Positions 1 through 64,000 of a DNA stretch of 64,000 bases are shown in pieces. The stretch lies in contig NZ_AP012322.1 of the NCBI RefSeq assembly GCF_001025155.1, positions 558,001 through 622,000 on the forward strand, read 5' to 3'. Position 1 is the stretch's first letter. The number at the start of each line of letters is the position of its first letter. A model generated the notes under the pieces. That model was given only the letters and a program-made list of their open reading frames with translations, was not told the DNA's origin and searched no databases. The DNA is from Bifidobacterium angulatum DSM 20098 = JCM 7096. Lineage in GTDB: Bacteria; Actinomycetota; Actinomycetes; Actinomycetales; Bifidobacteriaceae. The translations under genes and the position numbers were made by a program.

Positions 1-1095
1 ACTGACATGCCGTTGCGTCAGATCGCAGCCGGTGAGATTGTAGGCTGCTCCGAAGTCGAACGGGTTGTCGAAACGGGCCGTGTTGTATGCCATCATCGCG
101 CAGCCGATGATGAGGAACGGCAGAATCGCCGCGATGGTGGAGAGGATGGCGTGTCTGGAACGGGTGGACAGGATATCGTGGGCTCGGATTTGCGGCCATA
201 GGAGGATGATGCCGAATACCGCGGTGAGGATGAACGCCGGTCTGCAGGCGATGGTGAGCGCGACAAGCGTCGAACCGATGGCGATGAACGGAGTGCGCGG
301 GGTGTGATGGCCATCGCTGGAAGAGCGTGCCCACAATGCGATGCCGGCGGGCGCGAGTGCGAGCGATGCGAGGATGGGAATCGAATAGAACCATGGGACG
401 AGCACCAGATACGTCAATCCGGATGCCGCCACGATTGCGGTGCAGGCGAGGACCGCGAGCCATCTGGGGGTGCCATGCCAATAGCGCTTCCACAGTGTTT
501 CGATGAGGAATATGAGCGAAGCGCATGCCAGTATCGCAAGGAACGCGCATCCTGCGGCGGTCGGCAGATCGGTTCCGGTCAGTGCTTTGAACGGCGCGAA
601 GAGCAGGAGCGCCGGCAGCGGGCCGAAATAGCAGTAGTACCGGCCATGGTAGAAAGCCCAATCCCAGCGTGACGGATCGCCGGTTTGCGCGCCGAGGGTT
701 CCTCTGGCCTGCTCGTCGTACAGATTATCCATGGCCGCAAGCCAATCGGGGACATGCGCGTCGATCCAGGTTCTGCCATGCAGGAACGCGTCGGCGAGCT
801 GCTGGTACTGCGAACGGTCCACGAGGAAGGTGCCACCTTGGTATTGCAGGGTGTACACGCTATCGGAAGGATGCGTGGACACCGTCAGCAGTACGAGAAT
901 CGTCGACATCACTGCCCAGAGAACCACGAAAGGCGTCCATGCGCGATGGCGTTTGCGGTTGGTGTGATCGGTGCGGTCGATGCAATCGGTGTGATCGGTG
1001 CGATCGGCTTCCGGCGTGAGCGGGGAACGGCCGTTGTTCCCCGTCGACGGTCGTACTCGATGTGTGGGGAATATGAAAGAGGTTCCTCTATGCAT
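1..1095 (-). CDS. Polytopic membrane protein, glycosyltransferase-like (3' end outside window)
   Basis: The reading frame is open from an ATG at 1095 down to the left edge, so at least 365 residues are present and the C-terminus is missing. The N-terminus is a hydrophilic tail of about 50 residues containing two copies of a DRTDHT motif (encoded by a 27-bp direct repeat). The first membrane helix follows (FVVLWAVMSTILVLLTV), then a periplasmic-looking loop with a YHGRYYCYFGPLPALLLF stretch and several more hydrophobic segments. The helix-loop pattern, and a stretch reading RFDNPFDFGAAYNLTG, resemble GT39/GT-C type sugar transferases of actinobacteria, but no diagnostic catalytic motif is seen in this part. 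No clear ribosome site precedes the ATG; GTG 927 is an alternative start that would remove the repeat tail and begin inside the first helix. Function is inferred only. Confidence 0.7.
   Translation of the reverse strand, partial: MHRGTSFIFPTHRVRPSTGNNGRSPLTPEADRTDHTDCIDRTDHTNRKRHRAWTPFVVLWAVMSTILVLLTVSTHPSDSVYTLQYQGGTFLVDRSQYQQLADAFLHGRTWIDAHVPDWLAAMDNLYDEQARGTLGAQTGDPSRWDWAFYHGRYYCYFGPLPALLLFAPFKALTGTDLPTAAGCAFLAILACASLIFLIETLWKRYWHGTPRWLAVLACTAIVAASGLTYLVLVPWFYSIPILASLALAPAGIALWARSSSDGHHTPRTPFIAIGSTLVALTIACRPAFILTAVFGIILLWPQIRAHDILSTRSRHAILSTIAAILPFLIIGCAMMAYNTARFDNPFDFGAAYNLTGCDLTQRHVS
961..1006. repeat. 27-bp tandem direct repeat in the N-terminal tail
   Basis: The 19-base unit GGTGTGATCGGTGCGRTCG occurs at 961-979 and 988-1006 (period 27 bp). 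The period is a multiple of three and falls in frame with the minus-strand membrane protein, giving the repeated peptide DRTDHT. This supports translation of that tail. Confidence 0.75.
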
Positions 1096-1239
1096 AATTG
1101 CACTGTATATCACGTAGACGCGATGATATCCGGTGGGGTGTTGGGCGCTGCGAAGGCTGTTATATTGCAGGTTATTGGGGACGGAACAAGCCCGTTCCAG
1201 GAAGCTGATACGGTTCGGATGTCCGCATGATGAACGCGG

Positions 1240-1279
1240 GTGACATGCCGATGTCCGGGGGAGTGGTAATGTAAGCCAC
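1240..1279 (+). promoter_or_regulatory. Candidate promoter for a leaderless polycysteine leader
   Basis: A TAATGT hexamer at 1267-1272 is a fair -10 box, placed so that transcription would begin at about 1279-1280, exactly on the ATG of the leader peptide. A -35-like GTGACA lies at 1240-1245, but the spacer (21 bp) is long. There is no ribosome site at normal distance before the ATG, which fits a leaderless transcript. The promoter is an inference. Confidence 0.4.
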
Positions 1280-1312
1280 ATGTTCAATCGCTCTTGTTGT
1301 TGCTGTCGCTAA
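1280..1312 (+). CDS. Polycysteine leader peptide (MFNRSCCCCR), probable cysteine attenuator
   Basis: ATG at 1280 opens a ten-codon reading frame ending in TAA at 1310-1312: Met-Phe-Asn-Arg-Ser-Cys-Cys-Cys-Cys-Arg. The four Cys codons (1295-1306) are consecutive. It lies 277 bases before a cysteine/cystathionine biosynthesis gene pair. Leaderless short ORFs with polycysteine tracts are known in mycobacteria as cysteine-responsive attenuators of downstream sulfur genes. The same logic is inferred here: low Cys-tRNA stalls ribosomes in the Cys tract and changes the fold of the downstream leader. A stem-loop (1311-1338) begins at the stop codon, where a stalled ribosome would mask its 5' arm. No Shine-Dalgarno sequence is seen. 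Confidence 0.72.
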   Translation: MFNRSCCCCR

Positions 1313-1338
1313 CCAACCGCCCGAGGGGGCGCGTGGTT
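1311..1338 (+). promoter_or_regulatory. Leader stem-loop overlapping the polycysteine ORF stop
   Basis: AACC(1311-1314) pairs with GGTT(1335-1338), and CGCCC(1318-1322) pairs with GGGCG(1327-1331). No U-tract follows, so it is not a classical terminator. The GGGGGC run (1325-1330) could alternatively pair with GCCCC at 1573-1577, directly next to the ribosome site AAAGGA of the next gene. That would give a switch between two folds. The alternative pairing is inference. Confidence 0.45.
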
Positions 1339-1589
1339 CATCGACGCATAACTTGAGATAGGACATTCCAGAATGTTCGGCGTGGTCGCCAGAACTTCGA
1401 TTTTCCGGATTCCCGTAACGTATCGGCATGATCGCCAACCTTCGGCATACCGTAACCGTATACGGTGATCCTCGCACAAACGCGAAAATCCCAACAGGTC
1501 CTGTTTCAACCGCTGCACATGACGACGCGGCTTCCCGGGAGTGCATCCCAACCGAATCCCCGAAACCGCAAAGCCCCAAAGGAAACGTC

Positions 1590-2600
1590 ATGACCATCCA
1601 CAACAGCACCGCAGAACTCATCGGCAACACCCCGCTCATCAAACTCAACCATGTGACGGACGGCATCGAAGCCACCATCGCTGTCAAGGTCGAATACTTC
1701 AACCCGGGAGGCTCCTCCAAAGACCGCATCGCCGAACGCATCATCGACGCCGCCGAGAAGAGCGGCGAACTCAAGCCCGGCGGCGTGATCGTCGAACCGA
1801 CCTCCGGCAACACCGGTGTAGGCCTGGCCATGGTCGCCCAGCAGCGCGGATACCGTGCGATCTTCGTCGTGCAGGACAAGGTCTCCGAATCCAAGCGTGC
1901 CGTGCTGCGCGCCTACGGCGCCGAAGTCGTGGTCGCGCCGACCAATGTGGAACCGGACGATCCGCGCTCCTACTACCGCGTGTCCGACCGTCTCGCCTCC
2001 ACCATTCCCGGCGCGTTCAAGCCGAACCAGTATGACAATCCGAACGGCCCGCTGAGCCACTACCACACCACCGGCCCGGAAATCTGGGAGGCCACCGATC
2101 ATAAGGTCACGCATTTCGTGGCGGGCATCGGCACCGGTGGCACCATCTCCGGCACCGGCCGTTACCTCAAGGACGTTTCCGACGGTAAGGTGCAGGTGAT
2201 CGGCGCCGATCCGGAAGGCTCCATCTACTCCAATCCGAGCGACGTGCATCAGTACAAGATCGAAGGCGTCGGCGAGGACTTCTACCCGAAGGCCTTCGAC
2301 CGTGATCTGCCGGACGAGATCGTGCAGGTCACCGACGCCGAGGCCTTCGAAATGACCCGCCGTCTCGCCGCTGAGGAAGGGCTGCTGGTCGGCGGCTCGG
2401 CAGGCATGGCCGTCGTATCTGCGCTGAAATACGCGCGCGAACATGAACTCGGCGCCGATCAGACGGTCATCGTACTGCTGCCCGATTCCGGGCGAAGCTA
2501 CATGGAGAAGATCTTCAACGATGACTGGATGCGCGCCAACGGATTCGGCGACGTTGTGGACCGTACCACCAAGCCGAGTCTGGCCGAACAGTACCTGTGA
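1590..2600 (+). CDS. PLP-dependent cystathionine beta-synthase / cysteine synthase
   Basis: A fold-type II PLP enzyme of 336 residues that joins serine (or O-acetylserine) with homocysteine (or sulfide). The PLP lysine is K44 in GGSSKDR, followed by the TSGNTGVGLA phosphate/substrate loop (about residues 71-80) and the glycine-rich GIGTGGTISGTG loop. The C-terminal SGRSYMEKIFNDDWM stretch is typical of actinobacterial cystathionine beta-synthases, but the regulatory CBS-domain pair is absent, as in short forms. I chose ATG 1590 because AAAGGA (1578-1583) lies 6 bases upstream; the frame is open upstream but not protein-like. It sits 83 bases before a metB-like gene, so the pair is a trans-sulfuration operon. 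Control by the polycysteine leader at 1280 is inferred. CysK activity alone is the alternative. Confidence 0.88.
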   Translation: MTIHNSTAELIGNTPLIKLNHVTDGIEATIAVKVEYFNPGGSSKDRIAERIIDAAEKSGELKPGGVIVEPTSGNTGVGLAMVAQQRGYRAIFVVQDKVSESKRAVLRAYGAEVVVAPTNVEPDDPRSYYRVSDRLASTIPGAFKPNQYDNPNGPLSHYHTTGPEIWEATDHKVTHFVAGIGTGGTISGTGRYLKDVSDGKVQVIGADPEGSIYSNPSDVHQYKIEGVGEDFYPKAFDRDLPDEIVQVTDAEAFEMTRRLAAEEGLLVGGSAGMAVVSALKYAREHELGADQTVIVLLPDSGRSYMEKIFNDDWMRANGFGDVVDRTTKPSLAEQYL

Positions 2601-2683
2601 GCGCATTCGTTTGCGCTTCCCGATCCCCAAACCCCATCAACCCGGACAATCCGACCAAATCCATCAAGCAAAGGACAATCATC

Positions 2684-3865
2684 ATGACCGTCTCCACCAA
2701 CGCCGCCGCCCTCAACGCCTCCGCACGCGCCACCCGCGCCATCCACGCCGGCCAGGAGCCCGACCCGACCACCGGTGCCGTGGTCACGCCGATCTACATG
2801 ACATCCACCTTCAAACAGGACGGCGTCGGCGGGCTGCGCAACGGTTACGACTACAGCCGCTCCATCAACCCGACCCGCAACAGCTTCGACGAGCAGCTTG
2901 CCAGCGTGGAGGGCGCGAAGTACGCGCTGAGCTTCTCCTCGGGGCTTGCCGCCATCGACGTGCTGCTGCGCTCCACTCTGAAGCCCGGCGACAACATCCT
3001 GCTCGGCAACGACGTGTACGGCGGCACCTATCGTCTGCTCGCCAAGGTGTTCGTGCCATGGGGCATCGGTCTCGACGTGGTCGACATCACCGACACCGCG
3101 GCCGTATCCGCAGCGCTCGCGAACAAGCAGTACCGGTATATCTGGGTCGAAACCCCATCCAACCCGTTGCTGGGCATCGCTGACATCGCCGCCACCTCCG
3201 CCGTGGCACACGCGCACGGCACCAAGGTGGTGGTGGACAACACCTTCGCGTCCCCGGTGCTACAGCATCCGCTGGATGATGGCGCGGACGCGGTCGTGTA
3301 CTCCACCACCAAGTACATCGGCGGCCATTCCGACGTGGTCGGCGGAGCCGTGGTCCTGAACGACAAGGAGACCCGCGATGCCGTGGCGTTCCTGCAGAAC
3401 GCGGCCGGCGCGGTGCCGTCCCCGTTCGATTCCTGGCTGGATATCCGAGGACTCAAGACCCTTGACCTGCGCGTCAAGCAGCACAGCCGCAATGCGTTGA
3501 AGATCGCCCAATGGCTCGAAACCCGTCCCGAAGTGGAGCGCGTGTGGTATCCGGGTCTTGAATCGCATCCGGGGCACGATATCGCCGTACGTCAGATGCA
3601 CGGCGGCTTCGGCGGCATGATCTCCGTGCAGATCGCCGCCGGATTCGAAGCGGCCAAGAGATTCGCCGGAGCCACGCAGGTGTTCACCCTGGCCGAATCC
3701 CTGGGCGGTGTGGAATCGCTCATCGAACATCCCGGTGCCATGACCCACGCCTCCGTGGCCGGTACCACGCTTGAAGTTCCTGCCAACCTGATCCGACTGT
3801 CCGTTGGTCTGGAGGACGCGGATGACCTCATCGCCGATCTGGAACAGGCGTTTGCCCAGATTTGA
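2684..3865 (+). CDS. metB: Trans-sulfuration enzyme (cystathionine gamma-synthase/lyase)
   Basis: Cys/Met metabolism PLP enzyme of 393 residues, the normal length for the family. The N-terminal part carries the YSRSINPTR substrate/PLP segment, SSGLAA forms the phosphate-binding turn, and the PLP lysine is K210 in YSTTKYIGGHSD. The C-terminus has the usual SLGGVESLIEHP and GLED motifs. Members of this family make or split cystathionine, and sequence alone does not separate gamma-synthase from gamma-lyase. ATG 2684 was chosen because AAAGGACA lies just upstream. It follows the cystathionine beta-synthase-like gene on the same strand with an 83-base gap, so the two probably form one sulfur amino-acid operon under the polycysteine leader. 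The symbol is tentative because of the synthase/lyase ambiguity. Confidence 0.85.
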   Translation: MTVSTNAAALNASARATRAIHAGQEPDPTTGAVVTPIYMTSTFKQDGVGGLRNGYDYSRSINPTRNSFDEQLASVEGAKYALSFSSGLAAIDVLLRSTLKPGDNILLGNDVYGGTYRLLAKVFVPWGIGLDVVDITDTAAVSAALANKQYRYIWVETPSNPLLGIADIAATSAVAHAHGTKVVVDNTFASPVLQHPLDDGADAVVYSTTKYIGGHSDVVGGAVVLNDKETRDAVAFLQNAAGAVPSPFDSWLDIRGLKTLDLRVKQHSRNALKIAQWLETRPEVERVWYPGLESHPGHDIAVRQMHGGFGGMISVQIAAGFEAAKRFAGATQVFTLAESLGGVESLIEHPGAMTHASVAGTTLEVPANLIRLSVGLEDADDLIADLEQAFAQI

Positions 3866-4048
3866 GCGGGAGAAAGAAGCGGGAGGAAGACGAGTCGTAT
3901 GGTGGCGTAGGACGGTGAGGGCGGCCTGTTGCCGATGCGGGTTGCTTCGTCGTCGCTTCTCCTCGCTTTGGGACAATGCAGGGGTGGGCTGGATGGCCGG
4001 CTACGGTGCGAGTTCCCTCCGGTTTGAACTGCGTGCACAATAAACAAA

Positions 4049-4080
4049 GGTGGGCCCATCGCAAGCATGATGGTCCCACC
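4049..4080 (-). terminator. Hairpin with minus-strand T-rich tail
   Basis: The stem GGTGGG-CCATC / GATGG-CCCACC has an 8-base loop. On the minus strand it is followed by TTTGTTTATT, the form of an intrinsic terminator. It could also stop plus-strand transcripts from metB less efficiently. Confidence 0.5.
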
Positions 4081-4313
4081 CTGTCAGGAGATTCATCGGG
4101 AGTTGCCGATGGCCGGGGAGCAATAGCATTGAGGAATGCTCGGGAAAAGGAAACTCCCCGACGCTTCGCATTATATGGATAGTCGTCTGTCCGTATACGA
4201 GGATTGTCTTTTTGCACGAATTCTCGTCGTATTCGCAATGGTTGTGTCCGCATAATGATATGCGGTGGTGGACGAACATACAAGATGCTTATCGGTAGCT
4301 CTGAGTCTGGTTT

Positions 4314-4342
4314 CGTGGCGATGCCGTGACGGCATCGCCACG
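4314..4342. repeat. Perfect inverted repeat (13-bp arms)
   Basis: CGTGGCGATGCCG (4314-4326) is followed by a 3-base loop and CGGCATCGCCACG (4330-4342). There is no T-run on either side. It lies 30 bp to the left of repeat element copy A. It may be a terminator, an operator or part of the mobile element boundary. Confidence 0.6.
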
Positions 4343-4372
4343 TTGGACGGCTCGGCGCTGTCAGCTGTCACG

Positions 4373-4530
4373 TATCCCGCTTGTTTGTGGCAGATTCGCC
4401 TTGTTTGGAAACCCTATGTGGCTTGTTTGTGGCACCAAATCGGGATATGCCGGGTATGGGCCTTGCGGTGCCACAAACAAGCCGCTGAGAAGATGCGGGA
4501 TCGGTACATCTGCCACAAACAAGTAGGATA
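4373..4530. repeat. Nested inverted-repeat element, copy A
   Basis: The outer arms TATCC-nn-CTTGTTTGTGGCAGA (4373-4394) and TCTGCCACAAACAAG-nn-GGATA (4509-4530) match except for two bases. The inner arms GGCTTGTTTGTGGCACC (4420-4436) and its exact complement (4467-4483) form a second perfect 17-bp inverted repeat. A further CTTGTTTGGAAACC lies between. The whole is about 158 bp with no coding potential. Very similar DNA occurs at 10855-11046, and a diverged version at 18679-18813. It behaves like a miniature inverted-repeat or REP-type element and bounds accessory cassettes here. Confidence 0.82.
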
Positions 4531-4575
4531 ACTGCTGCGGGATTTGAGCTATGCCAGTTATGTGGGCCGCGTCGA

Positions 4576-4605
4576 TTGACGCATATATGCATATATGCAT
4601 GTCAA
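4576..4605. repeat. AT-alternating palindrome upstream of lacI-type gene
   Basis: GCATATATGCATATATGC (4581-4598) is a perfect 18-bp palindrome, flanked by TTGAC and GTCAA. It lies about 50 bp before the promoter of the LacI-family gene. It is possibly a binding site or simply structured DNA. Confidence 0.5.
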
Positions 4606-4656
4606 GCATGTGCTGAATGAGTCAATATGCAGTGGATGCAGGGCGTGTCGCATGTT

Positions 4657-4686
4657 TTGACAATATTGCGTTCGCATGGCTATTAT
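4657..4686 (+). promoter_or_regulatory. Promoter of the LacI-family gene
   Basis: A consensus -35 TTGACA (4657-4662) is separated by 18 bp from TATTAT (4681-4686), the -10. Transcription would start around 4693, inside the first LacI-type operator, so autorepression is expected. Confidence 0.75.
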
Positions 4687-4690
4687 AAGT

Positions 4691-4714
4691 GAAACGTTTC
4701 GACGAAACGATTCG
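4691..4714. promoter_or_regulatory. Two LacI-type operators before the regulator gene
   Basis: GAAACGTTTC (4691-4700) and CGAAACGATTCG (4703-4714) are palindromes of the LacI-family type, with centres 13 bp apart. The same core, CGAAACGWTTC, recurs twice in front of the binding-protein gene. Shared control by the adjacent regulator is inferred. Confidence 0.75.
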
Positions 4715-4898
4715 ACAATCAAGGCAAGTGGTGCCGTGAATTGAAGAGTGAAGTCGAGCGTGCGGATCTACAACTGGGCGCGGAGTCGCTGGCGGGTGCA
4801 CGGTTCGCGAACTGGTGATGCTGGTGTTCATCTATGTGCAATGGGAGACCGGCATTGTTCAGTGTGGTTGTCGGAAATTAGGCAAAGGAGCGTGTGGT

Positions 4899-5927
4899 AT
4901 GGCAGGCATTAAAGATGTGGCTCGTGCTGCTGGCGTGTCTGTCAGCACGGTTTCCTATGTGCTTTCCGGCAAGCGTTCTATTTCCGTCAAGACCGCTGAC
5001 AAGGTTATGGCGGCGGTGGAAAAGCTCGGGTACACGCCGGATGCCAGTGCCCGCAAAATGCGTGGCGTTCGTAACCAGATCATTGCATTGAGCGCCCCGA
5101 TTCGTGGTGATATCAATCAGGCGAAGTACAACGCCTACTTCCTGCATACCGCATGGCAGGCGAAAGATAGGGGCTACGATGTGCTTTTGCTTACGGGGGA
5201 GGACGCCGTGGGTGATCTTCGCCGTGTAACGCAGAGCAATCTGGTCGACGGTGTTGTGCTGCTTGATATTGAAGAACATGATGTGCGCGCAGCCGAAGCT
5301 GGTTTGTATTCGAAGCCTTGTGTTGCCATAGGTCTTCCGAGCGAGCACGGCGACTGTGCATGCGTGGATATCGATTTCACCATGGCTGGTCGTCAGGCTG
5401 CTGATTGTCTGTATAGCAAGGGGCATCGCAAAGTGGTGTTCCTGCGTGATAATGAGGCCGATTATGAGCGTGGTTCTGGGTATGTGCTGCTGTTTCGTGA
5501 GAGCCTGATGGCTCATGCCAAGGAATTGGGGTTGCGAATCGTCGAATCGTCAAAGCATGGGTTCGATCAGTTCGATGCCGCGACTTTTGTGCATGACGTG
5601 TTCGATGTCGAGGACAGGCCTACGGCGATTATCAATCAGGCTAGCGCGAATGTGCTGAATCAGGTGCTGCAGGAGCTGCAGTCCGCAGGTTTGTCTGTGC
5701 CGGATAACGTGTCGGTGCTGTCGTGCGGAACGTACTTCGAGGGTGAGTTGATGACGCAGCCGATTACCGAGATGCCGGTTATGCCGCAGGAGCTTTGTTT
5801 CAAAGCCGTGGAATTGCTGGTGAATGCGATTGAGAGCCATACCGATATCAGGGGCGTGGTTGAGCTTTCCCGGCCGGCGATGCATCGTCATGGTTCCGTT
5901 GCCGAGGTTGATGTCGGGGAACAGTAA
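4899..5927 (+). CDS. LacI-family transcriptional regulator of the adjacent sugar cassette
   Basis: 342 residues, the usual LacI length. Residues 1-50 form the helix-turn-helix and hinge (IKDVARAAGVSVSTVSYVL, then YTPDASARKMR), and the rest is a periplasmic-binding-like effector domain with the customary FTMAGRQAADCLYSKGHRKV and PTAIINQ segments. I chose ATG 4899 because it begins the helix-turn-helix; the frame upstream to 4815 is open but not family-like. Two palindromic operators overlap its own promoter and two more flank the start of transcription of the downstream binding-protein gene. It is therefore the likely repressor of the 6135-10639 operon, released by a fructose- or arabinose-type glycan (effector not determined). 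Confidence 0.88.
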   Translation: MAGIKDVARAAGVSVSTVSYVLSGKRSISVKTADKVMAAVEKLGYTPDASARKMRGVRNQIIALSAPIRGDINQAKYNAYFLHTAWQAKDRGYDVLLLTGEDAVGDLRRVTQSNLVDGVVLLDIEEHDVRAAEAGLYSKPCVAIGLPSEHGDCACVDIDFTMAGRQAADCLYSKGHRKVVFLRDNEADYERGSGYVLLFRESLMAHAKELGLRIVESSKHGFDQFDAATFVHDVFDVEDRPTAIINQASANVLNQVLQELQSAGLSVPDNVSVLSCGTYFEGELMTQPITEMPVMPQELCFKAVELLVNAIESHTDIRGVVELSRPAMHRHGSVAEVDVGEQ

Positions 5928-5958
5928 TCGACAGGTAAGACGGAGGAAACCGCTTTCT

Positions 5959-5983
5959 TATAATTAAAATCGAAACGATTCGA
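5959..5983 (+). promoter_or_regulatory. -10 box and LacI operator of the sugar operon
   Basis: TATAAT at 5959-5964 is a perfect -10. The palindrome TCGAAACGATTCGA (5970-5983) covers the expected start of transcription. No good -35 is seen at 17 bp. Repressor bound here would block initiation. Confidence 0.75.
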
Positions 5984-6052
5984 TATTGATTTGTGACGCA
6001 GAAGACTTGCGCTCACCACTTATCGATTGGAGACGATTCGTCGCTGTCGTAA

Positions 6053-6066
6053 TCGAAACGTTTCAA
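6053..6066. promoter_or_regulatory. Second LacI operator in the leader of the sugar operon
   Basis: TCGAAACGTTTCAA, with the same core as the other operators, has its centre about 83 bp from the promoter operator. The distance is close to a whole number of helical turns and would allow looping; looping is inferred. Confidence 0.7.
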
Positions 6067-6134
6067 TTACATCGAGTTTACAACTGAATATTTCATAACT
6101 GAATAGCACAACAAAACCTTCAAGGAGGAAGAAC

Positions 6135-7439
6135 ATGAACATCAAACGAGGCCTTGCCGCCATAGCTGTCGCAGCAGTGTCGCTGACGTCTCTGGCAGCC
6201 TGTGGCAACGACAGCGCACAGGATAGTGAGAAGCCGGAAAGCCTTTCGTTCTGGTATTACGAGGAAGACGACGCGGGCCAGACCCAAGCATGGAAACGTG
6301 CCGCCAAAGCCTTTGAAAAGGAGACCGGCGTCAAGATCAAATTTGAACGCAAATCCTTCACCCAGATTGCGCAGAACGGCAGCCAGTTCCTCAATTCCGA
6401 TGAGGCGCCAGATCTGATGGAATCCAACCGCGGCAATGGTTCCTCCGGTGTACTTTCCACCATGGGTCTACTCACCGATCTTGGTGACTACGTCAAGCAG
6501 TACGGCTGGGACAAGAAGGTCACCGGAGCAAACGCGGCCGTAGCCAAATACGGCGATGACGGCATTATGAACGGCGACACCTGGTACGGTATGACCAGCT
6601 ATGCAGAATACCAGCGCGTGTACTACAACAAGGATCTCTTTGCGAAGTATGGTCTTGAAATCCCGACCACGTATGACGAATTCGTAGATGTCTGCCAGCA
6701 GTTCGTTGACAAGGGCGTGACGCCCATTGCTGCCGATGCACAGGAGTACGGTGTCATGTGGCTGTGGTGGCAGCTCGTCTCCAAGAACGCGGACTCTAAG
6801 TTCATCGACAATTGGCAGTTGTACAAGGGCGACGTCAACTGGAACTCCAAGGCACTCACCGAAGCGACCAACACCATCAAGGATTGGCTCGACAAAGGCT
6901 TTATCTCCCGCAATGCAACCGGTATGAAGGCGGAAGACACCACCCAGGCCTTCATCAAGGGCGAATATCCGATCTACCAGACCGGCACTTGGAACCAGGG
7001 TCGTTTCGTCAAGCAGATCACCAGCTTCGATTGGGATGCCGCGGTTATGCCCGAATCCAACTATGCCGTCGGTTGCGCGGGCAATCTGCTGGTCATTCCC
7101 GAGAAGTCGCACCACAAGGATCTGTCCGCCAAGTTCATCGACTATGTGCTTTCCAGTGATGTGCAGAACTTCCTCGGCAATGCAGGAGGCATCCCGGTCG
7201 CCGCGGATATCGACAAGATCACTGATGAGAGAAGCAAGGCCATGATCGCCGAATACGATTCATACGCCAAGGACAGCAAGCTCAGCTACTACCCGGATTA
7301 TGCGGCATCCAACCTCACCGATGCAGTGCCCGCCGAGTTCCAGGAGCTGGTGAACGGCACCAAGACGCCTGCTGCCGTACTCAAGAGTATCCACCAGAAG
7401 TACGATACCGGTATCGAAGACATGGGCGTCAAGCAGTAG
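6135..7439 (+). CDS. ABC transporter sugar-binding lipoprotein (family 1)
   Basis: 434 residues, usual for carbohydrate-binding proteins of CUT1 ABC importers. A lipoprotein signal peptide ends at LAAC (lipidated Cys23), and the mature protein continues with LSFWYYEEDD, an aromatic-rich first strand. The segments DLMESNRGN, YYNKDLFAKYGLEIPTTYDEF and GTWNQGRF are family hallmarks. The ribosome site AAGGAGGAAG precedes ATG 6135. Two permease genes follow, and then a GH172 enzyme. No ATPase gene is present, as usual for bifidobacterial CUT1 systems that share a common MsmK-type ATPase. The likely cargo is a small fructo- or arabinofuranoside oligosaccharide, inferred from the GH172 partner. Confidence 0.9.
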   Translation: MNIKRGLAAIAVAAVSLTSLAACGNDSAQDSEKPESLSFWYYEEDDAGQTQAWKRAAKAFEKETGVKIKFERKSFTQIAQNGSQFLNSDEAPDLMESNRGNGSSGVLSTMGLLTDLGDYVKQYGWDKKVTGANAAVAKYGDDGIMNGDTWYGMTSYAEYQRVYYNKDLFAKYGLEIPTTYDEFVDVCQQFVDKGVTPIAADAQEYGVMWLWWQLVSKNADSKFIDNWQLYKGDVNWNSKALTEATNTIKDWLDKGFISRNATGMKAEDTTQAFIKGEYPIYQTGTWNQGRFVKQITSFDWDAAVMPESNYAVGCAGNLLVIPEKSHHKDLSAKFIDYVLSSDVQNFLGNAGGIPVAADIDKITDERSKAMIAEYDSYAKDSKLSYYPDYAASNLTDAVPAEFQELVNGTKTPAAVLKSIHQKYDTGIEDMGVKQ

Positions 7440-7475
7440 CCGTCTGGCTGCAGTCGCCGATTAGAGGCAAGGAGA

Positions 7476-7509
7476 GCCGGCAGCTCCTCATAAAAGACAA
7501 GCTGCCGGC
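7476..7509 (+). promoter_or_regulatory. Intercistronic stem-loop after the binding-protein gene
   Basis: GCCGGCAGCT (7476-7485) pairs perfectly with AGCTGCCGGC (7500-7509) across a 14-base loop. No T-run follows. Such hairpins usually protect the binding-protein mRNA and lower permease expression relative to it. Confidence 0.7.
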
Positions 7510-7574
7510 CTCCTGGAACCATGTCGGCAGGAAATACAACGGATTGTAACTATATTCTCAATAAGGAGATTGCA

Positions 7575-8513
7575 ATGTCGCATAAGAATAAGCGTGGGGA
7601 AGTCTCAATGTCGCGACTTCCGGGCAATCGCTCCGCGAGATTCGTTCCCTATCTCGTGCCCGGATTGATTGGCCTGCTTGTTATCGTCGTCGTTCCCTTT
7701 ATCTGGAACATCTACCTGAGCTTTACCCGGTGGCGTGGCGTTGGGCCGGTCAAATGGATCGGCTTGAAAAACTGGCAACGTCTGATGTCGGACTCCACCT
7801 TCTGGACGTCATTCGCCAACTCGTTCTGGATCATCGTCGCTATCGTGATTATCCCGACCATCCTGGGCCTATTCATCTCGTCACTGCTCACCGACGTCAT
7901 CCAGAAGAAGTTCGGTGGTAAAACAGCATCCTTCCTGCGTGCAATGTTCTATCTTCCGCAGCTGCTGCCGGTCGCGGTCGCCGCAATCATCATGGGGTGG
8001 ATCTTTCGACCAGAAGACGGCGCTGTCAATGCGATGCTCGCCAAGATCGGACTGGGGACGTTGCAGCATAACTGGTTGGGAAGCCCCGACAGCGCATTGC
8101 CCGTATTGATGTTCATCCTCGTGTGGATTCAGTTGGGCTATCCGATTGTGATTTTCATGTCTGGCCTGCAGCGAGTCGATCCGGAACTGTATGAGGCAGC
8201 CGGGCTTGACGGCGCGAACTGGTGGCAGAAGTTCCGCGTGGTCACGCTGCCATCCATCATCCCCGAGCTGCTGGTCGTCATCCTGACTGCGACCATCGGC
8301 GCGCTGAAGACCTTCGCCCCGGTGTATCTGCTCACCAAGGGCGGGCCCGGAACCGCAACCACCGTGCCCTCGTACTATTCCTACAACCAATTTTTCCAAG
8401 TGCAGCAGGTCGGCTACGGTGCTGCCATCTCCACTGCGCTGACCATCGTCATCATCGTGTTCTCCATCGGATTCACAATCGTGCAGAAGCACGTCGAAAA
8501 GGAACTCGTCTGA
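7575..8513 (+). CDS. Sugar ABC transporter permease (MalF/UgpA type)
   Basis: 312 residues with about six membrane helices. The first follows a short basic tail (FVPYLVPGLIGLLVIVVVPF). The cytoplasmic EAA loop that docks the ATPase reads YEAAGLDGANWWQKFRVVTLP. ATG 7575 was chosen because AAGGAGATTGCA is directly upstream; an upstream ATG at 7521 has no ribosome site and adds a non-family extension. It lies between the binding-protein gene and the second permease, 16 bases before the latter. It belongs to the CUT1 importer of the GH172 cassette under the LacI-type regulator. Confidence 0.9.
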   Translation: MSHKNKRGEVSMSRLPGNRSARFVPYLVPGLIGLLVIVVVPFIWNIYLSFTRWRGVGPVKWIGLKNWQRLMSDSTFWTSFANSFWIIVAIVIIPTILGLFISSLLTDVIQKKFGGKTASFLRAMFYLPQLLPVAVAAIIMGWIFRPEDGAVNAMLAKIGLGTLQHNWLGSPDSALPVLMFILVWIQLGYPIVIFMSGLQRVDPELYEAAGLDGANWWQKFRVVTLPSIIPELLVVILTATIGALKTFAPVYLLTKGGPGTATTVPSYYSYNQFFQVQQVGYGAAISTALTIVIIVFSIGFTIVQKHVEKELV

Positions 8514-8529
8514 AAGGTCAAGTGGAATC

Positions 8530-9408
8530 ATGACTGAAGTAATGACTAGGTCCGCCGCTCGCAGGGCCTCCAAGAAAACACAACATGTTCGCTCCGTCGG
8601 TGATTGGGCAACGCTGATCATCCTGATTGCAGCAGCGTTGCTGGTGTTGTTCCCGCTGCTCGTGCTCACGGTCAACGCGTTCAAAACCTCCGCCGACTAC
8701 AATGCCGCAGGTCCGCTCTCGCTGCCGAAGCACTTCACCATGGAAGGCGTAATCTCCTTCTGGACGACTACGCGGTTCCCGTTGAAGTTCATGAACAGCT
8801 TCGTGATCTCATTGGTTGTGGCCGTCGCCGCCGTGGTGCTCTCCGTGCTCAACTCCTTCGCTCTGGGCATTGGCCGGGTCAAAGGCAACACGTGGATTGT
8901 GCTGGCAATCATGCTCGCCAACATGATGCCGCAGGAAGCGTTGCTGTATCCGTTGTACAGCACGTTCAAACAAATCGGTCTGTATAACAGCCAACTGGCA
9001 ATCATCATCATCTTCACTGTTATCCAAAGCGCCTATGGCACCTACCTACTCTCTTCGGTATATGGCACGTTTCCGCAGGCGATTCTGGAAGCAGCTGCAA
9101 TCGATGGTGCCTCCCGCTGGCAGATTTTGCGCAAGGTCGTACTGCCGATCTCCTGGCCGACCATCAGCGTGCTGTTCGTGTTCTTCTTCGTATGGACATG
9201 GAACGAATACATGATCCCTATGGCATTCCTGATGAGTGACGATGTACAGACCATTCCGCTGGCGCTCGCCACATTGCAGGGGCAGCGCACCATGGACGCC
9301 ACTACATTGGCATCGGCTTCATTGCTGAGCATCATACCGACCATCATCTTCTTCATCATCTTCCAGCGTAAGCTGTCCCAAGGCATCACCGCGGGTGCCG
9401 TGAAGTAA
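8530..9408 (+). CDS. Sugar ABC transporter permease (MalG/UgpE type)
   Basis: 292 residues, second inner-membrane subunit of the CUT1 importer. After a basic N-terminal tail there are six hydrophobic segments, beginning WATLIILIAAALLVLFPLLV. The EAA loop is LEAAAIDGASRWQILRKVVLP, and the C-terminus ends in the usual FQRKLSQGITAGAVK. It starts at ATG 8530, 16 bases after the first permease, with an AAAGGTCAAG ribosome site. It pairs with the first permease to form the channel for the lipoprotein-delivered sugar. A stem-loop lies between it and the glycosidase gene. Confidence 0.9.
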   Translation: MTEVMTRSAARRASKKTQHVRSVGDWATLIILIAAALLVLFPLLVLTVNAFKTSADYNAAGPLSLPKHFTMEGVISFWTTTRFPLKFMNSFVISLVVAVAAVVLSVLNSFALGIGRVKGNTWIVLAIMLANMMPQEALLYPLYSTFKQIGLYNSQLAIIIIFTVIQSAYGTYLLSSVYGTFPQAILEAAAIDGASRWQILRKVVLPISWPTISVLFVFFFVWTWNEYMIPMAFLMSDDVQTIPLALATLQGQRTMDATTLASASLLSIIPTIIFFIIFQRKLSQGITAGAVK

Positions 9409-9441
9409 CGTAAACCAGTAATTCGGTGCGGTTTTCACGTT

Positions 9442-9479
9442 GCGAGCACTTACGCATGGCTGTGCAAGTCAGTGCTCGC
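9442..9479 (+). promoter_or_regulatory. Intercistronic stem-loop before the GH172 gene
   Basis: GCGAGCACT (9442-9450) pairs with AGTGCTCGC (9471-9479), and an internal GCATGGCTGTGC can fold as well. There is no T-run, so it is probably a stability or attenuation element rather than a full terminator. Confidence 0.6.
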
Positions 9480-9508
9480 GGCGTTCGCCGCCCATAGAGG
9501 AGAACAAT

Positions 9509-10639
9509 ATGAATGAGAATGCCATGCTGCGGCCAGGCTTTGGGGGAAACGAGCTTGATTCCTTGACCCTGGCATCGACTGGGCGCACCCGTTGCGTCAA
9601 TGCGGAGAACCCCACCGGCGGCAAAGGAACCGCGGCTACCGCAGCCAGCGCGCTCGGCCCCTCCCGCAAAGGAAGCCCCTGCATCCAAACAGTCAAGGCC
9701 GGTCAAAGCGTGACCTTGATGGATGTTGACGGCCCTGGTGTCATCCGCCATATGTGGATGACAGTAACGGACAAAACCTCGCCGACCGGACCGAACGTGC
9801 TGCGTAACCTGATACTCGAATGCTATTGGGATGGTGAGGAAACCCCCTCGGTGCAATGCCCGATCGGTGATTTCTTCTGCTGCGGGCATGCACAATCCTG
9901 CCGCATCAATTCGATTCCGATCATGGTTGTGCCGAACAGAGGTTTCAACTGTTTCTTCGCCATGCCGTTCGAACATGCGAGAATCGTCATCCGCAACGAC
10001 CATAACGAGGATGTTCCGGCGTTCTTCTACCAGATTGACTACACCGAATATGATGAACTGCCTGCCAACGCAATGCGGTTCCATGCGCAGTGGCGTCGTG
10101 AACGGGTGACCGAACTTGGCCGTGACTACGTGGTGCTTGATGGCGTGCGTGGGCAAGGCTTATATGTCGGCACCTATATTGCACTCACTGCATTGGAGAG
10201 CAGGTGGTGGGGCGAAGGCGAATTCAAGATGTACATCGACGGCGATGACCAGTATCCCACATGGTGCAGCACCGGAGCTGAGGATTATTTCGGCGGCGCG
10301 TGGAGTTTCGCCGAGTTCGATGACGATGGGCGTATGCGTGAGCAGACATTCACCGGGCCGTATCTCGGGTTTCCGTTCTATTCGCAGCGACTGTCGCGTC
10401 GCGAAAGCGACTACTGGGACGTCAACACCCCAATTACTCGCGGACTGTACCGATGGCATATTCCCGATCCGATCCACTTCGAGCATGATCTGCGGGTCGA
10501 ATGGCAGCAGATAGGTACGGAGGAGAATGGTAACTTCGAGCGGCAGGATGATGTGGCGAGCGTAGCGTACTGGTATCAGTTTGAGCCACACATGCCTTTT
10601 GAACCGATTGGAGACCGTCATTTCCGCCAGCCTCGGTGA
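9509..10639 (+). CDS. DUF2961 / glycoside hydrolase family 172 enzyme
   Basis: 376 residues with no signal peptide, so it acts in the cytoplasm on imported sugar. The DUF2961 hallmarks are present: the early GPGVIRHMWMT (residues about 75-85), DFFCCGHAQ, and the acidic core WWGEGEFKMYIDGD (233-246) followed by CSTGAEDYFGGAW (253-265). The last two hold the conserved acidic residues (E238 and E258). Family 172 was founded on a bifidobacterial alpha-D-fructofuranosidase/difructose dianhydride I synthase-hydrolase, and other members act on D- or L-arabinofuranosides. ATG 9509 is preceded by GAGGAGAAC; the longer frame from 9440 has no ribosome site. Operon position behind the CUT1 importer suggests that it handles the imported oligosaccharide. 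Exact substrate is unknown. Confidence 0.85.
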   Translation: MNENAMLRPGFGGNELDSLTLASTGRTRCVNAENPTGGKGTAATAASALGPSRKGSPCIQTVKAGQSVTLMDVDGPGVIRHMWMTVTDKTSPTGPNVLRNLILECYWDGEETPSVQCPIGDFFCCGHAQSCRINSIPIMVVPNRGFNCFFAMPFEHARIVIRNDHNEDVPAFFYQIDYTEYDELPANAMRFHAQWRRERVTELGRDYVVLDGVRGQGLYVGTYIALTALESRWWGEGEFKMYIDGDDQYPTWCSTGAEDYFGGAWSFAEFDDDGRMREQTFTGPYLGFPFYSQRLSRRESDYWDVNTPITRGLYRWHIPDPIHFEHDLRVEWQQIGTEENGNFERQDDVASVAYWYQFEPHMPFEPIGDRHFRQPR

Positions 10640-10777
10640 AATGTGGCGCTGGGCATTGACCGGATGCGGATTGCGAGGTGAAAGGGCATGCGCTTCTCAT
10701 TATGAAATTGCTGTTTCATGGAAGTCCGTCCACGGCTTTTCCCATGTAGTGATCCGATGTGGTCGCCTCTCCTGACA

Positions 10778-10806
10778 ACGGCAGTGCCGTCTTCTTCGTT
10801 GCTTTT
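10778..10806 (+). terminator. Weak terminator after the sugar operon
   Basis: A short stem ACGGC (10778-10782) / GCCGT (10786-10790) is followed by a pyrimidine-rich stretch ending in GCTTTT (10801-10806). The stem is small, so this is a weak call. Confidence 0.35.
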
Positions 10807-10854
10807 GGCAGAAACGGAGGCAATGAAGAAAGCACATCGATGGTGACTGCCATA

Positions 10855-11046
10855 TATCCCGTTTGTTTGTGGCAGATTCGCCTTGTTGGGAAACCCTATG
10901 TGGCTTGTTTGTGGCACCCAAATCGGGATATGCCGGGTATGGCCGTTGCAATTGCAACGGCCATACCCGCGTTATGGGCCTTGCGGTGCTACAAACAAGC
11001 CACTGAGAAGATGCAGGATCGGTACATCTGCCACAAATAGGCGGTA
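10855..11046. repeat. Nested inverted-repeat element, copy B
   Basis: It is nearly identical to the element at 4373-4530: left outer arm TATCCCG-n-TTGTTTGTGGCAGA, inner arms GGCTTGTTTGTGGCACC and GGTGCTACAAACAAGCC (one mismatch), and right arm TCTGCCACAAA (11027-11037). The right terminus is shortened. Between the inner arms it carries 34 extra bases relative to copy A, which form a perfect palindrome (10934-10969). It separates the sugar cassette from the Wadjet operon. Confidence 0.82.
10934..10969. repeat. 36-bp perfect palindrome inside copy B
   Basis: The left half CGGGTATGGCCGTTGCAA (10934-10951) is followed immediately by its exact complement (10952-10969). Copy A has only a single CGGGTATGGGCC at this place, so the palindrome looks like an inverted duplication gained by copy B. 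Confidence 0.8.
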
Positions 11047-11249
11047 TGGCCGGCACGTTGCCGTGCCATGGCGTATCTGCTGCTTCCTCGTCCCGCTTTT
11101 GTTTCCTTTCCGCTCCCTTATTTGCCGCCGCTTTGCTTCTCAGATTTGTATTCCTGTTCCCGTGATGGGTGCGGCGGGGCAAAGTGATGGCGGAATGTAC
11201 AATGGACAATCGGGCTGAAAGCCGCTGACGATTGACGACAGGAGGGGTG
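11047..11249 (+). promoter_or_regulatory. Upstream region of the Wadjet operon
   Basis: A TACAAT hexamer at 11198-11203 is a reasonable -10, placed 47 bases before the proposed jetA start. No good -35 was found. A short hairpin near 11047-11071 (GGCACG/CGTGCC) is the only other structure noticed. Confidence 0.35.
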
Positions 11250-13797
<2,548 letters not shown>

Positions 13798-13798
<1 letters not shown>

Positions 13799-16700
13799 TG
13801 ACTGACAACGATATGCATATCATTGCGGACCGGTGGATGCTGGAAAGCCGTCAGGTGATTAACTGGGGATCATATGAGGGCTACCACGAGTTCAAGCCGT
13901 CCATGAGCGACAAGATGCCGGTCACCCTGCTTGCGGGAGCCAGCGAATCCGGAAAGTCCACGCTGGTCGACGCGCAGATCTCCCTGCTGTACCCGACCGG
14001 TACGCCCTACAACAAGGCTTCCAATTCCGGTCGTTCCGAGCGTAACGATTACACCTACCTGCGGGGCATGCTCGGTTCCAGCGACAGCGAGAACGGCGAG
14101 ACCCCGATCTATCTGCGCGGCCGGAGCGAAGACAACGCCCCGCAGGCCGTGTGGGGCGCGATCGTGGACACGTATCTGAACCGTACCACCGGGGCGGTGC
14201 TTTCCTGCGGCAAATTCCTGTATCTTGCGTCCGGCGATGGTCGTGGCGAGGTTCGCAGGCAGTACATCGCATGGAACAGGAAAATCGATCCGCGCAAGAT
14301 GGATCGCTTCCGCGATACGCCGTTCACTGCCACCATGCTGAAGAAAACGTACCCCGAATGCGATTCCTTCCCGAACGCGGAAGGCTTCCATGCGTACATC
14401 TGGCATGAAATGGGGCTGAGCCCGGAGGCTTGCAGGCTTCTGCACAAGATCCAATCCGCGGATGCGCCATCGCGCCTGGACGATATCTTCAAACAGGGCG
14501 TGCTTGGTGTGCCCGAGGCGTTGGAACTGGCCCGTACCACCGTCGACGATTACGAACGGTACGACGAGAACTTCCGCAGCATGGAGGAGAAGGCCAAGCG
14601 TATCGCCAAACTGCGCGACATTCAGAACCAATATGGCGAATACACCGAAGCATTGCAGGCCAGGCGTGAATTCGACGCGGTCAACCCGGACGATGAACAG
14701 GGCAATGCCACGCTCGGTGCCTGGGCGTACTCCCGTATGGCCGGCGAAGTGCGTTCCGGTCTGCCGATCGCACAGCGCAAATGCAAGGAGTACGAGCGCA
14801 AGCTTGAGGCCGCAAGCCGGGAAAGCAGCGACTTGGAGATCGAACTGAACGAGGTCAGGGAGCAGATCAGCGGCATCGACGACGGCTCGCTCGCACGGCT
14901 CGAAGGCGATCTGGAACGTGCGCGCAGGGACGCCGAGGAGACACGCAAACAACGCACGAGCGTGCAAGCCCGCTTCCAGCAGGCCGGCGAAACCATGCCG
15001 AACGATGAGGAAAGCTGGAACGCCAAGCGTGACGCCATCGCCCAGGCGCTCGACTCCTACGATATCGACAAGGCGCAGCGTGAGAACCAGCGTGATGCGA
15101 TGTATGACGAGGTGCGTGACTGCCGCAAGGAGCGTGAAAGCCTGCAGGCCGACCTGAACCGTCAGCGCAATCAGAAAACCCGTATCACGCAGGCCATGGA
15201 CGAGGCACGCGCCATGCTGGCCGATGCGGTGGGGCTCGATCCCAAGCATTTGCCGTATGTGGCCGAGCTGATGGACGTGCGTGAGGATTCCGAGGCCTGG
15301 CGTGTGGCGATGAACGTCACCTATGCGCCGATCGCGCAGACCATTCTGGTCGACAAGCGCTACGAGCAGGGCTTCGCCAAGAAGGTCAGCGGCATCGACC
15401 CGCGTCTGATGATCCGCCGCACCTGGCAGTTCGTGGATACCGAAGCCTCGTACGACACCGCGAGCACCAAGGGGTGGATGTCCAGCAAGCTTCGCTTCAA
15501 AGCCGGTTCGCCGTTCACGGGCTGGCTGAGGGAACAGGTCGCGTCGGAACGCTTCGACGCGAAATGCGTGCAGACCATTGACGACGATAACCGTGACGAA
15601 CGCCAGGTGCAGACGGATGGCCAGCTGAAATCCGGTGCGCATGGCTTCCACGGCATCAAGAACACTCATATGATCATCGGTTTCGTCAACGAACGGTATC
15701 TGACCGAGTTGCAGCGCAAGCTTGAGAAGGCCGTCGAGCAGCTGGCCGAGGCGACGATCCGTCATGAACGCGCGAAGCGCCAGGTGGATTTGCTGCGAGA
15801 CCAGAAGGAACTGGCGAACTTCATCTCCGATATGGATTGGAGCAAGGTCGATGTGGTCGGTGCCGAGCATGCGGTCGAAGACATCAAGACACGCATCGAG
15901 GAGATTCGCAGCAATCCCGAACTCGCCAAGCTGACGGCGCGGCGCGACGGTCTGCTCGCTCAGGTCAATCAGGCCAATATGGCCAAGGCGCAGGCACAGG
16001 TCGACGTGAACAGCGCCTCGCATATTGTGCAGGCCGAGCAGGATTGGCTTGACGCCTACGGCAAGGCCGAGTTCGACGATTCGCGGTTGCCGAGCGTATT
16101 GTCCAACCAGCTCACCGACATATACGAGGCGACCTATGGCATTTCCTCCAACGTGAACCGTGCGGAGATCATCACCGCGAATGTGGTCGGCGGCAGCGGC
16201 GTATTCGCCGACCGTGTCCTGCACAACATGGCCAATGAGATCCGCAAGCGCATCACGTCGCTGAACGATCAGGCCGGTGTGATGCGTGCCAACGTCGAGA
16301 CCCGTATGGCGGATTATCTGGGCTCCTACGCTCCCGACGACAATATGGTCACTGCAAGCGTGGAGGAATACCGGTTCTATGTCGAGGAGCTGAAAAGCCT
16401 CGACATGCTCAGCACGCGGAAGGCCACGGACGAGGAATACGTGAACAGCCTTGAAAAGCTGCGCATGAGCTTCATGCAGATCGCCCGTGCCGTCGATACC
16501 GATAAGAAACGCATCGACGAGCAGCTTGACCGTATCAACGCGATGCTGAAGGGGCAGCAGTTCGGCCCACGTCACGGCAGCCTGTCGATCAGCGCCGAAG
16601 TACATAATCCGGAGCATGAGTTCGTGGGACTGATGAAGAACACCATCGCCGATCTGAACGATTGGAAACAAAGCGATCAGGGGAATCCGGCCGCCACACG

Positions 16701-17295
16701 CAAGCAGTTCGAGCGCTGCCGCGCGCTGGTGGAGCGATTGCGACAGGAGCTCGGCCAGGTGCGCGACGCGAATGGCATTAAAAGCTATGGTGCGAAGAAT
16801 CTCGATCCGCGGTGTCGCTGTTCGTTCTACGCGCTGGTCAAGCATGAGGACGGGCCGGACGAACGCATCACCTCGACCGGCGGGCGCTCCGGCGGCGCTT
16901 TGCAGGAGCTGACGTCGTTCATCTATGGCGCGGCGTTGATCTACCTGCTTGGCGGCGATGTGACCGGTCAACCGACCTACACCACGCTGTTCCTCGATGA
17001 GGCGCTGATCAAGGCGGATGGCCGCTATACGCAGCGTGCATTGGGCGTGCTGCCCAAGCTTGGCTTCCAGGTGATCGTGTCGGCGCCGGAAAGCAAGACG
17101 GCCGAGATCCTCGAGGTGGCGACCAAGGCGTATGTGGCGTACAAGGATGCGTCCAACGGGCGTTCCTATCTGCAGGAGATCACCTCCGACGAGATCACCC
17201 GGCTTGAATCCGAGATCGCGGCCGATATGGACGGCGAGACGGGTGAAGGGCGGACTGACGGCGACGCCGAAAGCGGGGACGGCTCGGACAGGTAG
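13798..17295 (+). CDS. jetC: Wadjet SMC-like ATPase JetC
   Basis: 1165 residues with SMC architecture. The N-terminal head has Walker A GASESGKST (residues 47-55). Long coiled-coil arms (about 280-480 and 640-760) flank a hinge-like middle. The C-terminal head has the signature TGGRSGGALQELTSF and Walker B TTLFLDEA (D1067, E1068), followed by QVIVSAPESKTAEI. JetC homodimers extrude DNA loops and let JetD recognise and cut small circular plasmids. It starts at ATG 13798, overlapping the jetB stop by one base, which indicates translational coupling. All ATPase motifs are intact, so the system should be functional. The complementary strand shows a long open frame that is only a codon-bias shadow. 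Confidence 0.93.
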
Positions 17296-17369
17296 GCCAT
17301 GAGCCGGGTACTGTTCTTCGGCGAACGGCTCATGGCAGTGACGGTGGATTTGTCCGGTAATCGGCTAGT

Positions 17370-17397
17370 GGAGCCGCCCGCGCTTGCAGGCGGCTCC
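17370..17397 (+). promoter_or_regulatory. Stem-loop between jetC and jetD
   Basis: GGAGCCGCC (17370-17378) pairs with GGCGGCTCC (17389-17397) over a 10-base loop, without a T-run. It lies in the 147-base gap between jetC and jetD and may set the lower dose of the nuclease subunit. Confidence 0.6.
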
Positions 17398-17442
17398 GCA
17401 CGCATACGGTATCGGCGTATATGAGCCGGGAAGGGGAATTCC

Positions 17443-18660
17443 ATGTCAATGTCATCAAGGAACGCCGGCAGTGTAACGGAGCGTGAGAGGCGGCTTGCGG
17501 CACGTACCGAGCAATGGCTTGTCGGAAAGGTCGAGGACTATCTGGACAAGCAACGGTTTTCGGCGAATCCGCAGTGGCCGTATGAGTTCAACGTCAAACA
17601 GCCGTCGAAGAGCGAGCTGATACGGGATTCGGACACCTGCATCGCCCAAGCGAGGGCCATTCGGTCATGGGCGCAATCCTACGGCTGCCGGTATGGCGAG
17701 AAGTCCCGTTCGCTGGGGGCGTATTGCGGCACCACGCCATTGGTGACGCGCGTCTGCGTTCCTGGCGAGCATGAGGCGCTGGAAATCGCGGGACGTCAAT
17801 GCGCGCACCGGTATTGTGCTACGCAACAGCGGTTTTCGTGTCTTCGCGGGGAATTCGATGTGTCCGAGGATGTGCTTGCCGCGGTCGTATACAAGCTCAA
17901 AGACATGGACGATCTTGACTTCGAACTGGTCTGTCAGGCCGCGCACTATTTCGCACGGCATGACGCCTCCGGCATGAGGCCGCGCGCTGTGGCGATTCCG
18001 GGATTCTCCGCCAAATGGCTGGGCGGCAAGGGCTCTGTGCGTCGTAAGGCCATATGCCTGTTGCTGGGGCGCGAGTCGCTTGACTTCGAAGAGCGCCCTG
18101 GCGAGATCCGCCTGCGCTATCTTGATTCGGCCCATTGTGGCTATCCCGATCTGTATGTCACTCAGCCGTGGCGTACCGCCGATTGCGCGAGGTTCAGGTA
18201 TGCGGTGATTGTGGAGAACAAGGACACCTATCAGGAGATGCCGCAGATCGATGATTGCATCTGCGTCTTCGGTTGCGGAAGGGCGGCGAATCGCATGGTT
18301 TCGCTGCTTCCGTGGCTTGCCGATACGCCGCATGTCGTCTATTGGGGTGACATGGATGCCGACGGGCTTGAGATTCTTTCCGGCATACGTGAATCGGGAA
18401 TCGACTGCGATTCCATATTGATGAATATGGACGTCTATAGGCGTTACCGGCGGTTCGGCACCGAATATACGGAACAGGGCAGGAGGATCGAGCCGCGCAA
18501 AGTGGGTGCGGTGCCGGGGCTGCGTGCCGAGGAACGCGAATTGTACGAGGCGCTGTGCACCGGCGAAGGCGTGGAGTATCTGCGCATCGAACAGGAACGT
18601 ATCCCGATCGTGGATGCCGTTGCCGAGCTGTGCGCGGCTGGTTTCCCGATTGTCGTCTGA
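17443..18660 (+). CDS. jetD: Wadjet nuclease JetD (DUF3322 + Toprim-like DUF2220)
   Basis: 405 residues. The N-terminal half matches DUF3322-type DNA-binding regions. The C-terminal half is Toprim-like: the acidic residue E258 in VIVENKDTYQEMP and the D-x-D-x-D cluster GDMDADG (D303, D305, D307) make the metal site. JetD cleaves DNA once the JetABC motor has sensed a small circle. ATG 17443 is preceded by GAAGGGGAATTCC. Unlike the other three genes it is not overlapped; 147 bases and a strong hairpin separate it from jetC. All expected catalytic acids are present. Confidence 0.9.
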   Translation: MSMSSRNAGSVTERERRLAARTEQWLVGKVEDYLDKQRFSANPQWPYEFNVKQPSKSELIRDSDTCIAQARAIRSWAQSYGCRYGEKSRSLGAYCGTTPLVTRVCVPGEHEALEIAGRQCAHRYCATQQRFSCLRGEFDVSEDVLAAVVYKLKDMDDLDFELVCQAAHYFARHDASGMRPRAVAIPGFSAKWLGGKGSVRRKAICLLLGRESLDFEERPGEIRLRYLDSAHCGYPDLYVTQPWRTADCARFRYAVIVENKDTYQEMPQIDDCICVFGCGRAANRMVSLLPWLADTPHVVYWGDMDADGLEILSGIRESGIDCDSILMNMDVYRRYRRFGTEYTEQGRRIEPRKVGAVPGLRAEERELYEALCTGEGVEYLRIEQERIPIVDAVAELCAAGFPIVV

Positions 18661-18678
18661 GTCTCGACAGGCTACTTT

Positions 18679-18813
18679 GCTTGGTTGTGGCAGATTCAGG
18701 CGGGTCGAAAAAACCAGTTGGCTTGGTTGTGGCAGCCAAAAGGAGATATGCGAAGTATGAGTCCCGGGAATTCCGGGGATCGTACTGGCGCAATTACATG
18801 TTTGCTGCCACAG
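18679..18813. repeat. Diverged inverted-repeat element, copy C
   Basis: GCTTGGTTGTGGCAGATTC (18679-18697) and GGCTTGGTTGTGGCAGCC (18720-18737) repeat the left and inner arms of copies A and B with TTTG changed to TTGG. The spacing between the two arms (41 bases) is almost that of copy A (42). On the right only TGCTGCCACA (18803-18812) remains of the complementary arms. A CCCGGGAATTCCGGGG near-palindrome lies in the middle. It is a third, decayed member of the family, right of the Wadjet operon. Confidence 0.65.
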
Positions 18814-18902
18814 GTAGGCCACTTGGCAGGTTATGGGGAGTAGGATGGCGTGGAGCGTTGGGCTGTGCCGGCAGAACATGCCGGAAACGGAAAGGTCATG
18901 AT

Positions 18903-19115
18903 ATGAAACTGGACAAATATGCGGTGTTTTGCATGTTCGGCATGGTGCTGGCGGTGTTTTCGCTGGTGTTCGGCATTCTGGGCAAGGGGATTGTGGCCGG
19001 TTCGTTCGGCCTGGCTACGGGCGGTGTATGCTTCGCCATGCTGCTGCTCACCAAGATGCCCGACGATAAGCCACAGGGCGATGCCGAGGATTCCGACGAA
19101 CCGGAGCTGGACTGA
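18903..19115 (+). CDS. Small two-helix membrane protein of unknown function
   Basis: 70 residues. Two hydrophobic segments (YAVFCMFGMVLAVFSLVFGI and IVAGSFGLATGGVCFAMLLL) are joined by a short GKG turn, and a strongly acidic C-terminal tail follows (GDAEDSDEPELD). ATG 18903 is preceded by GGAAAGGTCAT. It lies alone between the right-hand repeat copy and rpoZ. I recognise no family; similar short proteins are found next to rpoZ or in cell-envelope clusters of actinobacteria, but that is weak. The amphipathic layout suggests an inner-membrane protein with its acidic tail in the cytoplasm. Confidence 0.6.
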   Translation: MKLDKYAVFCMFGMVLAVFSLVFGILGKGIVAGSFGLATGGVCFAMLLLTKMPDDKPQGDAEDSDEPELD

Positions 19116-19233
19116 CTTTGGCCGCGTTGCCGTGGAATGCGTGATGCGGCCGAGCCGGTGCTTCGGCATAGTCTCCGCCCAAAGCTATACTTAGCTCGGT
19201 TAAGGTAGTTTTCCATGTTTGGAGATAACGCAT

Positions 19234-19518
19234 ATGGCATTCGGCACTGAGCCCACCCCCACCGGACTGGCGACTCCGTCTATCGACGATTTGATGAAGC
19301 ACGCCGATTCCAAGTACGCGCTGGCGATTTTCGCCGCGAAGCGCGCACGTCAGATTAACTCCTACTTCACCCAGCTTAACGAGGGTCTGCTGCAGAACGT
19401 TGGTCCGCTGGTTGAATACCAGAGCCAGGACAAGCCGCTGTCCATCGCATTCCGTGAGATCGACGAAGGCCTGCTGGAGGAGACTCTCGGCGAGGACGAT
19501 CTGACCGAAGGCAACTGA
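19234..19518 (+). CDS. rpoZ: RNA polymerase omega subunit
   Basis: 94 residues, normal for omega. The conserved core reads [28 protein letters not shown] (positions about 15-42), in which KYAL and KRARQIN contact the beta-prime subunit, and [14 protein letters not shown] follows. Omega helps RNA polymerase assembly. ATG 19234 was chosen because GGAGATAA lies upstream and the protein then begins MAFGTEPT; an ATG five codons earlier has no ribosome site. A strong terminator (19538-19583) follows immediately, so it is separated from metK. Confidence 0.92.
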
Positions 19519-19537
19519 TTTTGCAGCTTATGGGCAT

Positions 19538-19583
19538 AAGGGCTTGCGTCGGCTGTTAGGCCGGGGCAAGCCCTTTTGTTTGC
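19538..19583 (+). terminator. Intrinsic terminator of rpoZ
   Basis: AAGGGCTTGC (19538-19547) pairs with GCAAGCCCTT (19566-19575), with an inner CGGC/GCCG helix, and TTGTTTG follows. This is a clear intrinsic terminator. Confidence 0.88.
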
Positions 19584-19789
19584 CGGAATATCGCTCCGGG
19601 GCGGCGCCGAGGTGCCAGTCCCAAGCAAGGGATCGCCGGCAGCCTGCTGCCATCCGCATATGGAAGACCCCATAACCCAAGAAAACCGAAGATCGAATAA
19701 CTGAACACGGCAAAACTGAACACAGCAAACGAAAACGTATCATTGTGCCTCGCTGGGGAGCGGGGCGATAAGTCCGAAAGAGGGATGAT
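19584..19789 (+). other. metK leader region with small hairpins and a tandem repeat
   Basis: The 206 bases before metK contain three adjacent short hairpins: GGCGC/GTGCC near 19600-19613, TCCC/GGGA near 19618-19631, and GGCAG/CTGCC near 19636-19649. An A-rich part with the 15-base tandem repeat AACTGAACACRGCAA (19699-19728) follows. A SAM-sensing leader would make sense here, but no known SAM riboswitch core was recognised. Confidence 0.4.
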
Positions 19790-21007
19790 ATGACTGAAAA
19801 GCGACTTATTTCCGCTGAATCCGTAACCGAAGGCCACCCCGACAAGGTGTGCGACCAGATTTCCGACGCCATTCTCGACGACCTGCTGTCGCAGGATCCG
19901 GCGTCTCATGTCGCAGCCGAAGTGAGCGCCGCCACCGGCACCTTCATGGTGTTCGGCGAGGTAAGCTCCGAAGGGTACGTCGATGTACAGGCCAAGGTGC
20001 GCGAGACGCTTCGCCGCATCGGCTACACCAGCTCAGAGGTCGGTCTTGACGCCGATTCCTGCGGTGTGCTGGTCGCGCTTGTTGAGCAGAGCTCCGAGAT
20101 CAACCAGGGGGTGGCGCGTCTGAACGCCGAGCAGGAGTCCGCGGCCAGCCGTGAGGAACGTTATGAGGCGCAGGGCGCCGGCGACCAGGGTGTGATGTTC
20201 GGCTACGCCACGGACGAGACCGACGTGTATATGCCGTTGCCGATCTATTTGGCGCATCGTCTTTCCTACCGTTTGGCGCAGGTTCGCCACGAGGGCATCG
20301 TGCCGCATCTGCGCCCGGATGGCAAGACCCAGGTCACTATCGAATACGACGATGATGATCGGCCGGTGCGTGTGGATACGGTGCTGATCTCCACGCAGCA
20401 TGATCCGGAAGCGTCCCAGGCATGGCTTGCCGGGCAGCTGAAGCAGCATGTGATCGATTCGGTGCTCGACGAGGTACTGGGCGGCAAGGTGCGTCACGAC
20501 GATTACCGCGAACTGGTGAATCCGACCGGCTCCTTCGTGCTCGGCGGCCCTGCTGCGGATGCCGGTCTGACCGGCCGTAAGATCATCGTCGACACCTACG
20601 GCGGTGCGGCGCATCATGGCGGCGGCGCGTTCAGCGGCAAGGATCCGTCCAAGGTGGATCGTTCCGCGGCCTATGCGACCCGTTGGGTGGCCAAGAACAT
20701 CGTGGCCGCCGGTCTGGCGCATCGTGTGGAGGTCCAGGTCGCCTATGCCATCGGCGTGGCCGATCCGGTGAGCGTGAACGTGGAGACTTTCGGCACCGAG
20801 ATTGGCGTGACCCGCGATCAGATTGCGGCGGCTGTGCGCAAGGTGTTCGATCTGCGTCCGGCTGCGATCATCGACGAACTCGACCTGAAGCGTCCGATCT
20901 ACGAGAAGACCGCGGCCTACGGCCATTTTGGACGAATCGATGTCGAATTCCCGTGGGAGCGTCTGAACAAGGTCGATGCGCTCAAGGCGGCCATCGAAGA
21001 AGCCTGA
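19790..21007 (+). CDS. metK: S-adenosylmethionine synthetase
   Basis: 405 residues, the usual length. The N-terminus [26 protein letters not shown] is the classical MetK signature containing the ATP-binding [42 protein letters not shown] and the C-terminal GHFGR are all present. The enzyme makes S-adenosylmethionine from methionine and ATP in the cytoplasm. The start ATG 19790 follows AAAGAGGGATGAT. It is transcribed alone behind a long leader and the rpoZ terminator; priA begins 134 bases downstream. Confidence 0.97.
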
Positions 21008-21141
21008 TCAGGTGCGTATGCCGGCGGGCCCGGTCGATTCGCTGAGGGCGAACCGGGCGGACCTGCTTCATAAGGCGGTTGGAATCAGCAAACAGGCATG
21101 ATCCCAGCCGCTTTTCCCGTATGGTGACGTAAGCTGAAACC

Positions 21142-23517
21142 ATGAGTTATGAGGATGCAGAGCAGCTGGCGCTTGACGGGTTGGCCCCCAGCAGGCGCCG
21201 TTCACGCGCATCCAGGCACAGCAAGGCCGAAAGCAAACCGATTGTGCGCGTGGTGCTTGATATCCAGGCGGCGCACTTGGGGCAGACCTTCGACTATCTC
21301 ATCGACGAGAAGGATTCCGCCCAGGCCCAGCCCGGCGCGATGGTGCGCGTGCGGTTCGGCGGGCAGCGTGTGAACGGCATTATCTGGGAGCGAACGGACA
21401 GCAGCGATGTCGCCGCCGCATCATTGCGCTACGTGGAACGCGTGTTCGTCGGGGGAGTGCGCGTATCCGAATCGTTGCGGCGCGATATTGCCGCCATCGC
21501 CGAAGCATACGGCGGTACCCGCGCCAATATTCTGCGCCTGGCGATTCCGCCTCGCGTGGCGAAGGTGGAGAAGGAGCAGCGCTTGGTAGCGCCGTTCCAT
21601 CGCACTGGCGGCATAGTCCAACGATTGGGGCAACCAGCCGGGTCGGCATTCGAACGGTTGGCAGGTTCATACGACGCCGGTATTCGTGATCTACGATCAG
21701 CATTGCACGGCACCGCATTCGCCTCCTTCATCGTCGACCCGTTGCCGGGTATGCGCCGTGCGGCCAGCGCACTGGCATGGATGGCTGCGGAATCGCTGAT
21801 GGCGGGGCATGCCGCGGTGGTGGTGCTTCCGGATGCCCGTGAAACCGATGCCATGATGCGGGAATTGGAAGCGCTTGGCCTGCGGAGGTTCGCAGGCAAT
21901 GGGTCGCAAACCGGTGGCTGGACGGGGGACGTCGCGGTGCTTACCGCAGCATTGCCGCCGGCGGACCGCTACCGGGCATGGCTGGCCATTGCCACAGGCG
22001 CCGTGCAATGCGTGATCGGTACGCGTGCTGCCATGTATGCGCCGGTGGAGGGGCCGGCACTGTTCGCAGTGATGGATGACGCCGCCTACCAACAGGCCGA
22101 CGGCATGGTGCCTTACGCTCAGGCTCGTGGCGTGATGCGTTTGCGCGCCAGACTGCACGGCGGCGTGTTCGTGGCGCTCGCCAATGCTCGTAGCCCGTTA
22201 AGCCAATGGGAAATCGACTGCGGCAAAGGCGGGCGTTATGGCGGCATGGACGCCAGCAGCGCGGTCAGCGGCCCCAGCCGGGCGATACGGCCGCTGCCCA
22301 GCGTGCTGAAGGATGCCTGCCCATGGGTGCGCTGGCTGAACCGTGACGAACTTGTACGTCTTGCCGATCCTTCGATCGGCGCTCGCGTGCCGCATACCGC
22401 AGTCAACAATATTCGTCAGGCGCTGCAATCCGGGCCGGTGCTGTTCTCCATACCGGCCGATGGCGTGGCCGAAGCGTTGAGCTGCGCGAATCCGAAATGC
22501 CTGCGACAGGCTCGCTGCGCCCGCTGCACCGGCCCGTTGCAACGTGTTCGTGGCTCCAATGCGCCGCGCTGCCGGTGGTGCGGGTTCGCCGCACTGAACT
22601 GGACATGCCCGAACTGCCATGGCGAGCGCCTGCGCGTGGTGCATGTCGGAGCGACCGGAACGGCTGAGGAACTGCGAGGCCTGTTCCGTGGCGTTCCGGT
22701 CGTGCTGTCCAGTCCCAGCCAGCCGCACGGTCCGATCGAGACCATCGATAACAGGCCGGTTATCGTCATCGCGACTCCAGGCGCCGAACCACGTGTGCGT
22801 GTCAAGTCCGATGATGAGGGGGATGCGCAGGGCGAATACGCCTCCGTCGCCATTCTCGACGCGTGGAACAGCCTCTACAAGCCCGGATTGGATGCGCGTG
22901 TGGATACGCTTGCCACCTGGATGCGTGTGGCATCGATGTGCGCACCGCGTACCCGTGGCGGTCAGGTGCTGCTTATCGGTGAAACCTATCCGGCCATTGC
23001 GCAATCGCTGATGGTGTGGGATTCCTCCATTCTCGCCGAGCGGGAACTGCAGGAGCGGTGCAGTACCGGTATGCCGCCGGCGGTGTCGGTGGCATGCGTG
23101 TGGGGACGTGACGATGCGGTGCGCACCGCTTTGGAACATATCGGTGTGATTGGCGGCGACATGGAATTATGCCCGGCACCGCAAGGGTCACGACATGGAT
23201 TCGATCAGGGCGCGATCTTCATGAGCCCGCAATCCGGTACCGGAAACGCCGGCGACGGCAACGGCATGGATGAGACGGCTGTGGGCTTCGGCGAGCAATG
23301 GCCGGGACTGCTCGGCCCGGTGCCGATCGCACAGCCGCGCACGTTGAACGCACGCGAATTGGAGGCGACGGCCGATCGTGTCAAAGCCGTGGTGCGTGTA
23401 CCGTATGCGCGTCGCGAGGAATTGGCAAGACGGCTGAAACATGAGGTCGCGCGGCATGTCGCGTCACGGGAGTTCGGCGAACTGCGATTCCAACTCGATC
23501 CGAAGGATCTCATCTAA
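21142..23517 (+). CDS. priA: Primosomal protein N' (PriA), actinobacterial form without helicase motifs
   Basis: 791 residues. The N-terminal 3'-end-binding domain is clear (VRVVLDIQAAHLGQTFDYLI ... PGAMVRVRFGGQRVNGIIWER), as are the paired-cysteine zinc modules in the second half (CANPKCLRQARCARC ... CRWCGF ... CPNC). The helicase core, however, is degenerate: where other PriA proteins have the GSGKT loop and the DEEH box, this one reads VDPLPGMRRAASALAW and MDDAAYQQADG. Actinobacterial PriA homologues are known to lack ATPase/helicase residues and are thought to act only as a loading platform. ATG 21142 follows metK; the HAD gene lies downstream after a hairpin. Confidence 0.88.
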   Translation: MSYEDAEQLALDGLAPSRRRSRASRHSKAESKPIVRVVLDIQAAHLGQTFDYLIDEKDSAQAQPGAMVRVRFGGQRVNGIIWERTDSSDVAAASLRYVERVFVGGVRVSESLRRDIAAIAEAYGGTRANILRLAIPPRVAKVEKEQRLVAPFHRTGGIVQRLGQPAGSAFERLAGSYDAGIRDLRSALHGTAFASFIVDPLPGMRRAASALAWMAAESLMAGHAAVVVLPDARETDAMMRELEALGLRRFAGNGSQTGGWTGDVAVLTAALPPADRYRAWLAIATGAVQCVIGTRAAMYAPVEGPALFAVMDDAAYQQADGMVPYAQARGVMRLRARLHGGVFVALANARSPLSQWEIDCGKGGRYGGMDASSAVSGPSRAIRPLPSVLKDACPWVRWLNRDELVRLADPSIGARVPHTAVNNIRQALQSGPVLFSIPADGVAEALSCANPKCLRQARCARCTGPLQRVRGSNAPRCRWCGFAALNWTCPNCHGERLRVVHVGATGTAEELRGLFRGVPVVLSSPSQPHGPIETIDNRPVIVIATPGAEPRVRVKSDDEGDAQGEYASVAILDAWNSLYKPGLDARVDTLATWMRVASMCAPRTRGGQVLLIGETYPAIAQSLMVWDSSILAERELQERCSTGMPPAVSVACVWGRDDAVRTALEHIGVIGGDMELCPAPQGSRHGFDQGAIFMSPQSGTGNAGDGNGMDETAVGFGEQWPGLLGPVPIAQPRTLNARELEATADRVKAVVRVPYARREELARRLKHEVARHVASREFGELRFQLDPKDLI

Positions 23518-23559
23518 TCGGCTATGATGCGGCTGTGCGGCATAATTGAAGGCGGTGTA

Positions 23560-23592
23560 TGGCTCCCCGGAGCGGGCGTGCGCGGGGAGCCA
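23560..23592 (+). terminator. Hairpin after priA
   Basis: TGGCTCCCCG (23560-23569) pairs with CGGGGAGCCA (23583-23592), with a 13-base loop. No T-run follows. It is a possible weak terminator between priA and the HAD gene. Confidence 0.5.
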
Positions 23593-23628
23593 TGCCGATA
23601 GGAACGAAAGCCACGAGGCAAGGAGCGG

Positions 23629-24336
23629 ATGATGAAAGGTTGGCCCGGAGAGCCCGACATGGAATATGACACGATGATGGCGCAAGGCGAAGCTGCCGCG
23701 AATGCGGGCAAGCCGATTACCGATGTGATTTTCGACTTCGGCAATGTGCTGCTGTACTGGGATCCTGCGGCGGTGCTGATTCCCCGCTACAGCGCGGCGA
23801 CCATCGAACAGTTCCTCGACAACGACATTTCGGGTTTCTACGACGCCAACGACCGTATGGATGCCGGTGCCACGCCACAGGAGGGCATTGCCTGGATGCG
23901 CCGGACCCATGGCGATAAATGGGCCGACATTCTTGCATACTATTTGGAGAATTTCGAGGATTCCCTGACAGGTGTCGTGCCAGGCGCCCGTGTGCTGCTC
24001 AATGATCTGAAGGCGGCCGGCATCGGTGTGTGGGGACTGTCGAACTGGGAGAAGGAGCTGTTCCCGATCGCGGAGCGCACCACGCCGATCCTGCGACAGT
24101 TGGACGGCAAAGTGGTATCGGGGTATGTGCGTCTTCGCAAGCCAGACAGCGCGATCTACAGAAAGGCGCTTGAGGAGTTCGGCATCGGCGCTCAAGGTGC
24201 GGTGTTCGTGGACGACAAGGCGATGAACATCGTGGGCGCGAATGCCGTAGGCATCCGTGGCATCCGGTTCCGTGACCCGGTGAAGCTGCGCGAGCTGCTT
24301 ATCTCGAACGGCGTCGGCATCCCCGACGTCCAATAG
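23629..24336 (+). CDS. HAD-family hydrolase (subclass IA)
   Basis: 235 residues. HAD motif I is [14 protein letters not shown] (both catalytic Asp present), motif II is GLSNW, motif III has [15 protein letters not shown], and motif IV is [17 protein letters not shown]. The helical cap lies between motifs I and II, as in subclass IA phosphatases/dehalogenases. Substrate cannot be told. AAGGAG sits right before two consecutive ATG codons (23629 and 23632), so either may be used. It is 29 bases upstream of fmt and probably co-transcribed with it. Confidence 0.85.
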
Positions 24337-24365
24337 CTGTATCGGAAAGGAATCAAGGAGGCATC

Positions 24366-25334
24366 ATGACATTGAGACTGCTGTTTGCGGGAACCCCCGA
24401 CGTTGCCGTGCCGTCGCTGCGCGCATTCGCCGCTGATCCGCGTTTCGAGGTGGTGGGCGTACTCACCCGCCCGGACGCGCCTACCGGCCGTGGCCGCAAG
24501 CTTGCACCGAGCCCGGTGAAGGCCGCCGCCGTCGAACTCGGGATCCCTGTATTCACCGACAAGCCGCGCAGCCAGGAATTCCTTGATGCGCTCGCCGGTG
24601 TGCAGGCCGATATCGCGGCGGTGATCGCCTACGGCAATATTCTGCCCAAAGCTGTGCTTGACGCGGTGCCGTTAGGCTGGTACAACCTGCATTTTTCCAA
24701 TTTGCCGAAGTGGCGTGGCGCAGCCCCCGTGCAGCGTGCCATTTGGGCCGGCGATGCCACTACCGGCGCGGACGTGTTCAAAGTGGGGGAGGGATTGGAC
24801 GACGGCCCGGTGATCGCTTCGATGAGCGTTGCGCTGACCGGCCGGGAAACCTCCGGCGAGCTGCTTGATCGTTTGGCGCTCGAAGGCGCGCCGATGTATG
24901 TGGATGCGTTGGCCAGGGTCGGCGACGGCACCGCACGATTCGTTCCGCAAGCCCATGAGCAGGCCGAATACGCGCATAAGATCAGCGTTGAGGATGCGCA
25001 TGTTGCGGTACATGATGCGGTCGAGTCGATCGACCGTCAGATTCGGGCATGCACCCCCAATCCGGGTGCCTGGATGAACCTGCATGCTTCCGGCGACGCG
25101 TCCGAGTCGATTACGCTGCATGTGCTGCGTGCGCAGCCTGCGGATATGCAGCGCCCCAATGTGCCGTCGGCGTTGGAGCCGGGCAGGCTGCTGACAGGCA
25201 AGAAGAACGTATGGATGGGTACCGGCAGTACGCCGTTGGAACTGCTCGAGGTCAAGGCCCAGGGCAAGAAGGCCATGCGTGCCGCCGACTGGGCGCGTGG
25301 CGCGCGTCTGGCCGACGACGCCTATCTTGGCTAA
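24366..25334 (+). CDS. fmt: Methionyl-tRNA formyltransferase
   Basis: 322 residues. The Rossmann N-terminal domain begins [16 protein letters not shown] and contains the loop [19 protein letters not shown]. The formyl-transfer site lies in [20 protein letters not shown] with downstream DDGPVI, and the C-terminal OB-like domain binds initiator tRNA. The enzyme formylates Met-tRNAi using 10-formyltetrahydrofolate and so pairs functionally with the peptide deformylase at 60269. ATG 24366 has the strong site AAGGAGGCATC. A perfect 17-bp hairpin after the gene ends transcription before the convergent serB. Confidence 0.96.
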
Positions 25335-25382
25335 GGTCGCCGATTCGTTCACCCCAGCAGGCGCTTCTACGCGTTCCGTATC

Positions 25383-25427
25383 GTGTTCGGCCGGCGGTCA
25401 GGCAATGCCGGACCGCCGGCCGAACAC
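25383..25427. terminator. Bidirectional hairpin between fmt and serB
   Basis: GTGTTCGGCCGGCGGTC (25383-25399) pairs perfectly with its complement at 25411-25427 across 11 bases. It sits between convergent genes and can serve both. Confidence 0.75.
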
Positions 25428-25468
25428 AATAGAGGCGTCAGGCGTGGCCTGGGATGGTAGACCAGCGT

Positions 25469-26149
25469 TTATCGGAGAAAATCAAGCACCAGACGCAGGT
25501 CGCGCGTGGTAATCGCAGCGGGAGCCGCGTCGCGCGTCTTGGGTTTGGCGCAGAACGCGATGCCAAGACCGGCCTCCATGATCATTGGGATGTCGTTCGC
25601 CCCGTCGCCCATGGCCACGGTCTGGCTCATCGGCAATCCCAGCTCGTCCGCCCACGCATGCAGGGAATCCAGCTTCACCTGTTTGGTCACGATCTCACCC
25701 AGCACATTGCCGGTCAGCAGGCCGTCGCGGACCTCCAAACGGTTCGCCAGCCGATAGTCGATATGCGCATCGTCCGCCAAACGGTCCACCACTTCGTGGA
25801 AACCGCCCGATACCACGCCGACATGCCATCCATGAGCGTGCAACGTATCGATGAGCTCGTGGGCGCCATTGGTGAAATGAATACGCTGGTACACCTCGTC
25901 GAATACGCGAACCGGCAGCCCCTTCAGCAATGCCACGCGCGCACGCAACGCCTCGCGAAAATCCAATTCGCCGCGCATCGCACGCTCGGTCACCGCGGCG
26001 ATGCGTTCGCCGCAACCTGCGGCCTCACCCAATTCGTCGATCACTTCCTCGTCGATCAACGTGGAATCGACATCCATCACCAATAGGCCTGGGCGGCTCA
26101 GCGATGGCGCGTCGGATACGGTACGAACGGGTGAAACGGGTGCAGTCAT
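25469..26149 (-). CDS. serB: Phosphoserine phosphatase
   Basis: 226 residues. HAD motif I reads GLLVMDVDSTLIDEEVIDELG (D26 and D28 catalytic), motif II is VVSGGFHEVV, and the magnesium motif is MGDGANDIPMI near residue 190. These, and the substrate-recognition Glu of the DEEVIDE segment, identify SerB, which releases serine from phosphoserine. ATG 26149 was taken because the protein then starts shortly before motif I; the open frame continues upstream over non-homologous sequence that overlaps the arc promoter region. The N-terminal ACT domains of longer SerB proteins are absent. It is convergent with fmt and divergent from arc. Confidence 0.92.
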   Translation of the reverse strand: MTAPVSPVRTVSDAPSLSRPGLLVMDVDSTLIDEEVIDELGEAAGCGERIAAVTERAMRGELDFREALRARVALLKGLPVRVFDEVYQRIHFTNGAHELIDTLHAHGWHVGVVSGGFHEVVDRLADDAHIDYRLANRLEVRDGLLTGNVLGEIVTKQVKLDSLHAWADELGLPMSQTVAMGDGANDIPMIMEAGLGIAFCAKPKTRDAAPAAITTRDLRLVLDFLR

Positions 26150-26285
26150 GCTTTCGATTGTGGAAAAACGCTGGGACAAACACGGGTGGAGAACGACTGA
26201 AGGCCTTACTGTAGAGAACTGTAGAGAGCAGCGGATGCAACGACTCATGGCAGGCGGTGCTGGCATTTGACGGAAAGGTGTGCTC

Positions 26286-27857
26286 ATGGTTGAACGGAAT
26301 GCGGATGCTCCACGCGAATCCGCCGAAGCGCTCGCGCAGGCGAACGACCAGCTGATGGCCAAGAACCATGCGTTGGCCGAGGCGCTGAATCGTGCGGGCA
26401 AGGAGCTGAACAAGGCCCGCGCCCAGCTCGCCCAGCTTGCCCAGCCGCCCATGACCTTCGCCACCATGGTGCGTGTCGATTCATGCCGTACCGACGAATA
26501 CGGCGTTCAGCATGCTTCCGCCGAGGTGATCGCCGGCACGCGACGTATGATCGTGCCGGTCGCGGCCAACTTCAATGCGGCGCGTTTGGCGGCCGGCAGT
26601 ACCGTGCTCTTGAACGAGTCGATGGTGGTGGTCGATCAGCGCGGAGCCGATACCGTGGGCATGGTACGTACCATCGCCCAGGTGTTCGATGACGGTAGAC
26701 TGCTCGTCTCCGATGCCAGCGGCTCCCTGAGCGTGGTGCGCCGCTCCTCCGAATTGGCCGTGATGCACTTGGCCAACGGCCAGCGTGTCGTTGTGGATCC
26801 ATCTGCGCGCCTGGCGGTGGCGGTGCTGCCTCAGGAGGATGATCTCGACCTGGTGCTTGAAGAGGTGCCGGATGTCACGTTCGCGGACATCGGCGGCCTT
26901 GACAGCCAGATCGAGCGTATCCGCGATGCGGTGCAACTGCCGTTCACGCATCGGGAGCTGTTCAACCGCTACCATCTGCGTGCGCCGAAGGGCGTGCTGT
27001 TGTACGGGCCTCCGGGCAACGGCAAGACGCTGATCGCCAAAGCCGTGGCGCATGCGTTGGCCGAGGAATCCGGTGCGGGCGGCGGCGTGTTCCTCTCCGT
27101 CAAGGGGCCGGAGCTCTTGAACAAATATGTGGGCGAATCGGAACGCCTGATTCGTCTGATCTTTGCGCGAGCCCGCGAACGTGCGGCGGACGGCCGCCCG
27201 GTGGTGGTGTTCATCGACGAAATGGATTCGCTGCTGCGAACACGCGGATCTGGTGTCTCGTCCGATGTGGAGACCACGATCGTGCCGCAGTTCCTCACCG
27301 AGCTTGACGGCGTGGAATCCTTGGACAACGTAATGGTGATCGGCGCCTCGAACCGTGTGGACATGATCGATCCGGCCGTATTGCGTGCCGGACGGTTGGA
27401 CGTGAAGATTCGCATCGACAGGCCATCCGCGGAATCGGCGGTGGCGATCGTACGGCACTACCTTACCGACGATCTGCCATTGCAGCAGGGAATGGATGCC
27501 TCCGCGCTCGCCAGCGTTCTCGTGCACGATATCATGTCCAGAACATTGCGACGCCAGCTTGCGGAGGTGCGTGACATGAACGGGCATTGGCGAGGTCTGT
27601 TCCTTGCCGATGTGGTGTCCGGCGCAAGTCTGAAGAACATCGTCGATCGAGCCAAGACACGTGCGGTCAAAGCCTCGATCGGTACGGGCAGGCAGGTTGC
27701 GCTGAACGCCGATCTGCTCGCCTTGGCGGTCGAGGACGAATTCGCCGAAACCCGCGATTCGCTGCTGGACAGCGACCCGGAGCAGTGGAGCCGCGTCAAC
27801 GGGTTCGAAACGGGAAGCATCGTCGCCATCCGCCCCGTTGCCGCGCAAACGGAATGA
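26286..27857 (+). CDS. arc: AAA ATPase ARC/Mpa (proteasome-associated ATPase)
   Basis: 523 residues. An N-terminal coiled coil (about 10-50: EALAQANDQLMAKNHALAEA) that binds Pup is followed by two OB-fold domains and the AAA module. That module has Walker A YGPPGNGKT (240-248), Walker B FIDEMD (309-314), the GASNRVD sensor and the RAGRLD arginine finger. Mpa/ARC unfolds pupylated proteins; in mycobacteria it feeds the 20S proteasome through a C-terminal GQYL motif. Here the C-terminus is IRPVAAQTE, so the docking motif is missing, consistent with the lack of prcBA nearby. ATG 26286 follows GGAAAGG; GTG 26280 is in frame. It is the first gene of the pupylation locus, 44 bases before dop. Confidence 0.93.
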   Translation: MVERNADAPRESAEALAQANDQLMAKNHALAEALNRAGKELNKARAQLAQLAQPPMTFATMVRVDSCRTDEYGVQHASAEVIAGTRRMIVPVAANFNAARLAAGSTVLLNESMVVVDQRGADTVGMVRTIAQVFDDGRLLVSDASGSLSVVRRSSELAVMHLANGQRVVVDPSARLAVAVLPQEDDLDLVLEEVPDVTFADIGGLDSQIERIRDAVQLPFTHRELFNRYHLRAPKGVLLYGPPGNGKTLIAKAVAHALAEESGAGGGVFLSVKGPELLNKYVGESERLIRLIFARARERAADGRPVVVFIDEMDSLLRTRGSGVSSDVETTIVPQFLTELDGVESLDNVMVIGASNRVDMIDPAVLRAGRLDVKIRIDRPSAESAVAIVRHYLTDDLPLQQGMDASALASVLVHDIMSRTLRRQLAEVRDMNGHWRGLFLADVVSGASLKNIVDRAKTRAVKASIGTGRQVALNADLLALAVEDEFAETRDSLLDSDPEQWSRVNGFETGSIVAIRPVAAQTE

Positions 27858-27901
27858 CGCGTGCAGCAGGTGGAACCAAACATAAGCCAGGAGGAACGAC
27901 T

Positions 27902-29545
27902 ATGAGTGTGTTGCGTGTGATGGGCACGGAAACGGAGTACGCGGTCTCGCAGGCCGGCACGTCGCATTACCAGCCCGTGCAATTGTCATTCGACGTGGTG
28001 GGGGCCGCGGCCAGCGCCGAACAACGGCATATCCGCTGGGATTACCGGCAGGAGGACCCGGTCAACGATGCGCGCGGCACACGTCTCGATCGAGCCGCGG
28101 CCAGACCGGATATGCTTACCGACGCCCCGCAGCTCAATATCACCAATGTCATCGCTCCCAACGGCGGGCGCATCTACGTCGACCACGCGCACCCGGAATA
28201 TTCCGCGCCGGAAACCATCGACCCGTTCGAAACCGTGGCCTACGACCATGCCGGCGACCGGCTCATGCTTGCCGCCGCCCGCCAGGCCAGCCACATCACC
28301 GGCCATACAGTAGTGCTGCATCGCAATAATGTCGACGGCAAAGGCGCCAGCTGGGGCACGCATGAGAACTATATGATGCGCCGATCCGTACCGTTCGACG
28401 ATGTGGCGGGGCTGATGACCGCCCATTTCGTCTCACGTCAGATCTGGGCCGGGTCGGGGCGCGTCGGCATAGGCGAGCACAGTGAGACCGCAGGGTATCA
28501 GCTCAGCCAACGTGCCGACTACATTCACGCCAAAATCGGCCTGCAAACGACGTTCGACCGTCCCATCATCAACACGCGCGACGAATCGCATTCCACCGGC
28601 GAATACCGCAGGCTCCATGTGATCGTGGGCGATGCCAATCGCATGGAGACGCCGCAGGCGCTCAAACTCGGTGCCACCAGCATGCTGCTGTGGGCGCTTG
28701 AGCATGCCGAAGAGGCGGACTTCGACATGCGCGGGCTTATCGAGGGGCTGCGTCTTGCCGATCCGGTCGGAGCCATGCACACGGTATCGCATGATCTGAG
28801 CCTGAACGCCGAACTCGCCTTGGAACAGGGCGGAACCACCACCGCATGGCAGATGCAGGTGCGGTTGCGGGCCGCAGTATATGCGGTAGCGGCGATCGTG
28901 CTCGGCACCGACACCGCGGGCGAACCGGCATGGGAGGACCGCCAGACGCGCAATATCATGGCCATGTGGGGGCAGGCGCTCTCCGATACTGCTGCGATCC
29001 GCCACGCCAGCGCAGGCGAGCGTCTCGCCATGCGCGATGAGGCCGGGCGCATCGAATGGCTGCTCAAATGGCAGCTGTTGGAAAAGATGCGGCGCAGGCT
29101 CGGCAACGCCGCATGGAACGATCCACGATTGGCGGCCATCGACCTGAGCTGGGCGGCGCTCGATCCGGTTCGCTCCATCTACACCAAGGTCGAATCGCAA
29201 ACCGAACGCATGGTCACCGACCAGCAGCTCGACCAAGCCGCATCCGCGGCGCCGCAGACCACGCGTGCCTGGCTGCGTGCCGAACTCGTGAGGCGTTTCC
29301 CTGCCGAGATCGTGGCGGCCAGTTGGTCGCATATCACCGTGCGTACGGCGGATTCGCTGCGTAACGAGCTTGATGCGACATATGGCAATGCCTCGGCCGC
29401 GCAGTCCACGGGGTTCAGGCAATGTGATCTGGTTTCCCTCGACATGTCCGATCCGCTGCGCTTTACGCAGGCTGAAACCGCGCAGCTGCTGGAACAGGCG
29501 AATAGCGCGGCTCAGGCGCTCGATGCAATCGCCGGGCGTAGTTAG
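27902..29545 (+). CDS. dop: Depupylase / deamidase of Pup
   Basis: 547 residues of the glutamine-synthetase-like carboxylate-amine ligase fold. The N-terminal metal/ATP motif is RVMGTETEYAVS, followed by the Dop-specific loop region rich in Arg and Asp (RLDRAAARPDM), YVDHAHPEYSAPE, GKGASWGTHENYMMRR and INTRDESHS. Dop removes Pup from proteins and, in species whose Pup ends in Gln, deamidates it first. The Pup encoded here ends in Glu, so only the depupylase role is needed. ATG 27902 follows AGGAGGAACGAC. It is co-directional with arc and the IMPase-like gene (11-base gap). Confidence 0.93.
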   Translation: MSVLRVMGTETEYAVSQAGTSHYQPVQLSFDVVGAAASAEQRHIRWDYRQEDPVNDARGTRLDRAAARPDMLTDAPQLNITNVIAPNGGRIYVDHAHPEYSAPETIDPFETVAYDHAGDRLMLAAARQASHITGHTVVLHRNNVDGKGASWGTHENYMMRRSVPFDDVAGLMTAHFVSRQIWAGSGRVGIGEHSETAGYQLSQRADYIHAKIGLQTTFDRPIINTRDESHSTGEYRRLHVIVGDANRMETPQALKLGATSMLLWALEHAEEADFDMRGLIEGLRLADPVGAMHTVSHDLSLNAELALEQGGTTTAWQMQVRLRAAVYAVAAIVLGTDTAGEPAWEDRQTRNIMAMWGQALSDTAAIRHASAGERLAMRDEAGRIEWLLKWQLLEKMRRRLGNAAWNDPRLAAIDLSWAALDPVRSIYTKVESQTERMVTDQQLDQAASAAPQTTRAWLRAELVRRFPAEIVAASWSHITVRTADSLRNELDATYGNASAAQSTGFRQCDLVSLDMSDPLRFTQAETAQLLEQANSAAQALDAIAGRS

Positions 29546-29556
29546 AATGAGACACT

Positions 29557-30411
29557 ATGACACAAGAGAATCTACGAGAACTGGCGATGAAGGTCGTCGA
29601 GGCGGTTAAGGCCGCCGGAGTCCATGCGTTGCAGGATCAGTTGAATTCACACGGCACCGTCCCCACGCGAGGTGAGGACGGTCGGTGTTTCGTCGGAGAC
29701 GTCGACGGGCGTTTGCTGCGGTATGTTTCCGGCAGGCTTGCGGATATCGAGCATTTCGACGGTTTCTGGCAGACGCGCCCGGCGGAGAGCCGTCCGTGGC
29801 AGCGCTATTGGTGCGTCGGCAAACTTGACGGCGCGATCAACTACCTGCGCAATATGAGCGAATGGGCCATCACCGTCTCCCTGTTCGAATTCAACGAGTT
29901 CGGCTCGGCCCAGCCGATTCTCGGTATCGTCCATGCGCCGGCGTTGGGGGAGACCTATGTGGCGGTGCGTGGCGGTGGCGCGGTGCGCATTCGTAACACC
30001 CAACTGGGCGAGAAGCGCGAGAAGGTCGTTCCCTCCGTCACCCCCACACTGGATGGTGCCGTAGTGAGCTTCGGCATGTCCTATATGCCCGGCGAATCGA
30101 ATCGTGCACTGGGCACGGTGGGCGCGTTGGCCGATCACCATCCCGCCGACGTCAAGCGTGTCGGCCCCGCATCGCTTGATTTGTGCAAGGTTGCCGACGG
30201 CACCTATGACGCGTACTTCGAGCCGGAACTTCATGAATGGGACGTGCCGGCCATTTCCGCCGCCGCAGTGGTGGTATGGGAGGCACAGGGGGCGTTGCAC
30301 CGTTGGGACGGCGGCGACATCCACTGGCGTCAGAACAACGACATCGTATGCACCAACGGCCTGATCGACCGCGAACTCAAGCCCATTCTCATCCAACAGC
30401 AAGGAGCGTGA
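29557..30411 (+). CDS. Divergent inositol-monophosphatase-like protein within the pupylation locus
   Basis: 284 residues with the IMPase fold: an N-terminal helix pair, the segment WCVGKLDGAINY (85-96), IVHAPALGETYVAVRGGGA and the C-terminal ELHEWDVPAISAA. Compared with the family pattern DPxDGTxN, the first metal-binding Asp is replaced by Gly88 (D91 is kept) and the upstream GEE motif is not recognisable, while the WDV aspartate is retained. It may therefore have altered or no phosphatase activity. ATG 29557 lies 11 bases after dop, and the next gene, pup, starts 5 bases after its stop, so it is locked into the operon. In proteasome-bearing actinobacteria this position is not normally occupied. 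Histidinol-phosphatase is another possible annotation. Confidence 0.78.
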   Translation: MTQENLRELAMKVVEAVKAAGVHALQDQLNSHGTVPTRGEDGRCFVGDVDGRLLRYVSGRLADIEHFDGFWQTRPAESRPWQRYWCVGKLDGAINYLRNMSEWAITVSLFEFNEFGSAQPILGIVHAPALGETYVAVRGGGAVRIRNTQLGEKREKVVPSVTPTLDGAVVSFGMSYMPGESNRALGTVGALADHHPADVKRVGPASLDLCKVADGTYDAYFEPELHEWDVPAISAAAVVVWEAQGALHRWDGGDIHWRQNNDIVCTNGLIDRELKPILIQQQGA

Positions 30412-30416
30412 CGATT

Positions 30417-30611
30417 ATGCCTCAGCAATTCCAGCAGCAGCGGCAGGAAGCCAGCCGGTCCGCCGACGAGGAGCAGACGGCGGCAAGCGTCGATGCCCAG
30501 CAGAATGAGGATTTCGACGTACTCGATTCCGTGCTGGACGATATCGCCTCGACGTTGGAGACCAGCGCCGAAGACTATGTTTCCAGCTTTGTGCAAAAAG
30601 GCGGCGAATAA
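30417..30611 (+). CDS. pup: Prokaryotic ubiquitin-like protein Pup
   Basis: 64 residues, mostly disordered and rich in Gln and acidic residues, ending FVQKGGE. The C-terminal Gly-Gly-Glu is the conjugation tail; a terminal Glu means that PafA can use it without deamidation. The helix-forming part that binds the ARC coiled coil is DVLDSVLDDIASTLET (34-49). ATG 30417 is 5 bases after the IMPase-like gene (GGAGCGTGACGATT before it). The stop codon TAA shares its last base with the ATG of pafA. Confidence 0.95.
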   Translation: MPQQFQQQRQEASRSADEEQTAASVDAQQNEDFDVLDSVLDDIASTLETSAEDYVSSFVQKGGE

Positions 30612-32089
30612 TGCCTCAGCTGCGTGACAGCAGCACCCGCGCCATGCATGCCGATACGGGAATGCGTAATGATTTCGGCCGTATCTTCGGTATCGAAACC
30701 GAATACGGCGTATCCGTCACCGGCGCCGATCATGCCGTGGATGCGGGGCAGGTGGCCATGACGATGTTCCAGCCGGTTGTGTCGAAGGCGCGTTCCACCA
30801 ACACATATCTGACCAATGGGTCGCGGCTGTATCTGGATGTAGGCTCCCACCCCGAATATGCCACTGCCGAAGCGCTCGATCCCAAGGATGCGTTGCTGCA
30901 GGATCTGGCAGGGGAGCGCATTATGCGGCATCTGGCCGGCGGGGCGCAGCAGCGTCTGCGTGCCGGCCATGGTGATCGCGCCACGATCCATGTGTTCAAG
31001 AACAACGTCGATTCCGCGGGGCATGCGTTCGGCTGCCATGAGAATTATCTGGTACGCCGATTCGTCAAGCTTGAACTGATCGAGGATCAGCTGTTGCCCT
31101 TCCTCATCACCCGGCAGTTGTATACGGGGGCCGGCAGGTTCGCCGAGTCGGGCTTTCAGATCACGCAACGCGCCGATTTCCTTGATGAGGCTGTCTCGTC
31201 CGCCACGACGCGTGCACGTCCGATGATCAACACGCGGGATGAGGCGCATGCCGATCCCGAATCCTACCGTCGTCTTCATGTGATTATTGGCGATTCCAAT
31301 CGTTCCCAGTGGGCAACGTGGGTGAAGCTCGCCACCACGCATCTGGTGCTATGCGTTATCGAGGATGCGGTACGCCGCGGTGTTCCTTCCGGGTTCGAGG
31401 GGCTTGCTCTGGCGGATGCCGCGGCGGCGAATCGTACGGTGAGTCGTTTTCTTGACGATCGTCAGGCATGCCTTACGGTAGGCGGTGGCAATGAGTCGAA
31501 CGGCGATGAATCGCAGCTTACGGCGTTGCAGATTCAGCGGCGGTATTTCGACGTGGTTGAAGCGTTTGTGCGCAATCATGGCGAGAGTATCGCAGCAGGC
31601 CTGCCGCAGACATCGCCAGAAGAGGTTCTTGACGCCTGGCAGTGGGCGTTGAACGCATTGGAGCAGGGGAATATCGCCGTGTTGGCGGATCGTGTGGACT
31701 GGGCGATGAAATATCGTCTTGCCCAGGCCATGCGTCGCCGTGACCCGCGGATTTCGCATGCCGGCTTGCAACGGCTTGAATTGGAATACCATGATGTGGC
31801 CAACGGGCGGTTGTATGATTCGCTTGTCGCCCACGGGCAGCTGCGTGAGATCGTCGAACGGCGGCGTGCCGATCAGGCCGTCGACCGTGCTCCGCAGGGC
31901 ACCCGCGCCGCGTTGCGTGGAATGTTCATCGACGCCGCGCAACGGGCGAACGCGCAGTATTCCTGTGATTGGACCACGTTCACGCTGACCAGTCCCGTAC
32001 GGCGCGAAGCGGTGCTGCTTGACCCCTTCAGCACAGCTCCCACGCCGGATTTCAAGGCATTGATGGCCGCATTGCCCGTCGATGAATAG
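30611..32089 (+). CDS. pafA: Pup-protein ligase
   Basis: 492 residues, a homologue of Dop with the same ligase fold. The metal/ATP motif is RIFGIETEYGVSV (about 19-31), followed by YLDVGSHPEYATAEA, FKNNVDSAGHAFGCHENYLVRR and MINTRDEAHADPE. It links the terminal Glu of Pup to lysines of target proteins using ATP. Its ATG overlaps the pup stop by one base, so translation is coupled. A strong bidirectional terminator at 32152-32183 ends the locus. No prcA or prcB gene follows, so pupylation here must act without an adjacent proteasome core. Confidence 0.95.
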   Translation: MPQLRDSSTRAMHADTGMRNDFGRIFGIETEYGVSVTGADHAVDAGQVAMTMFQPVVSKARSTNTYLTNGSRLYLDVGSHPEYATAEALDPKDALLQDLAGERIMRHLAGGAQQRLRAGHGDRATIHVFKNNVDSAGHAFGCHENYLVRRFVKLELIEDQLLPFLITRQLYTGAGRFAESGFQITQRADFLDEAVSSATTRARPMINTRDEAHADPESYRRLHVIIGDSNRSQWATWVKLATTHLVLCVIEDAVRRGVPSGFEGLALADAAAANRTVSRFLDDRQACLTVGGGNESNGDESQLTALQIQRRYFDVVEAFVRNHGESIAAGLPQTSPEEVLDAWQWALNALEQGNIAVLADRVDWAMKYRLAQAMRRRDPRISHAGLQRLELEYHDVANGRLYDSLVAHGQLREIVERRRADQAVDRAPQGTRAALRGMFIDAAQRANAQYSCDWTTFTLTSPVRREAVLLDPFSTAPTPDFKALMAALPVDE

Positions 32090-32151
32090 GAGTCCGCAGT
32101 TCGGGAACGGCACTGTTAGGGCGGATAAGTGAATGCACGAGCATAACCAAG

Positions 32152-32183
32152 AAAGCCCCGACCATCAGTGGTCGGGGCTTTCC
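32152..32183. terminator. Bidirectional terminator between pafA and the HU gene
   Basis: GAAAGCCCCGACCA pairs with TGGTCGGGGCTTTC with a TCAG loop. Both ends are T- or A-rich, suited to the convergent pafA and HU genes. Confidence 0.92.
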
Positions 32184-32210
32184 GTATATGCAGCTATATG
32201 CGCTGAGAGA

Positions 32211-32495
32211 TCACTTCTCGGTGACGGCCTTCTTCAGCAGGGAGCCAGCGGAGATACGCACGCCGTAGGTGGCCGGGATCTCGATGGTCTCGCCGGTGCG
32301 CGGGTTGCGGCCGGTACGAGCGGCACGCTTGACACGCTCAGCGGAGAACAGACCGGTCAGCTTCAGGCCTTCGCCGGACTTCATAGCCTCGACGAACACA
32401 TCCTGGAAAGCATTGACGGCAGCTTCAGCCTGAGCCTTGGTCAGGTTGGACTTCTGAGCAATCTTCGAGACGAGATCAGACTTGTTGTATGCCAT
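32211..32495 (-). CDS. hup: DNA-binding protein HU
   Basis: 94 residues, the standard HU length. MAYNKSDLVSKIAQKSNLTKAQAEAAV forms the dimerisation helices, and the DNA-binding arm has the classic RTGRNPRTGETIEIPA sequence. HU bends and compacts the nucleoid DNA. The ribosome site AAGAAGGACACTT precedes ATG 32495 on the minus strand. It is monocistronic, with the strong hairpin at 32152-32183 behind it, and convergent with pafA. Confidence 0.96.
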   Translation of the reverse strand: MAYNKSDLVSKIAQKSNLTKAQAEAAVNAFQDVFVEAMKSGEGLKLTGLFSAERVKRAARTGRNPRTGETIEIPATYGVRISAGSLLKKAVTEK

Positions 32496-32683
32496 AAGTG
32501 TCCTTCTTTATCCGGGGATGACTCCGCCAGGAGCGCATCCGTTTGTGACATGTAAGATATTAGCGCACGAACCCGCCAAATACCGCATTATGACAACGTT
32601 TTTCCGTGTTTTCTCCCCGTTTTGGGCAAAAATGTGGGACTTGTGTGACAAGTTCGGCATATTGGAACGAATCAAGGACGACG
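32496..32683 (-). promoter_or_regulatory. Upstream region of the HU gene
   Basis: 188 bases, A+T-richer than the neighbours, between the HU start and the stop of the flippase-like gene. The minus-strand HU promoter must lie here, but I could not single out a good -35/-10 pair. No terminator for the flippase-like gene is evident. Confidence 0.35.
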
Positions 32684-35101
32684 CTAGACGAGATTATGCC
32701 GGTTCAGCCATTGCATGGCCAATGCTCCCAGCGGTATGCGCAGCCAGTAGAACACCACGCGATGCAGCAGCGTGGCCGACAACGCCACGCCCTGGGGTAC
32801 GCCTACTGCGACGAATGCGAAGGTAAGCGCCGCTTCGACGCCTCCAAGACCGCCCGGGGTGGGGACGGCGGAGCCGAGCGCGTAGGCGAGCATGAACACG
32901 AAAATCGTCTCGACGGGGTTCATATGCACGCCGAACGCGAGCAATGCCGACCAGAACGCCAGTCCGGTGGTGATGTTCTGTACGAGTCCGCCGCAGATGC
33001 TGACGGCGAGCTCGGCCGGTTGATTCAGCACGTTGAGTAGTTGGGTGAAATATTTTTTCGCTACAGGCACAAGCTGTTGCATGATCATGTGGCGCAACGG
33101 CGGGATCATCATGGCGATGGCCAGCACCGCGCCGACGGCACCCAGCACGATCACCAGGGTGTTCGTGGGTATCGTACCGGACAACGTGTGCTTGCCGGTA
33201 AACAGTCCGATGGCGATCAGCAGCATGAAGTACGCAAGATAATAAACGGCCATCACCGCGCTCATAATGGCGGTGGCGGTCGTATTCCGGTAACCGGATT
33301 TGCGCAGGAACTGCAGGTTCACGAAGGCCGGACCCACGCCGGCCGGCATCGATACCGTGGCGAAGCCGCCCGCCACCTGGCTCATGAATATGCCAAGCGG
33401 GCGGCGTTTGCCGCGTTCGACCAGCGCACCCAGTGAAACCGACGAGCCGATCCAGCTGCACAAGCCGAACGCAAGGCATATCAGAGCCATGGTGGGATTG
33501 GCGTTACGCAATGCGGCGACAATCTCTTCCGGCTTGAGCTGGGTGAACACTACGACCACGGCGACGATGACCAGCAGCATGGTCAGCATGGATCGCCAGG
33601 AGAATCGTGCCAGCGTCACCGATTCGGGAACATCGTTCTGCTCGTCGTCGGCCATGGCGGTGATGGAGGTCTGCAGTGTCTTCAGCAGCTGCTTGTCCCA
33701 GGAGTCCAGGGCGCGGGTGGGGGAGGGGATGGCGACTTTCTGCAGGAAGGGGGCGATCTGCAGAAGCGTTTGCTCACCCCAGACCTCGCGGGCGGCGCTT
33801 AAGGCGTCGTCCACGCCGATCAGCGCCGCGAGCAGGGCGAGCAGCTGCACTTTGTCAAGTGCGATATTGGCGCCTGACGATCCGCTGTCACCGTTATGCC
33901 AGCCTGCGATAACGGGAATGCCGCCATCCAGCCGGGCAAGTGTATCGGGCGTGATACGACGATGCGTATAGCCGCGCCTATTCGCCACATCCAGAAAACG
34001 CATGTACTCGACGGCGTCGTCGCGGGTGAGAATGTTCAGATTCGTCGGGCGTTCACCGGTGTGCGCGTCAAGCACCAGAACCGCCGATTCCTCGGTGTCC
34101 GCCACGCCATACGGCGCCATGGCGGGAAGGCCGGCCGCGCTCAGGGCCAGCAGCATGGCGAAATGATGCTGCACGGTGTCGCAGACGTTGCGGTCTCGGC
34201 GGGTGGCGATGCCGGTGAAACGCAGCCAATCCCACAATTGCTTGAGATAGCCGGCGGTGTGCGTTTGCGCGTCGAGTACGGAAACCACATATCGTTTGCC
34301 GCTTGTGGTGCGCATATCGTAGATGCGGGATCCCTCCACCAGGTCGTCGTCCAGCGATGCGTTGAGCGAACGAACGCGGGCATGCAGTTCCTGATTGCGT
34401 GTCAGTGTGGCGACATCGAGACCGATGTCCTGCAGCGCGTTCACCAGTTCCTCGCCCCAGATGCCGGTGCTGCGCGTGCCGACCGCGAAGCGGATGATCA
34501 TGCCAAGCGCCCTGCCGGCGAAGAACGCCACCAGCACGCCGCTGACCGAATGCCAGGACAGCATCACCATAAGCGCGGCCGTGGCATACAGGATGTTCCA
34601 TCCCCATTTCACCGACGATCGGATGCGGCGCGGGCCGGCCGTGGTCAGGAAAGCCGCCATGGCGGTATAGATGCCCGGCAGCAGTCCCGAGTCCAACAGC
34701 GTAGTGGCGGAAACCACCGAAATCGCGAGCATCCTATTCGTTGTGCATATCAGTATGGACAGTCCCCAAGCCGCAAGATATCCGGCGAGCATGCCGGTGA
34801 TGGCGGTAAGTGTGACAAGCCATTCGCGGGCGAGCATCAGCTGGATGAGCACGGTCACGACGATGATGACGGTGGCAAGCTGCTGCAATACGGAGGAGGG
34901 AATGTCGGCAAGCCAGTTGATGGCCTGTGCCGCGGTGTGTACGTCGGACTCCACGCCGCTGGTGATACCGCCCATGTACACGGCGAACACCATGACTATG
35001 ACCGCGCCGACGAGTGATAGCGCGGCACGTGTCAAATCGCCGAAATCATGGGTGCGTTTGGGGGCAACGTCATCGATATGCATGTCCGTCCTATCCGTCA
35101 T
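32684..35101 (-). CDS. Large membrane protein with flippase-like (UPF0104/MprF-type) C-terminal domain
   Basis: 805 residues. Six or so helices in the first 210 residues are followed by a soluble region (about 215-480). The C-terminal third is a flippase-like/lysylphosphatidylglycerol synthetase membrane domain, whose last helices contain AYALGSAVPTPGGLGGVEAAL, the family hallmark. The soluble middle has the layout of an AarF/RIO-like kinase, with HRRITPDTLARLDGGIPVIAGW where a catalytic loop HGDLHPxN would be expected, so it looks like a degenerate kinase. It probably moves lipids or lipid-linked glycans; substrate is unknown. ATG 35101 was taken; ATG 35083 with AGGACGGAC before it is an alternative. 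It is preceded by the purB terminator. Confidence 0.8.
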   Translation of the reverse strand: MTDRTDMHIDDVAPKRTHDFGDLTRAALSLVGAVIVMVFAVYMGGITSGVESDVHTAAQAINWLADIPSSVLQQLATVIIVVTVLIQLMLAREWLVTLTAITGMLAGYLAAWGLSILICTTNRMLAISVVSATTLLDSGLLPGIYTAMAAFLTTAGPRRIRSSVKWGWNILYATAALMVMLSWHSVSGVLVAFFAGRALGMIIRFAVGTRSTGIWGEELVNALQDIGLDVATLTRNQELHARVRSLNASLDDDLVEGSRIYDMRTTSGKRYVVSVLDAQTHTAGYLKQLWDWLRFTGIATRRDRNVCDTVQHHFAMLLALSAAGLPAMAPYGVADTEESAVLVLDAHTGERPTNLNILTRDDAVEYMRFLDVANRRGYTHRRITPDTLARLDGGIPVIAGWHNGDSGSSGANIALDKVQLLALLAALIGVDDALSAAREVWGEQTLLQIAPFLQKVAIPSPTRALDSWDKQLLKTLQTSITAMADDEQNDVPESVTLARFSWRSMLTMLLVIVAVVVVFTQLKPEEIVAALRNANPTMALICLAFGLCSWIGSSVSLGALVERGKRRPLGIFMSQVAGGFATVSMPAGVGPAFVNLQFLRKSGYRNTTATAIMSAVMAVYYLAYFMLLIAIGLFTGKHTLSGTIPTNTLVIVLGAVGAVLAIAMMIPPLRHMIMQQLVPVAKKYFTQLLNVLNQPAELAVSICGGLVQNITTGLAFWSALLAFGVHMNPVETIFVFMLAYALGSAVPTPGGLGGVEAALTFAFVAVGVPQGVALSATLLHRVVFYWLRIPLGALAMQWLNRHNLV

Positions 35102-35135
35102 GCGTGCAGTTCCTGACTATGACTATGGTTGCGGA

Positions 35136-35192
35136 AGAAAAATGGATGGCCGATGTTGACGACGACCGGAAGATCGCCATCAACATCGGCCA
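35136..35192 (-). terminator. Intrinsic terminator of purB
   Basis: On the minus strand TGGCCGATGTTGA (35192-35180) pairs with TCAACATCGGCCA (35159-35147), and a TTTTT run follows after a few bases (around 35142-35138). Confidence 0.8.
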
Positions 35193-35204
35193 TTGCACAT
35201 AGGC

Positions 35205-36641
35205 TTAGCGGTCGAAGGCGACCAGCTTGTTGGCCCAACCGGTGTAGGTGGCGGGGGTCAAAGCCTTGAGTCGTGCCGCGGTTTCGTCGTCGAAGGACTG
35301 CTGGTCGATGAACGCTTCGACGGCTTCCTTGCTGATCTCATGACCGCGCATAAGCTCCTTGACCTTTTCATAAGGCTTCTCCATGCCCGGCAGACCCTTG
35401 AGCTCGCAGGCGCGCATGGCGGTCTGAATCGGCTCGCCGAGCACTTCCCAGTTGGTGTCAAGCTCACGTTCGATGACGATATCGTTCGGATGAATGGACT
35501 TCAGGCCGCCCATCAGGTTGTACAGGGCCAGCTGGCTGTAGCCGAGCGCGGAACCGATGTTGCGCTGGGTGGTGGAGTCGGTCAGGTCTCGCTGCCAACG
35601 GGATTCCACCAGTGTGGCGGACAGCGTGTCGAGCAGGGAACAGGAGATCTCGAAGTTCGCTTCGGCGTTCTCGAAACGGATCGGGTTCACCTTGTGCGGC
35701 ATGGTGGACGAACCGGTTGCGCCCTTCACCGGAATCTGCGCAAACACGCCGCGGGAGATGTACATCCACACGTCCACGCACAGGTTATGCATGATGCGGT
35801 TGGCGTGGGAGACGGTGGAATACAGTTCGGCCTGCCAGTCGTGGCTTTCGATCTGTGTGGTCAGCGGGTTCCAGGTCAGGCCCATGCGGTTCTCCACGAA
35901 CTCGCGGGAGACCGCGATCCAATCCACATTCGGGCATGCGGCCAGGTGGGCGCCGAAGGTGCCGGTTGCGCCGTTGATCTTGCCCAGATACTCCTGGCTT
36001 TCGATGTGCTTGAGCTGACGGTTCAGTCGGTACACGTATACGGCGAGTTCCTTGCCGAGCGTGGTCGGGGTGGCCGGCTGGCCGTGGGTCAGGGACAGCA
36101 GCGCCTTGTCCTTGTTCTCCTCGGCCTTTTCGGCGAGGTGGTCGATGATCTCCTTGAACGCCGGGGTCCACACCTGTTCCATGGCGTTCTTGACGCAGCG
36201 TGCGGTGGAAAGATTGTTGATGTCTTCGGAGGTGCAGGCGAAATGCACCAGGGTCTTGAGACGCTCGTTGATATTGGTGAACTCTGCCGGGGCGGCGTCG
36301 ATGAGGTCGTCGATATAGTATTCCACGGCCTTCACATCATGGTGGGTGACCGCCTCGTGCGCGGCATGCTGTGCGATGCCCGCGGCGCCGAAGTTCTCGG
36401 GGATGGAACGCAGATAGTCCTTCTCCGCCTCGGTGAACGGCTTGACGCCGTCGACGATCGGCTGATTGCCGTTGCCTTCGAAGCCATTGGCCAGCAGAAT
36501 CATCCATTCCACTTCCACGCGCATGCGTTCGCGGTTGAGCGCAGGCTCGCTCAGATATTCGACAAGCGGGGCGGTGGCGTTGTGATAACGGCCGTCAAGA
36601 GGGGTGAGTGCGATTGCGGGAGAAATATCAGTAAGCTTCAT
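35205..36641 (-). CDS. purB: Adenylosuccinate lyase
   Basis: 478 residues, of the longer PurB subfamily. The fumarase/aspartase superfamily signature GSSTMPHKVNPIRFENAEA lies near residue 310, the active-site HDVKAVEYYIDD segment is near 100, and TSEDINNL near 135. The enzyme splits adenylosuccinate and SAICAR to fumarate in purine synthesis. ATG 36641 is preceded on the minus strand by CCTGAAAGGC. It is divergent from the vsr gene with a short gap and ends at a clear hairpin terminator. Confidence 0.96.
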   Translation of the reverse strand: MKLTDISPAIALTPLDGRYHNATAPLVEYLSEPALNRERMRVEVEWMILLANGFEGNGNQPIVDGVKPFTEAEKDYLRSIPENFGAAGIAQHAAHEAVTHHDVKAVEYYIDDLIDAAPAEFTNINERLKTLVHFACTSEDINNLSTARCVKNAMEQVWTPAFKEIIDHLAEKAEENKDKALLSLTHGQPATPTTLGKELAVYVYRLNRQLKHIESQEYLGKINGATGTFGAHLAACPNVDWIAVSREFVENRMGLTWNPLTTQIESHDWQAELYSTVSHANRIMHNLCVDVWMYISRGVFAQIPVKGATGSSTMPHKVNPIRFENAEANFEISCSLLDTLSATLVESRWQRDLTDSTTQRNIGSALGYSQLALYNLMGGLKSIHPNDIVIERELDTNWEVLGEPIQTAMRACELKGLPGMEKPYEKVKELMRGHEISKEAVEAFIDQQSFDDETAARLKALTPATYTGWANKLVAFDR

Positions 36642-36676
36642 GCCTTTCAGGGTACTTGGTGGCGTGGAGCTGTGGC

Positions 36677-37261
36677 ATGGGCATGGCTACACTCGTAGGC
36701 GTGGCAAACGGGAACACAGGTAAGAGGAGCGGGCGCTCGACCCGCCGGTCGGCTGGCAGAACAGGTGGCAAAGCGGGCAAAACCGAAAAATACGAGCGTG
36801 GCACCCGCAGCTACACCATGTCGCATATTCGAGGCAAAGACACTACGATCGAAGTGCTGGTCCGCAGCTACCTGTTCCGTCAGGGCCTGCGATTTCGCAA
36901 GAACGACAAACGCTATCCAGGCCACCCCGACATTGTGCTGCCCAAATACCATGTGATCGTCTTCGTGAACGGATGCTTCTGGCATATGCACGAAAGCTGC
37001 GGCAAACAGACGATGCCGAAATCCAACGTCGAATTCTGGAACGCGAAGCTGATGCGTAATCGTGAACGCGATTGCAGGCAACACCGGCAATTGCTGGAGA
37101 GCGGATGGCGCGTCATCGACGTGTGGGAATGCGAATTGGGCGCGAAGACGCGTGACGAACGGTTGGAACGGCTGCACACGCAGATCGTCGATTCCACTGA
37201 ACCCCACATCGATGAGACGAACGACAGCCGATGGGATGCGCTTGCCGTGCAGGCGGCGTGA
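36677..37261 (+). CDS. vsr: Very short patch repair endonuclease (Vsr-like)
   Basis: 194 residues. After a basic, low-complexity N-terminal extension of about 45 residues comes the Vsr core: RSYTMSHIRGKDTTIEVLVRS, RFRKNDKRYPGHPDIVLPKY (catalytic Asp in the GHPDI turn), VFVNGCFWHMH (zinc/active-site Cys and His), and KLMRNRERD. Vsr nicks T:G mismatches produced by deamination of 5-methylcytosine and normally sits next to a DNA cytosine methyltransferase. No such methyltransferase gene lies nearby, so it is an orphan. ATG 36677 follows TGGAG; ATG 36683 is also possible. It is divergent from purB. Confidence 0.88.
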   Translation: MGMATLVGVANGNTGKRSGRSTRRSAGRTGGKAGKTEKYERGTRSYTMSHIRGKDTTIEVLVRSYLFRQGLRFRKNDKRYPGHPDIVLPKYHVIVFVNGCFWHMHESCGKQTMPKSNVEFWNAKLMRNRERDCRQHRQLLESGWRVIDVWECELGAKTRDERLERLHTQIVDSTEPHIDETNDSRWDALAVQAA

Positions 37262-37530
37262 TAACCGCGGTATCGACACGTTCCATTAGCATCGAAAGTG
37301 CCTGTTCGAACCGAATCGAGTGTTCGTAGGCCAGACAAGACAAGACCCTTGCCGAGTCGAGCTACGGAATTCCGTATGAACACGCAGCGTAGCCGCCACG
37401 CATATGTGGATGGCAGGCCTTCAGGGGAAACGCACAGAGGGCCGCGTTGCGGGAAGACCGCTACCCTCGCGCAGCACGTGTGGGCGGGCGCACGTGCCGG
37501 ACGCAACATCGAATAAGGAGTGAGTGCACC

Positions 37531-38235
37531 ATGGCTGCGAGCAACGCAACCAAATCCGCCGGTACAGTTGCCGACGTCAACCCGAACACCATCATCTACC
37601 GTCCCATCACATGGAAGGATGTGGACGCCGTGGTCGAGCTGTTCGACCGCACCTGGCCCCAGGATGGGGCGCTCGCGGGTACGAGGTTCTCGCTGCTCAT
37701 ATCCCGGTATTTCGTGCTGCACTACCTGCAGCCGACCACATTCGCCAACGCCGCATTCGCCGCTGACGGCACGCTCGCTGGCATCACCCTCATCCGCGTC
37801 GCCGGAGAACGTCCCCAGTTTGATGAGCTCGGTGTCGCGGGCGACCTGGCCGTCACCGAACGTATGATCCGCGCGAATCCCGAAGCCTCCAAACGTCTCG
37901 ACATGCTGAAGAACGCGTTCGCGCTGGAACTCGATCTTGAACGGGAAGGCAAGGCCAACGAGACCACGCTGGGCGAACTGGAACTGTTCGTGGTCAATCC
38001 TGACGTGCGCGGCTGCGGCGTGGGAGGAGGGCTTTGGGATCGCATGCAGCGGTACCTGGCCGCCTGGGACGTGGATGCATTCTATCTGCATACCGATTCC
38101 GATTGCGATGTGAGCTTCTACGACCACAAGGGGCTGGAACGCATCGCGCAGCGGCTGGCGGGCACGCCCGTCGTCGACGGCAAAGAGCCGTTGTTCGGCG
38201 ATATGTTCATCTACCGTGGGCGGGTGAAGGCCTGA
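37531..38235 (+). CDS. GNAT-family N-acetyltransferase
   Basis: 234 residues. The acetyl-CoA-binding motif is VVNPDVRGCGVGGGLWDRMQRYL (R-x-x-G-x-G, about residues 152-173), preceded by the beta-4/beta-5 segment and followed by FYLHTDSDCDVSFYDHKGLERI, the usual C-terminal motif. The acceptor cannot be predicted. ATG 37531 is preceded by AAGGAGTGAGTGCACC. It overlaps the MFS transporter gene by one base (TGATG), so the two are translationally coupled, a layout that suggests joint detoxification or metabolite export. Confidence 0.87.
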   Translation: MAASNATKSAGTVADVNPNTIIYRPITWKDVDAVVELFDRTWPQDGALAGTRFSLLISRYFVLHYLQPTTFANAAFAADGTLAGITLIRVAGERPQFDELGVAGDLAVTERMIRANPEASKRLDMLKNAFALELDLEREGKANETTLGELELFVVNPDVRGCGVGGGLWDRMQRYLAAWDVDAFYLHTDSDCDVSFYDHKGLERIAQRLAGTPVVDGKEPLFGDMFIYRGRVKA

Positions 38236-39584
38236 TGGCAGACACCACAACTACGCCGCAGAGCACCCGATCAGGCGGTGAGCCGGAGACTTCCGGCAAA
38301 CGATGCTCGCCGTACGCGGCATTGTTCGCCATTCCCGGAGCAAAAGCGTTCTGCGCGTCGGGCGCATTGGCACGTCTGCCGATGTCGATGATGGGGTTGG
38401 GCATCATTCTCGCCCTGAACCACCTGTACGACAATTGGACGATCGCCGGCGTCATGAGTGCCGCCTACGTGCTTGCCACTGCGGCCGTCACCCCGCTGTA
38501 CGCGCGCCTGTTCGACAAGTTCGGCCAGCGCAGGATCGGCAGGATCGTACTTGCCGTGCAGATCGTCGCCATGCTGGGCTTCGCATTCGCGGCTCTGGTC
38601 CGTGTGCCCATCCCACTGCTGTTCCTATTGGCCATCGTCATGGGACTGACCCAATTCTCCTTCGGGGCGTTGGTACGCACCCGTTGGGCGTATGTGCTCG
38701 ACCGCACCGGCAACAACGAGCTGCTCAACACTGCCTATGCATTGGAATCCGCCATCGACGAGGTCGTGTTCATCTTCGGGCCGATTCTCGCCGCATTCCT
38801 CGCGGCATCCGTGCACCCGGTCTCGCAGCTCTTCGTGCCGACCGCAGCCAGCGCCATCGGCGGCACCATCTTCTTCGCCCTGCACAACACGCAGCCGCCC
38901 GTGGTCCATGTCATCGAGGTGGACGCCGCTCAAGCAAGCGACAGGAACTTCCATGCCACGAACGCGGACAGGCTCAGTCTTCAGCAGCTGAAGAACGGCG
39001 ACGCAGCGAAGAAACGCAACGTGCTTACCTATGCCGGTGTGATCCCGCTGCTGCTCGTATTCGTCGTCTTCAACATGAGCTTCACCGCGTTCGACACCTC
39101 CATGACCGCCGTGATGAAGTCGCTGCACCTCGATTCCGTGCTCGGCGTGCAGCTCGCCATGCTGGCGGTTGGCTCATGCATCGGTGCGCTCGCATTCGGC
39201 TCCCGGGAGCTTAGCGGGTCACGGTGGGCGCACATGGTGATGTTCCTGTCCGCCATGACCGTCGGATTCGTGATCATCCACGCCTGCATGGGCAATCTGA
39301 TCGTCATGGGACTGGTGGAGATCCTGACCGGTCTGACCATTTCCCCGGTATTCGCCTCCGGCAATCTGGTGATGAAGGAGACCGTGCCCGAGGAATCGTT
39401 GACCGAAGGCCTGTCATGGGTTTCCACCGCGGGCACCGTGGGCGCGTCCTTCGGCTCCATGATCACCGGCATCGTGCTCGACCATGCCACGCCGAATACC
39501 AGCCTTATGCTGCCATGGGTCTTCGTGCTGTGCTCGATTCCGTTCGCATTGCTCGGCTGGGCCATCGTCCGCAAACGCGGCTAA
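38235..39584 (+). CDS. Major facilitator superfamily transporter
   Basis: 449 residues with about 12 membrane helices in two halves around a cytoplasmic loop (FHATNADRLSLQQLKNGDAAKKR). The MFS motif A-like segment LYARLFDKFGQRRIGRIVL follows the second helix. There is no signature for a particular drug or sugar group. ATG 38235 overlaps the stop of the acetyltransferase gene by one base, and a hairpin at 39617-39649 separates it from dapB. Possible roles are efflux of an acetylated compound or a general metabolite exporter. Confidence 0.87.
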   Translation: MADTTTTPQSTRSGGEPETSGKRCSPYAALFAIPGAKAFCASGALARLPMSMMGLGIILALNHLYDNWTIAGVMSAAYVLATAAVTPLYARLFDKFGQRRIGRIVLAVQIVAMLGFAFAALVRVPIPLLFLLAIVMGLTQFSFGALVRTRWAYVLDRTGNNELLNTAYALESAIDEVVFIFGPILAAFLAASVHPVSQLFVPTAASAIGGTIFFALHNTQPPVVHVIEVDAAQASDRNFHATNADRLSLQQLKNGDAAKKRNVLTYAGVIPLLLVFVVFNMSFTAFDTSMTAVMKSLHLDSVLGVQLAMLAVGSCIGALAFGSRELSGSRWAHMVMFLSAMTVGFVIIHACMGNLIVMGLVEILTGLTISPVFASGNLVMKETVPEESLTEGLSWVSTAGTVGASFGSMITGIVLDHATPNTSLMLPWVFVLCSIPFALLGWAIVRKRG

Positions 39585-39616
39585 TCTCGGACGCATACGC
39601 ATTATGACGGGAATTC

Positions 39617-39649
39617 GGGCGGGAACCTTCCATGTGCAGGTTCCCGCCC
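39617..39649 (+). terminator. Hairpin between the MFS gene and dapB
   Basis: GGGCGGGAACC (39617-39627) pairs with GGTTCCCGCCC (39639-39649), with an 11-base loop. Only TT follows, so termination may be partial. Confidence 0.6.
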
Positions 39650-39671
39650 TTCGCATAGGTAAGGAGACAAC

Positions 39672-40427
39672 ATGATTCAGGTTTCGGTCGTAGGTGCCAA
39701 AGGACGTATGGGCTCGCATGTGGTCGACGCGGTGAACGGCGCGGAAGACATGCAGCTGGCGCTCGCGCTCGATGCGGGCGACGATCTTACGCGCATCGAA
39801 CCGGCTAATACCGATGTGGTCGTGGAATTCACCGTGCCGTCCGTCAGCTTGGGCAACGTGCTCGCGCTGATCGCACAGGGCGTGGATATCGTGGTCGGTA
39901 CCACCGGTTGGACCGATGAGAAGCTCGCTCAGGTACGCAAGGCCATCGCGGACGGTCCGCGCCCCGACACGCAGAAGGTGTTCATCGCGCCGAACTTCGC
40001 CATCTCCGCGGTGCTCGCCGACTATTTCGCCACCAAGGCCGCCAAATACTTCGAATCCGCCGAGGTCATCGAACTGCATCATCCGAACAAGGTGGACGCA
40101 CCGTCCGGCACCGCCATCCACACCGCGCACGGCATCGCCGAGGCGCGCAAGGCCGCCGGCCTGGGCGAAGTGCCGGACAACACCGAAACCGATGGCGGCT
40201 CCCGTGGGCAGGTGGTCGACGGCATCCATGTGCACGCCGTACGTCTGCGCGGCCTGAACGCCCATGAGGAGGTGCTGTTCGGCAATGCCGGCGAACAGCT
40301 GACGATTCGCGCCGACAGCTTCGACCGCGGTTCCTTCATGCCGGGCGTGCTGCTGGCCGTGCGCAAGCTCGCTGCCGACGCTCCCGCCGGTCTGACCATC
40401 GGCCTCGATAATTTCCTTGATCTGTGA
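39672..40427 (+). CDS. dapB: 4-hydroxy-tetrahydrodipicolinate reductase
   Basis: 251 residues, normal for actinobacterial DapB. The NAD(P)H loop is VVGAKGRMGSHV at the N-terminus. VEFTVPSVSLGNV and VVGTTGWTDEKL follow, and the substrate-binding signature is ELHHPNKVDAPSGTA (about 135-149). The enzyme works in lysine/diaminopimelate synthesis with the dapA product encoded 380 bases downstream. ATG 39672 follows GTAAGGAGACAAC. Confidence 0.96.
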   Translation: MIQVSVVGAKGRMGSHVVDAVNGAEDMQLALALDAGDDLTRIEPANTDVVVEFTVPSVSLGNVLALIAQGVDIVVGTTGWTDEKLAQVRKAIADGPRPDTQKVFIAPNFAISAVLADYFATKAAKYFESAEVIELHHPNKVDAPSGTAIHTAHGIAEARKAAGLGEVPDNTETDGGSRGQVVDGIHVHAVRLRGLNAHEEVLFGNAGEQLTIRADSFDRGSFMPGVLLAVRKLAADAPAGLTIGLDNFLDL

Positions 40428-40429
40428 TC

Positions 40430-40620
40430 GCGATTCTTCTTCCGTCTCGGGTCCGTCTCCTGATTTCAGGTTTCGGACCCGTTCCCTTATCTCAGGTTTC
40501 GCACCTGCTTCCGTATTTCCGGCGTTGTCTTATTCTCTTATCTTCGGTTTTGGTCCTGCTTGTTCTCCGGTTTTCGTGTCCGCTCTTTCTTCGGTTCTGT
40601 CCCTATCCGGCTCTCCCTCC
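40430..40620 (+). repeat. Pyrimidine-rich degenerate tandem repeats after dapB
   Basis: Five to six imperfect units of roughly 25-30 bases, each resembling TTTCNGGTTTCGNNCCTGCTTCCNTAT, run from about 40455 to 40615. The plus strand is strongly enriched in T and C. No protein-coding potential is convincing in any frame. Confidence 0.55.
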
Positions 40621-40652
40621 CAAACTGTTGACGGTGAGCTATGTCTGAGCGG

Positions 40653-40682
40653 CGGTAGTTTGTGTTTCTCCCAAAACTACCG
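40653..40682. terminator. Hairpin between dapB and dapA
   Basis: CGGTAGTTT (40653-40661) pairs with AAACTACCG (40674-40682). The stretch ACGGTGAG recurs on both sides (40631-40638 and 40683-40690) as part of a direct repeat beginning CCCAAA. It is possibly an interspersed repeat rather than a dedicated terminator. Confidence 0.5.
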
Positions 40683-40764
40683 ACGGTGAGGTGCCAGTGA
40701 GTGTCGGTGGCTTGGGAAACATGCGACACTGGACAAACATTTCCATAATGTGACTTTTATGCTC

Positions 40765-40775
40765 GAAACGGTTTC
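40765..40775. promoter_or_regulatory. LacI-type palindrome before dapA
   Basis: GAAACGGTTTC is a palindrome with GAAAC/GTTTC arms, similar to LacI-family operators elsewhere in the window. It lies in the dapA leader, about 33-43 bases before the ATG. Confidence 0.35.
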
Positions 40776-40807
40776 AAGAGTCCGTGGCGGGAAGTACCGT
40801 GTCAACT

Positions 40808-41713
40808 ATGAGTGAGAGTGACATGCACCTTTTGAACCCGGCTCCGTTCGGCCGTATCCTTCCTGCGATGATTACCCCGATGAAGCCCAATGGCGACGTC
40901 GATTTCGAAGCGGCGCAGAAACTGGCCAAGCAGCTTGTCGCAGATGGCGCAGACGGCTTGGTCGTCAACGGCACAACCGGTGAATCGCCTGTCACTCACA
41001 TGGATGAGAAGGTTGACCTCGTTCGCGCGGTCAAGGAAGTCGTGGATGTGCCGGTGATTTCCGGCGCAGGCTCCAACGACACCGCACACACCGTGCGCAT
41101 GGTGGAACAGACCCAGGAGGCGGGCGCCGATGCGGTGCTCGTGGTCATGCCGTATTATTCCCGTCCGAGCCAGGCCGGTGTTGTCGGCCACTACAAGGCC
41201 GTGGACGAGAATACGGATAAGCCGATCATCGTATATGACGTGCCTTCCCGCACCGGTCTGAAAGTCAAGGTCGAGACGTATGACCGTCTCGCCGAGTTGG
41301 ATCATGTTGTGGCGGTCAAGGACGCCACCGGCGATCTGGCCGCGGCCGTTGAGAAGCAGCAGCGTACTGGGCTCGCCTGGTATTCCGGCGATGACGGCCT
41401 GTTCCTGCCGTTCCTCTCCATCGGTGCGGTGGGCATTATCTCCGTGATCGCACATGTGGCCGCTGGCCCGATGGCCGATTTGGTCGATGCGTTCGATCGT
41501 GGCGATATTCATGAGGCGCAGCGTCTGGCCAATCGACTTGCGCCGCTTGTCCATTCCATGAACGGTGATGGCTATCAGGCCGTTATGGCCAAGGCCGCGT
41601 TGAAGGTGCGCGGCGTACTGGACAGCACCACCATGCGTCTGCCGAATATCGGTCCGGATGCTGCACAGCTCGAGAAAGCGAAGGCGGGCATGCTAGCCGC
41701 CGGATTGCTGTGA
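40808..41713 (+). CDS. dapA: 4-hydroxy-tetrahydrodipicolinate synthase
   Basis: 301 residues of the aldolase class I TIM-barrel family. NGTTGESPVTHMDEK carries the pyruvate-carboxylate-binding GTTGE turn, YYSRPSQAG includes the catalytic Tyr, and the Schiff-base lysine lies in VAVKDATGDL. The enzyme condenses pyruvate with aspartate semialdehyde at the start of the lysine/DAP branch. The start is ambiguous: ATG 40808 gives MSESDMHLLN, GTG 40784 and GTG 40799 are in frame, and no strong ribosome site marks any of them. It is followed after 100 bases by the RNase J gene. Confidence 0.94.
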   Translation: MSESDMHLLNPAPFGRILPAMITPMKPNGDVDFEAAQKLAKQLVADGADGLVVNGTTGESPVTHMDEKVDLVRAVKEVVDVPVISGAGSNDTAHTVRMVEQTQEAGADAVLVVMPYYSRPSQAGVVGHYKAVDENTDKPIIVYDVPSRTGLKVKVETYDRLAELDHVVAVKDATGDLAAAVEKQQRTGLAWYSGDDGLFLPFLSIGAVGIISVIAHVAAGPMADLVDAFDRGDIHEAQRLANRLAPLVHSMNGDGYQAVMAKAALKVRGVLDSTTMRLPNIGPDAAQLEKAKAGMLAAGLL

Positions 41714-41761
41714 GGCAATCCCTCGAGTTTCGCCGTGCACAGCCGGACGATTCCAACTGTC

Positions 41762-41783
41762 GCTCCCGTAAGAGTACGGGAGC
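41762..41783 (+). promoter_or_regulatory. Hairpin in the RNase J leader
   Basis: GCTCCCGTA (41762-41770) pairs with TACGGGAGC (41775-41783) over an AGAG loop. It lies 30 bases before the RNase J start codon. It could be a weak dapA terminator or a leader structure acting on RNase J expression. Confidence 0.5.
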
Positions 41784-41813
41784 ACTTCAATAAATAAGGA
41801 ATAGTCCCTCAGT

Positions 41814-43694
41814 ATGGCACAAGAAAAGAAAGCAACGAAAAGCACGCGTCGCCGCGGTTCGGCGTCGCGCAAGAGCAACGACACGCAGTCCCAGAAGAGC
41901 ACCTCTCGCCGTGGTGCTGCGTCGAGAACCCGTGGTCGCAACACGAAGAGCGCACCGCAGGCCACCGCGCCCCAGCAGGACGCGGTGCTGATCGCCCCGC
42001 CGAAGTATCGCAAGGGCTCGATGCGCATCACGCCACTCGGCGGTCTGGGCGAGATCGGGCGCAACATGAACGTGGTCGAATACAACGGCCACCTGCTGCT
42101 CATCGACTGCGGTGTGCTCTTCCCGGAGGAGGAGCAGCCCGGCGTCGATCTGATTCTTCCCGATTTCAGCTATATCAAGGATCGTCTCGACGAGGTCGAG
42201 GCGCTGGTGCTTACGCATGGTCATGAGGATCATATCGGCGGTGTGCCGTACCTGCTTAGGCTTCGCCCGGATATCCCGCTGATCGGCTCCAAGCTCACCC
42301 TTGCCTTTGCGGAGGCAAAGTGCAAGGAGCACCACATCAACCCGACGAAGGTCGAGGTCACCGGGCGTGACAAGCTCAAGGCCGGCCCGTTCGACCTTGA
42401 ATTCATCAACGTCACGCATTCCATTCCGGATGCGTTGGCCGTATACGTCAAGACGCCGGCCGGCTCCCTGATCGATACCGGCGATATCAAGCTTGACCAG
42501 CTGCCGCTGGATCATCGCATCACCGATCTGGTCGAATTCGGCAAGATCGGCGAAAAGGGCGTGGATCTGCTGATGATGGATTCCACGAACGCCGAGGTTC
42601 CCGGCTTCGTCAAGCCGGAGACCTCCATCGGTCCGGCTCTTGACCAGGCGTTCGCCCAGGCTACGCGCAAGATCATCGTCGCCAGCTTCTCCAGCCATGT
42701 GCACCGCGTGCAGCAGGTGGTCGACGCTGCGCACAAGTACGGTCGCAAGGTGGTATTCGTCGGCCGTTCGATGGTACGCAACATGTCCATCGCGGCGGAT
42801 CTCGGCTACCTGCACATCCCCGAAGACACCGTGGTGGATCTCAAGCAGGCCAACGACATCCAGGACGACAAGCTCGTCTACATGTGCACCGGTTCGCAGG
42901 GCGAGCCGATGGCCGCTCTTGGGCGTATCGCCGACGGCAACCACCGCGACATCCACATCAACGAGTTCGATACCGTCATTCTTGCCAGCTCCCTGATTCC
43001 GGGCAACGAGCATGGCGTGTACAAGGTCATCAACAAGCTGGTGCAACTCGGCGCGAAGGTCGTCAATCGCGACAACGCCGCCGTGCACGTGTCCGGCCAC
43101 TGCAATGAGGGCGAACTGCTGTACATGTACAACATCGTCAAGCCGAAGTGCGCCATGCCGATCCACGGTGAGAACCGCCACCTGGTCGCCAACGGCCTGA
43201 TCGCCGTCAAGACCGGTGTCGATCCGCAGAACGTGGTGCTTGCCGAGGACGGCGACGTGGTGGACCTGTACCACGGCAAGGCGGCGGTCGTCGGTTCCGT
43301 GCCGTGCGGCTACGTGTACGTTGATGGCGATTCGGTCGGCGAACTGACCGATGAGGAGCTGGAGAAGCGTCGTATTCTCGGTACCGAGGGCTTCGTCTCC
43401 AGCTTCGTGGTGGTCGATACCGACGCCCGCGAGGTGGTGTCCGGTCCGAAGATCTACCTGAACGCCGTGGCCGAAGACGAAAGCGAATTCGACAAGGTGC
43501 GTCATCAGATCATCGAACAGTTGAACGATGCGATGATGACGGGCGCGAAGGACACGCACAAGCTGCAGCAGATCATGCGTCGCACCCTGGGCAGCTGGGT
43601 TGCGCGCCAGCTGCACCGCAAGCCGATGATCGTGCCGGTTGTGGCCGACATCGCCACGGATGTGGATGACGCCATGCTGATCGGCCGCGACTGA
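41814..43694 (+). CDS. rnj: Ribonuclease J
   Basis: 626 residues. The first 60 or so are basic and low-complexity (Arg, Ser, Thr), an actinobacterial extension. The metallo-beta-lactamase core starts at RITPLGGLGEIGRNM. The zinc motif is THGHEDHIGG (H135, H137, D139, H140), followed by THSIPDA, IDTGDIKLD, and the beta-CASP motifs including CTGSQGEP and VHVSGHCNEGEL. RNase J has 5'-3' exo- and endonuclease activity in RNA decay and maturation. ATG 41814 has AATAAGGAATAG upstream. It ends in a strong terminator at 43731-43768. Confidence 0.94.
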   Translation: MAQEKKATKSTRRRGSASRKSNDTQSQKSTSRRGAASRTRGRNTKSAPQATAPQQDAVLIAPPKYRKGSMRITPLGGLGEIGRNMNVVEYNGHLLLIDCGVLFPEEEQPGVDLILPDFSYIKDRLDEVEALVLTHGHEDHIGGVPYLLRLRPDIPLIGSKLTLAFAEAKCKEHHINPTKVEVTGRDKLKAGPFDLEFINVTHSIPDALAVYVKTPAGSLIDTGDIKLDQLPLDHRITDLVEFGKIGEKGVDLLMMDSTNAEVPGFVKPETSIGPALDQAFAQATRKIIVASFSSHVHRVQQVVDAAHKYGRKVVFVGRSMVRNMSIAADLGYLHIPEDTVVDLKQANDIQDDKLVYMCTGSQGEPMAALGRIADGNHRDIHINEFDTVILASSLIPGNEHGVYKVINKLVQLGAKVVNRDNAAVHVSGHCNEGELLYMYNIVKPKCAMPIHGENRHLVANGLIAVKTGVDPQNVVLAEDGDVVDLYHGKAAVVGSVPCGYVYVDGDSVGELTDEELEKRRILGTEGFVSSFVVVDTDAREVVSGPKIYLNAVAEDESEFDKVRHQIIEQLNDAMMTGAKDTHKLQQIMRRTLGSWVARQLHRKPMIVPVVADIATDVDDAMLIGRD

Positions 43695-43730
43695 TCCTAC
43701 AGGTAATACCGTATCCATAGCGGGTTTACG

Positions 43731-43768
43731 CGTCTTGGCGCAGTGCATGCTGCGTCAAGACGCTTTTT
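43731..43768 (+). terminator. Intrinsic terminator of the RNase J gene
   Basis: CGTCTTGGCGCAG (43731-43743) pairs with CTGCGTCAAGACG (43750-43762) and CTTTTT follows. Confidence 0.9.
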
Positions 43769-43851
43769 CGTTTCCTCTCTTGCGTATTCCTTCGGTAGGG
43801 GAAATGCGCAAGACATGGGGTCTACGTAAGCTAGACGTCAGTAATGCAATG

Positions 43852-43886
43852 AAGCGGCATAACCGGACGATCCGGTTATGCCGCTT
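43852..43886 (+). promoter_or_regulatory. Strong palindrome upstream of pepN
   Basis: AAGCGGCATAACCGGA (43852-43867) pairs perfectly with its complement (43871-43886) across 3 bases. It is only 45 bases before the pepN start and has no T-run, so it may be a second terminator or a leader control element. Confidence 0.6.
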
Positions 43887-43931
43887 CGTCTGCGCATAAG
43901 TCGCAGAACAGAGAGATAACAAAGGAGTCGC

Positions 43932-46538
43932 ATGCCCGGATCAAACCTCACCCGTGTTGAGGCCGAAGAGCGCAAGGCCATTGTGGAAGCACCCATCCAC
44001 TATTACGTCGATCTCGATCTGACCGTTGGAGGCAAGACCTTCGGTAGCGTCACCCGAATCAGCTTCGGGGCTAAGGCCGGTTCCTCCACGTTCCTCGATC
44101 TTATCGCCGATGAGGTTGAATCCGTGGAGCTCAATGGCGTTGCGCTCGACCCGGCCAAGGTGTTTGTCGACGACCGCATCGAGCTGGACGGCCTTCAGGA
44201 GAACAACGAGGTCGTCGTCAAGGCGCTATGCCGTTATTCCAATACCGGCGAGGGTCTGCACCGTTCCGTCGATCCTTCCGACGGCAACATCTACCTGTAC
44301 TCCCAGTTCGAGGTGCCGGATGCTCGCCGCGTGTACACGGTGTTCGACCAGCCTGATCTGAAGGCCATTTTCGATTTCACCGTGGTCGCCCCGCAGTCCT
44401 GGATCGTTACGTCCAATATGCCGGTATGCTCGGTCGAGACGCTGGACCGCACCACGCAGGACGGCACGATGGGCGATCATGCCAATGAGGGCACGAAGCG
44501 CTGGAGCTTCGAAAGCACTCCGGTCATGAGCTCCTATCTCACCGCCATCTGCGCCGGTCCGTATGCCGAATGGCATACCGAATACAGCAACGAGGACGGC
44601 CGTACCGTGCCGATGGCCATGTATTGCCGTCAGGCGCTCGCCAAGGCATTCGAGAAGGATGTCGACTATCTGTTCGACATCACTAAGAAGGGCTTCGCCT
44701 TCTATGCCAAGACCTGGGGTGTGCCGTACCCGTATGCCAAGTACGACCAGATCTACGTGCCGGAATACAATGCCGGCGCCATGGAGAACATCGGCATGGT
44801 CACCATCCGCGACCAGTATGTGTTCGAGTCCAAGGTGACCGATGCCTATGCGGAACGCCGTGTGGTCACGGTGCTGCATGAGCTTGCCCACATGTGGTTC
44901 GGCGATTATGTGACCATGAAGTGGTGGAACGATCTGTGGCTCAACGAGTCCTTCGCCGAATTCACCTCCACCCTGGCCACTGCCGAGGCCACCGAATGGA
45001 AGGACGCGTGGGCCACGTTCTGCTCCGGCGAGAAGAGCTGGGGTCTGCGTCAGGACCAGCTGCACACCACGCATCCGATTGTCGCCCCGATCAACGATCT
45101 CAACGATACGTACGTGAACTTCGATGGCATCACCTATGCCAAGGGCGCGTCCGTGCTTAAGCAGCTGGTGGCCTATGTCGGTCGTGACAAGTTCTTCGAA
45201 GGCATTCACAGCTATCTCGACAAGCACGCCTATTCCAACGCCACGCTGTCCGATCTGCTCGACGAACTCGAGATCACATCCGGTCGCGATCTGAAGGCAT
45301 GGAGCGCCAAGTGGCTGGAGGAGTCCAGCATCAACACCATCGCCGCGCATGTCGAATCCGAAGACGGCAAGCTGACCGGCGTCACCCTGACCCAGACCGC
45401 TCCAGCCGACTACCCGGTGCTGCGCCCGCATCGTCTGGCATTGGGCTTCTACAACGAGGACAAGGCCACTGGCAGGATCGTGCGCACCGATCGTGTCGAG
45501 CTGGATGTGGACGGCGAAACCACCGTCGTCGAAGGCGTGGCCGGCAAGGAGCGCCCGGCGGTGCTGCTGGTCAACGATGATGACCTGACCTATACCAAGA
45601 TCCGTTTCGACGAGGAGAGCCTTGCCTTCGCCGAGCATAATCTGCAGCGTTTCGATGACGCCCTGGCCCGCGCGGTTATCTGGCTTGCCTTCTGGGATAT
45701 GACGCGTGACGGCGAGTTCCCGGCCGAGCGTTTCGTCGCCATGACGCTGCGCCTGCTGGCCAGCGAAACCGAATCGACCACATTCCGTTATGCGTTGGCC
45801 TGCATGAGCACTGCCGCGCACCATTATGTCGCTCCGGCTTCCCGTGATGCGGTGCTGAGGCAGGTCGCCGATGAGCTGTGGTCGTTGGCGAACAATGCCG
45901 AGGCCGGCTCCGACAACCAGTTCCAGCTGGTCACCGCATACCTTGGGTACGGCAAGGAAGGCGATGAGGCGTTCGTGGCCAATGCCAAGGGACTGCTTGA
46001 CGGGTCCATCGCCCTTGAGGGTCTTGAGATCGACAACAACATGCGTTGGACCATCGTCAGCGCCCTGAGCGAGGTGAACGCGATCGACCAGGCATATATC
46101 GATGCCGAGTTGGCGAAGCGTGAGACCACCGAGAACCGTGAATTCGCGCTTGGCGCCCGCGCCACTGCGGGCACTGCCGAGGCCAAGGCATGGGCGTGGG
46201 ATCAGGCTTTGCATAATGCCGATCTGACCAATATGCAGCTTGAATCCATCGCCGGTGGTTTCGCTGGTACGCCGCGTGCCGATCTGGCCGATCCGTATGC
46301 CGAGCGGTACTTCGAGGTCGCCGACTGGATATGGGAGAACAAGACCTACCATATGGCCGAGGCGCTGCTGGTAGGACTGTACCCGTCCTATGCCGATCCC
46401 GCCAAGCTGGTGGAGCTGGGGGAGGCCTGGTTGGCCGGGCATGCGGACGCCGATCGTGCATTCAAGCGTATTATCACCGAGAACCTCGATGGTTCTCGCC
46501 GCACGCTGAAGGTACGCAAGTACAACGAGAGTCTGTGA
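43932..46538 (+). CDS. pepN: Aminopeptidase N (M1 family)
   Basis: 868 residues, the typical size. The exopeptidase motif GAMEN is at 282-286. The gluzincin motif HELAH (316-320) with E339 in WLNESFAEF gives the complete zinc site. The C-terminal half is the helical ERAP1-like domain with LADPYAERYFEVADWIWENK near its end. No signal peptide is present, so it is cytoplasmic and releases N-terminal amino acids from peptides. ATG 43932 follows AAAGGAGTCGC. A perfect palindrome lies in the leader, and a strong hairpin ends the gene, right before the broken GH13 gene on the opposite strand. Confidence 0.95.
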   Translation: MPGSNLTRVEAEERKAIVEAPIHYYVDLDLTVGGKTFGSVTRISFGAKAGSSTFLDLIADEVESVELNGVALDPAKVFVDDRIELDGLQENNEVVVKALCRYSNTGEGLHRSVDPSDGNIYLYSQFEVPDARRVYTVFDQPDLKAIFDFTVVAPQSWIVTSNMPVCSVETLDRTTQDGTMGDHANEGTKRWSFESTPVMSSYLTAICAGPYAEWHTEYSNEDGRTVPMAMYCRQALAKAFEKDVDYLFDITKKGFAFYAKTWGVPYPYAKYDQIYVPEYNAGAMENIGMVTIRDQYVFESKVTDAYAERRVVTVLHELAHMWFGDYVTMKWWNDLWLNESFAEFTSTLATAEATEWKDAWATFCSGEKSWGLRQDQLHTTHPIVAPINDLNDTYVNFDGITYAKGASVLKQLVAYVGRDKFFEGIHSYLDKHAYSNATLSDLLDELEITSGRDLKAWSAKWLEESSINTIAAHVESEDGKLTGVTLTQTAPADYPVLRPHRLALGFYNEDKATGRIVRTDRVELDVDGETTVVEGVAGKERPAVLLVNDDDLTYTKIRFDEESLAFAEHNLQRFDDALARAVIWLAFWDMTRDGEFPAERFVAMTLRLLASETESTTFRYALACMSTAAHHYVAPASRDAVLRQVADELWSLANNAEAGSDNQFQLVTAYLGYGKEGDEAFVANAKGLLDGSIALEGLEIDNNMRWTIVSALSEVNAIDQAYIDAELAKRETTENREFALGARATAGTAEAKAWAWDQALHNADLTNMQLESIAGGFAGTPRADLADPYAERYFEVADWIWENKTYHMAEALLVGLYPSYADPAKLVELGEAWLAGHADADRAFKRIITENLDGSRRTLKVRKYNESL

Positions 46539-46558
46539 GCTGACAACAGCTGATACCA

Positions 46559-46614
46559 AGCGGCGGGGTCCATCCGATTCCTTTGGGAACCGGATGGACC
46601 CCGCCGCTTGTTTA
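46559..46614. terminator. Bidirectional terminator after pepN
   Basis: AAGCGGCGGGGTCCATCCG pairs with CGGATGGACCCCGCCGCTT and TTTAGG follows on the plus strand. It lies between pepN and the convergent GH13 remnant. Confidence 0.85.
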
Positions 46615-46626
46615 GGCAATATCCTG

Positions 46627-47250
46627 TTATTTCAGCATGATGAAGGATTGCGCGGGAAGCATAATCCCTCCGTCGGCATTGAAGGTCGGTCCGCCGATGG
46701 CGAACAGTGTTTCGCCCTGCAGCCCTTCGACTGGCACTTGCTCGGTGCCTCGCCCTGGATTGACGGCGATGACGATGCGTTCATCCCCGCGGGATCGACT
46801 GAAAGCGAATGCTCGGCCCTCGCCGTGGAGCACGTCGAAACCGGAGTACGCATGCAATGCCGGTTCGTCTGCACGCAGCGTAAGCACCGACCGGATGGTA
46901 TGCCATAGCGAATCCTTGTTCGCCATGGCCCGTTCAACGGTTGGCGCGTCTTCGGCGGGGTCCACCGGCAGGTACAGCGCTTCGGCGGCTGCCTGGGAGA
47001 AGCCGAGGTTGGCCCCGTCATCCCATTGCATGGGGGTGCGGCTGCCGGTGCGGGTGTATCCGCCCTCCTTGGAGGGGAGAGGGCGGTAGCGCATGCCGAG
47101 TTCGTCGCCATAGTAGATGAATGGTGCGCCGGGCAGCATCAGCAGTGTGGCATAGGCAAGCTTGCGTTCTCGTTCGGTCAGTCGCTGTGCGGTGCGGAGT
47201 GTGTCGTGATTGCAGGTGATGAGATTCGAATCACCGGATTCGCCGCTTCT
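46627..47250 (-). pseudogene. 3' remnant of a GH13 alpha-glucosidase/amylase gene
   Basis: The minus-strand frame ends at 46627 and encodes the C-terminal third of a GH13 enzyme. It has the fourth conserved region ITCNHDTLR (catalytic His-Asp), then LLMLPGAPFIYYGDELGM, GSRTPMQWDDGANLGFS and the C-terminal beta domain. The catalytic nucleophile and acid regions, and everything upstream, are missing. The open frame runs on to 47304, but homology-like sequence stops around 47250, where A+T-rich DNA starts. GH13 enzymes of this type need 500-600 residues, so this is non-functional. It is divergent from the truncated pullulanase at 51839, with unrelated DNA between them. Confidence 0.83.
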
Positions 47251-47278
47251 CGATCGGCACATCGTTAGGCATGGTTTG

Positions 47279-47311
47279 AACGTTAAAGAATTCAACTTAG
47301 GCAAGAACGTT
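47279..47311. promoter_or_regulatory. Paired AACGTT sites at the island's left edge
   Basis: The octamer GAACGTTA (centred on AACGTT) occurs at 47278-47285 and 47305-47312, 27 bp apart. These may be operator half-sites for a LacI-type regulator. The call is weak. Confidence 0.3.
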
Positions 47312-47335
47312 ACATCAGCAGAGTAGGAGTGAACG

Positions 47336-47413
47336 ATGAGTCTGTTTGGTAATTATTCATTTTGGAAAGAGTCGTCGGCATCAGAAAACAAACGATTGCA
47401 AAATAAGACATGA
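47336..47413 (+). CDS. Short ORF with good ribosome site, 25 residues
   Basis: ATG at 47336 has AGGAG ending 6 bases upstream, an ideal Shine-Dalgarno spacing. The frame reads MSLFGNYSFWKESSASENKR and ends at TGA 47411-47413. It is probably the 5' remnant of a gene cut by rearrangement, or a small leader. The sequence is hydrophilic after the first ten residues, and no family is recognised. Its A+T richness matches the rest of the island and not the neighbours. Confidence 0.35.
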   Translation: MSLFGNYSFWKESSASENKRLQNKT

Positions 47414-47575
47414 ATAAATCGATAGAACAGCAACGAAACTGAGAAAAACTTTAAATCACAATGAAAACGCGCCACGCCCGAACATTGTTTTCGTTTGCAA
47501 AGAAACTCCGCTGGATATAAACTGGCAGCAATCTGAAGCGAAAACAACGAAGTAAACGCAACAGGGAGGATGACA
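47414..47575 (+). other. A+T-rich region before the esterase gene
   Basis: The motif CGWTTGCAAA occurs at about 47391-47400 (start of the stretch) and again near 47490-47499 (CGTTTGCAAA), a possible LacI-type half-site pair. No gene is seen; the promoter of the esterase gene is expected here. Confidence 0.3.
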
Positions 47576-48589
47576 ATGAGTGTCGAAATCTCCGCTGAAA
47601 ATCGGCAGGAATACCAGGCATGGACGCCGGTCGAGGAAGACTTGGAAGGTCTTCCCAAGAACATTCACGACGTCATCCTGCAAATGCGCGTCGACTGCAG
47701 CACAACTGACCGCAACCGCATGCTCTATTACGACGGTGCAGACGATGATATCGACAAATTCACCAACATCCCGTACATCGACGATGGGACCCGAGCCCAC
47801 CAACTCGACATCTACATTCCACATGACGCAATAATGCTCGCCGTTCACAATTTGCCTGTCTACATCGACGTGCACGGAGGCGGATTTGTCTACGGCTACA
47901 AGGAACTCAACCGCAACTTCTGCATCGCATTGGCCCGACGTGGATTCGCGGTTGTCTCCATCAGCTATCGCGTTTACCCACAAGCCGATTTCCTCGGACA
48001 ATTGCAGGACGTGAACGCGGCCATTGGCTGGTTGCAGAATCATGCGGATGAGTACCCGATTGACCCGAATCGTATGGGTATCACCGGGGATTCCGCCGGA
48101 GGCTGTCTATCCCTGTATACGCTTGCAATCCAATCCGACCCAGAATTGCTGGATCAGGAAAAACTGGGATTCGAGCAGACGAATCTTAGGTTTGGTGCCT
48201 TGGTGTCCGGCAAATTCAATCTCAGTGAGTATGTGGATGATACTCCAATCATTGATGGTAATGAGCCGGATTTGCTTCGCATTCTCGCCAAACCGTTGTT
48301 CGGCCGGTTCATCGATGCAGCCGAGTGCTCGAAAATCTATTCGCTCAGGAATCTGACCGGTAAGCTGCCGCCATTGTTCCTGACAACCAGTAGCGATGAC
48401 TTTATTCAATATGAGTCACTTGCACTGGCTGACGCATTGGCGCGTAACCATGTCGATTTTGAGCTACATGATATCCGGCCAGCAAAAGGCGAAGCACTGG
48501 GACACATATTCCCGGTCGGTTTGCCGTGGCTGGAGGAAAGCGAATACGTGCTCGACCGATTGAAGACCTTCACGTATGAGGTCATGTAA
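47576..48589 (+). CDS. Alpha/beta hydrolase, hormone-sensitive-lipase-type esterase
   Basis: 337 residues. The oxyanion-hole motif HGGG (100-103) and the nucleophile elbow GDSAGG (Ser173) mark the HSL/acetyl-esterase family. The acid is likely the Asp of TSSDDFIQ and the base the His of LGHIFPV near the C-terminus. There is no signal peptide, so it is cytoplasmic; acyl or aryl esters of sugars or peptides are candidate substrates. GGGAGG is 5 bases before ATG 47576; ATG 47570 overlaps that site. It is the first full gene of the inserted segment and sits 43 bases before an orphan sugar-binding lipoprotein, so the two are probably co-transcribed. Confidence 0.85.
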   Translation: MSVEISAENRQEYQAWTPVEEDLEGLPKNIHDVILQMRVDCSTTDRNRMLYYDGADDDIDKFTNIPYIDDGTRAHQLDIYIPHDAIMLAVHNLPVYIDVHGGGFVYGYKELNRNFCIALARRGFAVVSISYRVYPQADFLGQLQDVNAAIGWLQNHADEYPIDPNRMGITGDSAGGCLSLYTLAIQSDPELLDQEKLGFEQTNLRFGALVSGKFNLSEYVDDTPIIDGNEPDLLRILAKPLFGRFIDAAECSKIYSLRNLTGKLPPLFLTTSSDDFIQYESLALADALARNHVDFELHDIRPAKGEALGHIFPVGLPWLEESEYVLDRLKTFTYEVM

Positions 48590-48632
48590 GAGCTTTTTGT
48601 CTCAATGAAGAGGAAAACAAAAGGAAGGTTCA

Positions 48633-49961
48633 ATGATGAACAAGACAATCAAGATAATCGCCACAGCAACGGCTGCATTGATGATGATTGCCGGCGTATC
48701 CGCCTGCGGCTCCGATACGGGTGGTGACAGCGACAAGGGTCGTGTCTATTACCTGAATCTGAAGCCGGAAGCCTCCGACCAGTGGAAGGCGTTGGCCAAA
48801 GAATATGAGAAGGAGACCGGAATCGAAACCACCGTGCAGACCGCGGCCTCCGGCACGTATGAGCAGACGTTGAAATCCGAAATCGCGAAAGACAATGCGC
48901 CGACATTGTTCCAGGTGGCCGGCAATGTGGGCTTGGCCCGCTGGAAGAAGTACACAGCCGACATGTCAGACAGCGAACCCTATAAGCAGCTGCGAGACCA
49001 GAGCACTGCACTGAAAGGCGATAACGGTGAAATCCTTGGCGTCCCGTTCGTCATCGAATCCTACGGGTTGATCTACAACAAGGATCTGCTCAATAAGTAT
49101 TTCCAGGCGGACTGGTCGACCATCAAGAGCATCGACGATTTGGTCGGGTTCAAAGCGTTGAAGACCGTCGCTGATGAGATTCAAGAGCATAAGGATGATC
49201 TTGGCGTCAAAGGTGCGTTCACCTCAGCCGGATTCGACTCCAGTTCCGACTGGCGTTTCAAGGAACAGTTGGCCGGCATCCCATTGTCGTACGAGTTGGA
49301 CGGTGTGACTGAACAGCCTGCGACCATCAAGGGCACTTATCTTCCGGAGTTCAAGCAGACGTTCGACCTGTATTTGAAGGATTCCACCGTCTCTCCGACT
49401 GAACTGAGCGCTAAGACCGGTAATGATGCAACCTCCGAATTCGCTCTCGGTGAGGGTGTTTTCTACCAGAACGGAACCTGGGCGTGGAATGACCTGCAGA
49501 AGGAAGGCGTCAAAGCCGACATGGTTGGCACCATCCCAATCTACATGGGTCTGCCCGGCGAAGAGGAAAAGGGGCTGGCGACCGGTTCTGGCGACAACTA
49601 CTGGGCCATCAACAACAAGGTGTCCGAAGCCGACCAGCAAGCCACCAAGGACTTCCTCAAATGGGTCATCACCAGTGACAAGGGTAAGAAGGCCATGACC
49701 GATGACATGGGCTTCGTCACGCCATTCAAGTCGTTCAGTGACATGAAGTCGTCGAACCCGATTGTCCAAGCCGATCAGGAGATGGCTGACGCCGGTAAGC
49801 AGGATGTGTCTTGGGACGGCATAATGTTCATGCCCTCCCAACAGTGGAGAGACGGCGTCGGCAGTGCAATGCTCGAATACGTGCAGGGCACCGGAAAATG
49901 GGATGCGGTGAAGACCGCATACGTTGACGGTTGGGCCAGCGAATACGAGAGCACCCACTGA
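48633..49961 (+). CDS. Orphan ABC sugar-binding lipoprotein (family 1)
   Basis: 442 residues. The signal peptide ends in a lipobox GVSAC (lipid Cys25). GRVYYLNLKPEASDQW opens the mature domain; SYGLIYNKDLLNKYF and FYQNGTWAWNDL are the family marks. GGAAGG is placed properly for ATG 48633. Unlike the system at 6135, no permease genes adjoin it: an esterase precedes it and a nitrilase-family enzyme follows after a terminator. It must borrow a permease pair from elsewhere or is a stranded piece of a larger locus. The signal peptide and binding fold look intact. Confidence 0.87.
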   Translation: MMNKTIKIIATATAALMMIAGVSACGSDTGGDSDKGRVYYLNLKPEASDQWKALAKEYEKETGIETTVQTAASGTYEQTLKSEIAKDNAPTLFQVAGNVGLARWKKYTADMSDSEPYKQLRDQSTALKGDNGEILGVPFVIESYGLIYNKDLLNKYFQADWSTIKSIDDLVGFKALKTVADEIQEHKDDLGVKGAFTSAGFDSSSDWRFKEQLAGIPLSYELDGVTEQPATIKGTYLPEFKQTFDLYLKDSTVSPTELSAKTGNDATSEFALGEGVFYQNGTWAWNDLQKEGVKADMVGTIPIYMGLPGEEEKGLATGSGDNYWAINNKVSEADQQATKDFLKWVITSDKGKKAMTDDMGFVTPFKSFSDMKSSNPIVQADQEMADAGKQDVSWDGIMFMPSQQWRDGVGSAMLEYVQGTGKWDAVKTAYVDGWASEYESTH

Positions 49962-50030
49962 TAGGCCTTCTGAAGGGTTCTAGGCTCCCAGCCCCTTTCT
50001 CTTTCGGCTTGGAATCGTTCAGGAGTTGGC

Positions 50031-50076
50031 GTGGCCTGATGTTTCGACTGCATCGGGCCACCTTTCTCTATTTTTT
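50031..50076 (+). terminator. Intrinsic terminator before the nitrilase-family gene
   Basis: GTGGCCTGATG (50031-50041) pairs with CATCGGGCCAC (50051-50061), and CTTTCTCTATTTTTT follows. It ends only 22 bases before the next start codon. Confidence 0.85.
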
Positions 50077-50097
50077 AGGATCAACGAGGAGTTAACT

Positions 50098-50853
50098 GTG
50101 ACCACCATCGCAATGATGCAAATGCGTGTGCAACCCAATGAGCTCAACCGGAATCTGTGGCATATGAGGGAGCTGCTGTCCCTAGTCGGGGACGCCGATG
50201 TCGCTCTGTTCCCAGAATGCTGCGACCTCGGATGGGCAGCTGACTCGGCCCCCGAGCAGGCGGAACCTATCCCAGAGGGGAGTACATATCAGAGAATAAG
50301 AGATATGGCGGTCGACTTCGATATCGGTATCATCGCCGGAATCACGGAACGTGAAGGCGACCATATATATAACTCTGCGGTATTCATCTCAAATACCGGG
50401 GAACTGTTAGGCAAGCATAGGAAAATCAACCTCGTTCCCGAGGTCGAAGACATGTATACTTCCGGAACCTCGGTCAACGTGTTCGATACTAAGTATGGTC
50501 GAATCGGCATCGACATATGCGCCGACAACCACATGGAATCGATCATGATTGGCGAAGCCATGGCGAAAATGGGCGCCAAGATGATTCTCGCACCATCGTC
50601 ATGGGCTGTACCTCCTGAACGATTAGGAGAAGCATATGGAGAGGAGTGGAAGATGCCTTTCCACCATCTCTCATCGAAATTCGGGGTGGATGTATTCTCA
50701 GTTAGCAATATCGGTCCAGTTGTTGATGGAGCATGGGCTGGTTGGACCTGCATCGGCAATTCGATTGCCGTAACTGACAATGGTTGCTCGACAACGATAC
50801 TCACCTATGGAGAGCACGCCGAAGAAGTCAAACTGATTGATTCATCCCATTAA
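50098..50853 (+). CDS. Carbon-nitrogen hydrolase (nitrilase superfamily)
   Basis: 251 residues. The complete Glu-Lys-Cys triad is visible: E40 in VALFPECCDLGW, K109 in GKHRKINLVPE, and C141 in GRIGIDICADN. Such enzymes cleave amides, nitriles or carbamyl groups; the substrate is unknown. GTG 50098 was chosen because GAGGAG (50086-50091) precedes it and the protein then starts at the first beta-strand. A terminator lies 22 bases upstream, so the transcript either reads through or starts very close to the gene, which suggests attenuation. A convergent hairpin separates it from the amidase remnant. Confidence 0.87.
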   Translation: MTTIAMMQMRVQPNELNRNLWHMRELLSLVGDADVALFPECCDLGWAADSAPEQAEPIPEGSTYQRIRDMAVDFDIGIIAGITEREGDHIYNSAVFISNTGELLGKHRKINLVPEVEDMYTSGTSVNVFDTKYGRIGIDICADNHMESIMIGEAMAKMGAKMILAPSSWAVPPERLGEAYGEEWKMPFHHLSSKFGVDVFSVSNIGPVVDGAWAGWTCIGNSIAVTDNGCSTTILTYGEHAEEVKLIDSSH

Positions 50854-50865
50854 TGTGAATAACGA

Positions 50866-50901
50866 AAGTGGGCTTGCTCCAATGGTGAGGCAAACCCACT
50901 T
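50866..50901. terminator. Bidirectional terminator
   Basis: AAGTGGGCTTGC (50866-50877) pairs with GCAAACCCACTT (50890-50901) apart from one mismatch. CGTTCTTTC follows on the plus strand, and TTCGTTATT on the minus strand. It serves the nitrilase-family gene and the amidase remnant. Confidence 0.8.
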
Positions 50902-50913
50902 CGTTCTTTCAAA

Positions 50914-51525
50914 TCAGTCGAGCTCCAGACCGTCGCCGTTCTTGTACGGACTTATCTTCTCATAGGCGGCAGCGAGGCATAGTAGTATTCGCTCGCTGTC
51001 TTGTGCGCCGGCGAAGGAGAGTCCGATTGGCATGTTCTGACTGTCACGACCGGCGGGGACGCTGATTTCCGGCAGGTGCGCGCTGCTAGCCAGATAGGAG
51101 GCGGCGTATGGGTCGTCGCTGTCGCACTTGTAGGTGCTGTCCTTGGCGTCATGGCGGACGCTGGCGACACAGCTCATGGTCGGGTAGATGAGAGCGTCGA
51201 CGCCGTTCTTGATCATGGTTTGTTCGACAGTGTTGGTGAGTGCCGGCATCTTCTCGTAGATAATCGATTGGACTTCGTCGCTCTTAAACTTGCCGGCGCT
51301 CTTCACGTTCGTCTCGTAGCCTTTGATTCGAGCAGGATTGACAGGAGTATTCGTGTCAGCCAGGGCTTTGCTCTTGTCTATCAGCTGTTGAACCGTCTTG
51401 GCCTTGCTTCGTCCGTCGTAGCGCATGTAGGTTTCATAGTTGGTAACGAATTCGGCGTCACCGACCGGTCCCACGATGCTGCTCCATAAGCCGGTGTAGG
51501 ACGTCCAAGTTTGGCCAGGAAGCAT
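50914..51525 (-). pseudogene. C-terminal remnant of an amidase-signature protein
   Basis: 203 residues corresponding to the last third of an amidase. ALIYPTMSCVAS and the typical end PEISVPAGRDSQNMPIGLSF are present, but the Ser-Ser-Lys catalytic segment that should lie far upstream is absent. In frame, a TAA stop precedes the first ATG by three codons, and the DNA upstream (51526-51838) is not amidase-like. Full-length amidases are about 450-550 residues, so the gene is broken. It points back toward the nitrilase-family gene and shares a terminator with it. Confidence 0.8.
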
Positions 51526-51838
51526 GCAATCTCGTTAGCAAATGAGGATTTTGGAGTTTTCTTGCTGAATGAGGAATACTGCAACGACAAGTACGGCGTA
51601 GTACGGGAGGCGGAGATGCCTCTCCTGCTGATGTAGGAAGGATGAGTGCTCTCTCGCAAGCTCCAAGGAGTATGCGAGAGAGCCGTAGTTGGGAGGGCAA
51701 CACATATGCCAAATATATTTTCAATCCACATCGCTCTTGGCGCGATGACAGTGGGAATCCCACAGGCACAAGGATAGTCGATAAAGCGTATGCCGCGAAA
51801 CATCGATTAAATTCTATATATGGCATGGAAAATTTTTT
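51526..51838. other. Junction DNA between the amidase remnant and the pullulanase remnant
   Basis: About 310 bases. There is a hairpin GCTCTCTCGCA/TGCGAGAGAGC (51648-51658 and 51673-51683). A plus-strand open stretch from about 51672 encodes TRIVDKAYAAKHRLNSIYGM, which recalls the K-x3-NSxYG motif of family B DNA polymerases, but it runs directly into pullulanase DNA. It may be a scrap of a phage or plasmid replication gene. No intact gene is present. Confidence 0.4.
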
Positions 51839-53632
51839 GTGGTACGCTATTATCTCATTGAATTCGCGGACGGCTCCGTGACTCGCAGCGCCGACCCCTG
51901 GGCCCGCGCGGCGGGCGCCAACGGCCGTCGCAGCATGGTGGTCGATCTGTCGCGCACCGATCCCGACGGCTGGGATGCGGATAGGCGCCCCACGACCCCG
52001 ATGTCCTCGGACGTGATCTGGGAGACGCATATCGGCGATTTCAGCAATGCGCAATCCAGCGGCGTTCCCGCGGAGCACCGCGGCAAATACCTCGCCTTCA
52101 CCGATTCGGGCACCACGTTGAACGGGGAAGGCACGTTCCCCACATGCGTCGAATACCTGAAGAACCTCGGCATCACCGTGGTGCAGCTGCTGCCGTTCTA
52201 CGACTACGGTTCCGTCGACGAGACACGCACAGGCGGGTACAACTGGGGGTACGATCCGGTCAACTACAACGTTCCCGAAGGTTCCTACTCCACGAATCCG
52301 TATGATGGCGCGGTGCGCATCCGCGAATGCAAGGCCATGGTCCAGGCGTTGCATGCGGCCGGCATCACAGTGGTGATGGACGTGGTGTATAACCACATGT
52401 ACACCACCGACAATTGGTTCGAGCGTGTGGTTCCCGGCTATTTCTGCCGGCGTACGGACGACGGCGCATTCGCGAACGGTTCGGGTTGCGGCTGCGATAT
52501 GGCCACCGAGCATGAGATGTTCCGCAGGTTCATGGTCGAATCGGTGACCTACTGGGCGAGCGAATACCATCTGGACGGTTTCCGTTTCGATCTGATGGGC
52601 CTGATCGACGTGGAAACCATGCGCCGGATTCGCGCGTCGCTTGACGCGTTGCCGAACGGCCGCTCGATTCTGATGTACGGCGAACCTTGGGCCGCGGGAC
52701 AGTCCGCTCCGCTGCCGGGCACGATACTGGCCGACAAGCAGGCGCTGCCGCGGCTGGATTCGCGTATCGGGCATTTCTGCGACACCACGCGCGACGCGAT
52801 CAAAGGGCATGTGTTCTACCGTGACCAGCCCGGCTATGTGAACGGTGCCGCGCAGCAGAACCGTCAGGCGGTGCTCGATGCCGTGGACGCCCATCGGCAT
52901 GCCGTGGCGCGTGAAGGCGAGGCGGGGCAGATCATCCAATATGTTTCCGCGCATGACGACCTGACGCTATGGGACAAACTCAGCATCAGTATGCGGGGCA
53001 ACGGGGCGAACCATCTGCCCGACAACACCATGTACGATGACGTGCTTCAGGGCAGTACCTGCGCACAGGAGGTACTGAACGCGAACCTGCTCGCGGCGGG
53101 GATCATCGCCACGTCCGCCGGGCTGCCGTTCATGCTCTCCGGTGAGGAATTCGCGCGTACCAAATACGGCGACGACAATTCCTTCGACTCCGGCAGCAGA
53201 ATCAACGAACTTGATTGGCGACGCGCCTCGGATATGCAAGGGCTGGTGAGGTACTACGCCGATCTCATCGCCATGCGTGCCGATGACCCCGCGTGGTTCG
53301 ACGCTGCACGAACGGTCGTTCCCACGGAAAGCTCCATGATCGCGTTTCTGGTCGGACGTCATGCGGTGCTGGTTAATCCGGATGTGCGCGAGCATGTGAT
53401 GCCGTTGACGGTGATGAACCGGACCGTGGCCCAATGCGGCGGTGATACGGAATCGGTTTCGCCGCTCTGGCGGTGCATGCTGGATTCGACCAGCGACCGC
53501 TATGCGATTAGTGGTCGGTGCGATGCGCAGGCCGGATCCGGAGCCTGCGTACTGAACGATGCCGGCTTCCATGTGGCCGCACGATCATTGTCAATCTGGA
53601 CAAGAGGGAGGTCTGATGACCAGGCAATATAA
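51839..53632 (+). pseudogene. pulA: 5'-truncated type I pullulanase (GH13)
   Basis: The frame starts at GTG 51839 without a ribosome site and at once reads YLIEFADGSVTRSADPWARA, which belongs inside the N-terminal beta-sandwich region of type I pullulanases. Something like the first 100-200 residues is missing. The diagnostic YNWGYDPVNYN and the catalytic regions DGFRFDLMG (nucleophile), MYGEPW (acid/base) and VSAHDDLTLWDKL are intact over 597 residues. The boundary with the A+T-rich segment lies at about 51840. Without start signals it is most likely not expressed, although the catalytic domain is undamaged. Its end overlaps the next gene by 17 bases. Confidence 0.85.
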
Positions 53633-54356
53633 GGCGGTGTTCTTCGATCTATATGGCACCCTGATCGACATTCGTACCGATGAGGATTCCCCGAGGGCCT
53701 GGAATGCCTTGTATGAGGCGTTGCGCGATGCCGGCGCCGAGTATGCGAGTGCCGACGGCGTGAAGCGGGCGTTCGACGAGGGGCTGGCTCAGGTTATGGA
53801 AGGCCATGAGTCGGATTGCTGCTATGAGCCCGACTATGTTTCCGTCTACCAGCGGATGCTGTCCGACCGCGGTGTGTCGGCCGACGAGCGGATGGCTCGT
53901 GATATGGGACGCGTGTTCCGCCGTGCCTCGACGAATCTGATCCGTCTGTACCCCGGCGTAATGGTCATGCTGGATAGGCTGCATGATGCCGGGATGCGTA
54001 CTGTGCTGGTCAGCAACGCGCAATCGTGCTTTACGCGCCCCGAACTGGTATTGCTGGGATTGGACAAGGCATTGGACGATGTGCTGATCTCCAGCGAGGA
54101 GGGGGTGCGCAAGCCCGCTGCCGAGTTCTTCGAACGAGCCCTGCAGCGTGAGGGGATTGCCGCCGACCAGGTGGTGATGGTGGGCAATGACGCTACCAGC
54201 GATATCGGTGGTGCTGCCAACGCCGGCATTGACGGCATCTATTTCAATACGGAGATCTCACCTTCCGACGATGCCCTGACCTGTGAGCGCGCTGCGCTGT
54301 CGTGCAGGGGCGCCGATTATGATGCGATGCTGGAATTCGTCTTGGGCCGTCGGTAG
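53616..54356 (+). CDS. HAD-family hydrolase (YjjG/PNKD-like, subclass IA)
   Basis: 246 residues. HAD motif I KAVFFDLYGTLIDI holds both catalytic Asp residues, motif II is VLVSNAQ, motif III GVRKPAAEFFE and motif IV VMVGNDATSDIGGAANAGID. It is probably a small-molecule phosphatase in the cytoplasm; the substrate cannot be assigned. ATG 53616 follows GGGAGGTCTG and overlaps the pullulanase frame by 17 bases, so in the ancestral locus it was translated together with pulA. Confidence 0.87.
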   Translation: MTRQYKAVFFDLYGTLIDIRTDEDSPRAWNALYEALRDAGAEYASADGVKRAFDEGLAQVMEGHESDCCYEPDYVSVYQRMLSDRGVSADERMARDMGRVFRRASTNLIRLYPGVMVMLDRLHDAGMRTVLVSNAQSCFTRPELVLLGLDKALDDVLISSEEGVRKPAAEFFERALQREGIAADQVVMVGNDATSDIGGAANAGIDGIYFNTEISPSDDALTCERAALSCRGADYDAMLEFVLGRR

Positions 54357-54416
54357 TCGGCTACAGTGAAGCACAGCATATAGCCGGCCTATATGGCTAC
54401 GAACGAGAGGACTGTA

Positions 54417-55187
54417 ATGAAACAGCAGGATGCGAAAACGGACAGCACCGAGCTCATCGGGCGTCGTAAGCCGAAGCGACGCGGGTTGACGGTGTTCAAT
54501 CTTAAGGTGATCGGCGCCATCTTCATGTTCCTGTCCGTGGCGAGCGTCACGGTGGTTCCCGCTGTGTTCGGGGACATCACCAAGGATATGACGGCGTTGA
54601 GCGTCGCCATGATCTGCGAGATCGTGTCCTGGTGTGCCATTCCCATCTATGCATGGCTACTGTTCGACGGGTATCGCCATACGCATAATCGTTGGCTGTA
54701 TCTGCTGCAGCTGCTGGTGCTGGCTCTGGCGTGCGAGGTTCCTTACGACAAGGTGACATCCGGCAAGTATGTCGATATGAATTCGCAGAATCCGGTGTTC
54801 GGCCTGCTGATTGCGCTGATTGTGATGGCCGCGTTCGACTGGGTTAAGCGCCGCTATGAGAGGGGCATGCAGTATGTGCTGATGGTCATGCTCGCCATTG
54901 TCGGACTGCTGTGGAATCTGATGCTGCATATCGGCTTGCGGCAGGGCGTTATGAATGTCGGTGCGATTACCTTGGCGTTTGTTCTGGTGTTCTACCTGAT
55001 GAACAGGCATGAGAACACCATGATGATCACGGCCGGTCTTATGGGCGCGGTGTCGTTCATTGCTCCTGCCGTGGGCGTGGCGTTCCTGCATTATCGCCGT
55101 GATGAGCTGGGCTATAGGCATGTGTGGGCCAAGTGGGTGTTCTATGTGCTCTACCCGTTGATGCTGGTGATGGGCATGGCTCTGTGA
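54417..55187 (+). CDS. TraX-like integral membrane protein
   Basis: 256 residues with about seven to eight hydrophobic segments, after a basic tail (RRKPKRRGLTVFNLKVIGAIFMFLS). The order of segments, and IPIYAWLLFDGYRHTHNRWLYLLQLL and YDKV after the fourth helix, match TraX-family proteins. Those include the F-pilin acetylase of conjugative plasmids, but most members are chromosomal and of unknown function. No transfer genes are near. ATG 54417 follows GAGAGGACTGTA. A very strong palindrome downstream terminates it. Confidence 0.75.
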   Translation: MKQQDAKTDSTELIGRRKPKRRGLTVFNLKVIGAIFMFLSVASVTVVPAVFGDITKDMTALSVAMICEIVSWCAIPIYAWLLFDGYRHTHNRWLYLLQLLVLALACEVPYDKVTSGKYVDMNSQNPVFGLLIALIVMAAFDWVKRRYERGMQYVLMVMLAIVGLLWNLMLHIGLRQGVMNVGAITLAFVLVFYLMNRHENTMMITAGLMGAVSFIAPAVGVAFLHYRRDELGYRHVWAKWVFYVLYPLMLVMGMAL

Positions 55188-55211
55188 GCCGCCGGACCGT
55201 GACGATGGAAT

Positions 55212-55253
55212 ATGCGGGGGCGTGCGCCGGAAACCCGGCGCACGCCCCCGCAT
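55212..55253. terminator. Very strong bidirectional hairpin between traX-like gene and gadC
   Basis: Two perfectly paired 19-base arms (ATGCGGGGGCGTGCGCCGG at 55212-55230 and its complement at 55235-55253) flank an AAAC loop. It lies between convergent genes. Confidence 0.88.
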
Positions 55254-55312
55254 AGTAGAAGAAATGATGAAGATCGGTGCGTTATCGGCGCACGATAATG
55301 TTCATAGGCGGC

Positions 55313-56905
55313 TCACTTCGTTGGATTGACCAGGATGCTGGAGGAATCGCGTTTGTCCCGGTCCGAACGCAGATCCCAATCGGTGCGGCGCAGCGCATAC
55401 ATGATCAGCGGGGGGACGCCAAGCACCGCCACGACCAATGCGACCAGCAGCGCGTAGCCGAGCGATGACATGCCGCTGAATCCGGCCGGGCGCACGAAGG
55501 CGAGCACGAATGCGGCTGCTGCGGCCACGAAGCCGATGCCTGCGATCCAGTTCAAAGCCGGAACGCGGTAGGTGCGTACGACCTCCGGATGGGAGATACG
55601 CAGGCGGATCGCCGCGGCGAACATCATCATGTACATCATCAGATACAGTGCGGTGGCCATGTCCACCAGCGTGGCGAACGCGGTGTTGCCGTTCGGGATG
55701 AGCACGAACAGCAATGCGAGTATGGTGACGATGACGCCCTGCGCCAGCAGAATGCCCTCCTGCACGCCGGCGGCATTGCGCCTCTGCAGCATGGGCGGCA
55801 TCAGGCCGGTGCGTGCTGCGGCAAGCAGGCCGCGTGAGGGTCCTGCGATCCAGGTGATCACCGAGGAGAAGGCGCCCAGTGCGATAAGCAGGGAGATAAC
55901 GGGCATGCCCCAGTCCATGCCGAAGTGGTCGAAGAACTCCTTGAACGCCAGATTGATACCGTCGATCAGACCAAGCTCCCTGTGAGGCACCGCGAAGGCG
56001 ATGGACAGGGTCGGCAGCACGAGCACCAACAGGATCAGTACGGTGGACAGCACCGTGGCGCGGGGGAATTCACGCCCCGGATCCTTCATATCGTTGGCAT
56101 GTACGGCGTTGACCTCCATGCCGGCGTAGGCGAGCACGTTCGATACGATAAGCACGATGGAGGAGATGCCGGTCCATGGCGGCAACAGTGCCGAAGCGTG
56201 CAGTGAGGTGCGCATCGGTTCGCCTGCGCACAGCCAGACGATACCCAGTATGATGAGCAGCGCGGCTGGCAGCAGGGTGCCGATCAGCCCGCAGATCGAC
56301 CCGACTTTGGCGAACAGGTTGCCGCCCCGCAGGGCGACCAGTGTGGAAATCCAATACAGCACGATGATCACCACGGCCACGTATACGCCGTTGTTGCCCA
56401 GCGAGCCGGAACCGAATACGTACGACAGGCTTACTGCGATAAAGGAGATCTGAATCGGGTACCACACCACGTTCTGGATCCACTGCAGCCAGATGGCCAC
56501 GAATCCAGCGCGATTGCCGAAGGCTTCGCGCACCCATACGTATACGCCACCTTTCCAGCCGGTGGCGAGTTCGGCGGAGACCAGTGCCGTGGGCACGAGG
56601 AAGAACACTGCGGGAATCAGATAGAGCAGTACCGAGGCCAGGCCGTAATCCGCCATTGCGGGCAGTGACCGGAGTGAGGCGACGGCTACGACGGTCAGTA
56701 TGGCGAGCTGGCCGATCGACATGAGTGTCTTGCCGCCGCTATGCGTTTGGGTCTGCGCTCGTAACGGGGCAGGTGATGGCGCCACGTTGGTGCCTGAAGT
56801 CGTTGGGGGAGTCGCTGTGATCCGATTTGCCCCAGATTCCCGGTGCCCCGCCGCACCGGTAGTGTGCGCAACGATGGAACGTGGCGTCTTGATATGAATG
56901 CTCAT
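55313..56905 (-). CDS. gadC: Glutamate:GABA antiporter (APC superfamily)
   Basis: 530 residues with about 12 helices. The hydrophilic N-terminal tail of about 60 residues is longer than usual. The core has LVSAELATGWKGGVYVWVREAFG near helix 2, as in the GadC/glutamate-gamma-aminobutyrate family, and VLAYAGMEVNAVHANDMKDPGREFP. The protein exchanges external glutamate for GABA and thereby exports protons consumed by GadB. ATG 56905 lies 170 bases after the gadB stop; a terminator hairpin stands between them on this strand. A strong hairpin follows its end at 55253. Confidence 0.92.
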   Translation of the reverse strand: MSIHIKTPRSIVAHTTGAAGHRESGANRITATPPTTSGTNVAPSPAPLRAQTQTHSGGKTLMSIGQLAILTVVAVASLRSLPAMADYGLASVLLYLIPAVFFLVPTALVSAELATGWKGGVYVWVREAFGNRAGFVAIWLQWIQNVVWYPIQISFIAVSLSYVFGSGSLGNNGVYVAVVIIVLYWISTLVALRGGNLFAKVGSICGLIGTLLPAALLIILGIVWLCAGEPMRTSLHASALLPPWTGISSIVLIVSNVLAYAGMEVNAVHANDMKDPGREFPRATVLSTVLILLVLVLPTLSIAFAVPHRELGLIDGINLAFKEFFDHFGMDWGMPVISLLIALGAFSSVITWIAGPSRGLLAAARTGLMPPMLQRRNAAGVQEGILLAQGVIVTILALLFVLIPNGNTAFATLVDMATALYLMMYMMMFAAAIRLRISHPEVVRTYRVPALNWIAGIGFVAAAAAFVLAFVRPAGFSGMSSLGYALLVALVVAVLGVPPLIMYALRRTDWDLRSDRDKRDSSSILVNPTK

Positions 56906-56999
56906 TGCAGCCAGCTTTCATGAAAGTTGTGGTTTTAGGAAAGAACGATTGATGCATTGGATGGTTAACCATAAAACGGATGTTTCAATACGATGCGGC

Positions 57000-57067
57000 A
57001 AAAAGGCGCCCCGGAAGAATTCCCGCCAGTAGAGGGAGGAGAAGCGCGGGAACCGTTCCGGGGCGCC
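57000..57067 (-). terminator. Terminator between gadB and gadC
   Basis: On the minus strand GGCGCCCCGGAA (57067-57056) pairs with TTCCGGGGCGCC (57016-57005), with an inner GTTCCCGC/GCGGGAA helix, and TTTTT follows at 57004-57001 with one further base. This is an intrinsic terminator that gadC transcripts from gadB would have to pass. Confidence 0.85.
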
Positions 57068-57075
57068 GGAGCCTA

Positions 57076-58512
57076 TCAGTGATGGAATCCGGAGACGTGC
57101 GCCTCGGACGGCATCGGCGCCTGCAGATTGTCGAGATACGCTACGCAGGCCTTGAGATCCTTAAGGAACGATTCGGCCAGATCATGGCTGAACCCGTTGC
57201 GCACCACGATGCGTTGCACGGTCACATCGGTCAGATCGACCGGCATCGGATATGCCGGCACCAGCCATCCCTTCATGCGCAGGCGATCCTGCAGATCGTA
57301 CAGGTTCCATTTGCGGCCCGGCTTGTCCTTGAGCATCCAGGCGAAGACCGGAATATCGGAGCCGTCGTTCCACAGTGTGAAATCGTCCATGGCGGCGATC
57401 TCGGACGATAGGTATTTCGCCACATCATGCGACGCCTGCTGCACGCGGCGGTACCCTTCGACGCCGAGGCGCAGGAACATGTAGTACTGCAGCAGCACCT
57501 GGGCGCCTGGACGGGAGAAGTTCAGGGCGAAGGTGGGCATTTCGCCGCCAAGATAGCTGACCTTGAACACCAGGCTTTCCGGCAGGTCGGCGGTGGAGCG
57601 CCATACGACCCAGCCGAGGCCGGGGTAGACCAAGCCGTATTTATGGCCTGAGGTGCTGATGGATACCACGCGCTTGACGCGGAAGTCCCAGGCGAGGTCG
57701 GGCTGGATGAACGGGGCGATTATGCCGCCCGAAGCGGCGTCGACATGGATGTGGATGTTCAGTCCGGTTTTCTCCTGAATGCGGTCGAGCGCATCGGAGA
57801 TGTGCTGGACCGGCTCGTACATGCCCGTATAGGTGACACCCATGATGGCGACGACGCCGATGGTGTTTTCATCGACGTATTTGTCCAGATCGTATCCGTC
57901 CAGCACCTTGTGCTCTTCGCTGATCGGCACGAAGCGGGGCTCCACGTCGAAGTAGTTGCAGAACTTCTCCCAGCAGACCTGCACGGCGCTGCTCATCACC
58001 AGATTCGGCTTGTCGGTGGGCAGGCCTGCGGCCTTGCGGGCCTTGACCCAGCGGCGCTTGAGAGCCAGGCCGCCGAGCATGCAGGCTTCAGACGAACCGA
58101 TAGTGGATGTGCCGATGGCGTGGTCGATGTCGGGGTTGTTCCACAGGTCGGCCAGCATGCGCCAGCAGCGGTCCTCGATTTCGGCGGTCTTCGGGTATTC
58201 GTCCTTGTCGATCATGTTCTTGTCGGCCGCTTCCATGTAGATGCGGTTGGCGTAGTCGTCCATCCAGGTGCCGACGAATGTGGCGAGATTCAGGCGGGCG
58301 TTGCCGTCGAGCATGGCGTCGTCGTGCACCACCTGGTAGGCGGTTTCCGGCAGGCTGCCCGTATCGGGGATGCGGTTCTTCGGGAAGGATCGGGCCTCCT
58401 TCGGGCGTGCGAAGAGCGGGTTGATCTCCACGCTGCCCAGGCGGTCGGCATCGCGGGTGTCGTTGCCGCAGCAAGTGGAGCTGGCGGTGGTGCTGAAATG
58501 CGTATCAGACAT
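57076..58512 (-). CDS. gadB: Glutamate decarboxylase
   Basis: 478 residues of PLP-dependent decarboxylase group II. The PLP lysine is K291 in STSGHKYGLVYPG, the cofactor Asp is in IHVDAASGG (256-263), and GTSTIGSSEACMLGG (134-148) contacts the substrate carboxylate. The C-terminal KDLKACVAYL ... SEAHVSGFHH ends in His-His, the pH-sensing tail that plugs the active site at neutral pH. The enzyme turns glutamate into GABA and CO2 and consumes a proton. ATG 58512 is preceded by AAAAGGAAGTTGCA. An inverted repeat overlaps its likely promoter. Confidence 0.95.
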   Translation of the reverse strand: MSDTHFSTTASSTCCGNDTRDADRLGSVEINPLFARPKEARSFPKNRIPDTGSLPETAYQVVHDDAMLDGNARLNLATFVGTWMDDYANRIYMEAADKNMIDKDEYPKTAEIEDRCWRMLADLWNNPDIDHAIGTSTIGSSEACMLGGLALKRRWVKARKAAGLPTDKPNLVMSSAVQVCWEKFCNYFDVEPRFVPISEEHKVLDGYDLDKYVDENTIGVVAIMGVTYTGMYEPVQHISDALDRIQEKTGLNIHIHVDAASGGIIAPFIQPDLAWDFRVKRVVSISTSGHKYGLVYPGLGWVVWRSTADLPESLVFKVSYLGGEMPTFALNFSRPGAQVLLQYYMFLRLGVEGYRRVQQASHDVAKYLSSEIAAMDDFTLWNDGSDIPVFAWMLKDKPGRKWNLYDLQDRLRMKGWLVPAYPMPVDLTDVTVQRIVVRNGFSHDLAESFLKDLKACVAYLDNLQAPMPSEAHVSGFHH

Positions 58513-58534
58513 TGCAACTTCCTTTTCGTTGACG

Positions 58535-58562
58535 CGAACGTAGTTTGCGTTCGTGGTTATAA
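58535..58562 (-). promoter_or_regulatory. gadB promoter with an inverted repeat
   Basis: On the minus strand TTATAA (58562-58557) is a plausible -10. CGAACG (58553-58548) and CGTTCG (58540-58535), 7 bases apart, form an inverted repeat just downstream, in the place of an operator at the start of transcription. Confidence 0.45.
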
Positions 58563-58840
58563 GATAGACATATGAAGGCGGTTTGTATAGATAAATTGGG
58601 GTGAGTTCGCTACACGGGTACGGATTTTGCGTTTTAGGGTGCCGGTGTTATTCGCGTGCGCAGTACAAAGCGGTAGACGCGGCGTGTATTTTGTGCGGCG
58701 TGGTTTGCGGTGCGTCGACGCCGTCCGCATGGTGATTGTGAAAATGAACCAGAAATGTACCGGTGCGGGCGCGATGGTGAACCCCGTTGAGTACGATAGT
58801 GCGCGGAAAGAAAACTTCAGATAGCAAGGACTGAATACTC
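58563..58840. other. Intergenic region between gadB and glmM
   Basis: About 280 bases between divergent genes. A weak plus-strand frame (58627-58824) has no ribosome site and no recognisable protein. The glmM promoter should lie near 58780-58810, but no clear hexamer pair was found. Confidence 0.35.
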
Positions 58841-60226
58841 ATGCCGAACATGTTTGGAACCGATGGCGTTCGAGGATTGGCGAATAGGGACTTGACCGCG
58901 CAGCTGGCGTTGGATCTGGGCGATGCCGCCGTACGCGTGCTGGGGAATAGCGAAGCCAAGGAGGGGCAGCCGGAAGGTCGTCGCCGTGCATTGGTCGGCA
59001 GGGATACGCGAGTGTCCGGCGATTTTCTCGCTTCCGCACTGTCCGCGGGCATGAGCGCCGGCGGATTCGACGTGATCGATGCCGGCATCATCCCCACTCC
59101 GGGCGTGGCCTTCCTGACCTCCGTGCTCAACGTCGAGATGGGAGCGGTGATCTCCGCCTCCCACAATCCCATGCCCGACAATGGCATTAAATTCTTCGCC
59201 CGTGGCGGTTTCAAGCTGCCCGACAGCAAGGAAGACGAGATTGAGGCCGTGCTCGGCAAGGATTGGGAACGCCCGACCGGAGCCGGTGTGGGGCGTGTCA
59301 GCCACGACACGGTGACCGCCACCAACCTGTATATCGACCATCTGGTGTCGGCCGTCGCGCCGATCGAGGCCGGCAAGCCCCAAGCCACGCCGCTGAAGGG
59401 GCTGAAGGTCGTGGCCGATTGCGCCAACGGCGCCACCTCTGTCGTGGCTCCCGAGGCTTTGCGCCGCGCCGGTGCCGACGTCATTGTGATCAACGCATCG
59501 CCGGACGGCTACAACATCAACAAGAACGCCGGATCCACCCACCCCGAGCAGTTGCAGGCCGTGGTCAAGGCATCCGATGCCGATCTTGGTGTGGCCTTCG
59601 ACGGCGACGCCGATCGATGCCTGGCTGTGGACGAGGACGGCAACATGGTCAACGGCGATCAGATCATGGGCATTCTGGCACGGTCCAAGAAGCGTGAAGG
59701 CAAGCTCGCCCACGATACGCTGGTTGTCACGGTGATGAGCAACCTTGGACTGAAACTGGCCCTGAAGGATATGGGCATCGCCACGGTGCAGACCAACGTG
59801 GGCGACCGCTATGTGCTCGAGGAGATGCTCAGGGGCGGCTATACGCTTGGCGGCGAACAGTCCGGCCATGTCATCAACCGTGAATTCGCCACTACCGGCG
59901 ACGGCACCCTGACGGCCCTCACTCTGTGCAACGAGGTGGTGAAGTCCGGCAAGAGCCTCAAGGAACTTGCCGCGGACTTCCCCCAGCTGCCGCAGACGTT
60001 GGTCAATGTGCCCAATGTCGATAAGCTTGCGGCAAAGACCAACCCCGTGGTGCTGGAGGCCGTCAGGAAGGAAGAGGCCATGCTCGGCGAGACCGGTCGC
60101 GTGCTGCTGCGTCCGTCCGGTACCGAGCCGCTGGTGCGCGTGATGGCCGAGGCCGCCACCCAGCAGCAGGCCGATGAGGTCTGCGATCGCCTGGCGAAGA
60201 TCGTCGCCGATGAGCTCGCCCTGTAA
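58841..60226 (+). CDS. glmM: Phosphoglucosamine mutase
   Basis: 461 residues. The start FGTDGVRGLAN is typical of GlmM. The catalytic serine loop is ISASHNPMPDNG (104-115, Ser107 phosphorylated), the magnesium loop DGDADRCL follows, EQSGHVI is the sugar-binding loop, and RPSGTEPLVRVM binds phosphate near the C-terminus. The enzyme interconverts glucosamine-6-P and glucosamine-1-P for peptidoglycan precursor synthesis. ATG 58841 follows AGCAAGGACTGAATACTC. It leads a co-directional run: glmM, def, exonuclease and GT4 gene with short gaps. Confidence 0.97.
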   Translation: MPNMFGTDGVRGLANRDLTAQLALDLGDAAVRVLGNSEAKEGQPEGRRRALVGRDTRVSGDFLASALSAGMSAGGFDVIDAGIIPTPGVAFLTSVLNVEMGAVISASHNPMPDNGIKFFARGGFKLPDSKEDEIEAVLGKDWERPTGAGVGRVSHDTVTATNLYIDHLVSAVAPIEAGKPQATPLKGLKVVADCANGATSVVAPEALRRAGADVIVINASPDGYNINKNAGSTHPEQLQAVVKASDADLGVAFDGDADRCLAVDEDGNMVNGDQIMGILARSKKREGKLAHDTLVVTVMSNLGLKLALKDMGIATVQTNVGDRYVLEEMLRGGYTLGGEQSGHVINREFATTGDGTLTALTLCNEVVKSGKSLKELAADFPQLPQTLVNVPNVDKLAAKTNPVVLEAVRKEEAMLGETGRVLLRPSGTEPLVRVMAEAATQQQADEVCDRLAKIVADELAL

Positions 60227-60268
60227 GCCATCCCCGTAAGATCATCAGCCGAAACGGAAAGGAACCCT

Positions 60269-60922
60269 ATGTTCGGCAAGAACAGCAAGGTCGACCTCGA
60301 ACTTAACCGCGATGTCGAGCATCTCATCAAGACCGGAGGCAAGGAGCATATCCTGCCCATCGTCCAAGCCGGCGAACCGGTATTGAGACAGCAGACCGTC
60401 GCGTATACCGGGCAGCTGTCCAAGCATACGTTGGCCAAGCTCATCGACGCGATGCGCACCACCATGCTGGAAGCTCCCGGCGTGGGGCTTGCCGCCACGC
60501 AGATCGGCCTTGGACTGGCGCTGGCCGTATTGGAGGATCATATTCGTGACGATGAGGACGATCCCCGTGAGATCGGCGAGCTGCCGTTCCATGTGATCAT
60601 CAACCCCGTGTATGCGCCTGTCGGCACCGAGACCCGCAGCTTCTACGAGGGATGCCTGAGCTTTGACGGGTATCAGGCCGTACGCAAGCGCTGGCTTGAC
60701 ATCGACGCCGAATGGGATGACGAGAACGGGATGCACCATAAGGAGCGCATGCATGGTTGGCCGGCTCGCATCTTCCAACATGAAACCGACCATCTGAGCG
60801 GTGAACTGTATATCGACAAGGCCGAGATCCGTTCACTGACCACCTACGAGAACCTGGAGGACTTCTGGTGCGAGGACCCCGTACCCACTGAAGCCGCCAA
60901 GGAACTCGGTTTCGAACTGTGA
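60269..60922 (+). CDS. def: Peptide deformylase
   Basis: 217 residues. All three motifs are intact: GVGLAATQIG (71-80), EGCLS (127-131, Cys129 a metal ligand) and HETDH (171-175, the two His ligands and catalytic Glu). The N-terminal extension of about 30 residues is usual for actinobacterial enzymes. It removes the formyl group added by Fmt from new proteins. ATG 60269 has GGAAAGGAACCCT upstream, 42 bases after glmM. The stop codon region overlaps the possible start of the next gene. Confidence 0.96.
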   Translation: MFGKNSKVDLELNRDVEHLIKTGGKEHILPIVQAGEPVLRQQTVAYTGQLSKHTLAKLIDAMRTTMLEAPGVGLAATQIGLGLALAVLEDHIRDDEDDPREIGELPFHVIINPVYAPVGTETRSFYEGCLSFDGYQAVRKRWLDIDAEWDDENGMHHKERMHGWPARIFQHETDHLSGELYIDKAEIRSLTTYENLEDFWCEDPVPTEAAKELGFEL

Positions 60923-60924
60923 CC

Positions 60925-62316
60925 ATGGTCGAATGCGGCATGAGCTGGCAGAACGAGGCACGCGACGATATCGGGCAATGGAGTCTCGCCATGCCCAAGG
61001 ACGCCGATGGGAACGTCATTGACTGGCAATGGGTGGGTTCGCTTGACCTGGCCCAGGGCATCGGATGCCTTGCATCGGGTGATTCGGTCGAGACGTTGAG
61101 CGCACAGCGAATCCACGACGACCTGCGGAACGACTACATGACGCGCGATCGGCTGGAGCCGATCATCGCCCAATGCAACAGTTCGTTCATGACCGATTTC
61201 GACAGGCATCTCAGCTCATATCGGTTGCCTCGCGCGCTTGCCTATGCCAATCGTCGGCTGAACGACGAAATCAACCTGTTGCTGCACGCCGGTGAACGGC
61301 GGCATCTGTGGAAGGTCTCGCGCAAACGCCAAGGGCGAGGCACGGCCGTGGTGCTGGGGGCTCCCGAGCCGGGAGGGCATTTCCCCGCAGGCCTCGACGT
61401 CGAAGACATTCAGGATCGAACGGCCGACATTCTGAACGAGCGCGCCGAACGTCGCAAAGCCGAACGTGCCCAACATGTGGCCTCGTCCATGCTTATGGCA
61501 CAAGCCAGTCTGTCCGGCATCGACGATGCCGCTCAAGGCGAGGCGGCGAACCGCTCGCCGCGCAAATCCGCGAACGACTGGCGTAACGCGTACCTTCCCG
61601 GGCGCGGCATCGACACGGTGATGGGCATCGATATCGAAACAACGGGAACGGATCCGGCCAGGGACTACATCATCGATGTCGGTTTCGAATACATGAACAT
61701 GATGTCTGCGCGCCCCGCGGATTTCCCGAGCGAATACACCTATGAGCAGTCGAGCTACACGCCGGGTTGTGCCTATGGGCAGTCGCGGCTGAGCTTTGGC
61801 GTTACCGACGCGAATGCCAAGGTGGGCAACCCGTTCATCGCCAAGTTCACCGGCATCGATGTCCGCGAACGCGGCGCGGCCAGCGGCTGCCGCATATTCG
61901 ACGAGTGGCCCGAAGCACAGTTGGGATTGCTGCAACGCCTTGTCCAGCAGCCATATGTGGCGCATAACGCGACCTTCGAGCATGGGTTCTTCATGCTCAA
62001 CGTCACCGGATATGCCGAAGCCTACCGCGCCGGCGGCATCGTGATCGTCGATACGATGCCGATGAGCCGGCAATGGGATCCAGGCTCTGTGGAAACGCCC
62101 GAACACCCTTACGGGGACAATACCTTGGACGCTTACGCCAAGCGGCAGGGGGCCCTGCAGGCCGATCAGAACGAACGCCATCTTGGGCTGGAGGACGCGC
62201 ATATCATGCTGGTGGCCATGAAGCATCAGCTTGAGTGGCTGCACGAACAGCGGAAAGGGCCATGGGGTCCGGATGGTAGGCCGGGCGTGGGCGGTAAGCA
62301 GTGCGGCAGACGGTGA
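60925..62316 (+). CDS. 3'-5' exonuclease, DnaQ/RNase T-like (DEDD)
   Basis: About 463 residues. The N-terminal 220 residues are not recognised; they may be a separate helical domain. The exonuclease domain begins at VMGIDIETTGTDPARDYIIDVG (ExoI with catalytic Asp and Glu). The ExoII-like HNATFEHGFFML (Asp replaced by Glu in this reading) and the ExoIII-like HLGLEDAHIMLVAM with His and Asp follow. It may trim DNA or RNA; domain order is unlike the polymerase III epsilon subunit. GTG 60919 overlaps the def stop, and ATG 60925 and 60940 are also possible; the site is weak. It stands directly between def and the GT4 gene. Confidence 0.75.
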   Translation: MVECGMSWQNEARDDIGQWSLAMPKDADGNVIDWQWVGSLDLAQGIGCLASGDSVETLSAQRIHDDLRNDYMTRDRLEPIIAQCNSSFMTDFDRHLSSYRLPRALAYANRRLNDEINLLLHAGERRHLWKVSRKRQGRGTAVVLGAPEPGGHFPAGLDVEDIQDRTADILNERAERRKAERAQHVASSMLMAQASLSGIDDAAQGEAANRSPRKSANDWRNAYLPGRGIDTVMGIDIETTGTDPARDYIIDVGFEYMNMMSARPADFPSEYTYEQSSYTPGCAYGQSRLSFGVTDANAKVGNPFIAKFTGIDVRERGAASGCRIFDEWPEAQLGLLQRLVQQPYVAHNATFEHGFFMLNVTGYAEAYRAGGIVIVDTMPMSRQWDPGSVETPEHPYGDNTLDAYAKRQGALQADQNERHLGLEDAHIMLVAMKHQLEWLHEQRKGPWGPDGRPGVGGKQCGRR

Positions 62317-62324
62317 AGGAGACC

Positions 62325-63491
62325 ATGCATAACGCCGCGCAACAGCAGGACCATGAAGACAGGTCGCTTACCATCGCAATGGTGGTGGATTCGATAGGCA
62401 ACCAGGGCAACGGCACGTCGAATTCGGCGCTGCAATGGGCGCAGGAGCTGGAACGGCAAGGGCATACCGTGCGATTAGTGGGCATCGGCGCTCCCGTATA
62501 TGCTGCTCGCGTCCATCATGTGCCGCTGGTCTCCTGGGTCGCGGCAAAGCAGCAGATGCAGTTCGCCCAGCCCAGCGATGCCCTGTTCCGTAGCGCGTTC
62601 AGCGGAGCGGATGTGGTGCATATCTACATGCCGTTCGCATTCGGTCGGCGAGCCGCGGCGGTCGCCAGACGAATGGGCATACCCGTAACCGCCGGGTATC
62701 ACGTTCAGCCGGAGAATGTGCTGTACTCCGCAGGCCCGCTGCGCTACATTCCGGGTTTGCCGCATCTGATCTACCGGCTGTTCGATCATTGGCTGTATCA
62801 CGATATCCGCCACATTCACGTGCCTACCGATATGACGGCACATCTATTGCGCGCAAACGGCTATACGGCGAAGCTGCATGTCATCTCAAACGGGTATTCG
62901 CCGCGATTTACCACCGGCATGCCTGAAAGCGGAACCGAAAGGGGAGACAAGCCGTTCCGCATCATCGCATCAGGCAGACTGACCCATGAAAAAGACCATA
63001 TCACCCTGATCAAGGCGATTGAGCGTAGCAGGCATGCCGACGACATCGAACTCGTCATCGCCGGAACCGGTCCGCTGCGGCATTACCTGAAGGTTCAGGC
63101 AGGGCGCAGACTGCAACGTCCGGCGCATATCGGCTTTCATCGCAACGCCGACATGCCCGATCTGCTTCGTTCGGGCGATCTGCTTGTGCACTGCTCCATC
63201 GCGGATATCGAATCCATCAGCGTCATCGAAGCCATGGCCTGCGGGCTGGTACCGGTTATCGCAGTGTCGAATCTGTCGGCAGCAAGCCACTTCGCATTGC
63301 TTGACCAATCGCGTTTCCCCGTGCGCGATGCCACGGCGCTCGCGGCATGTATCGACTGGTGGATCGAGCATCCCCGGGAACGTGCCGAATGGAGTGCCCG
63401 CTATGCGCGGCATACGGCGCAATGCTATTCCGTATGCTCCAGTGTGAAGGCCTTCGTGGCCATGGAACGCGAGGCTATAGCAGATCGATGA
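62325..63491 (+). CDS. Glycosyltransferase family 4 protein
   Basis: 388 residues of the GT-B fold. The N-terminal domain has IAMVVDSIGNQGNGTSNSAL and VTAGYHVQPENVLY. The C-terminal nucleotide-sugar domain has ASGRLTHEKDHITLIKAI, IAGTGPL and the EX7E-type segment VHCSIADIESISVIEAMACG (Glu-7 residues-Glu). It transfers a hexose from an activated donor, perhaps to a diacylglycerol or cell-wall acceptor. AAGGAGACC precedes ATG 62325; the in-frame GTG 62301 lies inside the previous gene. Its 3' end overlaps the convergent aldolase gene by 17 bases. Confidence 0.88.
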   Translation: MHNAAQQQDHEDRSLTIAMVVDSIGNQGNGTSNSALQWAQELERQGHTVRLVGIGAPVYAARVHHVPLVSWVAAKQQMQFAQPSDALFRSAFSGADVVHIYMPFAFGRRAAAVARRMGIPVTAGYHVQPENVLYSAGPLRYIPGLPHLIYRLFDHWLYHDIRHIHVPTDMTAHLLRANGYTAKLHVISNGYSPRFTTGMPESGTERGDKPFRIIASGRLTHEKDHITLIKAIERSRHADDIELVIAGTGPLRHYLKVQAGRRLQRPAHIGFHRNADMPDLLRSGDLLVHCSIADIESISVIEAMACGLVPVIAVSNLSAASHFALLDQSRFPVRDATALAACIDWWIEHPRERAEWSARYARHTAQCYSVCSSVKAFVAMEREAIADR

Positions 63492-64000
63492 GCTGATCGG
63501 TCTGCTCGGGCGTGGTCGCCCAGCTGGTGCAGATGCGCATCACCGTATGGGCGTCATCGGCCTTTTCCGTGAAACCGAGCAGCACATGCTGCTCCAGATG
63601 CGTACGCGTCGGTTCGTCCAGCGTGACGAAGATCTGGTTGGTGGGGGCGTCGAAGGTCAGCGTATACCCCTTCTCCTGCAGGGCCTTGCGGATGCGATCG
63701 GCGCATTCGTTGGCGTTGCGGGCGATGCGGAAATACAGGTCGTCGGTGAACAGCGCGTCGAACTGGGCGCCCAGCAGGAAGCCCTTGGCAAGCAATGCGC
63801 CATGCTGTTTGATGGTGGTCAGGAAATGCCTTGGCGTGTTGTGCTTCGTGAACACGACCGCTTCGCCGAACATGGCACCCACCTTGGTGCCTCCGATATA
63901 GAATACGTCGGCGATGTCGGCCAGATCGCCCAAGGTCATGTCGCAGCCGGTGGAGGTAAGCGCATAGCCGAGTCGTGCCCCGTCCACGAACAGCGGCATA
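63475..64000 (-). CDS. Threonine-aldolase-like PLP enzyme (5' part outside window)
   Basis: The frame is open to the right edge and stops at 63475. It contains LFVDGARLGYAL and DVFYIGGTKVGAMFGEAVVF, where the PLP lysine lies in GGTKVG, and ends with MRICTSWATTPEQTDQLIDLL. This is the pattern of low-specificity L-threonine aldolases/beta-eliminating lyases, which split threonine into glycine and acetaldehyde. About 175 residues are visible, roughly the C-terminal half. It is convergent with the glycosyltransferase gene and overlaps it by 17 bases. The start and promoter are beyond the window. Confidence 0.88.
   Translation of the reverse strand, partial: MPLFVDGARLGYALTSTGCDMTLGDLADIADVFYIGGTKVGAMFGEAVVFTKHNTPRHFLTTIKQHGALLAKGFLLGAQFDALFTDDLYFRIARNANECADRIRKALQEKGYTLTFDAPTNQIFVTLDEPTRTHLEQHVLLGFTEKADDAHTVMRICTSWATTPEQTDQLIDLL

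Follow-up and report, generated by a model that had tools for sequence, protein, structure and literature searches.

The window, the stretch of 64,000 nucleotides from Bifidobacterium angulatum analysed here, belongs to a genome of 2,021,974 bases in a single contig. It carries a cysteine-metabolism operon in which a micro-ORF is the first open reading frame, followed after 277 bases by cbs and then by a metB-like gene. Against the NCBIfam profile TIGR01137 the cbs product scored 506.5 bits (cut-off 510.25), with profile positions 2-327 of 457 covered, and the second gene scored 681.3 bits against NF005871 (cut-off 513). The closest cbs relatives among the named matches were Bifidobacterium species. 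On the 3' side of the operon, positions 4379-4524 hold four copies (two per direction) of a short repeat, CTTGTTTGTGGCA/TGCCACAAACAAG, after which comes a gene whose start presumably resembles that of a LacI-type regulator. An earlier note on this DNA had placed cystathionine/cysteine genes behind the micro-ORF, and the profile matches agree, giving cbs and then a gamma-synthase-type gene. Its premise that bifidobacteria depend on trans-sulfuration from methionine is not secure: B. longum DJO10A is reported to be auxotrophic for cysteine and to lack cystathionine gamma-lyase (PMC11540073), and the profile score of the gene behind cbs is that of a gamma-synthase. The features discussed below, all on the + strand, are as follows.

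1242..1255, +: palindrome GACA-N6-TGTC (GACATGCCGATGTC) over the -35 region, a possible operator, kept in relatives
1264..1272, +: extended -10 element TGgTAATGT
1280..1312, +: micro-ORF MFNRSCCCCR*, read directly from the letters; probably leaderless, with a putative transcription start at 1280
1295..1306, +: four consecutive Cys codons (TGT TGT TGC TGT), the proposed sensor
1292..1356, +: predicted hairpin (single-sequence fold) in which the Cys codons (1296-1308) pair with 1342-1352, with an apical stem at 1311-1338 just past the stop codon
1353..1364, +: switch arm TTGAGATAGGAC, the predicted alternative partner of 1498-1509
1498..1509, +: element GTCCTGTTTCAA, predicted to form 12 pairs (two of them G-U) with the arm, and able through 1502-1507 to pair with 1582-1587 of the ribosome-binding site (RBS)
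1518..1524, +: CATGACG, complementary to CGTCATG at the cbs start codon (1586-1592) and the best RBS partner in the window's leader
1578..1592, +: cbs RBS and start codon (AAAGGAAACGTCATG)
1590..2600, +: cbs, cystathionine beta-synthase/cysteine synthase family; the match is without C-terminal CBS domains
2684..3865, +: metB-like cystathionine gamma-synthase-type gene

The micro-ORF reads ATG TTC AAT CGC TCT TGT TGT TGC TGT CGC TAA. Upstream of it TAATGT (1267-1272), with TGg directly 5', makes an extended -10 that leaves a 7-base gap to the A of the ATG. No Shine-Dalgarno (SD) sequence lies at working distance from this ATG; the sole SD-like run, GGGGGAG at about 1257-1263, is 16 bases 5' of it and upstream of the -10, too distant to act as an SD. 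Reading of the letters thus confirmed what the earlier note had reported, namely ten codons with four Cys in a row, no SD and a -10-like TAATGT. On neither strand does the window hold another short ATG ORF whose Cys run reaches four codons or more, and shuffling window 1-1589 by mononucleotides 20,000 times never produced one. The arrangement TGnTAnnnT at exactly 7-base spacing precedes 2 of the window's 2,610 ATGs (both strands), 1280 among them. A pattern-based promoter scan of 900-1800, which requires a -35 hexamer, returned no site. Leaderless transcription is common in the genus Bifidobacterium; in B. pseudolongum about 15% of 174 confident transcription starts are leaderless (PMC4782308, in excerpt).

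Conservation of the leader was assessed by a cbs search over 112 genus genomes, from which 92 loci (L001-L092) were examined: 77 with a cbs orthologue (70-100% identity) and 15 with a cysK-like gene (about 42% identical). Genome G022 has a further cbs-like copy that stands outside the 77. A Cys-run micro-ORF precedes cbs in all 77. The first scan recovered it at 75; the remaining two were L044, where the Cys run is interrupted (SCCRCCR), and L074, where the micro-ORF lies farther upstream than the scanned stretch (the same locus was re-read as L145). The peptides have 9-11 residues, the last being Arg, or Leu in L067, L070, L073 and L145. At least three consecutive Cys codons are present at 76 of the 77 loci; the codons ahead of the run vary, the run is kept, its length changes by whole codons (3, 4 or 5), and the ORF is open in every genus leader. 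TAnnnT is found 6-9 nt 5' of the ATG at 76 of 77 loci (the exception is L065), with the TG extension at 69 and a spacing of 7 at 64. Across Bifidobacterium the Cys run is kept, and so is the ATG-at-start layout, at 76 of 77 loci each.

A covariance model of the element (R1) matched 74 of the 112 genus genomes at E<=0.01, with one sense-strand match each, always 206-1022 nt upstream of cbs and on its strand; G001 and G051 gave an additional weak match on the opposite strand at the same place. Three cbs genomes, the divergent G056, G063 and G064, were without a match in this search, which used stricter filters under which weak copies can be lost. Family-wide, 93 of 189 genomes matched at E<=0.1, in 4 of 16 genera and with 18 genomes outside the genus; one genome (G157) had two sites. 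The micro-ORF stood ahead of cbs and metB in all 11 of these 18 that were examined. Among named genomes it was found at 43 of 44 Bifidobacteriaceae cbs loci and missed in B. moraviense (L161), and at other actinobacterial cbs loci 1 of 36 had any ORF holding three Cys in a row. That sole case is Aurantimicrobium minutum (L193), with a GTG ORF, VITSRLCCCR*, 145 nt 5' of cbs, which suggests a related or a convergent leader. The pattern TGYTGYTGYCGNTRA was unspecific across the genus. Two observations concern cbs itself. At L071 (G022 contig C1, 540530-544003) two nearby cbs-like genes, 76% and 73% identical to the window's, have a sense-strand model match upstream of the first only. At L072 cbs seems to begin farther upstream than the alignment would place it (ATGACCACGCTG...), which would give an N-terminal extension, and the cbs starts of L067, L070, L073 and L074 may be similar.

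Leader alignments (A1 holds 60 distinct sequences, without L075-L077, L044 and L074) revealed a stem-loop 3' of the stop codon, such as ACCGACGCC..GGCGAGCGGT, followed by a second motif, GACGCATAACTTGAGA. Conservation of this motif is explained by pairing, as its letters complement those of the Cys run and of the bases ahead of the run. Folded from the ATG through this motif, the 75 loci had a median minimum free energy of -31.1 kcal/mol (median z -3.9), and z was below -2 at 65 of the 75 (-3.7 in the window). The ten loci above -2 include the divergent L075-L077 (z -0.2 to +2.4). Cys-run bases were predicted to pair with the RNA past the stop codon at a mean probability above 0.5 at 73 of 75 loci. 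Of 267 Cys codons in the leaders (counted with the short form of L028, from its inner ATG), 247 are TGT and 20 TGC, compared with 38 TGT and 161 TGC among 199 Cys codons in the mechanically listed window ORFs of at least 400 codons. Such a TGT excess is expected if pairing holds the letters.

Covariation within this hairpin is weak evidence because the sequence hardly varies. Of all cells, 93.8% were paired against a shuffled mean of 92.7, and there were 9 double-change cells; none of 500 shuffles was as high in either measure. Pairs with double changes numbered only 3 (48 of 500 shuffles as high) and further pair types 8 (436 of 500), and sliding the partner by -3 gave a higher covariation score, 0.107 versus 0.094. 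RNAalifold on the mixed block of 3-Cys and 4-Cys leaders returned three pairs only, at -0.8 kcal/mol. The pairing register shifts by one codon between these classes, which accounts for the poor result, and single folds and clade alignments were therefore used.

Clade alignments contain a second conserved piece ahead of cbs. In the window's clade it is GGUCCcGUUUCAAC..UGCA, complementary both to the SD (GGAAACG) and to the arm (UUGAGAUAGGAC). Elsewhere the letters differ from those of this clade: GAUUCCGGC pairs with GCCGGAAUC in L016 and UUGAGAUAGAACC with GGUUCUUCUCAA in L021, and in L011 and L052 the SD and its partner differ together. In a swap test, which controls for base composition, we scored how well every arm pairs with the leader it belongs to (-150 to -18) and how well with the leaders of other species. 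From 65 of the 75 loci (L075-L077 being among those set aside here, for co-localisation and for the stalling model), 38 non-redundant leaders were picked by k-mer overlap; they are similarity-filtered and phylogenetically dependent. Own arm paired better with own leader (z -6.2, p<1e-4), as did own RBS with own leader (z -4.2, p<1e-4), and six control pairings were not significant (z -1.34 to +1.32). The first version of the test had given z -6.4 for the arm, -7.1 for the arm end and -3.4 for the RBS (p 0.00045), with own RBS pairing beating the column median in only 23 of 38 leaders. Best partner sites of arm and RBS co-localised in 25 of 65 leaders versus 13.3 expected, a comparison superseded by the swap test. 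These sequence comparisons support an attenuation-type RNA switch at the cbs leader.

The effect of a stalled ribosome was modelled as a blocked 5' end with equilibrium folding. Mean RBS openness rose from 0.43 to 0.53 across the 38 leaders; changes above 0.1 were upward in 18 and downward in 1 (p 5e-5), and the predicted gain was below 0.1 or negative in 20. Over all 65 leaders, 24 moved up and 4 down by more than 0.1. Shuffling the middle of the leader removed the gain (0.113 versus 0.006; observed higher in 28 of 36, p 1e-5; two leaders longer than 520 nt were left out). Refolding was clear in L016 and L023. When accessibility was computed for the SD only, 23 of 68 leaders went up and 2 down, with the window unchanged at 0.72 and 0.72; the 68 are the 75 loci less 7 with uncertain cbs starts. 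In the window's own leader the arm was paired with the element in both states and RBS openness was 0.46 in each, so that only a kinetic switch could operate there. Covariation and folding over the 38 leaders gave alternative pairings that exclude one another and govern access to the RBS; in the equilibrium model of the window's leader the RBS did not change.

Of 75 leaders, 31 carry the palindrome GACA-N6-TGTC upstream of the -10 with no more than one mismatch (21 without any), and in 30 of the 31 it sits precisely at -38; the rate in mononucleotide shuffles of the same region was 0.85%. As the palindrome is conserved at this position, a transcription factor probably acts at the leader promoter in addition. 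In its own genome GACATGCCGATGTC with up to three mismatches occurs at 546 places and is unspecific. The window's only other GACANGCNGNTGTC (19429-19442) was dropped, since it lies upstream of metK inside a short ORF that we take to be rpoZ.

Taken together, we consider it likely that the cbs operon is under leaderless, cysteine-responsive translation attenuation. The transcript would begin with the A of the AUG, where a ribosome would initiate without an SD. With ample Cys-tRNA it would run through the Cys codons and leave, whereupon the Cys-codon RNA would pair with the arm just past the stop codon, a conserved, predicted pairing; with the arm sequestered, the downstream leader would be free to mask the cbs RBS, as the predicted, covarying pairing suggests. 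When Cys-tRNA is short, the ribosome would stall on the Cys run and the arm could not pair there; it would pair with the masking element instead, a pairing that is likewise predicted and covarying, and the cbs RBS would presumably be freed. The conservation, the hairpin, the two alternative pairings and their covariation were computed; the start site, the stalling and the cysteine response are proposed. For the attenuator proposed in the earlier note, covariation adds an attenuation-type switch and the comparison of relatives a conserved layout; its leaderless transcription and response to cysteine keep the standing of inferences.

Termination would be another route to control. A pattern scan of 900-1800 found no intrinsic terminator; under looser criteria 26 of 75 leaders, among them that of the window, had candidates, which are not conserved. 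The window's candidate, at 1375-1403, is a weak terminator-like hairpin, GTTCGGCGTGGTCGCCAGAAC (stem 1375-1395, -9.2 kcal/mol), with the tail TTCGATTT; it is absent from the closest relatives, L002 and L003. A classical transcription attenuator was rejected, as the leader holds no conserved intrinsic terminator. Rho-dependent attenuation, by which stalling on the micro-ORF as opposed to its full translation would decide whether Rho loads on the untranslated leader and terminates before cbs, seems to us rather unlikely. The genome has a gene for Rho (TIGR00767, 599.9 bits, over the cut-off), Rho was proposed for a cbs leader by Seliverstov et al. 2005 (PMC1262725, in excerpt), and at 68 of 72 loci the post-hairpin leader is richer in C than in G (mean 0.30 versus 0.24; three of the 75 are too short for the comparison). 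Yet 13.6% of random 225-nt stretches of the window reach the value of its leader's best C-over-G stretch (1.87 over 78 nt), and Rho leaves unexplained why arm and RBS covary with the leader. Rho attenuation and RBS masking could also act together.

We judge it unlikely that the leader ORF does not sense cysteine and serves (re)initiation on a leaderless mRNA, with a promoter operator controlling the operon. The conserved palindrome over the -35 (31 of 75) favours operator control, as do published mRNA levels, in which no fall on cysteine appears (PMC11540073; PMC4656816, in excerpt). In B. longum DJO10A, mRNA of BLD_0913 (annotated metB, adjoining BLD_0914 cysK), which is taken as the counterpart of the window's second gene, rises with cysteine (PMC11540073). 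In the excerpted text of PMC4656816, cysK and metB mRNA of B. bifidum is unmodulated by cysteine alone; complete defined medium raised it, as did glutathione in the absence of cysteine. These data on the cysteine response are mixed or contrary; they are mRNA levels, and control of translation may leave those as they are. Against an operator acting by itself, the Cys run is kept at 76 of 77 loci while the preceding codons vary, and the switch pairings covary. That the conserved RNA works without translation of the ORF, for example by binding a protein or tRNA, is very improbable. The RNA around the stop codon is indeed strongly conserved, but Rfam 15 gave no family match up to E 1 in window 1-5000, and the ORF stays open in every genus leader with a Cys run that varies by whole codons. 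A chance ORF is hardly credible, being refuted by conservation at 77 of 77 loci, with 0 of 20,000 shuffles yielding its like.

Polycysteine leaderless short ORFs of mycobacteria were reportedly described by Canestrari et al. 2020 (Mol Microbiol 114:93), where a cysteine response is said to have been shown experimentally. Such mycobacterial ORFs are also cited in PMC9031893 and PMC13236596 (both in excerpt). The cbs leader would share with them the leaderless layout and translation attenuation, and it shares consecutive Cys codons and a place before cysteine genes; the operons differ, and the cysteine response, reportedly experimental there, is a prediction here. The earlier note knew of no bifidobacterial example, yet Seliverstov et al. 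2005 (BMC Microbiol 5:54, PMC1262725) had predicted a Cys-run leader peptide upstream of B. longum cbs. It concerns the same gene and genus and a short ORF with its Cys run near the stop, and it is almost certainly the same element as the window's, given that each of the 77 genus genomes with a cbs orthologue has the micro-ORF ahead of that gene. In the excerpted text of that paper no terminator was seen, Rho was suggested and the mode of regulation was left unexplained because parts of an attenuator were missing; the leader is described there without a leaderless start, a hairpin or an anti-SD, all of which are proposed here. The leader peptide itself, known since 2005, is therefore not new, and what is new is the candidate mechanism; the earlier note was right in kind and wrong on novelty. 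Among the matches listed in the open-access literature, none was later bifidobacterial work on the cbs leader.

Two other systems are comparable. The uORF motif of Corynebacterium ilvB-II (PMC10272879) likewise has a uORF rich in the regulated amino acids that picks between RNA structures, at one site per genome; it differs in its branched-chain codons and intrinsic terminator, and the excerpted text describes no SD masking. In the LEU element of actinobacterial leuA (PMC1262725, in excerpt) the sensing codons likewise lie in a stem, there formed with the gene's SD, whereas the present Cys codons pair with the post-stop arm and the RBS with other leader sequence. Mutations of the leucine codons of leuA did not fit classical attenuation (same source).

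A second type of leader was observed before the cysK-like genes. At 11 of these 15 loci (L078-L088, in small genomes) stands an unrelated, SD-led leader ORF of 28 codons, MYHTNMMTNCCCNVCCCAFLNRNDVCKH with small variations, which has two CCC runs; in L078 its ATG lies 385 nt 5' of cysK. An intrinsic terminator, AAGAAACAGCGCGCTGTTTCTT plus a T run, follows about 150 nt after the leader ATG in all four of the loci that were folded. This layout is that of a classical transcription attenuator for cysteine and seems to have been arrived at independently.

For a broader reading, our confidence is evenly divided. It holds that Bifidobacteriaceae would possess an SD-less sensor with a three-way switch between Cys codons, arm and RBS-masking leader, in which the sequence has drifted and the pairings are kept; that a conserved operator would sit on its promoter; and that a separate, SD-led, terminator-type attenuator would have arisen independently before the distant cysK. 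The leaderless layout, the hairpin of Cys codons and arm, and the covarying RBS masking make specific mutations and their compensations testable in gut bacteria that are easy to handle. If leaderless, cysteine-responsive translation attenuation does govern cbs, leaderless polycysteine attenuation would extend from mycobacteria to a family in which cysteine supply matters for growth.
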